A DNA stretch of 36,736 nt from Candidatus Krumholzibacteriia bacterium (GTDB lineage Bacteria > Krumholzibacteriota > Krumholzibacteriia > JAJRXK01). Below the pieces are notes generated by a model. That model was not told the origin of the DNA. It saw nothing but the letters and a program-made list of their open reading frames with translations, and searched no databases. The position numbers and the translations under genes were made by a program. The DNA is taken from assembly GCA_035268685.1 (NCBI GenBank), contig DATFKK010000034.1:1-36736 (forward strand). The letters are read 5' to 3'. How positions within the stretch are numbered: position 1 is the stretch's first letter; every line of letters begins with the position of its first letter. Positions 1 through 36,736 of the stretch are shown here, one piece after another.

Positions 1-884
1 ACCCGCGCGGCCAGCGCCGTGCGGTAGGCCTCCCGGGACCGCGCCATCTCCCCCTCCCGGCGCAAGGCCATCCCGTAACCCAGCCAAAGATCGTGGATGC
101 GCCGATCGACCAGTTCACGATCCGCGGGCACTTCGCAGTTCTGTAGCTGCTTTTCCAGTCCCGCGATCTGACCCGGAAACACTTTGCTCCCCCCGTGCGA
201 CACGCTCTCCTCGTGGTAGCGATACCGGTGCAGGATCCGGTCGACGAACCCGAAGGTCGTCCCGTGAAGACCGATCCGGCGCCACAGGTCCACGTCCTCG
301 GAATTCGCCATCGACTCGTCGAAGCCGCCGACGTCGGCGAGAACCTTCGCCCGGCAGGCCACGCTGGACGTGCCGATGAAGTTGGCCCTCAGCAAGTGAC
401 GAAAGGCGTTTCTTCCCTCCATCAGATACACACCGGGGTCGGAGGTCGGGCGCAGCGAAGACCGGAAGTCATGGTAGCGGGCAAGGAAATCGGGCACCAG
501 AACCTGGTCGGTCTCGCCGCAGATCAGGAAGTTCGTGAACAGGAAATCGACCTCGGGATACTGAGCGAAGACCCGTACCGTCTCCGCCAGCTTGTCCGGC
601 AACATCAGATCGTCCGCATCGCAGAAGACGATCACGTCGCCGGTCGCCTGCTCGATCCCGATGTTCCGTGGCTTCGAGGGTCCACCCGAGTTCGGGATCT
701 CGAGATACCGGATCGAGTCCGAATAGGGCTCGACGGCCCCGCGCGTTCCGTCCGTCGATCCGTCGTTCACGACGATCACCTCGGCTGCCGGAACGTCCTG
801 GGCCAATATGGAGTCGAGCGTTCGTGCGACATATCGCTCTGCATTGAAGCAGGGAACCACCACCGAAATCCGCACATCCTGCAT
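1..884 (-). CDS. GT2 family glycosyltransferase, C-terminus cut by window edge
   Basis: Read on the minus strand from ATG at 884, with GGAGG about 8 bases upstream; the gene runs off the left end after about 294 codons. The N-terminus is a classic GT-A/GT2 fold: 'ISVVVPCFNAERYVARTLDS', then 'VVNDGSTDGT' (nucleotide-binding DG) and 'VFCDADD' (metal-binding DxD). The first 230 residues therefore form the catalytic domain. The visible end ('MARSREAYRTALAAR') looks like a TPR-type helix, so a helical tail probably follows. It would transfer a sugar from a nucleotide-sugar donor to the growing lipid-linked repeat unit at the cytoplasmic face. It is the last visible gene of the exopolysaccharide operon, 45 bases after the flippase gene. 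The family is secure; donor and acceptor cannot be read. Confidence 0.9.
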   Translation of the reverse strand, partial: MQDVRISVVVPCFNAERYVARTLDSILAQDVPAAEVIVVNDGSTDGTRGAVEPYSDSIRYLEIPNSGGPSKPRNIGIEQATGDVIVFCDADDLMLPDKLAETVRVFAQYPEVDFLFTNFLICGETDQVLVPDFLARYHDFRSSLRPTSDPGVYLMEGRNAFRHLLRANFIGTSSVACRAKVLADVGGFDESMANSEDVDLWRRIGLHGTTFGFVDRILHRYRYHEESVSHGGSKVFPGQIAGLEKQLQNCEVPADRELVDRRIHDLWLGYGMALRREGEMARSREAYRTALAAR

Positions 885-929
885 CGGAATCGCCTCCACG
901 GGAACCTGCGCCCCGACCGCTTCCTGCGG

Positions 930-2495
930 CTAGCCCGCCCCTCGCACTCTCTTCGCCAGCGCCAGCACCTTTCTCTGGGTCTCCACGTGCACCACCGGCA
1001 GCAGCAGGAAGAAGGTGCCCACCAGGGCGGTGCGCACCGCCAGGTCGAGCACCAGATCGGTCCTCTCCTGCACCAAACGGATCACCTTGCCCTCTTTCAG
1101 ATCGCCCAGCCAGGTCCCCCGTAGACCCTCGAGTTCCCCCTGGACCCAGCCGAGCACGGGCTCTCCCCAGGCGGCCACCGACGCCACGTCGATCTGACCG
1201 ATCCCGATCATCAGCCCCCCCGCGCACACCGCGATCAGAACGATCTTCCCCCAGTCGATGGGCAATCGATAGTATCGCTGGGAATGGATCCATTGCGCCA
1301 CGGCCATCGCGAGGGCCGTCAACAGCCCCGACCAGGCCGCACCGTAGAGCCCCCAGATGCCGATCAGCACGAACGACAGTCCGAGCTTGAACACCGAGGT
1401 CACGATGGTGATCCGCGCCAGCACGCCGGTCTTCTTGGCGTAGTACAACCCGAAGCCCAGATACAGTGCCGCGCCCGACATGACGACCTGCGCGGCATCG
1501 ATCTGGGCGACCCGGGCCGCCGGCCAGAACTCGGGCGGTGTCAGCAACTTCAACACCGTTTCGATGTTCACGGCCAGCGCCAGGAACGCGGCCGTGGAGA
1601 TGAAGAAGAAATAGACAAACATGTTGGCGATGTGGCGCGGCGCACCGGGTTCGTCTGCGATCTCGAGCGCCTTGGTCCCCCAGCTCTTGTTGAAGGGATT
1701 GATGACCAGCATGTTGATCAGGACCGGGAACTTGTAGGCCATCTCGAGCACGCCGACGGTGGCCAGGTCGATCTGGTAGCGAACGATGACCCGCTCCGCT
1801 TGGCGGGCACCGAAGCGCGTGAGCGAGCCGGGGATCAACGGATACTGGTACTGGTAGAGGCTTCGCGCGAAGCCCCGGTCCCACCGGAATCCGCAGTAGT
1901 GCTTGAGCACGACCAGGCTGATCGCCAAGCCGATCAGCGCCGAGATCATTCCGGCCAGGAAGTAACCGAACAGGCCCAGGCGGAGGATCACGATCAGATA
2001 GATGTTCAGGCTCAAACTGATCACGAGCTTCACGATCGAGATCATCGAGAAGATCGCCGATCTCCTGGTGATGATCAGGATCGACATGGCGGACTGCATG
2101 ACCATGCCACAGACAAACGTCACCAGGGCCATGCAGATGAGATCCCAGTGCTCAGGAGTGCCCAGCAGGAGGGTCGAGGCCGGCTTGCTGAACACCGCAC
2201 CCACCAGCGCCAGCGCCAGGACCACCAGGCCCGCCAGCCAGGTGCCCGTCGACACCACCGTCGGCTTCGCCGCCGGGTCGGGCTCTTCGTGGTAGATTCG
2301 CGTGATCGCGCCGTGCAGGTTGTAGCCGATCAAGCTGGTCAGCAGGAACAGCGACGCATCGATCATCCCGATCACGCCGTAGCCCACGTCGCGAAGGATG
2401 TTCGCGTAGAACGGCAACATGACGAAGCCGATGATCCGGCCCGCCATGGTGGCCACGCTGTACACCGCCGCGTGGCGGAAGGTGTCGCGGATCAT
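930..2495 (-). CDS. Wzx-like polysaccharide flippase (MOP superfamily)
   Basis: Multipass membrane protein of about 521 residues that starts 'MIRDTFRHAAVYSVATMAGR', typical of the Polysacc_synt/MATE-like family, with a dozen or more hydrophobic segments. It should flip undecaprenyl-linked repeat units across the inner membrane. The ATG at 2495 fits the family N-terminus but has a weak ribosome site; a GTG at 2528 would add 11 residues. The open frame continues upstream into low-complexity Arg-rich sequence that overlaps the ligase gene and is unlikely to be translated. Near the C-terminus a hydrophilic stretch of about 60 residues ('GELEGLRGTWLGDLKEG') separates the last two membrane helices and is longer than usual. 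It lies between the Wzy-like gene and a GT2 gene, all co-oriented, which supports the role. Confidence 0.86.
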   Translation of the reverse strand: MIRDTFRHAAVYSVATMAGRIIGFVMLPFYANILRDVGYGVIGMIDASLFLLTSLIGYNLHGAITRIYHEEPDPAAKPTVVSTGTWLAGLVVLALALVGAVFSKPASTLLLGTPEHWDLICMALVTFVCGMVMQSAMSILIITRRSAIFSMISIVKLVISLSLNIYLIVILRLGLFGYFLAGMISALIGLAISLVVLKHYCGFRWDRGFARSLYQYQYPLIPGSLTRFGARQAERVIVRYQIDLATVGVLEMAYKFPVLINMLVINPFNKSWGTKALEIADEPGAPRHIANMFVYFFFISTAAFLALAVNIETVLKLLTPPEFWPAARVAQIDAAQVVMSGAALYLGFGLYYAKKTGVLARITIVTSVFKLGLSFVLIGIWGLYGAAWSGLLTALAMAVAQWIHSQRYYRLPIDWGKIVLIAVCAGGLMIGIGQIDVASVAAWGEPVLGWVQGELEGLRGTWLGDLKEGKVIRLVQERTDLVLDLAVRTALVGTFFLLLPVVHVETQRKVLALAKRVRGAG

Positions 2496-2538
2496 GCCGG
2501 GACGGATCCCGAGCGCCTTGCCACCCACTGCTCTTCCG

Positions 2539-4041
2539 TCACCTCTCCGCGATCCGAGCCGCCGGGTCGGCGGGAGCCGGGATCCGATCCGTCGTCTGCT
2601 GCCCTGCTTCGCGTTGTGCTTCGGCGTCGGGAGCATGGAAGTAGATGCGCGCCGCCGCCACCCCCACTGCGGCGAAGATGTACCATTGCCTCCTCATGAG
2701 GTTGTGCCCGAAGACACCCGCGACCAGCAGCGCCCCGACGGCGATCAACGCTCCGGTGAGGAAGACACGCTCGAACTCCCACGCGCGGTCTCTTCGAGTG
2801 GCCCGGATCACACGGAGCAGCGTCCAGCTGAACATGGCGAGGAAGCCCATGAAGGCAACGAACCCCGGAAGTCCGAGATTCGACACGAGCTGCACGTAGA
2901 GCGAATGGGAGGCGTGGTACGGCTCCTTGTCCAGTCCCGTCCTCTCGGAGTAGGTGGGGTTCGCCGTAATGTAGCAGTTGATCCCGACACCGGTGAGCGG
3001 ATGATCGACGAACATCAACCACCCCTTCGTCCACAACTCGTAGCGCGTCTTCGCCGTCCCCTGCTCGCTCGCATTGCTCAGCGTGGCGTAGCGCGCCTGG
3101 TACTCGCCCGGCATCATGAGCCACGCCGCGAACACGATCGGGATCCCGATCACGAGGGCGACCAAACGGCGCCGCAACGTCATCCACGTGAAGACCATTC
3201 CCGCGAGGAACCCGATCATTCCCGACCGCGAGTTCGTGAGGATCACGACGATGGTGGCCAGAATGGTCCCGGCGGCATAGAGGACTCGCCACCACCCGAT
3301 GGCGCGGCACTTCGCCAGCAGGAAGAAGATGGGGAAGCTCGCCGCCATGGTGGCGGCCATCTGGTTCGGACCGCCCGAAACGTCCGTCGATCCGATCAGC
3401 CGCTCGCCGTCGGGCTTCACCCTCACGTTCCCGGCCAGGTAGTTGGTGATCCCGTCCAGGGCGATGTACAGCATCGCGGCCGTGTACAGGATCATGAAGG
3501 TCCGCAGCCGGGTCTTCGAATCGATCAACTGCACGACCAGGATGTAGAACACCAGGATCTTGATGAACTCGACCACCCCCTCGACCGCTTTCCCGGGCCA
3601 CCACGCCAGAGGAACCGAGTTGACGACGGCGGCGAAGAGGACGATCAGCCAGATGGTCGTGGGCGACCGATCGATGTAGATCCGCCCCTCCTCGCGGAGC
3701 TGCCGCAGGTACAGCGCGGCCAGTGTCATCACCCCGATCAACCGCTCCGGGCGCAGGGGTTTGAGCTCGGGGTACAGATCGGCGATCTGGGTGATGTAGA
3801 TCACCACGTACAGCAACAGGCCCACGTAGGGCCACCGGAGGATGGCGGCCACGGCGAGCGACACCAGGATCGCGCCCGCGATGAAGACCGCCGGCACCTT
3901 GATCAGCCCCAACCCCACCAGCAGGCCCAGCCCCGCCACGGCCAGCACACGGATCGCCCGCCGCACCTGCGCCAGGCTCGACGGGTCGGACTCCGGGCGC
4001 AATGCCAGGAAGTCCATGCGGTCTCGGGGGGTCAGAGCCAT
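2539..4041 (-). CDS. O-antigen ligase / Wzy-like polymerase family membrane protein
   Basis: 500-residue multipass protein starting from ATG at 4041, preceded by GAGGTGGAG. It has the Wzy_C/O-antigen ligase hallmarks. A central region has 'GGPNQMAATMAASFPIFFLL' and 'ILTNSRSGMIGFLAGM' (the usual 'SRG/SRSG' loop). A large periplasmic loop contains 'HPLTGVGINCY' and 'HASHSLYVQLVSNLGLPGF', carrying the conserved His-rich 'H.S....L...GL.G' motif. These proteins join lipid-linked glycan units, either polymerising repeats (Wzy) or transferring glycan to an acceptor (WaaL). In an operon with Wza, Wzc and Wzx types, polymerase is the likelier role, but sequence alone does not separate the two. The tail after the last helix is short, polar and Ala/Pro-rich. 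Translation probably begins independently, as a 96-base gap separates it from the gene upstream. Confidence 0.87.
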   Translation of the reverse strand: MALTPRDRMDFLALRPESDPSSLAQVRRAIRVLAVAGLGLLVGLGLIKVPAVFIAGAILVSLAVAAILRWPYVGLLLYVVIYITQIADLYPELKPLRPERLIGVMTLAALYLRQLREEGRIYIDRSPTTIWLIVLFAAVVNSVPLAWWPGKAVEGVVEFIKILVFYILVVQLIDSKTRLRTFMILYTAAMLYIALDGITNYLAGNVRVKPDGERLIGSTDVSGGPNQMAATMAASFPIFFLLAKCRAIGWWRVLYAAGTILATIVVILTNSRSGMIGFLAGMVFTWMTLRRRLVALVIGIPIVFAAWLMMPGEYQARYATLSNASEQGTAKTRYELWTKGWLMFVDHPLTGVGINCYITANPTYSERTGLDKEPYHASHSLYVQLVSNLGLPGFVAFMGFLAMFSWTLLRVIRATRRDRAWEFERVFLTGALIAVGALLVAGVFGHNLMRRQWYIFAAVGVAAARIYFHAPDAEAQREAGQQTTDRIPAPADPAARIAER

Positions 4042-4137
4042 CGGGCTCCACCTCGGAGGGTTCGTCCTGGTCGGGTCGTCATACGCCTTCGCTTCTTCCG
4101 TGCCGCCTGCCGCGGGGTGGCCACGATCCGGGATGGA

Positions 4138-5493
4138 TCAGGAACGGATCACCGACGGATCCTCGATCTCGCAGATCGAGAACTGGTACTTCCCGCGCGG
4201 CGTGGGCTCGATCCGCTCCACCCGCTCGACCGTGCTCCGCATCTCGTCGCCGAAGACCTGCCGGATCGTCGCGCGGAGCGCCGCCGTGGTGTCGTCGGAG
4301 TAACGATCCGACGGCACCACCCGCACCTGCACGTGATCGAGCGCGTCCTGGACGATCTGTGCCTGCTTCACGCCCTCGAGGTGGATCATGAACGTGTCGA
4401 GGATCGAGATCCCCGAGATCCTGCGACCATCGGGCGCGAAGAGGATGTCACTGGTGCGGCCGTACACCCGGCCGAGACGCGGAAGCCCGCGGCCACAGCC
4501 GCAGGTGCCGCTCCGCGTGGTGGCCAGATCCCCGACCTCGTAGCGGATCAGCGGCATCCCGCGGTTCACCAGATCCGTGAGCACCACGCGTCCGGGCGTG
4601 GTCTGGTCGCCGTCGAGCACCTCGACGAGGATTCCCTCCGCCGCCACGTGCAGACCGTCGTGCGCCTCGCACTCCGACGCGATCAGCGCGACCTCCTCGC
4701 AGCCGTAGCGGTCGAAGACCACCGGCCCGAACACCGATTCCACCGTTTCGCGCTCGGCATCGGACAGGGTCTCGGCCGTGGAGATGATCCCGTCGAAGGC
4801 GATGTCGCCGATGCCTCGGCGGACCAGGTGCTCGGTGAAGAAGTAGATCGAATGCGCGTGGCCGATCAGGGCCCGGGGGCGAAACCGGCGCAGGCGGTCG
4901 ACGAAGTCGTCGAGCCGGGCTTCGTCCATCTCCAGGGTGTCCAGGAACGCGGTTCGCTCGCACAGGGCCTTGTGGACCCTCACCTTCCACGGGTACTGCT
5001 TGTCGGTATCTCCCCACAGGGCTGCGCGCCGCACGCCGGGTCGATGCCCCGCCCAGGCATCGTGTCGTCTGGTGAGCCGACTCTTGAACGTGTGAGCCCC
5101 CGCGTCCCAGTACAGATGGAGCGGCACGCCCGTCGACCCGCCGGTCCGGCGACGGAGCAACCGGTCGCGATCGAATCCCTCGCTGAGGATCTGGTCGCCA
5201 TGACCGCGGATGTCGTCCTTCGTCAGCAGGGGCAGGCCCGCCAGGTCCGCGACGTCCTTCAGGTCGCCCGGCTCGAACCCCGCGTCGCGGAATCGCCGGC
5301 GGTAGAAGGGGCTGCGTTCCGCCGCGAACCCCAGGAGTTCCCGCAGCCGCTGGAGCTGCCGATCGCGGATCTGCTCTTCGTCCTGGAACTGGCTGCGCGC
5401 CAGCTCGCGGTCGAGCGCAGGGTCGGCAACGCCCCATCTGCGCTCGTACAGGGGAACGAACACCCTTCGCGCCAGCACTCCGTGGAGGTCCAT
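4138..5493 (-). CDS. CapK/PaaK-like adenylate-forming enzyme
   Basis: 451-residue protein related to phenylacetate-CoA ligase and the CapK family found in capsule loci. The N-terminal helix-rich part holds 'ERSPFYRRRFRDAGFEPGDLKDVADLAGLPLLTKDDIR', quoted here in sense only as the family's 'FY...F...G..P..i..l.dl..lP.l.K..ir' pattern. The phosphate-binding loop is 'RRTGGSTGVPL' near residue 115. 'DRYGCEEVALIASEC' matches the 'YG.tE' adenylate motif, and 'GRVVLTDLVNRGMPLIRYEVGD' matches the acyl-adenylate 'T.l....pliRY..GD' motif. A cluster of Cys and Gly ('GTCGCGRGLPRLGRVYGR') follows, as in PaaK. CapK proteins in polysaccharide clusters probably activate an acid for attachment to the glycan; the true substrate is unknown. 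The gene follows the kinase gene by only 5 bases. Confidence 0.85.
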   Translation of the reverse strand: MDLHGVLARRVFVPLYERRWGVADPALDRELARSQFQDEEQIRDRQLQRLRELLGFAAERSPFYRRRFRDAGFEPGDLKDVADLAGLPLLTKDDIRGHGDQILSEGFDRDRLLRRRTGGSTGVPLHLYWDAGAHTFKSRLTRRHDAWAGHRPGVRRAALWGDTDKQYPWKVRVHKALCERTAFLDTLEMDEARLDDFVDRLRRFRPRALIGHAHSIYFFTEHLVRRGIGDIAFDGIISTAETLSDAERETVESVFGPVVFDRYGCEEVALIASECEAHDGLHVAAEGILVEVLDGDQTTPGRVVLTDLVNRGMPLIRYEVGDLATTRSGTCGCGRGLPRLGRVYGRTSDILFAPDGRRISGISILDTFMIHLEGVKQAQIVQDALDHVQVRVVPSDRYSDDTTAALRATIRQVFGDEMRSTVERVERIEPTPRGKYQFSICEIEDPSVIRS

Positions 5494-5498
5494 GGCGC

Positions 5499-6269
5499 TC
5501 AGCGCCCCTCGCGACGCCGGAGCGGGTTCTTCGACCGGCGCCCACCCGAGTCCGGCGCCGAGGCGGGGTCGGCCCCGGCGGGAACCGGCGCCGCCTGCTG
5601 GTAGCCTTCGTAGTTGTTCTGGTACGCCGTGTACTCGGGTGCCGCTTCCTCCACGTTGCTCACCACGAGCCCCACGACCCGTGCGTCGACGCTCTCGCAG
5701 ATCTGTCGTGCCCGCTTCAGCTGCGACTCGGTCGAACGCCCCGCCATGCCCGCCAGGATCACCCCGTCGGTCACGGGCAACAGCATGGTGGCGTCGGCCA
5801 CCGGCACGATCGCCGGCGAGTCGATCAGGATCAGGTCGTAGCGATCACGCAACGAATCCACCAACGACACCAGATCGCGGGTGCGGAGGAGCAGCGCAGG
5901 ATCGGCTCCGCCCTCGGTCGGAAGCGTGACGTCGAGACTCGGCAGCTCCGTGCGAATGATCGCCTCGTCGATCGAGGCCTTTCCCTGGAGCACGCGGTCG
6001 ATCCCGGTGAACCCGCTCAGCTCGAAGTGCTGGTTCATGGCGGGAATCCGGAAGTCGAAGTCCATGGCCAGGATCCGTCGGTCCGGGTACATGCCCAGGG
6101 CGGTGGCCAGATGCGCCACGGTGGTGCTCTTGCCCTCGCCCCGCAGGGCGCTCGTGAAGAGGATGGTCTTCAGGCCCTCGCGGCGGCTCATGCTCCAGAC
6201 CCGGGCCTCGAGTTTGTTGATCTCCGAGGCGAGCAGCCAGTTGGTCTGCATGCGATCGATGGTCTTCAC
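5499..6269 (-). CDS. BY-kinase (CpsD/CapB/Wzc-C-type tyrosine autokinase)
   Basis: 256-residue cytoplasmic P-loop kinase. Walker A is 'RGEGKST', Walker A' is 'ILAMDFDFRIP' (the DxDxR form typical of BY-kinases), and Walker B is 'LILIDSPAI'. The C-terminal region carries a tyrosine cluster, 'YTAYQNNYEGYQQ', the expected autophosphorylation tail, followed by a basic end. The start is GTG at 6269 with GGAGG at 6276-6280. It overlaps the TGA of the upstream Wzz-like gene (GTGA), so the two are translationally coupled. It works with that membrane protein as a split Wzc: cycles of Tyr phosphorylation control polymer length and export. No low-molecular-weight tyrosine phosphatase or PHP phosphatase partner is visible in the window; the nearest phosphatase gene is a divergent PP2C. 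Confidence 0.92.
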   Translation of the reverse strand: MKTIDRMQTNWLLASEINKLEARVWSMSRREGLKTILFTSALRGEGKSTTVAHLATALGMYPDRRILAMDFDFRIPAMNQHFELSGFTGIDRVLQGKASIDEAIIRTELPSLDVTLPTEGGADPALLLRTRDLVSLVDSLRDRYDLILIDSPAIVPVADATMLLPVTDGVILAGMAGRSTESQLKRARQICESVDARVVGLVVSNVEEAAPEYTAYQNNYEGYQQAAPVPAGADPASAPDSGGRRSKNPLRRREGR

Positions 6270-7936
6270 GACGAGCCTCCCGAGTCGGGGTCGACCACGA
6301 CGACCGGCCGGGTGATCGCGCCGGTCTCCTCGAACACCGTGTCCTTCGACAGGAAGAACGCCACGGTCAGGACCAGCACCAGGGTGATGGCCGCGGGCAC
6401 CGCGAAGTCGCGCACCCGACGGCGCGAGCGCGCTTGTCGCATGATCAGCGGTGCGGTGCCGATGATCGGCCCGTCGAAGGCCCGCTCGAAGTCGTGGAGC
6501 GAGCGCAGGGTCGAGTCGGCCACCTCGACGGCCAGGGCGAGCAGGATTCCGAAGAAGGGACCCATGAGGATCGCCGCGAACAGGATCTTGGAGCGGTTCG
6601 GCTCCGTCGGCTTCATGGGAGTCTGCGCGGGATCGACGATCTCGATCTTGCGACCCATGTCGGTGGCGGCGACGGCCTGGCTCACGTCGCTGGCCACGAG
6701 CTGGGCCTTGAAGGACTGCAGGACGTCCTGGGCCGTCTGGACTTCGTTCTGCAGACGGGCCAGCTCCATTTCGCCGCGCGGACCGAGCTGCGCCTTGCGC
6801 CGGAACTGTGAGATCTCCTGTCCCAGGAACTCCGCCGCCGCGTCCTGCGCATCGCGATCGAGGCTGGTGAACACCAGGCGCGCGAGCGCGTCGCGGCTGG
6901 ACGACGCGGCCTCGGGGTACATGGCCTCGACGACACGCTCGAGCAACTGGAGCAGTCCACGACGGATGGTGGTGTAGCTGCCCTGCGGCGGCCACTCGGC
7001 GCTCTGCCCACCCTCGGACGACAGCAACCGATTGCGCACGTCCTCGATCAGCGCCGAACTCAACCCGCGGGCCTGGTTCCGGACCCGCGAGTCGTCGGCC
7101 ACGCGATCCTGGGCGCCGGCCAACTCGCTCCTCGACAGGGCCGTCGCGAACGGCAGCGTGCGGATCCGCGCCAGTTCGGCTTCGTCCAGGATCTTGCGGT
7201 ACAGCGCCTCGGCGGCGCTGATGTTCTGCTCGGTGACCGTACCCTGCGACAGGTCTTCCTGGATCTGCAGCTGCTTGTACTGCTCGAGTTCGCTCTCGGC
7301 CTCGGCCAGCCGCTGCTCGTAGATCTTCAGTTGCTCCTGACCGAAGTCCCGGGCCTTGTTCAGGTTCTCGAGGGCGGTCTGCGCCGACATGTCCACGTAC
7401 AGCTCACTGATCCACTGGGCGAGGAGCTGCGCGTTCCGGGCGCTGGTGTCCCGCACCCGGATGTTGTAGATGCCGACCCCACCCTGCGACAGACCGACCT
7501 TGTCGCGCAGCTCCATCACGGCGATGTGGACCGCCATGTCCTCGCGCGACAGATCGGCGGACCCGTCGAGCGCGCGCACCGCTCTTTCCCGGATCCCGGG
7601 ATCCTCGTGGATGCGCAGCAGACGGACCACACGCTCGAGGAACGGACGGCTCATGATGCGGCTTTGGAGCTCGTCGCGCCGCTGTCTTTCGGCCAGCTGC
7701 CCGGTGGCCTCGGCCCCCAGTCCGCTCATCAGATTCCGCAACTCACCGGCCAGACGCTGTTGATCGTCGACCATCAACGTGGCCTGTGAGACGTAGACGT
7801 CGGGAACGAACTGCAGCCCCACGAGCGTGCCACACAGGACCGTGATCGCGCAGAGCACCACGATCCAACGGCGGCGCCAGATCATGCGCAGGTACTGGAC
7901 GGGATCGATCTGGTGATCGACTTCGGGGTTCATCAT
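6266..7936 (-). CDS. Wzz/GumC-like polysaccharide co-polymerase
   Basis: 556-residue inner-membrane chain-length determinant. A Wzz N-terminal domain ('IDPVQYLRMIWRRRWIVVLC') leads into the first membrane segment near residues 22-42. A long periplasmic helical region follows, with coiled-coil stretches around 'EQLKIYEQRLAEAESELEQYKQ' in the middle third. The GNVR-type end, 'VDPAQTPMKPTEPNRSK', precedes a second membrane segment. After it comes 'RSLHDFERAFDGPIIGTAPLI', the usual cytoplasmic linker to the kinase, and then an extra hydrophobic stretch ('AAITLVLVLTVAFFLS'), which is not typical of every Wzz. ATG at 7936 is preferred (GAGG about 10 bases upstream); a GTG at 7972 would overlap the exporter gene. 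It partners with the coupled BY-kinase and the SLBB exporter. Confidence 0.88.
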   Translation of the reverse strand: MMNPEVDHQIDPVQYLRMIWRRRWIVVLCAITVLCGTLVGLQFVPDVYVSQATLMVDDQQRLAGELRNLMSGLGAEATGQLAERQRRDELQSRIMSRPFLERVVRLLRIHEDPGIRERAVRALDGSADLSREDMAVHIAVMELRDKVGLSQGGVGIYNIRVRDTSARNAQLLAQWISELYVDMSAQTALENLNKARDFGQEQLKIYEQRLAEAESELEQYKQLQIQEDLSQGTVTEQNISAAEALYRKILDEAELARIRTLPFATALSRSELAGAQDRVADDSRVRNQARGLSSALIEDVRNRLLSSEGGQSAEWPPQGSYTTIRRGLLQLLERVVEAMYPEAASSSRDALARLVFTSLDRDAQDAAAEFLGQEISQFRRKAQLGPRGEMELARLQNEVQTAQDVLQSFKAQLVASDVSQAVAATDMGRKIEIVDPAQTPMKPTEPNRSKILFAAILMGPFFGILLALAVEVADSTLRSLHDFERAFDGPIIGTAPLIMRQARSRRRVRDFAVPAAITLVLVLTVAFFLSKDTVFEETGAITRPVVVVDPDSGGSS

Positions 7937-7958
7937 CGGTGTGGGACCTCGACCCTCG

Positions 7959-8993
7959 CTAGTTGCTCGCACGCTGGATGAGAACGACGACCGTTGCCAC
8001 CGACAGGAACGGCGCCAGGACTTCGCTGATCCTCTGCACGAAGCCTTCCTCCGGGGGGACGGTGATCGTGTCGCCGGGACGGAGCGCCAGACCGCCGGGA
8101 GGGTTCGCCTCGTGGAGATACCCTTCGAGGTCGATCTCGTAGGCCATGGAACCCAGCGGAGTCCGCCGGAGGAGGCGGACCGACCGTAGATCGGCTCCGG
8201 GCTCGGTGCCTCCGGCCACGCCGATGGCGTCGAGGAGGTTCTCGGCCATCATCATGGAATAGTTGCCCGGCTGGCCCACCGCACCGAGGATCCGGAAGGC
8301 ATCGCCCTCGGGCAGTCGTCCGCCCAGGGCGGGCACCACGATCGTGTCCCGCGGCCGGAGTTCCGGAACGGCCCCGGGCGGCGTGTCCTCGATGCCGCGC
8401 GACAGGTCCGCCCGCAGCGTCCTGGGCTCGTCGGGCCGCCGGTCGCGGCGCACGATCTGCACGCTTCCGAGCGCGGCGTCGTCGGTGGCTCCCTGGGCCG
8501 TCAGCAACGCCTCCCAAAGGTCGGGAAGCTCCCGGAAGCCGTAGGTGCCGGGGTTACCGACCTGGCCGAGGATCGTCAGCGTCCGGCTGCCGTAGCGCGC
8601 CACCGACACGAGCACCTCTTCGATCCCGGGATCGAGCAACTGGTAGCGCTGCGTCAGTTCGTCGGTCAGTTCGGCGGGGGTTCGACCGGCGACGTCGACC
8701 GTCCCCAGCATGGGAACCTGGATCCGACCGGCGGGGTCGATGGTCACCGTCGTCGACAGTCCTTCGCGGCCGAAGACCTCGACCTGGACGACGTCCTGCG
8801 GACCGAACTCGTACTGGTCGTCCGACGGCGAGGTCGCCGCCGGACCCGACGACGCCGCAGCACCGCCCTCCGTGTCGTCCTGCGCCGCCGCGGGTGCGCT
8901 CGACAGTCCGAGCACCGCGAGAGCGGCGAACACGACGAGCAGCGAACACCCGTCGGACTGCAACCGCTCGACATGCCGTCGGAAATCGAACAT
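7959..8993 (-). CDS. Wza-like polysaccharide export protein with SLBB domains
   Basis: 344-residue exported protein starting from ATG at 8993 with GAGGA 7 bases upstream. The signal peptide ('LLVVFAALAVLGLSSAPAAA') probably ends after about residue 37. A Poly_export domain follows ('YEFGPQDVVQVEVFGREGLST..I.P.G.I..P.LG.V'), then SLBB repeats: 'LTILGQVGNPGTYGF' and 'FRILGAVGQPGNYSMMM', each followed by a 'L.P.DTI.VP' strand. The end is a hydrophobic helix, 'VLAPFLSVATVVVLIQRASN', which could insert in the outer membrane like the Wza C-terminal barrel helix. No lipobox Cys is seen, so this is probably not a lipoprotein, unlike E. coli Wza. It is the first gene of the minus-strand exopolysaccharide operon and should form the periplasm-to-surface channel. 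Confidence 0.9.
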   Translation of the reverse strand: MFDFRRHVERLQSDGCSLLVVFAALAVLGLSSAPAAAQDDTEGGAAASSGPAATSPSDDQYEFGPQDVVQVEVFGREGLSTTVTIDPAGRIQVPMLGTVDVAGRTPAELTDELTQRYQLLDPGIEEVLVSVARYGSRTLTILGQVGNPGTYGFRELPDLWEALLTAQGATDDAALGSVQIVRRDRRPDEPRTLRADLSRGIEDTPPGAVPELRPRDTIVVPALGGRLPEGDAFRILGAVGQPGNYSMMMAENLLDAIGVAGGTEPGADLRSVRLLRRTPLGSMAYEIDLEGYLHEANPPGGLALRPGDTITVPPEEGFVQRISEVLAPFLSVATVVVLIQRASN

Positions 8994-9289
8994 GGATCCG
9001 TCCTCGACTCTCCGATGAGACCACGACCCCACCAACCCCGAACCATGCACTCGTGTTCCGAAGTCCCCAGGGACGCCGGATCGGGCGCGTGCACTGTCGT
9101 TGGTCGGAAGGGGCCCCCTGCTTTCCTTTGGTATTGTACATGACCGGCCCGAGGGCGAACATCCCTCAAAACCGATCTTGAACCTGGAACTGCACGCCTT
9201 AGGCTGACGTGCACGGTGCGTCGCGTCCCCTCATGCCGGATCGGGCGGTGCGATGGTCGACCCTTCCCGAACGCCACGAGCGAGGCCCG
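8994..9289. promoter_or_regulatory. Divergent control region between exopolysaccharide operon and PP2C gene
   Basis: About 300 bases with no convincing gene. It includes the most AT-rich patch nearby, around 9121-9140. On the minus strand a TACAAT hexamer at 9138-9133 fits a -10 box and would give the exporter mRNA a leader of roughly 125 bases; no good -35 stands 16-18 bases before it. On the plus strand TTGAAC at 9178-9183 lies 16 bases from TAGGCT at 9200-9205, a weak match. A short frame from 9046 on the minus strand overlaps the exporter start but has no supporting feature. I see no JUMPstart/ops element. Confidence 0.35.
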
Positions 9290-10084
9290 ATGGTTCCCAG
9301 CCGCGCACCCGAATCCCTCGTCCTGCTCGGCCGCGAGCACGCCGACTTCGGACACGTCCATGTCGGGACCATGTCGGACGGGAGCATCGCGGCCGGTATC
9401 AGTGTCGGCCGGGCACGTCTCGTGCCATCGATGAGGTCGAAGGGCGACCCACGCCAGCCCAACGAAGACGCCCTGGCCGTGCTCCGCGACGAGGGGCGGA
9501 TCCTGATCCTCGTGGCCGATGCCCACTGGGGCATCGAGAGCAGCCACGACCTGGCCGCGGTGTTGCCCGACCGCGTCGACCGGATCCCGTCGGATCCCGA
9601 CGGACTACGCACTCTGTTCCGGTCGCTGCGCATCGATGCCCCCCCGACCCGCTCGGAGAGCGCAGTGGCGCTGGCCGTCGTCGACCGGGATCGGCAGAGG
9701 GCGTTCGGCCTCACCTTCGGCGACGTGTCGGTGGTGACGGTCGACCCCGAAGGCGCCCGTCGGCGCACCATGCCCAGCACCGACTACGTGAACCCGCGGG
9801 CCCCGGGTTCGCTGGATCCCGGCCGGGCGCGGGGCTTCGACTTCGAACTGTCGGTGGCACAACGTGTGCTGGTGTTCAGCGACGGCATCGACGAGTGTCA
9901 CTATCGGTCGCCGGGGACCTCGATCGGACCTCGTCACATCCACGACGTCTTCGCGCGAACCGGCCCCGATCCCGAGACCTTCACGACCTCCCTGATGGAA
10001 CTCGCGCTCGACGGTGTCGACGGCAACCCCGGTGGTGAGGACAACATCGCCCTCGTGACCGTGGCCCCCGATCCCCTCCCTTGA
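9290..10084 (+). CDS. PP2C-family (PPM) serine/threonine phosphatase domain protein
   Basis: About 264 residues of a single PPM-type domain. The order of metal-binding motifs fits the family: 'RQPNEDALAVL' (R..NED), 'LVADAHWG' in place of 'DGHGG', 'LTFGDVSVVTV', 'VLVFSDGIDE' (SDG) and 'GGEDNIALVTV' (DN). The key aspartates are present, so it may be active, although 'DAHWG' is a departure from the norm. It should remove phosphate from Ser/Thr proteins in the cytoplasm using Mn2+ or Mg2+. I chose ATG at 9290, preceded by GCGAGG; ATG at 9233 and GTG at 9209 are upstream in-frame options. It lies 16 bases before a membrane-protein gene and is divergent from the BY-kinase operon. The target is unknown. 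Confidence 0.75.
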   Translation: MVPSRAPESLVLLGREHADFGHVHVGTMSDGSIAAGISVGRARLVPSMRSKGDPRQPNEDALAVLRDEGRILILVADAHWGIESSHDLAAVLPDRVDRIPSDPDGLRTLFRSLRIDAPPTRSESAVALAVVDRDRQRAFGLTFGDVSVVTVDPEGARRRTMPSTDYVNPRAPGSLDPGRARGFDFELSVAQRVLVFSDGIDECHYRSPGTSIGPRHIHDVFARTGPDPETFTTSLMELALDGVDGNPGGEDNIALVTVAPDPLP

Positions 10085-10100
10085 AACAGCTGGAGACGTC

Positions 10101-10928
10101 TTGAGCCTGATCCGCTCCCTCGGAGTCGCGTGGTGGGCGTGCAAGGGTCCGCTCCGGCTGGGGCGGGACCTCTCGACCTGGACCTCCCTCACCGTCCTCA
10201 CGATCGTCCGGTCCTTCGTGCTGCTGCTGCTCATGCTGTTCCACCGGCCCGAGCTGGTCACGGCCGGCAAGCCCCTCGTGACGGCGTTGGGCGGTCCGGA
10301 GTCCACGCACTACCCCACGCACCTGCTCGAGCTCCCGGTCATGTTCGCCCGGATCGACCTCCTGGTGATCGTCGCCGTGGGCACGGTCGCCATCACCCTG
10401 ACGGTGCGGTCGTTCGCGAACCACTACATCACCCGGCACGCGCGCGGATCGACCCTCGGCTCCGTGCTGCACGTCCTGTTGGTCGTGGGACTGCTCCTCG
10501 CTCTGCAGTTCGGGGTCGATCGACTGTTCCTGTTGCTGCCCGAGGCACTGCAGGAGCGCGGCGGGAAACTCGGCGTCGCTCTGCTCGGCGTGCGCCTGGG
10601 TGCGATGGCCCTGCTGGGCACCTTCCTGCTCTACGCCGTCGCCGAGGCCGGGCTCGGTGCGCCGGCCTGGCGGGCGGTCGGCCGGTCGTACGGGATCGCC
10701 TCCACGGAACCGATCGGGAGCTTCGTCCTGGTCGCGATCTGGGCGGCGGTGACGCTTCCTTTCGCCGCGCTGGTGGGGCCGGTCGGAACCGACCGCGTGG
10801 CCGCTCACCCCGAAGCCTTCGCACTGATCGTCTTCCTGCGTCTGCTCGCCGAACTCTTCCTGCTCCACCTGCTGCTGGGAGCCAGCACGAGGATCGTGAT
10901 CTGGAAGAGAGCGGAGGCCCGACTCTGA
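10101..10928 (+). CDS. Uncharacterised multipass inner-membrane protein
   Basis: 275 residues with five or six hydrophobic segments (for example 'VLTIVRSFVLLLLMLFH', 'LLVIVAVGTVAITLTV', 'VLHVLLVVGLLLALQFG', 'GSFVLVAIWAAVTLPFAAL'). I do not recognise the family. The start is TTG at 10101, with GGAG 5 bases upstream; no ATG lies near the N-terminus. It follows the PP2C gene by 16 bases, and its TGA overlaps the ATG of the next gene (TGATG), so the three are likely one transcript. Basic residues flank several segments, which fits a cytoplasmic N-terminus. Co-expression with a periplasm-facing lipoprotein suggests a role at the envelope, but no more can be said. Confidence 0.72.
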   Translation: MSLIRSLGVAWWACKGPLRLGRDLSTWTSLTVLTIVRSFVLLLLMLFHRPELVTAGKPLVTALGGPESTHYPTHLLELPVMFARIDLLVIVAVGTVAITLTVRSFANHYITRHARGSTLGSVLHVLLVVGLLLALQFGVDRLFLLLPEALQERGGKLGVALLGVRLGAMALLGTFLLYAVAEAGLGAPAWRAVGRSYGIASTEPIGSFVLVAIWAAVTLPFAALVGPVGTDRVAAHPEAFALIVFLRLLAELFLLHLLLGASTRIVIWKRAEARL

Positions 10929-12430
10929 TGCGACGGCGAAGTCCAACGGTCGTGTTCGCGATTGCGATCGCCCTGTCGACCGCGCTGTCGACCGGGTGTG
11001 GCGACGAAGCGCTCCACGTACGCTACCAGGCGGAACGGCATCTCTGGCAGGCCGATCGGGATCGCGCCGCACTCCCCGGAAACGCGGCCGGCGACGGCTT
11101 CGCGCAGTGGGACGCCCTGGCGGCACGCTACGAATCCATCGCGGCACACTACGGATCATGGGGTTTCGATCCCGGAGTCCCCGACCCCTACCGGGCGGAC
11201 CTCCGCCGGATCACGGGCACGGCGTGGCTCGGCGCCGTCGACGTGCGCGCCGGCTGCGCCGACTCCCTCGGGGCACGCGACGTCCTCGGAGCCGTGATCG
11301 ATCGCTTCGCCGGAACCCCGATCGCGGTCGACATGCATCTGCGATCGTCCGGAGTCGCACTCGCCGACGGGGACTCGGCACGTGCGGTCGAGCACCTGCA
11401 CCGGGTCTGGAGTGCGGTGCGCGGGTCCGAGCGTGATCGGAGAGCTCACCTGGACACCCCCGGACGGATCGCACGCCTCGCGCCGGACGAGCGACGGGCC
11501 GAGGCGCCGGCGTACGCGTGGGCGGCCGCGGAGTACCGCCGGGTGATCGAGACGGGTCGACGCCGCGACGTGGCCCTGGCCACCCTGGAACTGGCCGACC
11601 TGGCCCTCGATTTCGACGACAAGTCCACCGCGCTCGACATCCTGGAACCCCTGACCTCGTCGATGCTGGCGCGCGCCGAACCGGAACCCGGGGACGCGCG
11701 CATCATGCGCCGGATCGTCGAGGCCATGGCCCGGGCCCTGGCGCGCGGCGACCTCGAGCCAGAGGCCCTCGAACCCGCCCTGGAGTGGGCACTCGACCAC
11801 GGTGCCGACGCCGGACGCACCCTGACCGCCGTCGGCAACGCACTCGACGACCGAGGCCGACTCGACGAGGCGCTCACCGTCTACGAGCGGATCCGCCACC
11901 GCTACGACGACGCCGAGTGGGCGCCGCGCGCGCTGATGTCCGCGGCGAGGATCCGCTCGCGACGCGGGAAGTGGGACCAGGCCTTCGTCGATCTGAAACT
12001 CCTGGAGGCGAGATACGCGCTCACCCCGCCCGCGCTCAGGGTTCCGCTGGAGATCGTCTCTCTGAACCGGCGACGCGGCACGCACGCGGAGGCCGCCGAA
12101 GCACTTCGGCGGGCCGAGCAGACGTACCGGAGGCTCATGGACCGATTGCCACGCGGGGGCCACGGCGACCTCCTGCAGGAGCTGCTGATCGAGACCCTCG
12201 AACGCCAGGGACGGTACAGCGACGCGCACGCCGAACGACTCGAGTGGATCGACCGCGCGTCGGGATCGGTCGAAGAATTGCATCGGCTGCGAGCGTCGAT
12301 CGAGGCCGGCCGGAACAACCTGCTCGCGGACGAGATGATCGACCCCCTCGTCCAACGGATGGCCGAACGGTTCCCGAACACACGACTCGGCCGCCGGGCG
12401 GCGGTCCGGCTGGCCGCCAAGGGCTCCTGA
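10928..12430 (+). CDS. TPR-like lipoprotein of unknown function
   Basis: 500 residues from ATG at 10928, overlapping the previous stop codon. A lipoprotein signal peptide ('VVFAIAIALSTALSTGC') puts the lipidated Cys at residue 24; the lipobox (STGC) is weaker than the usual LAGC. The rest is almost wholly helical, with degenerate tetratricopeptide-like units most visible in the second half ('RLDEALTVYERIRHRYDDAEW', 'GKWDQAFVDLKLLEARY', 'THAEAAEALRRAEQTYRRLM'; each given only to show the A/Y/L spacing). Such proteins act as periplasmic or outer-membrane scaffolds, for example BamD-like factors or exopolysaccharide secretion TPR proteins. No close family is recognised. Position after the PP2C and membrane-protein genes suggests one envelope complex. 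Confidence 0.75.
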   Translation: MRRRSPTVVFAIAIALSTALSTGCGDEALHVRYQAERHLWQADRDRAALPGNAAGDGFAQWDALAARYESIAAHYGSWGFDPGVPDPYRADLRRITGTAWLGAVDVRAGCADSLGARDVLGAVIDRFAGTPIAVDMHLRSSGVALADGDSARAVEHLHRVWSAVRGSERDRRAHLDTPGRIARLAPDERRAEAPAYAWAAAEYRRVIETGRRRDVALATLELADLALDFDDKSTALDILEPLTSSMLARAEPEPGDARIMRRIVEAMARALARGDLEPEALEPALEWALDHGADAGRTLTAVGNALDDRGRLDEALTVYERIRHRYDDAEWAPRALMSAARIRSRRGKWDQAFVDLKLLEARYALTPPALRVPLEIVSLNRRRGTHAEAAEALRRAEQTYRRLMDRLPRGGHGDLLQELLIETLERQGRYSDAHAERLEWIDRASGSVEELHRLRASIEAGRNNLLADEMIDPLVQRMAERFPNTRLGRRAAVRLAAKGS

Positions 12431-12455
12431 GTCGATGCGGCCGCGACGCTCGTCC

Positions 12456-12484
12456 TTTACACGGCGGGGCCGCTGCTCGATAGT
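12456..12484 (+). promoter_or_regulatory. Candidate sigma-70-type promoter
   Basis: TTTACA at 12456-12461, a 17-base spacer, and GATAGT at 12479-12484, 42 bases before the ATG of the DUF5683-like gene. Nine of twelve consensus positions match. It would allow that gene to be expressed apart from the operon upstream. Confidence 0.4.
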
Positions 12485-12526
12485 TCGGCCGCCCACGGGC
12501 CCGGATCCCATCTCCGAGGAAGCGAA

Positions 12527-13525
12527 ATGCGGCGAATTGCGAAGCTGACCGGCACCCTGATCCCCATGTTGGTCGCCGTAGCCCTGCCGGATGCGAGCTG
12601 GTCACAGTCCCTGGACGTGCTGCCGCGCGGCACCTACATCGAACTCGAAGGCCCGCTGTCGGCGCGCGGTCGTGACGCCGTGGGGATCGAGATCCTGCCC
12701 GAGGGCGAGTACCGTCTCCGGACCGATGGCGCCGGCCTGGCGTCGAGCCGCGCGCGCTTCGAGGTCGACGGAGGCGGCGTGCGCAGCGTCCCGTGGTCGT
12801 CGCCGACCTCGATCCTGCTCCCGCCGGGTGTCGACCATCTGCGACACGGGGAATCGCGCGGCTGGTACCACCTCCTGAGTGGTGCTGCGGGCGCGTCCTT
12901 CCTGTTCACGGCCTACGAGGACATCGACGAAGCCCCCGCGGGATCGACCGAGGAGTTCGACGCCGAGAACGTCCGCGATCTCTGGCTGGGCTTCACCGCG
13001 GCCATCTGGCTGGGCGCCGGGGTCGAGTCCTGGCTGCTCACACCGAGCCCGGCGGTCCGCACCGGCAATGGTGGGGTGGAACTCACGATCCCCCGCGCCA
13101 ACCGCTGGCAGGCCGCCCTTCGCAGCACCCTCGTGCCCGGCGCCGGGCAACGCTACCTGGGCCGCGACACGCGTGCGAACCTGTTCACCGTGTTCACCTA
13201 CGCCTCGGCCGCGGCCGCCATCGCCCTGCAGGACCGCTTCCTCGAAGCCCGCCGCGACGCCGACCGCATCCAGGCCCGGATCGACGACGCCGCCCCCATC
13301 GACCGCGCCGCTCTGCGCGCCGAGCTCGACGACGCGCGGTCCGACGAGGACACCAAGAGCCTCGTCCGCTGGATCGCGACGGGCTCGGCGGCCTATTTCT
13401 ACCTGTGGAACGTGGTCGATGCCTTCTGGCTGGGAGCGCGCGCCGAGCAGTCGGGCGGACCGAAGATCATGGCCACGCCGACGGCCGACGGCATGGCCCT
13501 GTCGCTCAGCTGGCGCTTCCACTGA
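12527..13525 (+). CDS. Exported DUF5683-like protein
   Basis: 332 residues from ATG at 12527 with GAGGA 6 bases upstream. A signal peptide ('LIPMLVAVALPDASWS') suggests export. Residues about 30-110 look like a small beta-domain ('RGTYIELEGPL' to 'STSILLPPG'-like strands) resembling a PEGA-type module. The C-terminal half has 'ALRSTLVPGAGQRYLGRDTR', the 'PG.GQ.Y' signature of DUF5683 proteins, followed by hydrophobic helices ('ANLFTVFTYASAAAAIALQ', 'SAAYFYLWNVVDAF'). The last strand ends in 'ALSLSWRF', a pattern seen at the end of outer-membrane proteins. The function of this domain is unknown. The gene ends convergently, overlapping the deacetylase stop by 20 bases. Confidence 0.72.
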   Translation: MRRIAKLTGTLIPMLVAVALPDASWSQSLDVLPRGTYIELEGPLSARGRDAVGIEILPEGEYRLRTDGAGLASSRARFEVDGGGVRSVPWSSPTSILLPPGVDHLRHGESRGWYHLLSGAAGASFLFTAYEDIDEAPAGSTEEFDAENVRDLWLGFTAAIWLGAGVESWLLTPSPAVRTGNGGVELTIPRANRWQAALRSTLVPGAGQRYLGRDTRANLFTVFTYASAAAAIALQDRFLEARRDADRIQARIDDAAPIDRAALRAELDDARSDEDTKSLVRWIATGSAAYFYLWNVVDAFWLGARAEQSGGPKIMATPTADGMALSLSWRFH

Positions 13526-14453
13526 CCGCGGGCGCGGCCCCGGACGCTCCCCCGTGCCCGCCGACGGGCGGCACCGCGTCGACGTCCGCGAACACGGGAG
13601 CCTCGGCGCGCACCCGGTCCGCGTATTCACCGATCGTCACCAGCGTCTGCCCGCCCAGCGCGCGCTCGAGCTTGGCGTAGAGGTCCTGCTTGCCGCCCTG
13701 GCTGCGGAGGTTCTGCAGGAAGCCCAGGTCGACCTCGGGCCGGTAGGAATCGAGTTCCCACGGGTGGAAGTAGTAGACCACCGGTTCGCCCTGCCGGCGT
13801 TGCACGCGCCTGCGACACCAGTCGAGCAGCGGCAGCGGGAACAAACGGAAGTAGCCCCCACCGCTGAAGGGCAGGTTCCGGCCGAACATCCGCAGCGTGG
13901 TCATGGGCAGCACGAGCAGGTCGTCGTCGTCGCCGCGGCCGAGGCGGAAGGGCTCACGCGGTCCCTGCGGATTCCCGTAGCGCGGGTGCGCCACCGGGAA
14001 CAGCGAGCTGTCCACCCGGAAGCCCTCCTCGCGCAGGATCTCGAGCGCCCAGTAGTTCTGCGGCAGAATGGTGAAGCTGGCCGCCCGGTAGGCCTCGGGC
14101 GCGTGCCCGAGCGCGTCGCCCACCGCGGCCCGCCCGCGCCGGGCGTCCTCGCGGAACTCCTCGGGCGTCTGCTCGAAGGCCACGGGGTGGGCGTAGGTGT
14201 GGCAGCCGATCTCGTGGCCGGCGTCGGCGATCTCGCGCACCAGGGCGGGGTCGCGCTCGGCGGTCCAGCCCAGCACGAACCAGGTCGCGCGGATCCCCAG
14301 CGACTCGCACAGACGCAGCAGGGGATCGACGCCGGTCCCGGCCCGGCGCGGCCGGCCCTCCCAGGTCGTCGGGTCGACCTCGTCGCGGTAGTTGTGGGCG
14401 TGGAACCACTCCTCGACGTCGATGGTCAGCACGGCGGTGGAATCGGTGCGCAC
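13506..14453 (-). CDS. XrtA-locus-type polysaccharide deacetylase with DUF3473 region
   Basis: 315-residue NodB-fold carbohydrate esterase. 'LTIDVEEWFHAHNY' carries the catalytic/metal Asp (D12), and 'HEIGCHTYAHP' has the metal His pair H85 and H89. 'FVLGWTAERDPALVREIADA', 'AYRAASFTI' and 'LFPVAHPRYGNP', with the downstream 'RNLPFSGGGYFRLFPL' and 'VVYYFHPWELD', match the PEP-CTERM/XrtA-locus deacetylase subfamily with its C-terminal DUF3473. The start is GTG at 14453 with GGAGAAGGA before it. It would remove acetyl groups from N-acetylated exopolysaccharide. No signal peptide is visible, as is usual for this subfamily. It lies 56 bases after the acylphosphatase gene. A C-terminal Gly/Ala/Pro tail is probably disordered. 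No exosortase gene is seen in this window. Confidence 0.9.
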   Translation of the reverse strand: MRTDSTAVLTIDVEEWFHAHNYRDEVDPTTWEGRPRRAGTGVDPLLRLCESLGIRATWFVLGWTAERDPALVREIADAGHEIGCHTYAHPVAFEQTPEEFREDARRGRAAVGDALGHAPEAYRAASFTILPQNYWALEILREEGFRVDSSLFPVAHPRYGNPQGPREPFRLGRGDDDDLLVLPMTTLRMFGRNLPFSGGGYFRLFPLPLLDWCRRRVQRRQGEPVVYYFHPWELDSYRPEVDLGFLQNLRSQGGKQDLYAKLERALGGQTLVTIGEYADRVRAEAPVFADVDAVPPVGGHGGASGAAPAVSGSAS

Positions 14454-14482
14454 GGGTCCTTCTCCGGGAGCGGGGGATCCCG

Positions 14483-14488
14483 ATGATA
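14483..14488 (-). promoter_or_regulatory. Candidate -10 box for the deacetylase gene
   Basis: Read on the minus strand this is TATCAT, five of six matches to the -10 consensus, with a start point about 23 bases before the GTG codon. The matching -35 (TGAGCA, 18-base spacer) is poor. Confidence 0.3.
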
Positions 14489-14509
14489 GACCATGCACGC
14501 GCGACGTGC

Positions 14510-14797
14510 TCAGCGCCGGACCTCGAAGGGAAGCGGAAGGTCCGATCCTCCGTCGCGCGGAACGACCTCGAGGTCGTCGACCCGGGCCCGGGCGGGTCCG
14601 TGGCCACACCACCGCTTCAGCGCTTCGATCTGCTCGGGCGTGCCGGCGGCGGCGATCCGCACGCTGCCGTCGGCTTCGTTGCGGATCCAACCCCGCACGC
14701 CGACCGCGCGGGCCTCGTCCACGGTCGAATACCGGAATCCGACACCCTGTACGCGTCCCCGGACGACGATCTCGACACTGCGTGCCTGTTCATCCAC
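14510..14797 (-). CDS. acyP: Acylphosphatase
   Basis: 95 residues, the usual length for the family. It has the whole signature: 'VRGRVQGVGFRYSTVDEA' with the phosphate-binding Arg (R22), and 'GWIRNEADGSV' with the catalytic Asn (N40). The enzyme hydrolyses carboxyl-phosphate bonds such as those of acetyl phosphate or 1,3-bisphosphoglycerate in the cytoplasm. The start is GTG at 14797, with GGAGGTGG just upstream; no ATG in this frame fits. Located directly before the deacetylase gene on the same strand, it may share its transcript, though the two activities have no known link. Confidence 0.93.
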   Translation of the reverse strand: MDEQARSVEIVVRGRVQGVGFRYSTVDEARAVGVRGWIRNEADGSVRIAAAGTPEQIEALKRWCGHGPARARVDDLEVVPRDGGSDLPLPFEVRR

Positions 14798-14852
14798 GGT
14801 CCACCTCCGTCGGCCGGGTCGGTGCCGGCGCGGGCCGGATCCGGCCGCGTCC

Positions 14853-14881
14853 TTGGCATGTCTCCCGTGCAGCCTTACACT
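14853..14881 (+). promoter_or_regulatory. Candidate sigma-70-type promoter for the FabL-like gene
   Basis: TTGGCA at 14853-14858, a 17-base spacer, and TACACT at 14876-14881. Nine of twelve consensus bases match, about 62 bases before the GTG start at 14944. This is one of the clearest promoter candidates in the window. Confidence 0.5.
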
Positions 14882-14943
14882 CCCGGCCTCGCGCTGCCAA
14901 CCCGTCGACCGCGCCTGCCGGCGCCCTGCCCACAGGAGATCCC

Positions 14944-15795
14944 GTGACCCCTGCCGACACCCCGTCGACCGGTCAGCCGCCCGTCGAACCCAGCTTCGAG
15001 GGCAAGTGGGCCCTGATCCTCGGCGCGAGCAGCGGTTTCGGAGCCGCCACCGCCCGTCACCTCGCTCTCCGGGGGCTGAACGTCTTCGGCGTGCATCTCG
15101 ATCGCCGCGCCACGATGGCCAACGTCGAGGCGATCGTCGCCGACGTCCGGGCCGCCGGCCGCGAGACCTTCTTCGTGAACATCAACGCCGCCGACGACGC
15201 CCTGCGCGACAAGGCGCTCGACGACTTCACGGCCCATCTCGCCGAACGTGGCGACGACCCCGCGGGCTCGGTGCGGGTGCTCCTGCACTCGCTGGCCTTC
15301 GGCACGCTGAAACCGTACGTCGACGAGGACGGCCAGCCCAGCCTCACCCGCAAGAACCTGGAGATGACGCTCGACGTCATGGCGCACAGCCTCGTCTACT
15401 GGTCCCAGGGCGCGGTCCAGCGCGGCCTGCTGGGCGAGGGTTCGAGCGTGTTCGGAATGACCAGCTCGGGGGGGACCCGGGTGATCCCCACCTACGGTGC
15501 GGTGTCGGCGGCCAAGGCGGCGCTCGAGAGTCATCTCCGCCAGCTCGCCTTCGAACTCGGGCCCCGGGGCATCCGCGCGAACGCGATCCGCGCCGGCGTG
15601 ACCGACACCCCGGCCCTGCGCAAGATCCCGGGCAACGACCGGCTGCTCGACGAGGCGACCCGCAAGAACCCCCACCGCCGGCTGACCACCCCCGACGACG
15701 TGGCCGCCTTGATCGGGGTGCTCGCGAGCCCGGCCGGTGCCTTCGTCAGCGGTGACGTCGTCGCCTGCGACGGCGGCGAGGACGTCGTCGGCTGA
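14944..15795 (+). CDS. FabL-like enoyl-ACP reductase family SDR
   Basis: 283-residue short-chain dehydrogenase. The cofactor loop is 'LILGASSGFGAATA' (residues 25-38), the strand-4 motif is 'LLHSLAFG', and the active site is 'TYGAVSAAKAALE', where Tyr184 and Lys191 are six residues apart. The Y-X6-K spacing marks enoyl-ACP reductases (FabI/FabL/InhA) rather than ordinary SDRs, which have Y-X3-K. The C-terminal half ('FELGPRGIRANAIRAG', 'TDTPALRKIPGNDRLLDEA') is closer to FabL. Where FabI has its first conserved Tyr ('LTYLG') this protein has 'MTSSGG'. It probably reduces a trans-2-enoyl thioester with NAD(P)H in fatty-acid synthesis, but another enoyl or keto substrate is possible. The start is GTG at 14944 with AGGAG 7 bases upstream. 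A crotonase gene follows. Confidence 0.8.
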   Translation: MTPADTPSTGQPPVEPSFEGKWALILGASSGFGAATARHLALRGLNVFGVHLDRRATMANVEAIVADVRAAGRETFFVNINAADDALRDKALDDFTAHLAERGDDPAGSVRVLLHSLAFGTLKPYVDEDGQPSLTRKNLEMTLDVMAHSLVYWSQGAVQRGLLGEGSSVFGMTSSGGTRVIPTYGAVSAAKAALESHLRQLAFELGPRGIRANAIRAGVTDTPALRKIPGNDRLLDEATRKNPHRRLTTPDDVAALIGVLASPAGAFVSGDVVACDGGEDVVG

Positions 15796-15835
15796 TTCTC
15801 TCTCTCCGCTCCCGACCGTCCGCCGGAAGGACACC

Positions 15836-16621
15836 ATGTCCATGCAGTTCGAGACCCTGCGCACCGAGATCGAGAACCACGTCTTCTACGTGACCATGAA
15901 CCGGCCGAAGGGACACAACACCTTCGGCGAGGACATGCGCGAGGAGCTCCTGCACGCACTGCTGCACGCCCAGGAGGACGACGGGATCCGTGTCGTGGTC
16001 CTCACCGGCACCGACCGCTGGTTCTGCACCGGTGGCGACGTCCACCGCATGCACACGCTGAAGGACGAGGGCGCGGGCTTCGAGAAGATCCGCCCGGTCA
16101 TGGACGAAGGGCGCCGGATCGTCACCCTGCTCCACGAGATGCCCAAGCCCTCGATCGCCATGGTCAACGGGGCGGCCACCGGCGCGGGCATGACCCTGGC
16201 GCTGGCCTGCGACGTCCGCATCGTGAGCGACCACGCCAGTTTCTCGCAGAACTACCTGCACGCCGGCCTCCACCCCGACTGGGGCGGCACGTACTTCCTG
16301 CCGCGCCTGGTGGGCACCGGGCGCGCGCTCGAACTGTTCTGGACGGGCCGGCGCGTCGAGGCCGAAGAGGCCGAGGAGATCGGCATGGTCCAGCACGTGG
16401 TCCCCCACGCCCACCTGCGCGAGCACACCGCGCGCTTCGCCCGCCGTCTGGTGCGGGCCACGCCGACCACGCTGCGGCTGGTGAAGATGGCGGTGCAGAA
16501 TTCGACGCAGTTCGACCTGCAGGGCATGCTCGACTTCGAGACCGAGGCACAGCGCCAGTGCTGGGACGCCGACGGGACGAGCGATCGCCTGCGCGCCTAC
16601 GTCGACCGGCAGCGCCACTGA
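15836..16621 (+). CDS. Enoyl-CoA hydratase/isomerase family protein
   Basis: 261-residue crotonase. 'RWFCTGGDVHRM' (about 62-72) and 'NGAATGAGMTLALACD' (about 111-126) form the oxyanion hole and CoA-binding region. Of the two catalytic Glu of true hydratases, the first position reads Asn ('FSQNYLHAG', N139). The second is Asp148 in 'HPDWGGTYFLPRLVG'. A single Asp with 'PD.GGT..LPR' is the pattern of PaaG-like delta3,delta2-enoyl-CoA isomerases, so isomerisation is more likely than hydration. It acts on acyl-CoA thioesters in the cytoplasm. The ATG at 15836 has GGAAGG upstream; it lies 40 bases after the FabL-like gene, so the two are probably co-transcribed. Confidence 0.87.
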   Translation: MSMQFETLRTEIENHVFYVTMNRPKGHNTFGEDMREELLHALLHAQEDDGIRVVVLTGTDRWFCTGGDVHRMHTLKDEGAGFEKIRPVMDEGRRIVTLLHEMPKPSIAMVNGAATGAGMTLALACDVRIVSDHASFSQNYLHAGLHPDWGGTYFLPRLVGTGRALELFWTGRRVEAEEAEEIGMVQHVVPHAHLREHTARFARRLVRATPTTLRLVKMAVQNSTQFDLQGMLDFETEAQRQCWDADGTSDRLRAYVDRQRH

Positions 16622-16643
16622 TCCCCCACGACGTCCCGGGGTC

Positions 16644-16672
16644 TTGGCCCCGGCACCGCGACGGGCTATCCT
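16644..16672 (+). promoter_or_regulatory. Candidate sigma-70-type promoter for the barrel gene
   Basis: TTGGCC at 16644-16649, exactly 17 bases, then TATCCT at 16667-16672. The spacing and the TTGG/TAnnCT style repeat those seen at 14853. The start codon of the barrel gene is 87 bases further on. Confidence 0.45.
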
Positions 16673-16758
16673 GTCGGCGGACGATGCCGTCGCCCCGACT
16701 CGGCACCGCGCGGGCCCTGCCAGCCCTCGCACCCCCGCCGCGACGGAAGGATTCCGCC

Positions 16759-17469
16759 ATGCGAGCTCCGACCACACGCTCGGTCTTGTTGCCCGTCCTG
16801 CTCGTGATCTGCGCCGCCTGGGTCACCGACGCCGCCGCCGACAGCCTGTACGTCGGCCACGGCCGTCGTAGTGTCGACGACTCCTGGAGCGTCCGCCTGA
16901 ACCTCGGCGGGGGCGTGACGAGCGCCTCCGATCCCTGGGACGACGAGCTCTCCGACACCGAGTGGCCGGTGGGCGGCTACGCCACCGCCGGGCTCGAGTT
17001 CAACGTGGGCCACCGCAACAGCCTGGAACTCTACGGCTCCTACCGGGACCTCGACGACGAAGAGGACTTCCTCGAGATCGACGAGTTCGGCGACCGCGGC
17101 GACGCCGGCCGCTACCGCTACGGGCTCGAGAGCTGGAGCGGCGGCATGACCCTGCGCCACCGCTACCCCCACCGCTCCGGCGCGAGCTACTGGGGCGTGG
17201 GTGGCGGCTTGATCGAGGCCGAGGTCCGCTACGAGGAGATCGTCGGCGGACGGGTCACCTTCCCCCGCCGCAGCGCGACCGACACCGCCCCGGAAGCCCA
17301 CGCGCTCGTGGGCTGGGACGGCAAGCTGTCGCCCGCCCTCACGCTCGGCCTGGAGGTCGGCTTCCGGTACACCTGGCTGGAGTACGACGCCATGCCGGTG
17401 AGCGGTGACTACACCGGCTTCTTCGGCGGGCTGCGCCTGGGCATCGTCCTCGGCGGCGGAGGCCGCTAG
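16759..17469 (+). CDS. Small outer-membrane beta-barrel protein
   Basis: 236 residues from ATG at 16759 with GGAAGG upstream. A signal peptide ('VLLPVLLVICAAWVTDAAA') is cleaved near residue 27. The mature part is a series of amphipathic strands alternating with acidic loops ('WSVRLNLGGGVTS', 'GGYATAGLEFNVG', 'NSLELYGSYRDL', 'ASYWGVGGGLIEAEVRY', 'TLGLEVGFRYTWLEY'). It ends 'FFGGLRLGIVLGGGGR', so the last barrel strand is followed by a Gly-rich end instead of the usual aromatic residue. About 8-10 strands fit an OmpW/OmpA-like barrel; no specific family is recognised. It probably sits in the outer membrane as a small pore or adhesin. Confidence 0.78.
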   Translation: MRAPTTRSVLLPVLLVICAAWVTDAAADSLYVGHGRRSVDDSWSVRLNLGGGVTSASDPWDDELSDTEWPVGGYATAGLEFNVGHRNSLELYGSYRDLDDEEDFLEIDEFGDRGDAGRYRYGLESWSGGMTLRHRYPHRSGASYWGVGGGLIEAEVRYEEIVGGRVTFPRRSATDTAPEAHALVGWDGKLSPALTLGLEVGFRYTWLEYDAMPVSGDYTGFFGGLRLGIVLGGGGR

Positions 17470-17517
17470 CCGTCGCCGGCCGCCCGGCGTCGCCGCAGGC
17501 CGCTAGGCGTCGCCGGC
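17461..17517. repeat. Three imperfect GC-rich units spanning two convergent stop codons
   Basis: Units of the form GGCCGCtagnCGTCGCC begin at 17461, 17478 and 17498. The first and third differ at one base over 20. The CTAG in the first copy gives the plus-strand stop (17467-17469) and that in the third gives the minus-strand stop (17503-17505). Within the array CGCCGG (17474-17479) pairs with CCGGCG (17484-17489) over a 4-base loop, so a short hairpin could end transcription in both directions, though there is no T tract. Confidence 0.5.
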
Positions 17518-18912
17518 TTCGGCACCGAGGGTCTGCAGCGTGGCCTCGAGCAGGGCCTCGTCGAAGACCCCACCGGCGGCGAACCAGTCCCGGTGTTCGA
17601 GCAGCTGCGCGCCCACGTCGGAACGATCGAGCGGCAGGGCGGCCGCACGCTCGGCCGTGCCCGACTCCGATGCCCGCACGAGTTCGGCCACGTCGGCGGC
17701 GTGCCGCGCCCCCACCATGCTCTGGGCCACGCCGGCCAACAGCAGATGGGGGTGCACCGACCCGTCGGGCAGGCGGAACTCGATCGTGGGCGGCGTCTCG
17801 AAGCGACCGTCCTCGCTGCGGGCCTGGATCGGCAGCCGCACCAGGGCACCGCGGTCGAACCGGCCCCAGGTGATGCTCTCGGGCGCCTCCTTGCCCTGGT
17901 TCAGGCGCACGAACGACGACGGCTGCCGGTTGCCCCAGGCCATGAGCGCGCCCCCGGCGCGGACCAGTCCACCGATCAACCAAAGGGCCTCGGGCCGGAA
18001 GTCGCCGGCACCGCTTCCTCCGCCGAGGTGCTCGCCGTCCTTCACCGGTGAGAAGTGGAAGTGAAGACCGCTTCCCGCGTGTCCGGCTCGGACCACGGGC
18101 TCGAAGCTGCAGCGCCACCCACGCTGGTGGGCCAGGTTGCGCAGCACCCATTGCGTGAGCACCACGGCGTCGGCCGCCTGCGGTAGCGGGGCCAGACCGA
18201 GTTCGATCTCGTGCTGCTCCCAGGTGATCCCGTCGGTCTCCATCCAACCGACCTCGCTGTGCCCGTACTTCACCGGCACCCCGAGATCGGCCAGATACGC
18301 CATGGCGATGCGCCGCAACTCCGCCCCGAAGACGAAGGGCGTGGTCGAGTGGTAGCCGCGGTCGTCGCTCCCGAAGGTCTCGGCCGTGTCGCTGGGGCGC
18401 CCGAGGAAGTACTCGACCTCGCCCAGCGCGAGGAGGTCGACCCCGCACTCCTGCTGCACGCGCTCGTGGGCGCGTCGGACGACGGTGTCGGGCGAGACGG
18501 GGAGCGCCGCGCCGTCGCGATCGAGATGACGGCACAGCACCGCCAGCGTGGGCTGCTCGGCGAAGGGATCGAGGAAGGCCGTGTCGATGCGCGGCCGCAG
18601 GACGATGTCGCTCGCGCCGGCGCGGATCCCGGCGTCGGCGAACAGCGAACTGCCGTCGGCGCGTTCGCCGCCGAGCAGGGTGTCCTCGAGGTGGGCGCGC
18701 GACATGGGCACGAAGTCCAGCGCCTTGAGCCAGCCGTCGCCACCGACGTGCATCAGGCTGAGCCCGCGGATTCCGTCGGCCTCGACCAGATCGAGCAGGT
18801 CCTCGACCGTCCATTCGGACGGCGGCGTTCCCAGGCGGGCGGCCAGGCGTCCGGCCGGCCGATACGCCACGGGACGTGGAGCGGTGGAGTTGGTGTGCTG
18901 CGGCGCGGCCAT
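17503..18912 (-). CDS. Glutamine-synthetase family protein (class I-like)
   Basis: 469 residues, near GlnA length. The N-terminal beta-grasp part is 'VEDLLDLVEADGIRGLSLM'. The catalytic part has 'ALGEVEYFLG' (metal Glu), 'YGHSEVGWMETDGITWEQHEI' (the 'H.E...GQ.E' metal block; residues beyond 20 omitted), 'GSGLHFHFS' (ATP/metal His), 'GRFDRGALVRLPI' (phosphate Arg) and 'TIEFRLPDGSVHPHLLLAG'. All core ligands look present, so it is likely an active ATP-dependent ligase joining ammonia or an amine to a gamma-carboxylate. No adenylylation loop 'NLY' motif is seen. Sequence near the nucleotide loop departs from typical GlnA, so gamma-glutamyl-amine or another specialised ligase is possible. The start is ATG at 18912 after a G-rich stretch; it is divergent from a saccharopine-dehydrogenase-like gene. 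Confidence 0.83.
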   Translation of the reverse strand: MAAPQHTNSTAPRPVAYRPAGRLAARLGTPPSEWTVEDLLDLVEADGIRGLSLMHVGGDGWLKALDFVPMSRAHLEDTLLGGERADGSSLFADAGIRAGASDIVLRPRIDTAFLDPFAEQPTLAVLCRHLDRDGAALPVSPDTVVRRAHERVQQECGVDLLALGEVEYFLGRPSDTAETFGSDDRGYHSTTPFVFGAELRRIAMAYLADLGVPVKYGHSEVGWMETDGITWEQHEIELGLAPLPQAADAVVLTQWVLRNLAHQRGWRCSFEPVVRAGHAGSGLHFHFSPVKDGEHLGGGSGAGDFRPEALWLIGGLVRAGGALMAWGNRQPSSFVRLNQGKEAPESITWGRFDRGALVRLPIQARSEDGRFETPPTIEFRLPDGSVHPHLLLAGVAQSMVGARHAADVAELVRASESGTAERAAALPLDRSDVGAQLLEHRDWFAAGGVFDEALLEATLQTLGAEAGDA

Positions 18913-19130
18913 GACGACGTCCCCCCGGGAACTGGATCCGTTGCCGTGTGGTGGGACAGGTCCCCACCGCACGATCTCCCGCAAGGTAGTGGCGCACCGC
19001 CGTTCCGAGCAGCCCGACCTTGTGACCTCGACGGACGTATCGGCCCTTGCCCCCTCGTGGGGCCTGCTCTACCCTGACCGTCTCTGGTACCTGCCCGTGC
19101 GCGGAGCGCCGGGTCGGGGCCGCAGGTTCA

Positions 19131-19165
19131 CCGCCCTGGCCGGAGGCCAGGGCGGATTCTGTTTG
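19131..19165 (+). terminator. Intrinsic-terminator-like hairpin in the leader of the dehydrogenase gene
   Basis: A perfect 11-base inverted repeat (19131-19141 with 19145-19155) around a 3-base loop, followed by ATTCTGTTTGT, a U-rich run. It lies within the leader, not after a gene, so it may act as an attenuator. Confidence 0.5.
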
Positions 19166-19181
19166 TCCGTCCCGTGTTCTG

Positions 19182-19213
19182 CTCCCGGGCGCGCCGTCGC
19201 GACGGAGCGGGAG
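19182..19213 (+). promoter_or_regulatory. Second leader hairpin, 30 bases before the start codon
   Basis: CTCCCG (19182-19187) pairs with CGGGAG (19208-19213). Inside it CCGTCGCGACGG (19194-19205) is self-complementary. It lies between the terminator-like hairpin and the ribosome site, so it could affect translation. Confidence 0.4.
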
Positions 19214-19243
19214 GGACCGCAACCGAGCCGAGGAACCGAGTCC

Positions 19244-20395
19244 ATGCGCTATCTGATTCTGGGTGCCGGCCAGCAGGGCCGCGCCATCGCCTTCGATCTG
19301 CTGCGCGACCCGTCGAACGAGGTCGTCCTCGCCGACAACGATCCCGACCTGCTCGAGGACGTCTACTCGTGGCTCGACGACGCCCGTGTCGACCTCGAGC
19401 CCGTCGATGCCGAGAGCCGCGAAGAGGTCCGGGCCGCCATGGAGGACGCCGACGTCGCCGTCAACGCGCTGCCCTACCGCTTCAACCTCGAGGTCACCAC
19501 CGACGCCATCACCACCGGCACGTCGCTGGTCGACCTGGGCGGCAACAACGACACGGTGGCGGCCCAGCTCGAACTCGACCCCGAGGCCCGCGAGGCCGGG
19601 ATCGTGGTGATCCCCGACTGCGGACTGGCGCCCGGCCTGGCCAACATCCTGGCCTCCGACGCCGTCGACCGGTTGAGCCGGGTCGAGAGCGTCCGGATCC
19701 GCGTGGGCGGTCTGCCGCAACGTCCGCAGGGCGAACTCGAGTACATGCTGACCTTCAACGTCGAGGGCCTGCTGAACGAGTACGGCGAGCCGGTGCAGGT
19801 GGTCCGCGACGGCGACCTGATCAACGTCGAGCCGCTCACCGACGTCGAGCGCGTGAACTTCCCCGAGCCCTGGGGCGAGCTCGAGGCCTTCAACACCAGC
19901 GGCGGTCTGTCGACGCTGCCACGCACGCTCGGCCACAAGGTCGAGAACATGGACTACAAGACCCTTCGCTTCCCCGGTCACTGCGACAAGATGCGCGGCC
20001 TGTACGACCAGGGATTGTTCTCGCGCGAACCAAAGGAGACCAGCGAGGGCCCCGTGGTGCCGCGCGAACTCCTCGCGAAGATGATCGAGGACGACTGCAC
20101 CTATCCCGAGGCCGATGTCGTGCTGCTGCGCGTGACGGCCATGGGCACGAAGGGCAGCGTGCCCCTCATGGTGCGCAGCCAGATCATCGATCGCTTCGAC
20201 AAGGAGAACGGGATCACCGCGATGATGCGCATGACCGGTTACCCGGTCGCGATCATCGCCCAGATGATCGCCCGCGGCGACGTCACCGACCGCGGTGTGG
20301 TCCCGGGCGAGCGCGCGGTCGACAAGGAGATCCTGCGCAACGAGCTGAAGCTCCGGGACATCGTGCTCGAGGAGATCGTGAAGGTCGTCGAGTAG
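19244..20395 (+). CDS. Saccharopine dehydrogenase family protein
   Basis: 383-residue NAD(P)-dependent enzyme. The N-terminal Rossmann motif is 'YLILGAGQQGRAIAFDLL', and the acidic 'LADNDPD' that follows suits NAD binding. 'ALPYRFNLEVTTDAI' and 'LVDLGGNND' are family-typical, and the second domain begins with 'IPDCGLAPGLANILASDAV'. Relatives include saccharopine reductases, L-lysine 6-dehydrogenases and enzymes of carboxynorspermidine formation; the length is nearest to the lysine 6-dehydrogenase/short saccharopine dehydrogenase group. It should act on the amino group or imine of an amino acid in the cytoplasm. GAGGA lies about 9 bases before ATG 19244. Placed opposite a glutamine-synthetase-like gene, it hints at shared amino-nitrogen metabolism. 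The exact substrate is unknown. Confidence 0.85.
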   Translation: MRYLILGAGQQGRAIAFDLLRDPSNEVVLADNDPDLLEDVYSWLDDARVDLEPVDAESREEVRAAMEDADVAVNALPYRFNLEVTTDAITTGTSLVDLGGNNDTVAAQLELDPEAREAGIVVIPDCGLAPGLANILASDAVDRLSRVESVRIRVGGLPQRPQGELEYMLTFNVEGLLNEYGEPVQVVRDGDLINVEPLTDVERVNFPEPWGELEAFNTSGGLSTLPRTLGHKVENMDYKTLRFPGHCDKMRGLYDQGLFSREPKETSEGPVVPRELLAKMIEDDCTYPEADVVLLRVTAMGTKGSVPLMVRSQIIDRFDKENGITAMMRMTGYPVAIIAQMIARGDVTDRGVVPGERAVDKEILRNELKLRDIVLEEIVKVVE

Positions 20396-20412
20396 AGCTC
20401 GAGGAAGGTCCC

Positions 20413-22164
20413 ATGTCGCAGCGCGTCCGTCTCCAGGTCGCCGACGTGGCCGCCCGCCACCTCGGCATCGAGCACACGATCGACGATCCCGGCGACGGCC
20501 CGCTCGTGGTCCGCATGCCGGCCTGGTGCCCGGGCAGCTACGTCCTGCGCGAGTACGCGGGACACGTCACCCGCTTCACCGCGACCGACGCCGACGGTGG
20601 CGCGCTCTCCTGGCACAAGCGCGACAAGGCCACGTGGGAGATCGCTCCCGAAGGCGCCCCGACGGTCGTCCTGCGCTACCGGGTGTTCGCCCCCGAACTC
20701 ACCGTTCGCTCGAACGACGTGAGCCACGACCACGCCTTCGTCCACCCGCCGGCGGCCTTCTTCGCCGTCGAGGGGCGTACCGACGAGGCGATCGATCTGC
20801 ACGTGGATCCTCCCACGGGCTGGACGGTCAGCACCGCGCTCGATCCGCACGGCGACGGTTACCGTGCCCACGACTACGACCGTCTGGCCGACTGTCCGCT
20901 CGAGATCGGTCCGCACGACGTCCACCACTTCGAGGTCGCCGGGCGCCGCCACGAGTTCGTGATCCACGGATCGGGCAACCACGACGTCGAGCGGATCGTG
21001 GCCGACACCGAGAAGATCGTGCGTACCGAGGTCGACTTCTTCGGCGGCGAGCCGCCCTACGACCGCTACCTGTTCGTGCTGCACCTGACCCACGACCGCG
21101 GCGGCGGGCTCGAACACGACGACAGTTGCGCCCTGGCCTGGCCCAAGCTCGGCTTCCGCCCCGAGAAGCAGTACCGCAAATTCCTCACGCTGGTCGCCCA
21201 CGAGTTCTTCCACGTGTGGAACGTGCGCCGCATCCGGCCCGAGGCGCTGCTCCCCTACGACTACGCGCGCGAGGCCTACACCACGCTGTTGTGGGTCTTC
21301 GAAGGCTTCACCACCTACTACGACGAGCTCTTCCCGGTGCGCGCGGGCTGCTACGACACGACCACGATGCTCGACCACCTGGCCGAACTGATCGGCCGCG
21401 AGGCGAGCCGCCCGGGGGGATCGGTCCAGTCGCTGGCCGAGAGTTCCTTCGACGCGTGGATCGGTCTGTACCGGCCGAATCCCGACACCCCGAACTCGCA
21501 GACCAACTACTACCTCAAGGGTCTGCTGGTGGCCTGGAAGCTCGACCTGTTCCTGCGCCGCGAGACCGACGACGCGCACTCCCTCGACGACGTGGTCCGG
21601 CACCTGTGGCACGAATACGGCCAGCGCGGCCGCGGGGTGCCCGAAGACGGGATGGTCGCGATCGTCCGCGAGGCCACCGGCGTGGACGTCACGGAGTTCG
21701 TGCGCGCGCACGTCGAGCGGCCCGGACGCATGGAGTACGACGACGTCCTGGCCCACGTCGGGCTCCGGCTGCGCCGCAAGCCCGTGCCGGAGGACGAGGA
21801 GACCCCCGCCTGGATCGGCGCCACGCTCGAACCGGGCGATTCCGGCACGCGTCTCGCACAGGTCTTCCACGGAGGACCGGCCCACGCGGCGGGGCTCATG
21901 GCCGGCGACGTGGTGATCGCCCTCGACGACCACCGGATCGGCCGCGACCTCGACGAGCGCCTGAAGATCCTGCGCCCCGGCGAGACGGTGCGCTGGACCG
22001 CCTTCCGCCGCGATCGGCTCGTGCAGGGCCGCATGACCCTCGGCGAGGACCCGGTGGGAACGCCGGAGATCGTCCCGCTCGAGGGTGCCGACCCGGCGCG
22101 CCGCGCGAGCTTCGAGCGCTGGACGGGCCGGAGCTTCGAAGAATCGGCCGGGCGCGGCGACTGA
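20413..22164 (+). CDS. M61 family metallopeptidase with C-terminal PDZ domain
   Basis: 583 residues from ATG at 20413, with GAGGAAGG upstream. An N-terminal beta-sandwich contains the family's 'VRMPAWCPGSYVLREYAGHV'. The gluzincin zinc site is HEFFH at 263-267 ('VAHEFFHVWNVRRIRP'), with the third ligand E297 in 'VFEGFTTYYDEL'. A PDZ domain spans about 465-545 ('GTRLAQVFHGGPAHAAGLMAGD'). This is the M61 glycyl aminopeptidase architecture. No signal peptide is visible, so it probably acts in the cytoplasm on peptides, favouring N-terminal Gly or Ala by family precedent. It follows the dehydrogenase gene by 17 bases and is likely co-transcribed with it. Confidence 0.93.
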   Translation: MSQRVRLQVADVAARHLGIEHTIDDPGDGPLVVRMPAWCPGSYVLREYAGHVTRFTATDADGGALSWHKRDKATWEIAPEGAPTVVLRYRVFAPELTVRSNDVSHDHAFVHPPAAFFAVEGRTDEAIDLHVDPPTGWTVSTALDPHGDGYRAHDYDRLADCPLEIGPHDVHHFEVAGRRHEFVIHGSGNHDVERIVADTEKIVRTEVDFFGGEPPYDRYLFVLHLTHDRGGGLEHDDSCALAWPKLGFRPEKQYRKFLTLVAHEFFHVWNVRRIRPEALLPYDYAREAYTTLLWVFEGFTTYYDELFPVRAGCYDTTTMLDHLAELIGREASRPGGSVQSLAESSFDAWIGLYRPNPDTPNSQTNYYLKGLLVAWKLDLFLRRETDDAHSLDDVVRHLWHEYGQRGRGVPEDGMVAIVREATGVDVTEFVRAHVERPGRMEYDDVLAHVGLRLRRKPVPEDEETPAWIGATLEPGDSGTRLAQVFHGGPAHAAGLMAGDVVIALDDHRIGRDLDERLKILRPGETVRWTAFRRDRLVQGRMTLGEDPVGTPEIVPLEGADPARRASFERWTGRSFEESAGRGD

Positions 22165-22262
22165 ACGCCGACCGGAAAGCGCTCCCGCTCGGCCCCGGTC
22201 CTGGGCTAGAGTCGTCCGTCGGAGGAACGACTCGGACAGGATGTTCCGAGAACGGGGTCCAG

Positions 22263-23633
22263 TTGCGTCAGGGAAGACCACAGGATCATCGGCCGGCTCG
22301 CCGGCGCTGGCCGGCAGCGATCGCGACGGCGGTCTCGCTGCTGTGTCCGGCCGTGGCCCACGCCTCTCCGTGGAGCCCGCATCCGCTGCACGTGGAGATC
22401 CAGCGGATCTTCCTGATCGCGGTCGTCGCGCTGATCGTGATCTACCTGTTGCGGCACTACGTGTTCACGATCAACCGGCTCTTCGGACGGCAGCGCCATC
22501 CCTATCTCGACGTGGACGCCGCCGACTGGCCGCACGTGACCGTCTGCGTCCCCGCCCACGACGAAGAAGCGGTCCTGCCGCGAATCCTCGAGGCCCTGCT
22601 GCTCGTCGACTATCCGCGCGACCGCTTCCACGTGCTGGTGATCGACGACCGTTCGACCGATCGCACGGGGGAACTGCTCGACGTGTACGCCGAGCGCCAT
22701 CCCCGTCGCATCACCGCCTTCCACCGGCGCGAGGGTCCGGCCGGCAAGGCGGCCGCCCTGAACGACGCCATGGAACTCGTCGACACCGACATCGTGCTGG
22801 TGTTCGACGCCGACTACCTGCCCGGTCGCGGCCTGATCAAACAGCTCGTCGCCCCCTTCTTCGACCCCGAGGTCGGCGCGGTCATGGGCCGCGTGGTCCC
22901 GCTCAACGCCGGCCGCAACCTGCTCACCCGCATGCTCGACCTCGAGCGTGCGGGCGGCTACCAGGTCGACCAGCAGGCCCGCATGAACCTGGGCCTGGTG
23001 CCGCAGTACGGGGGCACGGTCGGTGGCGTACGACGCTCGGCGCTCGAGGCCGTCGGCGGGTGGAACGTGAAGAGCCTGGCCGAGGACACCGACGCCACCT
23101 TCCGCCTGCTGCTCGGCGGCTGGAAGACGGTCTACCAGAACCGCTCGGAGTGCTACGAAGAGGTCCCCGAGACCTGGCCGCAGCGGATCGGGCAGGTCAT
23201 CCGCTGGGCGCGCGGTCACAACCAGGCCATGTTCCGCTACACCGGTCCGCTGTTGCGCAGCCGTCGCATCGGATGGCGCAGCAAGCTCGACGGCGTGCTG
23301 CTGCTCGGGGTGTACGTCCTGTCGCCGCTGCTGGTGCTGGCCTGGGCGGCAGCGCTGTCGCTGTGGCACCTGGGCGTGAACGAATCCGGGGTGGTGATCG
23401 TGCTCGCGGTGGCCAGTTACGCCACGCTCGGCAACTTCGCGACCTTCTTCGAGGTCGCCGCCGCCACGCATCTCGACCGCACCCGCCGGCGCGCCCGGCT
23501 GCTGCCGCTGCTCGCCACCGGCTTCCTGGTCACGGCCCTGTCGGTCACCGGAGGTGCGTTCGTGCAGCTGGCCGCCCTGAGTCCGCACCGCAAGAACTTC
23601 TGGCACAAGACGGCGAGGAACGGCGACTCATGA
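22263..23633 (+). CDS. Processive GT2 polysaccharide synthase with N-terminal signal-like segment
   Basis: 456-residue membrane glycosyltransferase. Catalytic motifs are 'VIDDRSTD' (D128/D129), 'FDADYLP' (DxD, 182-184), 'SLAEDTDAT' (D275 region) and 'QVIRWARGHNQ' (QxxRW, 311-315), the D,D,D,QxxRW set of processive synthases such as BcsA, PgaC and NodC. A membrane helix precedes the catalytic domain (about 48-68) and three or four follow (about 343-437). No ATG or GTG fits. TTG at 22263 gives an N-terminus that looks like a signal peptide ('RRRWPAAIATAVSLLCPAVAHA', basic then hydrophobic, AHA-S). A GTG at about codon 31 would drop it. It should polymerise a sugar and extrude it through the inner membrane. 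The stop overlaps the next ATG. Confidence 0.88.
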   Translation: MRQGRPQDHRPARRRWPAAIATAVSLLCPAVAHASPWSPHPLHVEIQRIFLIAVVALIVIYLLRHYVFTINRLFGRQRHPYLDVDAADWPHVTVCVPAHDEEAVLPRILEALLLVDYPRDRFHVLVIDDRSTDRTGELLDVYAERHPRRITAFHRREGPAGKAAALNDAMELVDTDIVLVFDADYLPGRGLIKQLVAPFFDPEVGAVMGRVVPLNAGRNLLTRMLDLERAGGYQVDQQARMNLGLVPQYGGTVGGVRRSALEAVGGWNVKSLAEDTDATFRLLLGGWKTVYQNRSECYEEVPETWPQRIGQVIRWARGHNQAMFRYTGPLLRSRRIGWRSKLDGVLLLGVYVLSPLLVLAWAAALSLWHLGVNESGVVIVLAVASYATLGNFATFFEVAAATHLDRTRRRARLLPLLATGFLVTALSVTGGAFVQLAALSPHRKNFWHKTARNGDS

Positions 23634-24709
23634 GCGTGACCGTCGTCACCGTGCTGTTCTTCGCGCTCGTCGTGGGTCTGCTGCTGGTACCCCTGGTACC
23701 GGCGCTGCGCGAGATCCGCAGCCGCTTCGACGCCGAGGCCCTGCCCATCGCGGCCGACGGAAGGGTCTCGTCCACCTACTTCGCCGAGCGCTTCCGCGCC
23801 GTCCTGGCCGATCGGCTGGCCGGTCCGGTCGAAGAGGTCCGGGCGAACGGTCAGCTCCTGCGGGGCCGGATCGACGGGGGCGAGTCCTTCGTGGTGTTGC
23901 CCGCCGCGCAGACGCGGGTCCCGGTCGACCACGACTCGCCGGACGAGACCATGGTCCTGGCCGTGGGCGATCTCGAGGTCGAGCCCGAGCGTGCGGTGGG
24001 GCGCGAGGTCTTCGCCGAGGGCGACGTCCGGACCGGAGACCACGCCGTGCTGCGCGCCACGCTGGCCGACGGCGACGTCACACTGGGTGAGGGAACCACC
24101 AGCCTGCGCTGGATCCACGCCGACGGCGAGGTGCGGGTCGGGCCGCGCGCCCTCCTGCACGGGCGCGTGTCGGCCGGTCGCAGGATCCGTGTGGCCGAGG
24201 GCGTCCGGTTCGAGCGGCTGCACGCTCCCCGGGTCGAATTCGGCAACCCGATCGACCCCGAGCCCCGCCCGCCCGAGGACCTGCGACCGTCGGGCCCCGA
24301 GGACCTCGACCCGCGCACCGAGACCGCGGCCGGACGCACCATCGTCCACGGCGACGTGACCCTGCCGGCCGGCACGCGGTGGACGGGCGACCTGGTCGTG
24401 AGGGGATCACTGCGCGCCGGACCGGAAACGCGGATCGAGGGATCGGTGAAGGCACGCGGCGTGCACCTGGAGTCCTCGACCGTCGTCACCGGGTCGGTGG
24501 TCAGCACGAAGGGCGCTTCGATCGGGCCCGAGGTCCGGATCGACGGCCTGTTGATCACCGAGGGTCACGTGCGACTGGGCCACGGCAGCGTCGTCGGCCG
24601 CGAACCCGACACGGCGACCCTGCGGGCCGAGACCATCGACGTCGAGGCCGGCTGCGTGGTCCACGGTACGGTCTGGGTGACCGAAGACGGAGGATGGACC
24701 GAATCGTGA
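23630..24709 (+). CDS. Membrane-anchored bactofilin-like polymer-forming protein
   Basis: 359 residues from ATG at 23630, overlapping the TGA of the synthase (ATGA). One hydrophobic helix at about 3-25 ('TVVTVLFFALVVGLLLVPLVP') anchors it. After a mixed domain come two blocks of short repeated strands with regularly placed Gly and Val: about 100-190 ('VLRATLADGDVTLGEGTTS') and about 215-350 ('DVTLPAGTRWTGDLVVRGSL', 'RIEGSVKARGVHLESSTVV', 'RIDGLLITEGHVRLGHGS'). This is the right-handed beta-helix pattern of bactofilins, which form filaments without nucleotide. Typical bactofilins are shorter (120-180 residues) and often unanchored, so this one is long and double. It may scaffold the synthase next door. 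The assignment rests on the repeat pattern alone. Confidence 0.72.
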   Translation: MSVTVVTVLFFALVVGLLLVPLVPALREIRSRFDAEALPIAADGRVSSTYFAERFRAVLADRLAGPVEEVRANGQLLRGRIDGGESFVVLPAAQTRVPVDHDSPDETMVLAVGDLEVEPERAVGREVFAEGDVRTGDHAVLRATLADGDVTLGEGTTSLRWIHADGEVRVGPRALLHGRVSAGRRIRVAEGVRFERLHAPRVEFGNPIDPEPRPPEDLRPSGPEDLDPRTETAAGRTIVHGDVTLPAGTRWTGDLVVRGSLRAGPETRIEGSVKARGVHLESSTVVTGSVVSTKGASIGPEVRIDGLLITEGHVRLGHGSVVGREPDTATLRAETIDVEAGCVVHGTVWVTEDGGWTES

Positions 24710-26283
24710 ACTCGAGGACCGAGTCGAGCCATCGTGGCTACCGGGGCGGACTGATTCCGGTCCACCGCGCACTCAACCACCTGGAGCTGCGCAAGCGCGA
24801 CGGCGCGCTCGGCGTGCTGTTCGTGATCGCGCTCGTGGTGGGCTGGGCCGTGGCGTGGCCCTTCGTGGTCCGGGCGTGGGCGGCGATCGGCCGCTTCGCC
24901 TTCGAGGTGCTCGGGGTCCCCGCCCAGGTCCCGGTGATCACCCGCGCCTTCGCGTTCGGCGTCGAGCTGACCGTACCGCGCTTCGACGTGGCGGCCGCGC
25001 TTCCCACGACCGCACAGTGGAACGTGGGACTGGGCGTGGTCGCGGTGGTCCTGCTGGTGTCGATCTTCCTGCCGACCCGCTCGCTGCCACTCGTCTACCT
25101 GCTCCGGCTCCTCGCGGCGGTGCAGGTGTCGTCGCAGATCGTCTTCGCGCTGTTCGCCCCGGCGTTCCCCTACGACGTGGGCGGAATGACCGAGACGCTC
25201 TTGCTGGCGAACCTGTTCGTGATCGGACTGGTGCCCGTGATCATGGGATTCGCCTACAACCCGCTGGCCTACGGGTGGTCGCAACGACTGGCCGCGGCGC
25301 TGCTACCCATGGCGCACCTCGCGGTCACGGTCCCTCTTCTGTACGTGGCGCACGCCTGGATCCTGCACCACGGATCGCTGCTGTGGATGCCGCTGCTGTT
25401 CTGGGCCTTCGGCCTGGTGTTGAGCGTGTTCTCGATCGTGGCGTTCTACGGGTGGGCCGTGAGCTGGCCCCACGCGGTCCGGGCACGGCCGCGGCGACGT
25501 CTACGGCAGCCCCGCGTCCTGGGCACCGTGCTGCTGACCTTGGTCGTCGTTCCCGCGACCGCCGCGGCCGACGACACGGTCGAGTCGATCCAGCTCGGGC
25601 TGGACGTCGGGCGCTACACCGAGGACCTCGGCGGGGCCGAGAGCGGCTTCGTGGCCTACACCCGCGAGCGCTCGGGCGTGGATCGCTGGCGCTTCGACCT
25701 GGGTTTCGCCTCGCGCTTCGACGACACCGGGCTCGGTGTCGGAGCGTCGTACGGCCGTCACCTCGGCGCGAACACGCTGGTGTCGGCGGGGCTCAGCACG
25801 GGCGGCGGCGACGTCGTCCAACCCGACCTGCGCTTCGACATGGGACTGCGGCGCACCGCGCTCCTCGACGGGCGCCTGCTCGTCGACCTGGGCTACACGC
25901 ACATCGAGAACAAGGGCGACAACAGCAGCGACGGGGTCGGCGCGGGCCTGCTCTACTCGCTCGGCGGCGGCTGGTCGGTGGGTGCCGACGGGCGTGTCGA
26001 CATCGGCCAGCCGGGGGACACCCAGGGCCACACGGTCGCCGTGTCGCTCCTCTACGGGATCTACCGCAAGCTCTACCTGTCGGCCCGGGCCGAGACGGGC
26101 CGCGTGGCCTACCTGCTGGTCGGTCCCTCCGACGCCCTCGTCGAGTTCGACAGCCGCGGTCTCCGGCTCGGCGCCACGTGGTACGTGCAGGAGGACCGCG
26201 GGGTGGGCGTGGAATTCTCGGTGCTCGACACCGAGGTCTACGACCTCACCAACGTCGGGCTGCGCGCCTTCCGCGAATGGTAG
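24706..26283 (+). CDS. Fusion of multipass inner-membrane domain and YaiO-like outer-membrane barrel
   Basis: 525 residues in one uninterrupted frame. The start is taken as GTG at 24706, overlapping the previous TGA, with GGAGG 12 bases upstream; ATG 24694 touches that GGAGG and is unlikely. Residues about 34-250 hold six or seven hydrophobic helices ('LGVLFVIALVVGWAVAWPFV', 'GVVAVVLLVSIFLP', 'LLFWAFGLVLSVFSIVAFYG'). At 260-288 comes a textbook signal peptide inside the chain: 'RARPRRRLRQPR', then 'VLGTVLLTLVVVPATAAA' and 'DD'. From 289 to the end is an outer-membrane barrel with YaiO-like strands ('VESIQLGLDVGRYTE', 'LDRWRFDLGFASRF'-like, 'GATWYVQEDRGVGVEF'), ending in Trp. It lies beside a GT2 synthase gene as yaiO lies beside yaiP. 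Cleavage would free the barrel to the outer membrane. No exosortase Cys/Arg/His triad is seen. Confidence 0.8.
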   Translation: MNSRTESSHRGYRGGLIPVHRALNHLELRKRDGALGVLFVIALVVGWAVAWPFVVRAWAAIGRFAFEVLGVPAQVPVITRAFAFGVELTVPRFDVAAALPTTAQWNVGLGVVAVVLLVSIFLPTRSLPLVYLLRLLAAVQVSSQIVFALFAPAFPYDVGGMTETLLLANLFVIGLVPVIMGFAYNPLAYGWSQRLAAALLPMAHLAVTVPLLYVAHAWILHHGSLLWMPLLFWAFGLVLSVFSIVAFYGWAVSWPHAVRARPRRRLRQPRVLGTVLLTLVVVPATAAADDTVESIQLGLDVGRYTEDLGGAESGFVAYTRERSGVDRWRFDLGFASRFDDTGLGVGASYGRHLGANTLVSAGLSTGGGDVVQPDLRFDMGLRRTALLDGRLLVDLGYTHIENKGDNSSDGVGAGLLYSLGGGWSVGADGRVDIGQPGDTQGHTVAVSLLYGIYRKLYLSARAETGRVAYLLVGPSDALVEFDSRGLRLGATWYVQEDRGVGVEFSVLDTEVYDLTNVGLRAFREW

Positions 26284-28016
26284 ACGGGCCGTCGCGCCGC
26301 ACCGTCACGGCGCTGACGGTCGCGGTGGCGTGGCCGGCCTTCCTGCCACCGCTCACGCTCCTGCTGTCGTGGCTGCACGTCCCGATCCCACCGGTGGCGG
26401 CCGGCGGAATCGTGGTCTCGGGACTCGCCATGGCCGTGCTGCTGGCCAGGGGCGCGGCCCGGGGAACCGACCCCTCCGCTCGTCGCGTCGATCCCCACGT
26501 CGCCGGGGCCGTCCTGCTCGTGGGCGCCGTCGCGGTCCACCACCTGGTCCTGACCTGGCAGCGTCCGGTGCTCGACTGGGACGGCCTGTACTACCACCTG
26601 CCGGCCGTCCACGGCTGGCTGCGCGCCGACCGCGTGGTCTGGATCGAGGGCACCGACGACGTACCCTTCGTCAACGGCTACCCCATGGCGCTCGAGACCA
26701 TGGGACTCCTGCTGGTCCGATTGCTCGACCACGGCCGGTGGCTCGACGCCCTGAATCTGATCCTGTGGCCGGCCGGTGCGCTCGGCCTGGCGGCGACCGC
26801 TCGCGCCTGGGGCGCCCGCCGGCCCTGGCCGGCCGTCGCGGCCGTGTCCTTCCTTGCCGTCCCGGCGTGGCACCTGGGCAGTACGACCGCCTACGTCGAC
26901 GTCGGGTTGGCGGCCGCCACCTGTGCCTTCGTCGCGGTGACGGTGTGGCGCCTGCGAGGGATCGACCACGCGGGGGTCGCGCTGCTCTGGGGAGCGGCGG
27001 CGGGCCTGACGGCGAGCGTGAAGGGCACCGGCCTGCTGATCGCGGCCCTCGGGGTGGTCCTGCTCGTCGTGGATCTCACGCGCCGGGCCCCGGATCGGCG
27101 ACCGGCCGCCCTGCGGGCCCTGACGCTGGGTGTGGCGGTCCTGGTGCTGGTCGGTGGACTCTGGCCGGCACGTGCCCTCGTGCACGCGGGAAACCCCGTC
27201 CATCCCGTCGAGCTGCGACTGGGAGCGAAGGTCCTGGCCCCGGGGACCGACGCCCACGCGGCCGCCGCCCTGTCCACGCCCGCCGATCTCGCCGACGTTC
27301 CGGCCCCGCTGCATCCGCTGGCCATCTGGGCCCGTCCGTTCCGAGCGGTCGAGGTCTACGACCAGGCCGAGGGACTGGGCCCGGTCTGGACGCTGGGGGC
27401 CCTGCCGGCCCTCCTCGTGCTCGTTCTCACCCGGCGGCGCCTCGAGGTGCTGGGGCCGGTCGCCCTGGGTCTGGCCCTGCTGCTGGCACAACCCGCGCCG
27501 TGGTGGTCGCGTCTCACCCTGTGGATGCTCGCGCTCGGTCTGCCCGCCCTCGCCGCGGTGGCGTCGCGATCCCGGGGAAGGATCTCCGGCCGACTCGTCC
27601 CGGCGGCCGCCGTCGTGGTCCTGCTGGCCGGCGCGATCACGAGTGTCGGAGCGGTGCGGGCCGACCTCGCGCGAGGGCGGACCCCGGACGGCTACCTCGA
27701 CTCGATCGAGTTCTACTTCCCGGAACTGGCTGCGCACCCGCGTCTCGACGAAGCCCTCGCAGCCGACGCGATCGGACGCAGTCGTTGGAGTCGGCAGGGT
27801 TCGCTGCTCGGCGGTGCGCTCGCACAGCCGGTCGGCGCACGGGCGGTGGTCCGGGTCGACGATCCGCGCGATGCACCGTCCGACCTCCGCTGGATCCTGT
27901 GGGACGTCACCGCGGCGGGCGATCCGCCGCCGCCCGGAGTCAGCGCGTGGCGACCCGTCGGACCGCCACGGAACGGCTTCCTGTTGCTCGTCCGGATCGC
28001 GGCCCCGAGGCGCTGA
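26277..28016 (+). CDS. GT-C-type glycosyltransferase (GT39/RgtA-like membrane protein)
   Basis: 579-residue polytopic protein from ATG at 26277, inside the end of the previous gene (its stop is 26281-26283). After two N-terminal helices, 'PVLDWDGLYYHLPAVHGWLR' (about 97-116) is the first-loop Asp motif of GT-C enzymes (D100/D102), followed by 'YPMALETMGLLLVRLL' and many Ala/Leu/Val helices. A C-terminal periplasmic region has 'YLDSIEFYFPELAAHPRL'. Such enzymes take a sugar from a polyprenyl-phosphate donor and add it to lipid-linked glycan or protein in the periplasm. No strong ribosome site is seen, which fits translational coupling. It is the last of four overlapping genes. The donor and acceptor are unknown. 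Confidence 0.8.
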   Translation: MVDGPSRRTVTALTVAVAWPAFLPPLTLLLSWLHVPIPPVAAGGIVVSGLAMAVLLARGAARGTDPSARRVDPHVAGAVLLVGAVAVHHLVLTWQRPVLDWDGLYYHLPAVHGWLRADRVVWIEGTDDVPFVNGYPMALETMGLLLVRLLDHGRWLDALNLILWPAGALGLAATARAWGARRPWPAVAAVSFLAVPAWHLGSTTAYVDVGLAAATCAFVAVTVWRLRGIDHAGVALLWGAAAGLTASVKGTGLLIAALGVVLLVVDLTRRAPDRRPAALRALTLGVAVLVLVGGLWPARALVHAGNPVHPVELRLGAKVLAPGTDAHAAAALSTPADLADVPAPLHPLAIWARPFRAVEVYDQAEGLGPVWTLGALPALLVLVLTRRRLEVLGPVALGLALLLAQPAPWWSRLTLWMLALGLPALAAVASRSRGRISGRLVPAAAVVVLLAGAITSVGAVRADLARGRTPDGYLDSIEFYFPELAAHPRLDEALAADAIGRSRWSRQGSLLGGALAQPVGARAVVRVDDPRDAPSDLRWILWDVTAAGDPPPPGVSAWRPVGPPRNGFLLLVRIAAPRR

Positions 28017-28068
28017 AGCGCTCTCCACCCTGCGCCTCTGTCAATTTGTGATGACCCGGAACGCCCCC

Positions 28069-28097
28069 TGGTCAGCCCTCTCCGCGCGCTCTATGTT
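28069..28097 (+). promoter_or_regulatory. Candidate sigma-70-type promoter for the decarboxylase operon
   Basis: TGGTCA at 28069-28074, 17 bases, and TATGTT at 28092-28097, 46 bases before the first ATG. Eight of twelve consensus bases match. The 126-base gap before mmdA contains nothing else notable. Confidence 0.4.
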
Positions 28098-28142
28098 GCG
28101 CCCGTTCCCGCGTGCACAACCCTCTCCCGCAAGGACGCCACG

Positions 28143-29693
28143 ATGAGCGAGGAGACGATCCGCGACCTTCACCGACGCCGCGCCGAGTCCTACGCGGGCG
28201 GGGGCGAGAAGCGCATCGAGAAGCAGCACGCGGCCGGCAAACTCACCGCGCGCGAGCGCCTGAGCCTGCTCTTCGACCCCGACACCTTCCAGGAGATGAA
28301 CCTCCACCTGCGGCACCGCGCCACGAACTTCGGGCTCGACCGCAAGGAGTTCCCCGGCGAAGGCGTGGTCACCGGTTTCGGATCGGTCGACGACCGCCCG
28401 GTCTACGTGGCCAGCCAGGACTTCACCGTGGGCGGCGGCAGCGTGGGCGAGGGCACCGCGCACAAGATCGTCGAGGTCATGGACGCCGCGCTGCAGACGG
28501 GCGACCCCTTCCTGTTCATCAACGACGGCGGCGGCGCGCGGATCCAGGAGGGCGTCGACGCCCTCAGCGGCTACGGCGACATCTTCTACCGCAACGTGCT
28601 GCTCTCGGGCGTGGTCCCGCAGATCAGCCTGATCATGGGACCCTGCGCCGGCGGCGCGGCCTACTCGCCCGCCCTGACCGACTTCGTGATCATGGTCCGG
28701 GGCGAATCGCAGATGTTCATCACCGGCCCGAAGGTGATCAAGGAGGTCACCGGCGAGGACATCGACGCGGAGTCGCTCGGCGGCGCCGACGCCCACGGAA
28801 CACATTCGGGAGTGGCCCACTTCGTCGTGGACAGCGACGAAGAGGGAATCGCGCTGGCCAAGCGTCTGCTCACCTTCCTGCCCAGCAACAACACCGAGGA
28901 CCCGCCTTTCGATCCGTCGTCGTGGGACGGCGAGGTCGTCAGCGACCCCGAGCTGAACGAGATCGTCCCGACCGATCCGCGGCAGGCCTACGACATCCGC
29001 GACGTGATCCGGCGCGTGATCGACAACGCCGACTTCGTCGAGATCCTCGAGCAGTTCGCGCCGAACATCGTCACCGGTCTGGCGCGGATCGAGGGCCGGG
29101 TGGTGGGCGTGATCGGCAACCAGCCGAAGGTCCGCGCCGGCGTGCTGGACATCGACGCCTCGTCGAAGGGCGCGCGCTTCGTGCGCTTCTGCAACGCCTT
29201 CAACATTCCGCTGGTCACCTTCGTCGACGTGCCCGGCTTCCTTCCGGGGGTGTCGCAGGAACAGGGTGGAATCATCAAACACGGCAGCAAGATGCTCTTC
29301 GCCTATGCCTCGGCCACCTGCCCCAAGCTGACCGTGGTGCTGCGCAAGGCCTACGGCGGGGCCTACCTGGCCATGTGCGCCAAGAGCATGGGTGCCGACC
29401 GGATCTGCGCCTGGCCCGCCGCCGAGATCGCGGTCATGGGCGCCGAGGGTGCGGTGAACATCCTGTACCGACGCGAGATCAACGAGGCCGAGGACCCGGT
29501 GGCCGAACGGGCGAAGCGGATCGCCGAGTACCGCGAGCTGTTCGCGAATCCCTACGTGGCGGCCGGGCGTGGACTCGTGGACGACGTGATCGAGCCGGCC
29601 GACACGCGCCTGTACCTGGCCACCTCGCTGCAGGTCCTGCGCAGCAAACGCGAGCTGCGGCCGCAGAAGAAGCACGGCCTCATCCAGCTGTAG
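28143..29693 (+). CDS. mmdA: Methylmalonyl-CoA decarboxylase/acyl-CoA carboxylase carboxyltransferase subunit
   Basis: 516 residues, typical for MmdA/PccB. It starts 'MSEETIRDLHRRRAE', with AAGGA upstream. It has two crotonase-like halves: the N-terminal half contains 'LTARERLSLLFDPDTFQEM' and 'GGGARIQEGVDALSGYGDIF'. The C-terminal half contains 'VDVPGFLPGVSQEQGGIIKHG', 'KAYGGAYLAMCAKSMGADR' and 'WPAAEIAVMGAEGAVNILYR'. The subunit moves a carboxyl group between (S)-methylmalonyl-CoA and biotin. Alone it could be propionyl-CoA carboxylase beta, but the genes that follow (OadG-like, biotin carrier, MmdB) and the absence of a biotin carboxylase gene point to the sodium-pumping decarboxylase. Glutaconyl-CoA is a possible alternative substrate. 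Confidence 0.9.
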   Translation: MSEETIRDLHRRRAESYAGGGEKRIEKQHAAGKLTARERLSLLFDPDTFQEMNLHLRHRATNFGLDRKEFPGEGVVTGFGSVDDRPVYVASQDFTVGGGSVGEGTAHKIVEVMDAALQTGDPFLFINDGGGARIQEGVDALSGYGDIFYRNVLLSGVVPQISLIMGPCAGGAAYSPALTDFVIMVRGESQMFITGPKVIKEVTGEDIDAESLGGADAHGTHSGVAHFVVDSDEEGIALAKRLLTFLPSNNTEDPPFDPSSWDGEVVSDPELNEIVPTDPRQAYDIRDVIRRVIDNADFVEILEQFAPNIVTGLARIEGRVVGVIGNQPKVRAGVLDIDASSKGARFVRFCNAFNIPLVTFVDVPGFLPGVSQEQGGIIKHGSKMLFAYASATCPKLTVVLRKAYGGAYLAMCAKSMGADRICAWPAAEIAVMGAEGAVNILYRREINEAEDPVAERAKRIAEYRELFANPYVAAGRGLVDDVIEPADTRLYLATSLQVLRSKRELRPQKKHGLIQL

Positions 29694-29704
29694 ATCGGAC
29701 GCCC

Positions 29705-30079
29705 ATGGAGCACACCGCGATCACCAGCACTTCGGACGCCGTGACCCTGGCCGTGGTCGGCTTCCTGATCGTGTTCATGGTGCTGGCCCTCACGGCGACC
29801 CTGGTCTGGCTGGTGGGCCGTTTCGACCTCCGGTGGCAACGCCACGAGCAGGTCACCGAGCAGCAGCGGACCGACCGGGAGCCCACGATCGACGCGACCA
29901 CGGCGGTGATCATCGCGGCCGCCGTCGCCACGTACCTCGGGGGCCGGGCACGCATCCGCTCGGTCCGGCGTCTGATCCCCGCCGCGGGCGAGCCCAGCAC
30001 CTGGTCGGCCCAGGGTCGCGCCACCCTGCTCGGTTCGCACGCGATCTCCGGCCGCCACGGTTCCTCGCGTCACCCATGA
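29705..30079 (+). CDS. OadG-like small membrane subunit of the Na+ decarboxylase
   Basis: 124 residues. One N-terminal membrane helix, 'AVTLAVVGFLIVFMVLALTATLVWLV', matches the OadG/MmdD start. A polar linker follows, then a second conserved patch ('AAVATYLGGRARIRSVRRL' and 'PSTWSAQGRATLL') that occurs in OadG-type subunits of this lineage. The subunit joins the carboxyltransferase to the membrane beta subunit and helps assembly. It begins 11 bases after mmdA. The ribosome site is weak, so coupling is likely. Confidence 0.83.
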   Translation: MEHTAITSTSDAVTLAVVGFLIVFMVLALTATLVWLVGRFDLRWQRHEQVTEQQRTDREPTIDATTAVIIAAAVATYLGGRARIRSVRRLIPAAGEPSTWSAQGRATLLGSHAISGRHGSSRHP

Positions 30080-30164
30080 ACCCTCCGGACCATCCGATTC
30101 CGACGGCCACTCCGCGCGCACACGCCGCGACCCGGCACACCGGCCGCAACCAGGAGACCAGTCG

Positions 30165-30578
30165 ATGAAGCTGAAGATCACCGTCCACGGAGTCGCCTAC
30201 GAGGTCGAGGTCGAAGTCCTCGACGCCGGAGACGGATTCGCCGCTCCCTCGGCCCTGCCTCCCGTCGCTCCGCGCCCGGGAACGAGCCCCACTCCGGCGC
30301 CGTCGAATCCCGCGCCGGCGGCGCCGAAGCCGGCCGAGGCCACCCCCGCCCCGTCGGGCGACAGCAAGGGAACGGTGAACTCGCCGATCGCCGGAACGGT
30401 CGTCGAGGTCCGCTGCTCGGTCGGGGATCAGGTCGACAAGGACCAGGTGCTGATCGTGGTCGACGCCATGAAGATGCACACGTCGATCGCCTCGCCGCTG
30501 GCGGGGAAGGTGGCCGCGGTGAAGGTCGGCGTGGGCGATGCGGTGCGCGAGAACCAGCCGCTCGTCGAGATCGGGTAG
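30165..30578 (+). CDS. mmdC: Biotin carrier protein of the Na+ decarboxylase
   Basis: 137 residues. A short N-terminal strand region ('MKLKITVHGVAYEVEVEV') is followed by a Pro/Ala-rich flexible linker (about 27-66) and a biotinyl domain (68-137). The biotin lysine is K103 in 'DAMKMHT'; most carriers read 'EAMKM', so Asp at position 100 is a mild change. The mirrored halves 'VNSPIAGTVVEVRCSVGDQV' and 'IASPLAGKVAAVKVGVGDAV' are typical. It shuttles carboxybiotin between mmdA and mmdB products. The ATG has AGGAG 9 bases upstream and lies 85 bases after the OadG-like gene. Confidence 0.93.
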   Translation: MKLKITVHGVAYEVEVEVLDAGDGFAAPSALPPVAPRPGTSPTPAPSNPAPAAPKPAEATPAPSGDSKGTVNSPIAGTVVEVRCSVGDQVDKDQVLIVVDAMKMHTSIASPLAGKVAAVKVGVGDAVRENQPLVEIG

Positions 30579-30590
30579 AGCGGGCCCGCC

Positions 30591-31718
30591 ATGGACATCC
30601 TCCTGGACTTCCTGCAGGCCGGCGCGATCGGCAACATGACGTGGGGCAACTTCGTCATGCTCATCGTCGGTTGCGTGTTCATCTATCTGGCGATCACCAA
30701 GGACTACGAACCCCTGCTGCTCGTCCCGATCGGATTCGGGATCCTCGTCGGCAACATTCCCATGTCCGAGGGCATGGGGATCGGGGTCTACGAACCGGGC
30801 AGCGTGCTGTCGATCCTGTACCTGGGCGTGAGCCAGGGGTGGTACCCGCCGCTGATCTTCCTGGGCATCGGCGCGATGACCGATTTCTCCTCGCTGATCG
30901 GCAATCCCCGCCTGGTCCTGCTCGGGGCCGCGGCGCAGGCCGGGATCTACATCACCTTCCTCGGCGCCATCCTCATGGGTTTCGACGCCGAGCACGCCGC
31001 GGCGATCGGGATCATCGGCGGGGCCGACGGACCCACCGCGATCTTCCTGTCGTCGAAGATGGCCCCGGACTACCTGGGCGCCATCGCGATCGCGGCCTAC
31101 TCGTACATGGCCCTGGTGCCGGTGATCCAACCGCCGATCGTGAAGCTGCTCACCAGCCGGCGGGAACGGCTGATCCGCATGTCGCCGAGCCGGCCGGTGA
31201 GCAAGCGCACGCGGATCCTCTTCCCGATCGTGGGCTTCCTGCTCACCACCATGCTCGCGCCGGGGGCGATTCCCCTGCTCGGCATGCTCTTCTTCGGCAA
31301 CCTGCTCAAGGAGAGCGGCGTGACCGAGCGGTTGGCCAAGACGGCACGAACGGCCTTCGTCGACGTGATCACCATTCTTCTGGGCCTGACCGTGGGAACC
31401 TCGACCGACGCGACGCGGTTCCTCACGCCGCAGTCGATCCAGATCTTCATGCTGGGTGCGGCGAGCTTCGCGATCGCCACCGCGGCGGGCGTGATGTTCG
31501 CCAAGGGACTGAACCTGGTCGTGCGCGACAAGATCAACCCGATCATCGGGGCGGCGGGCGTGTCGGCGGTTCCGGACTCGGCGCGTGTGTGTCAGATGAT
31601 GGGGGCCAAGGAGGACCCGCAGAACTTCCTGATCATGCACGCCATGGCGCCGAACGTGTCGGGGGTGATCGGTTCGGCCGTGGCCGCCGGCGTGTTCCTG
31701 GCGACCTTCGCTCGCTGA
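30591..31718 (+). CDS. mmdB: Na+-translocating decarboxylase beta subunit
   Basis: 375 residues of the OadB/MmdB/GcdB family, with about nine membrane segments. Conserved landmarks include 'DFSSLIGNPRLVLLGAAAQ', 'IGIIGGADGPTAIF' (its Asp146 should correspond to the Na+-coupling Asp of OadB), 'AYSYMALVPVIQPP', 'GTSTDATRFL' and the C-terminal 'FLIMHAMAPNVSGVIGSAVA'. It decarboxylates carboxybiotin and drives Na+ out across the inner membrane, storing decarboxylation energy as a sodium gradient. It starts 12 bases after mmdC. It ends 12 bases from the convergent KaiC-like gene, with no clear terminator between them. Confidence 0.94.
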   Translation: MDILLDFLQAGAIGNMTWGNFVMLIVGCVFIYLAITKDYEPLLLVPIGFGILVGNIPMSEGMGIGVYEPGSVLSILYLGVSQGWYPPLIFLGIGAMTDFSSLIGNPRLVLLGAAAQAGIYITFLGAILMGFDAEHAAAIGIIGGADGPTAIFLSSKMAPDYLGAIAIAAYSYMALVPVIQPPIVKLLTSRRERLIRMSPSRPVSKRTRILFPIVGFLLTTMLAPGAIPLLGMLFFGNLLKESGVTERLAKTARTAFVDVITILLGLTVGTSTDATRFLTPQSIQIFMLGAASFAIATAAGVMFAKGLNLVVRDKINPIIGAAGVSAVPDSARVCQMMGAKEDPQNFLIMHAMAPNVSGVIGSAVAAGVFLATFAR

Positions 31719-31730
31719 GAAGCCGGTCGA

Positions 31731-33419
31731 TCAGTCGCGGTCGTGGCTGCCGACGCGGTCGGCCAGCTTGAAGTACTCGGTCACGCCGAAGTGCTCCCGC
31801 ATGACCACGTCGGCCACCACGAGTTCGTTGCGGGCCGACTCCAGCCGCTCGATGACCGGCGCGTCCTCGGGGAGCTGCCCGGGGAGCTGCTCGAGGACTT
31901 CGCGGAAGGTCGCCAGGATCGTCTCGATGCGCGGCAGGACTTCCTGCGCCGGGTCGTCGTAACCCGGACGCGAGGATCCCGTCAGCACCCCCGACCGCGA
32001 GGTCGCACGATCGGCCACGTACATCCCACGCTCGTCGATCCGGAGTTCCCGCAGGTCGGAGGCGTGGTTGCTGCCGCTGTGCTTGCGCACGCTCACGAAG
32101 CGCTCGAGACGCCCGTGGCCTTCGGCCACCGAGAACTGGATCTGCGCGTCGAGGAGTTCGCCGAGATCCTGATCGTGGACGGTCGCGTCGCCGCGCATGT
32201 GCGACAGGCGCTGGATCAACAGCGCGGTGGCCCCCACCGACCGCAGCATCTCCACGAGCACGACCGTGTCGTCGTTCACCCCACGGGCGTCCTCGCACAG
32301 GTCGGCGAAGTCGTTCAGGGAGTCGAGGGCGAAGGCGTCGGGCGAGTGGGCCGCCACGGCCTCGAAGAGCCGATTGAGGAAGATCTCCGGGGTCATGCCG
32401 ACCCAGTCGGCGCGCACGAGCTGGAGCTGTCCGGAGTCGACGGATCCCGACCAGTCCAGACCCAGCGAGGCGGCATCGGCGACGACCTGGCCGGGACTGC
32501 GGTGGAAGCTCACGAAGAGTGCCGGCTTCCCCCGGCGCATCTGCTCGTCGAGGAAGTGGTAGGTGAGCACCGTCTTGCCCGAGGCCTGGTAGCCGCTCAC
32601 GCCGTTGACGCTGCCTTCCCACAGCCCGCCGTTCAGCATCGTGTCCAGGCCCGGCACCCCGGTCGAAACACGATCGCGGCGCGTGTCGCGGGTCTCGATC
32701 AGACCGAAGCGCACGTCCTGCGGACGCAGTCGCGGGTACACCACGAGACCCTCGGCCGACAGCGTGAAGGGATGACGGCCCGAGGTGTGTCCCTGTCCGC
32801 GCGTCTTGCGGATCTCGACCGAACGCAGGTTCTCGCCACCGCGAGCCCGGCGCCCGTTGAGGACGCGTATGGACGCGTCGACCAGGTACTCCTCGAAGGC
32901 GATGTCGCGCTCGTCGTTGCGTTCGAGCTCCTTGACCAGGATCGAGTTCACGCCCTGCAGTTTGAAGTAGCTGAGCACTCCGGCCAGGACCTCACGGAGC
33001 TCGGTCTCGCTGTCGGACACGCGCTTGAAGTGCGTGACGCTGTCGATGAGGATCCGCCGGACCCCCATCTGCTTCACCAGATCGTCGATCAGATCGTTGC
33101 GACCGTTGAAGGAGTCGAGCACGCGCTGGGGCGGCGTCCATACGATCCGCAGCTTTCCGGTGGCCTCGAGTTCCTCGAGATCGACGCCCTGGGTCCACGC
33201 CTCCTCGTAGATCTGCCGCGGGAACTCCTCGAAGCTGATGATCAGCCCCGGCTCGTCGTGCTGACGCACGCCTTCGGCGATCATGCGCACCCCGAAGGTC
33301 GTCTTGCCGCTCCCTGGCGGCCCTTCGATCAACAGGCTGTTCCCGCGCACGATACCACCCTCGAGCAGTCGATCGAGCCCGGGGATCCCCGTGGGCATGC
33401 GTCCGAGTCCGTTGCTCAC
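31731..33419 (-). CDS. Double-domain KaiC-like RecA-fold ATPase
   Basis: 562 residues. Domain 1 (about 8-235) has Walker A 'GPPGSGKT' (33-40), the paired catalytic Glu in 'SFEEFP' (64-65), and Walker B 'ILIDSVTH' (123-130). Domain 2 (about 250-475) has Walker A 'GYQASGKT' (276-283) and 'FALDSLND', but where catalytic Glu would sit it reads 'SFHRSP' (306-307). A helical tail of about 80 residues follows ('VLPRIETILATFREVLEQLP'). KaiC relatives form hexamers and act as ATP-driven timers or regulators. No KaiA or KaiB gene is present. The start is GTG at 33419, overlapping the TGA of the PilB-type gene, with GGAG 8 bases upstream. The coupling implies joint function, perhaps control of pili or motility. 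Confidence 0.88.
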   Translation of the reverse strand: MSNGLGRMPTGIPGLDRLLEGGIVRGNSLLIEGPPGSGKTTFGVRMIAEGVRQHDEPGLIISFEEFPRQIYEEAWTQGVDLEELEATGKLRIVWTPPQRVLDSFNGRNDLIDDLVKQMGVRRILIDSVTHFKRVSDSETELREVLAGVLSYFKLQGVNSILVKELERNDERDIAFEEYLVDASIRVLNGRRARGGENLRSVEIRKTRGQGHTSGRHPFTLSAEGLVVYPRLRPQDVRFGLIETRDTRRDRVSTGVPGLDTMLNGGLWEGSVNGVSGYQASGKTVLTYHFLDEQMRRGKPALFVSFHRSPGQVVADAASLGLDWSGSVDSGQLQLVRADWVGMTPEIFLNRLFEAVAAHSPDAFALDSLNDFADLCEDARGVNDDTVVLVEMLRSVGATALLIQRLSHMRGDATVHDQDLGELLDAQIQFSVAEGHGRLERFVSVRKHSGSNHASDLRELRIDERGMYVADRATSRSGVLTGSSRPGYDDPAQEVLPRIETILATFREVLEQLPGQLPEDAPVIERLESARNELVVADVVMREHFGVTEYFKLADRVGSHDRD

Positions 33420-35392
33420 GATCCCAGCTCCGTTCCGCAGTACTGGCACTCCGCCCACTCGGGGCGAACCGGAGCCAGACAGCTCTTGCAGAACACGCGG
33501 TGCCACTCCTGCTCGAGCGGCTGACCGCAGTGGGCACAGGCTTCCCAGCTCGACTCGACGGCCCGCGAGCAGCTCGGGCACTCCTGCTTGAGCCGCTCGT
33601 GGCAGAAGGGACACACGGTGAAGTCGAGGTCGACCACGTGCTGACAGTTCGTGCAGAGCTGCTCGCGCGGCTCGTCCGACAAGACCACGCGCTGGATCTC
33701 GGCGACCGTGGTCACGCCCTCGAGCACGGCGTGCCGGGCGAAGTCGGCCATGGACAGCATGCCGGCCTTCTTGGCGGCGTAACGGATCGCGTGCGGCGAC
33801 GCTCCGCTCTGGATCAGCCCGTGGATCTGATCGTCCACGCGGAAGTACTCGAAGATGCCGCGCCGGCCGCGGTAGCCGGTCCCGGAGCAGCGCGAGCAGC
33901 CACGCCCCCGACGGAGCGGCCGCGGATCGGGATAACCGAGCAGCACCCGCTCGGTCTCGTTCATCGGGTACTCCTCGACACACTCCTCGCAGATCTCGCG
34001 CACCAGACGCTGCCCCAGCACGCCCCTGAGGGTCGCCGAGATCAGGTAGGGCTCCGCGCCCATCTCGAGCAGGCGGGTGATCGCCTGGCAGGCGTCGTTC
34101 GTGTGGATCGTGCTGAGGACCTTGTGCCCGGTCAGAGCGGCACGGCACGCGACGTCGACCGTGCGCACGTCGCGGATCTCGCCGACGAGGATCACGTCGG
34201 GATCCTGCCGGAGCAGCGCGCGCAGGCCCTCGGAGAAGCCGAAGCCGATCTCTTCGTTCACCTGCATCTGCGAGATGCCGGGCAGGGAGTACTCGATCGG
34301 GTCCTCGAGGGTCGAGATGTTCAGGGCTCCGCCCTCGAGCGAGCCGAGCGTGGCGTACAGCGTGGTCGTCTTGCCGCTTCCGGTGGGTCCGGTGACCAGG
34401 TAGAAGCCCTGCGGGTTGTGCAGGACCTCCGAGAATCCTTCGCGGACCGCCGGTGGCAGGTGGAGTTCGTCGAAGTCGAGCAGACGCTGGTCGCGCTGCA
34501 GGACGCGGGCGACGACCTTCTCCCCCCACTGCGAGGGCATGACGCTCACCCGCAGGTCGAGCTCCTTGCCCGCGGCGGCGAGGTGACAACGACCGTCCTG
34601 GGGCAGCCGATGCTCCGCGATGTCCATGTCGGCCATGATCTTCAGACGCGAGACCATGGCCGGAACCACCGAGCGCGGCAGGCGAACCACGTTCTGCAGC
34701 ACGCCGTCGAGCCGCAGGCGGCACCACATGCCGTCTTCCTGGGGTTGCAGATGGACGTCGGTCGCCCCGCTGCGCGCGGCCTCCTCGAGGACCGCGGTCA
34801 CCAGTTCCGCGGGTTCTTTCGTCTCGGACCACCGGCGCGCTCCCTCGAATCCGGTCGAGACCCGGAGTTCGCGGCGCTGCATCACGTCACGGTCGGGTGT
34901 ACCAGCAGCCGTCGGTGTCGCGGGTTCCGGCTTCGATCCCGGCGCCAGTTGCAGTCTCGGGTAGTGCTCCTCGATCGCGTCGAGGATCTCGAAGGCGGGC
35001 GCGACGCGGGCGACGATCCGGTGACGACTGGCCGCCTGGAGCTTCTGCACGACGGTCGAATCGTCGGGCCACTCCATCGCGACGCGCAGTTCGTCCCCAT
35101 CGACGGTCAACGGCAGGGCCCGGCAACGGCTCGCCACGTCGCGGGGAAGGACCTGCAGCGCCTCCAGATCCGGAATGGCTTCCTCCAGGTCGATCGACGG
35201 GCAGAAGGTGTGGTTCTCGAGCAACTGCAGGAGCTGCGGTCGCGAGAAGACGCCTTCGTCGAGCAGGACGCGCTCGAGGCCCTGGTCCCGCTCCCGGGCC
35301 AGACCCGCGAGTTCCTCCACCCGGGACAGCGGCAGGATCTGGTGCCGTCCGAGGAGAGTTCCCAGTCGTGTGTCGAGCACGCCGGTGACCAT
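33416..35392 (-). CDS. PilB/GspE-type assembly ATPase with three extra C-terminal zinc ribbons
   Basis: 658 residues. An N-terminal MshEN/GspE-N-like domain (about 5-150) precedes the ATPase. Walker A is 'GPTGSGKT' (335-342), the Asp box is 'ISTLEDPIEY', Walker B is 'DVILVGEIRD' (399-408), and the His box is 'STIHTNDA'. The normal Cys4 metal site is present ('CEEC' 468-471, 'CSRC' 499-502). After residue 575, where family members end, come three CxxC...CxxC ribbons (Cys at 580/583/594/597, 605/608/619/622, 635/638/649/652). The enzyme powers type IV pilus or type II secretion assembly at the inner membrane; which one cannot be told. The start is ATG 35392; the ribosome site is weak. It is coupled to the KaiC-like gene. 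Confidence 0.9.
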   Translation of the reverse strand: MVTGVLDTRLGTLLGRHQILPLSRVEELAGLARERDQGLERVLLDEGVFSRPQLLQLLENHTFCPSIDLEEAIPDLEALQVLPRDVASRCRALPLTVDGDELRVAMEWPDDSTVVQKLQAASRHRIVARVAPAFEILDAIEEHYPRLQLAPGSKPEPATPTAAGTPDRDVMQRRELRVSTGFEGARRWSETKEPAELVTAVLEEAARSGATDVHLQPQEDGMWCRLRLDGVLQNVVRLPRSVVPAMVSRLKIMADMDIAEHRLPQDGRCHLAAAGKELDLRVSVMPSQWGEKVVARVLQRDQRLLDFDELHLPPAVREGFSEVLHNPQGFYLVTGPTGSGKTTTLYATLGSLEGGALNISTLEDPIEYSLPGISQMQVNEEIGFGFSEGLRALLRQDPDVILVGEIRDVRTVDVACRAALTGHKVLSTIHTNDACQAITRLLEMGAEPYLISATLRGVLGQRLVREICEECVEEYPMNETERVLLGYPDPRPLRRGRGCSRCSGTGYRGRRGIFEYFRVDDQIHGLIQSGASPHAIRYAAKKAGMLSMADFARHAVLEGVTTVAEIQRVVLSDEPREQLCTNCQHVVDLDFTVCPFCHERLKQECPSCSRAVESSWEACAHCGQPLEQEWHRVFCKSCLAPVRPEWAECQYCGTELGS

Positions 35393-35465
35393 CGACGACC
35401 GCCGGTACGGAAGGAATGACCGCCCGCCGGCAGATCATCGCCGTCGGGTCGGTCGACACGCCGCA

Positions 35466-35556
35466 CGGGAGCCCCGAGGGCTCCGTGGACCGGTCCTCGG
35501 TCCTGGTCTGCCGGAATCGTGCCAGGAGCCCCCGCGATCGCGTGAGGGCTCCTGGC
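35466..35556 (-). terminator. Two hairpins after the FlgD-like gene
   Basis: First hairpin on the minus strand: 11-base arms at 35521-35531 and 35546-35556, 14-base loop, starting 8 bases after the stop codon at 35564. Second: 7-base arms GGAGCCC/GGGCTCC at 35468-35474 and 35478-35484. Both share the GGAGCCC arm. No T tract follows either, so termination efficiency is unclear. Confidence 0.5.
35509..35524 (-). promoter_or_regulatory. Candidate sigma-54 (-24/-12) promoter for the PilB-type gene
   Basis: On the minus strand the sequence is TGGCACGATTCCGGCA. It has GG and GC ten bases apart and fits TGGCACRnnnnTTGCW except for CG in place of TT. It lies about 117 bases upstream of ATG 35392 and overlaps the foot of the first hairpin. 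No activator gene is in the window. Confidence 0.35.
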
Positions 35557-35563
35557 CGGAGGA

Positions 35564-36736
35564 TCACTTGACGAGCGTGAGTTTCCGCTGGTCCGATCCG
35601 CTCGGTGTCCGCAACGACACGAAGTAGGTCCCGCTGGCCACCTGACGACCGTCGTCGTCGGCCCCGTTCCACACCACCTCGTGGCGACCGGCGTCCTTGG
35701 GGGTCGCACCGAGCAGCGTCCGCACGCGCTCGCCCCGCACGTTGTGGACGATCAGCGTCACGGTGCCGCGTTCGCGCAGGTCGAAGGCGACGGTCGTGCG
35801 CGGGTTGAAGGGATTCGGCTTCACCCCGTGGATGCGGCTCGCGGTGACCGCGCCCGGGCCGGGCGGTGCGTCGGTGACCCCGGCGTCGATCCGCAGCGCG
35901 AACTCGGCGTCGAGCTCGAGGTCCGCGGTGGTCGTCTTCCACACCACGAGCGCGTGGGTGCCCGCAACGGGAACGTCGACCGTGATCCACTCGCTCTCGC
36001 CGGCCCCTTCGAACCACGAGGCCGCCAGCGCATCGCTCTTCGACGCGAACACGGTCTCGGGGTCGTGCAGCGAGAATCCGAGATTCGCGCCCCCCGACAG
36101 GTTCTGCAGCTCCATGACGTGGATTCCCGCCTGCAGCTCGACTTCGAAGAGTCGCGCCACGTGTCCGGCGGAAATCGTGTGCGGACCTCCCGCGAGTGCC
36201 ACGGGCGAACCGATGTCGACCGACGACACGGCCTCGGCCGTGTAGCCCGTACCGCCCTGGTCGAGCACGCCGACGTCGAAGGCGCGGTAGGAGGTCTGCC
36301 CGAAGTTCACGAGCAGCAGGTCGCTCTGCTGCGGACCCCAACCGCTGTACGCGAGATTCGTGCTGAAACCGTCCTTGGCCCCGGTCGAGGTCTCGTGCCA
36401 GCGGATGTCGACGTCCGAGCCGTTGGCCGGCATCGTCGCCACCATGCCCCAGGTCCCGCCGGAGGCGGTCGCCTCGAACACGGGGCTGCGGAGGCCGTCG
36501 GCGTTGAACCACTTCGCCTCGGCGGTGCTGATCTCGTCCCAGCCGACGGTGCGCGCCGAGGGTTGGTCGCGCGTGACCGGAGTGCCGAGGGTCAGCGGCA
36601 GCGGCGTCCACACCCACTGCTCGCCGAAGACGTTGTTCTCCTCCGAGATCTCCTCGTACTCGTCGAGGGGATCGGCCACCAGGGTGAGGGTATGACGACC
36701 ACCGTCGACGTTCACCGGCCCGCGTCCGAGAACGGT
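35564..36736 (-). CDS. Secreted protein with CARDB-like and FlgD-like C-terminal domains, N-terminus beyond window
   Basis: Only the last 390 residues are inside the window; the frame is open to the right edge. The visible start, 'GRHTLTLVADPLDEYEEISEENN', is the closing half of a CARDB-type Ig domain (residues beyond 20 only describe its N-N end). Next come beta-rich regions: 'WGMVATMPANGSDVDIRW' and 'LLVNFGQTSYRAFDVGVLD', which resemble pre-peptidase or jelly-roll modules. The C-terminal 85 residues have 'GVKPNPFNPRTTVAFDL', 'VTLIVHNVRGERVRTL', 'GRHEVVWNGADDDGRQVASG' and 'TYFVSLRT', ending 'KLTLVK', the FlgD-Ig-like tail on secreted proteins of FCB and related phyla. In those groups the tail acts as a sorting or surface-attachment signal. 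The enzymatic part, if any, lies upstream of this window. Confidence 0.85.
   Translation of the reverse strand, partial: TVLGRGPVNVDGGRHTLTLVADPLDEYEEISEENNVFGEQWVWTPLPLTLGTPVTRDQPSARTVGWDEISTAEAKWFNADGLRSPVFEATASGGTWGMVATMPANGSDVDIRWHETSTGAKDGFSTNLAYSGWGPQQSDLLLVNFGQTSYRAFDVGVLDQGGTGYTAEAVSSVDIGSPVALAGGPHTISAGHVARLFEVELQAGIHVMELQNLSGGANLGFSLHDPETVFASKSDALAASWFEGAGESEWITVDVPVAGTHALVVWKTTTADLELDAEFALRIDAGVTDAPPGPGAVTASRIHGVKPNPFNPRTTVAFDLRERGTVTLIVHNVRGERVRTLLGATPKDAGRHEVVWNGADDDGRQVASGTYFVSLRTPSGSDQRKLTLVK

Follow-up and report, generated by a model that had tools for sequence, protein, structure and literature searches.

A single reading frame from a Krumholzibacteriota genome predicted to supply both an inner-membrane protein and a YaiO-type outer-membrane barrel

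Results

The fused gene lies in a putative glycan locus

The DNA analysed here, referred to as the window, is a 36,736-nucleotide stretch from a Candidatus Krumholzibacteriia bacterium. It contains a gene (24706–26283, forward strand) whose 525-residue product, encoded in a single frame, is predicted to join a six-helix inner-membrane domain, an internal signal peptide and a YaiO-type outer-membrane barrel. Further upstream on the same strand is a gene for a PgaC/cellulose-synthase-like processive glycosyltransferase of family GT2 (22290–23633, start provisional). It carries the QxxRW-type motif of processive GT2 enzymes, in the form QVIRW, and scores 118 of the 422 bits set as the equivalog cut-off for PgaC and 92 of the 699 bits set for CelA. 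The GT2 seems to open with a signal-peptide-like segment, RRRWPAAIATAVSLLCPAVAHASPW (22290–22420, forward strand), ahead of its first membrane helix. Between the two genes is one for a bactofilin-like protein (23630–24709, forward strand), a right-handed β-solenoid with an N-terminal membrane anchor, whose match to Pfam Bactofilin (E = 1.8e-5) is just below the cut-off.

The gene that follows (26277–28016, forward strand) overlaps the stop of the fused gene with its start and encodes a polytopic membrane protein with a WDGLYYHLP motif; it is GT-C-like by appearance only and matched no Pfam family. Directly after these glycan genes, a carboxyltransferase, a biotin carrier and an OAD-beta gene stand in series as a sodium-pumping decarboxylase cluster (28143–31718, forward strand). 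Elsewhere in the window there is a Wzz/GNVR-type chain-length determinant (6266–7972, reverse strand), suggesting a second polysaccharide pathway, and a PilB/GspE-type secretion ATPase (33416–35392, reverse strand; T2SSE, E = 3e-118) with an MshEN domain and extra C-terminal double zinc ribbons (residues 580–656).

The fused gene starts at GTG 24706, which overlaps the TGA of the bactofilin-like gene (GTGA) and is preceded by a strong Shine–Dalgarno match (−9.5 kcal/mol). The start of a homologue from the same genus overlaps its upstream gene in the same manner. From 24706 to 26283 there are 525 codons without a stop, and the GC content at third codon positions (GC3) is 0.83–1.00 throughout, the junction between the domains included; because GC3 is uniform across the junction, there appears to be no frame change there. 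The first-pass annotation of this DNA had described an open frame of this length, and its coordinates, together with the cleavage site that it predicted, proved correct.

A six-helix domain with both ends predicted in the cytoplasm

Residues 1–255 (24706–25470, forward strand) form a six-transmembrane domain, the N- and C-termini of which the positive-inside rule places in the cytoplasm. Hydropathy and the AlphaFold model place the membrane helices at residues 30–69, 102–121, 124–153, 158–184, 191–223 and 225–252. Six or seven helices had been suggested from the letters alone; six stands, and the seven-helix reading was dropped because the AlphaFold model shows six. Modelled alone, the domain reached a pLDDT of 91.9 and a pTM of 0.85. 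No Pfam or NCBIfam family matched residues 1–255, or the split homologues described below. Against the PDB there was likewise no sequence match, and the best fold match (E = 0.056) is meaningless.

Over 45 homologues, the mean number of lysines and arginines was 6.8 in the N-terminal tail, 1.6 and 1.8 in inside loops 2 and 4, and 0.3 and 0.2 in the short outside loops 3 and 5. This charge bias argues that both ends of the domain are inside, helix 6 ending in the cytoplasm, and an internal signal that follows helix 6 would therefore be oriented as signal peptidase I needs.

A complete YaiO-family barrel behind a predicted internal signal peptide

Residues 289–525 (25570–26283, forward strand) are predicted to form a 14-strand outer-membrane barrel of the YaiO family. 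They match NCBIfam TIGR04390 over practically the whole profile (residues 294–525, profile positions 2–230 of 230; E = 1.4e-15; 57.9 bits, cut-off 32), and Pfam YaiO (PF19413) at residues 294–469 (E = 1.2e-7; 32.4 bits, cut-off 23.9), so that family membership is supported by a curated cut-off over the whole domain. In the AlphaFold model the barrel is closed, with 14 strands between residues 291 and 524 and pLDDT mostly above 90, and the chain ends in an aromatic residue, FREW. The YaiO-like barrel ending in Trp that the sequence had first suggested is thus borne out, and the high-confidence model places a barrel after residue 289. In a Foldseek search the barrel grouped with OmpG and other porins. 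OmpG is a monomeric porin with the same 14-strand fold (TMt 0.71), although its sequence identity to the window barrel is only ∼10% and it is no family relative by sequence. The full-length model, built from an alignment of 50 related sequences, has a mean pLDDT of 89.6 and a pTM of 0.58; the latter is what two domains without a fixed mutual relation would be expected to give.

Between the two domains lies a predicted internal signal peptide (residues 254–288; 25465–25569, forward strand), a call that rests on simple rules applied to residues 254–300. Its n-region (254–271) contains the basic stretch that follows helix 6, PHAVRARPRRRLRQPR. The hydrophobic core, LGTVLLTLVVV, has 11 residues (272–282) and a mean hydropathy of 2.75, and is followed by the c-region in PATAAA|DD, with a predicted signal peptidase I cut after A288. 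AlphaFold gives residues 259–288 a pLDDT below 50. By these rules, n-, h- and c-regions follow an even number of helices and the n-region is cytoplasmic; a polytopic protein and an exported protein share one frame, as in an FbcH-type precursor (see Discussion). Among 42 barrels encoded separately, the N-terminal signal has a mean core hydropathy of 2.48, and an AxA-type site is present in 37. The internal signal thus resembles the N-terminal signal peptides of separate barrels and corresponds to them in position.

In most relatives the two halves are neighbouring genes

A scan of GTDB species genomes yielded 52 loci that carry the six-helix family; they come from Krumholzibacteriota, Eisenbacteria, Latescibacterota, Fibrobacterota, Gemmatimonadota, Acidobacteriota, Burkholderiales and others. 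Both halves were present in 43 of these, as two neighbouring genes in 41 and fused in two; the window is the third fusion. One fused relative (G001, locus L027) comes from a Krumholzibacteriota metagenome-assembled genome (MAG) of the same genus as the window and is 41% identical; the other (G029, locus L023) belongs to another family and is 34% identical. All the fused cases are from uncultured metagenome genomes or drafts. Within the phylum of the window, 11 of 80 genomes contain the six-helix gene: it is fused to the barrel in three and adjacent to it in six, and in two the barrel is on another contig. None of the 22 positives among 298 Gemmatimonadota genomes was fused. The one long frame in that phylum (G172, 583 residues) was dropped as a candidate fusion, since its barrel sits in a different frame. 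A search of plasmids for relatives returned one match, unannotated, from Cupriavidus.

The comparison with relatives bears on whether the fusion is real. The assembly is a draft in 202 contigs, and in most relatives there is a stop close to residue 255, a feature that the first-pass annotation had named as grounds for rejecting the fusion. That stop was found; it reflects the ancestral two-gene state and does not point to an error here. Three genomes carry the fusion, which is retained between two of them at 41% identity, and GC3 is uniform; together, the conservation of the fusion and the uniform GC3 rule out an assembly error or frameshift. In addition, the barrel is complete to its C-terminal FREW, confidently predicted and the sole YaiO barrel in the genome. 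We give almost no credence to assembly error or gene decay as the origin of the fusion.

Trees of the two halves agree on the history of the fusion. In the six-helix tree, the window and L027 are sisters and L023 clusters with two split genes, L024 and L026, so that at least two changes are needed; a single fused clade is rejected (AU test, p = 0.0017). The barrel tree likewise requires two changes and rejects a single fused clade (AU test, p = 0.037). A fusion inherited once is therefore ruled out by the trees of both halves, which indicate that fusion arose twice, out of two neighbouring genes. Two loci are placed at odds with their titles, one titled Kuenenia (L053, a MAG) falling inside Gemmatimonadota and one titled Gemmatimonadales (L028) inside Krumholzibacteriota; these are likely mislabelled or mixed bins, or cases of gene transfer.

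The order of the two genes is also informative. When the six-helix gene comes first, three of 12 cases are fused (11 loci and the window); when the barrel comes first, none of 32 loci is. Fusions are thus confined to the six-helix-first order, which is the one that cutting behind an internal signal would demand, and nearly all split barrels have their own signal peptide. Clade history, as well as topology, could explain the lack of fusions among the 32 barrel-first loci.

A GT2 homologous to that of the window lies nearby in 44 of the 52 loci and a bactofilin-like gene in 43, and several of the loci without one or the other are short or at a contig end. A homologue of the polytopic protein downstream of the fused gene occurs in 10 of the 52. 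From the families involved and the gene neighbourhood, we infer that the GT2, the bactofilin-like protein, the six-helix protein and the YaiO barrel constitute a putative module for exopolysaccharide synthesis and export. Individual loci carry other genes. In Cupriavidus (L061:4728–5741), an extra gene for ∼337 residues, weakly alpha-toroid-like (squalene cyclase, TED), separates the bactofilin-like gene from the barrel. At a locus of a Gemmatimonas MAG (L074:3764–5080), a UDP-GlcNAc 2-epimerase gene is directly upstream of the barrel, a hint that the polymer may contain a ManNAc-type sugar.

The fused chain is probably cut by signal peptidase

The core of the internal signal and barrel strand 1, which starts at residue 291, are separated by about 10 residues, or 30–35 Å at most. 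This gap is far too short for an uncut chain to sit in both membranes, and so the barrel must be freed by cutting or made from an internal start. The first-pass annotation had likewise offered cleavage in vivo or an internal start as the two options; this either-or stands, but the two do not remain equal, as the evidence favours cutting.

We consider it likely that the gene encodes a two-protein precursor, the chain being cut by signal peptidase I to yield subunits for both membranes; the cleavage, the final location of the products and their part in glycan export are inferred. In such a scheme, one chain would be translated and inserted via Sec/YidC, and the six-helix domain would settle with its N- and C-terminal ends in the cytoplasm. 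The internal signal would then enter N-in, with its basic end inside, and signal peptidase I would cut after about A288. The six-helix protein would remain in the inner membrane, where the signal would persist as its C-terminal remnant helix, and a 237-residue barrel precursor would be released, to be placed in the outer membrane by chaperones and BAM. Both halves would be subunits of one putative exopolysaccharide machine, and the fusion, by replacing two neighbouring genes, would provide them in equal amounts. Genes for both signal peptidase I (E = 1.5e-56) and BamA (E = 1.4e-149) are present in the genome. Cutting would need only features predicted in all three fusions, namely a signal peptide and its right orientation.

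Alternatively, translation of the barrel might begin at an internal start codon close to the junction, giving two products by overlapping translation rather than by cutting. In the window, GTG 25459 would give a signal peptide of 37 residues, and the same-genus homologue (G001) has a GTG with a fair Shine–Dalgarno match (L004, reverse-complement position 2281; −7.6 kcal/mol). However, the match of GTG 25459 is weak and interrupted (−5.3 kcal/mol, compared with −9.5 kcal/mol for the true start), and this codon falls within a conserved [YF]xWxxSW motif and is therefore needed as a codon anyway. The third fusion (G029) has no start codon between helix 6 and the hydrophobic core. Moreover, the full-length fusion would be produced too, and would still require cutting. 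Because the fusions share no conserved internal start, and any start that could serve is weak or lacking, we regard this route as unlikely and favour cutting.

A chain that stays whole, either bridging both membranes or tethering the barrel to the inner membrane, would agree with the single reading frame, and its equal stoichiometry would suit a trans-envelope complex. The periplasm spans 150 Å or more, though, and neither the ∼10 residues between signal core and strand 1 in the window nor even the ∼30-residue linker of G029 is long enough to cross it; the separate relatives, in addition, have ordinary signal peptides. We judge an intact chain to be highly improbable.

Discussion

Our analysis suggests that signal peptidase processing may turn the product of one gene into proteins for two membranes. 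The closest parallel is FbcH of Bradyrhizobium japonicum, the cytochrome b–c1 precursor, in which cytochrome b and c1 are encoded by one gene and signal peptidase cuts the chain. There too, an internal signal peptide links a polytopic inner-membrane protein to the protein encoded after it, and the products are two subunits of one machine. The second product of FbcH, however, is anchored in the inner membrane and faces the periplasm, whereas that of the window is a predicted outer-membrane barrel. A literature search, with most subscription journals outside its reach, found no precursor fusing inner- and outer-membrane proteins, and no account of this module.

Other parts of the locus recall known glycan systems. 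In the yaiS–yaiP–yaiX–yaiO cluster of E. coli K-12, a GT2 gene (yaiP) is also near a YaiO barrel gene. There, though, yaiO is separate, no six-helix gene is annotated, and the other places are held by yaiX, a broken acyltransferase gene, and the deacetylase gene yaiS. Similarly, the Pga system for PNAG and the Bcs system for cellulose combine a processive QxxRW-type GT2 with an outer-membrane barrel in one operon. The GT2 of the window nevertheless falls far short of the cut-offs for PgaC and cellulose synthase, there was no sign of a TPR-barrel exporter, and the six-helix and bactofilin-like parts are extra. On balance, we lean towards an undescribed envelope glycan module, present in Krumholzibacteriota, Eisenbacteria, Latescibacterota, Gemmatimonadota, Acidobacteriota and Burkholderiales, whose inner- and outer-membrane subunits were fused twice into a precursor split by signal peptidase.

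Gene fusion is strong evidence that two proteins work together, and the fusion therefore connects the YaiO pore with the unnamed six-helix family. If our interpretation is correct, this would be, as far as is known, the first bacterial polypeptide to supply an integral inner-membrane protein and an outer-membrane barrel by way of an internal signal peptide, and it would have arisen twice over. It would also mean that signal peptidase and the barrel-assembly route tolerate a barrel behind six membrane helices. Finally, the locus would offer a way into an uncharacterised glycan system, which occurs in cultured Duganella and Cupriavidus too.
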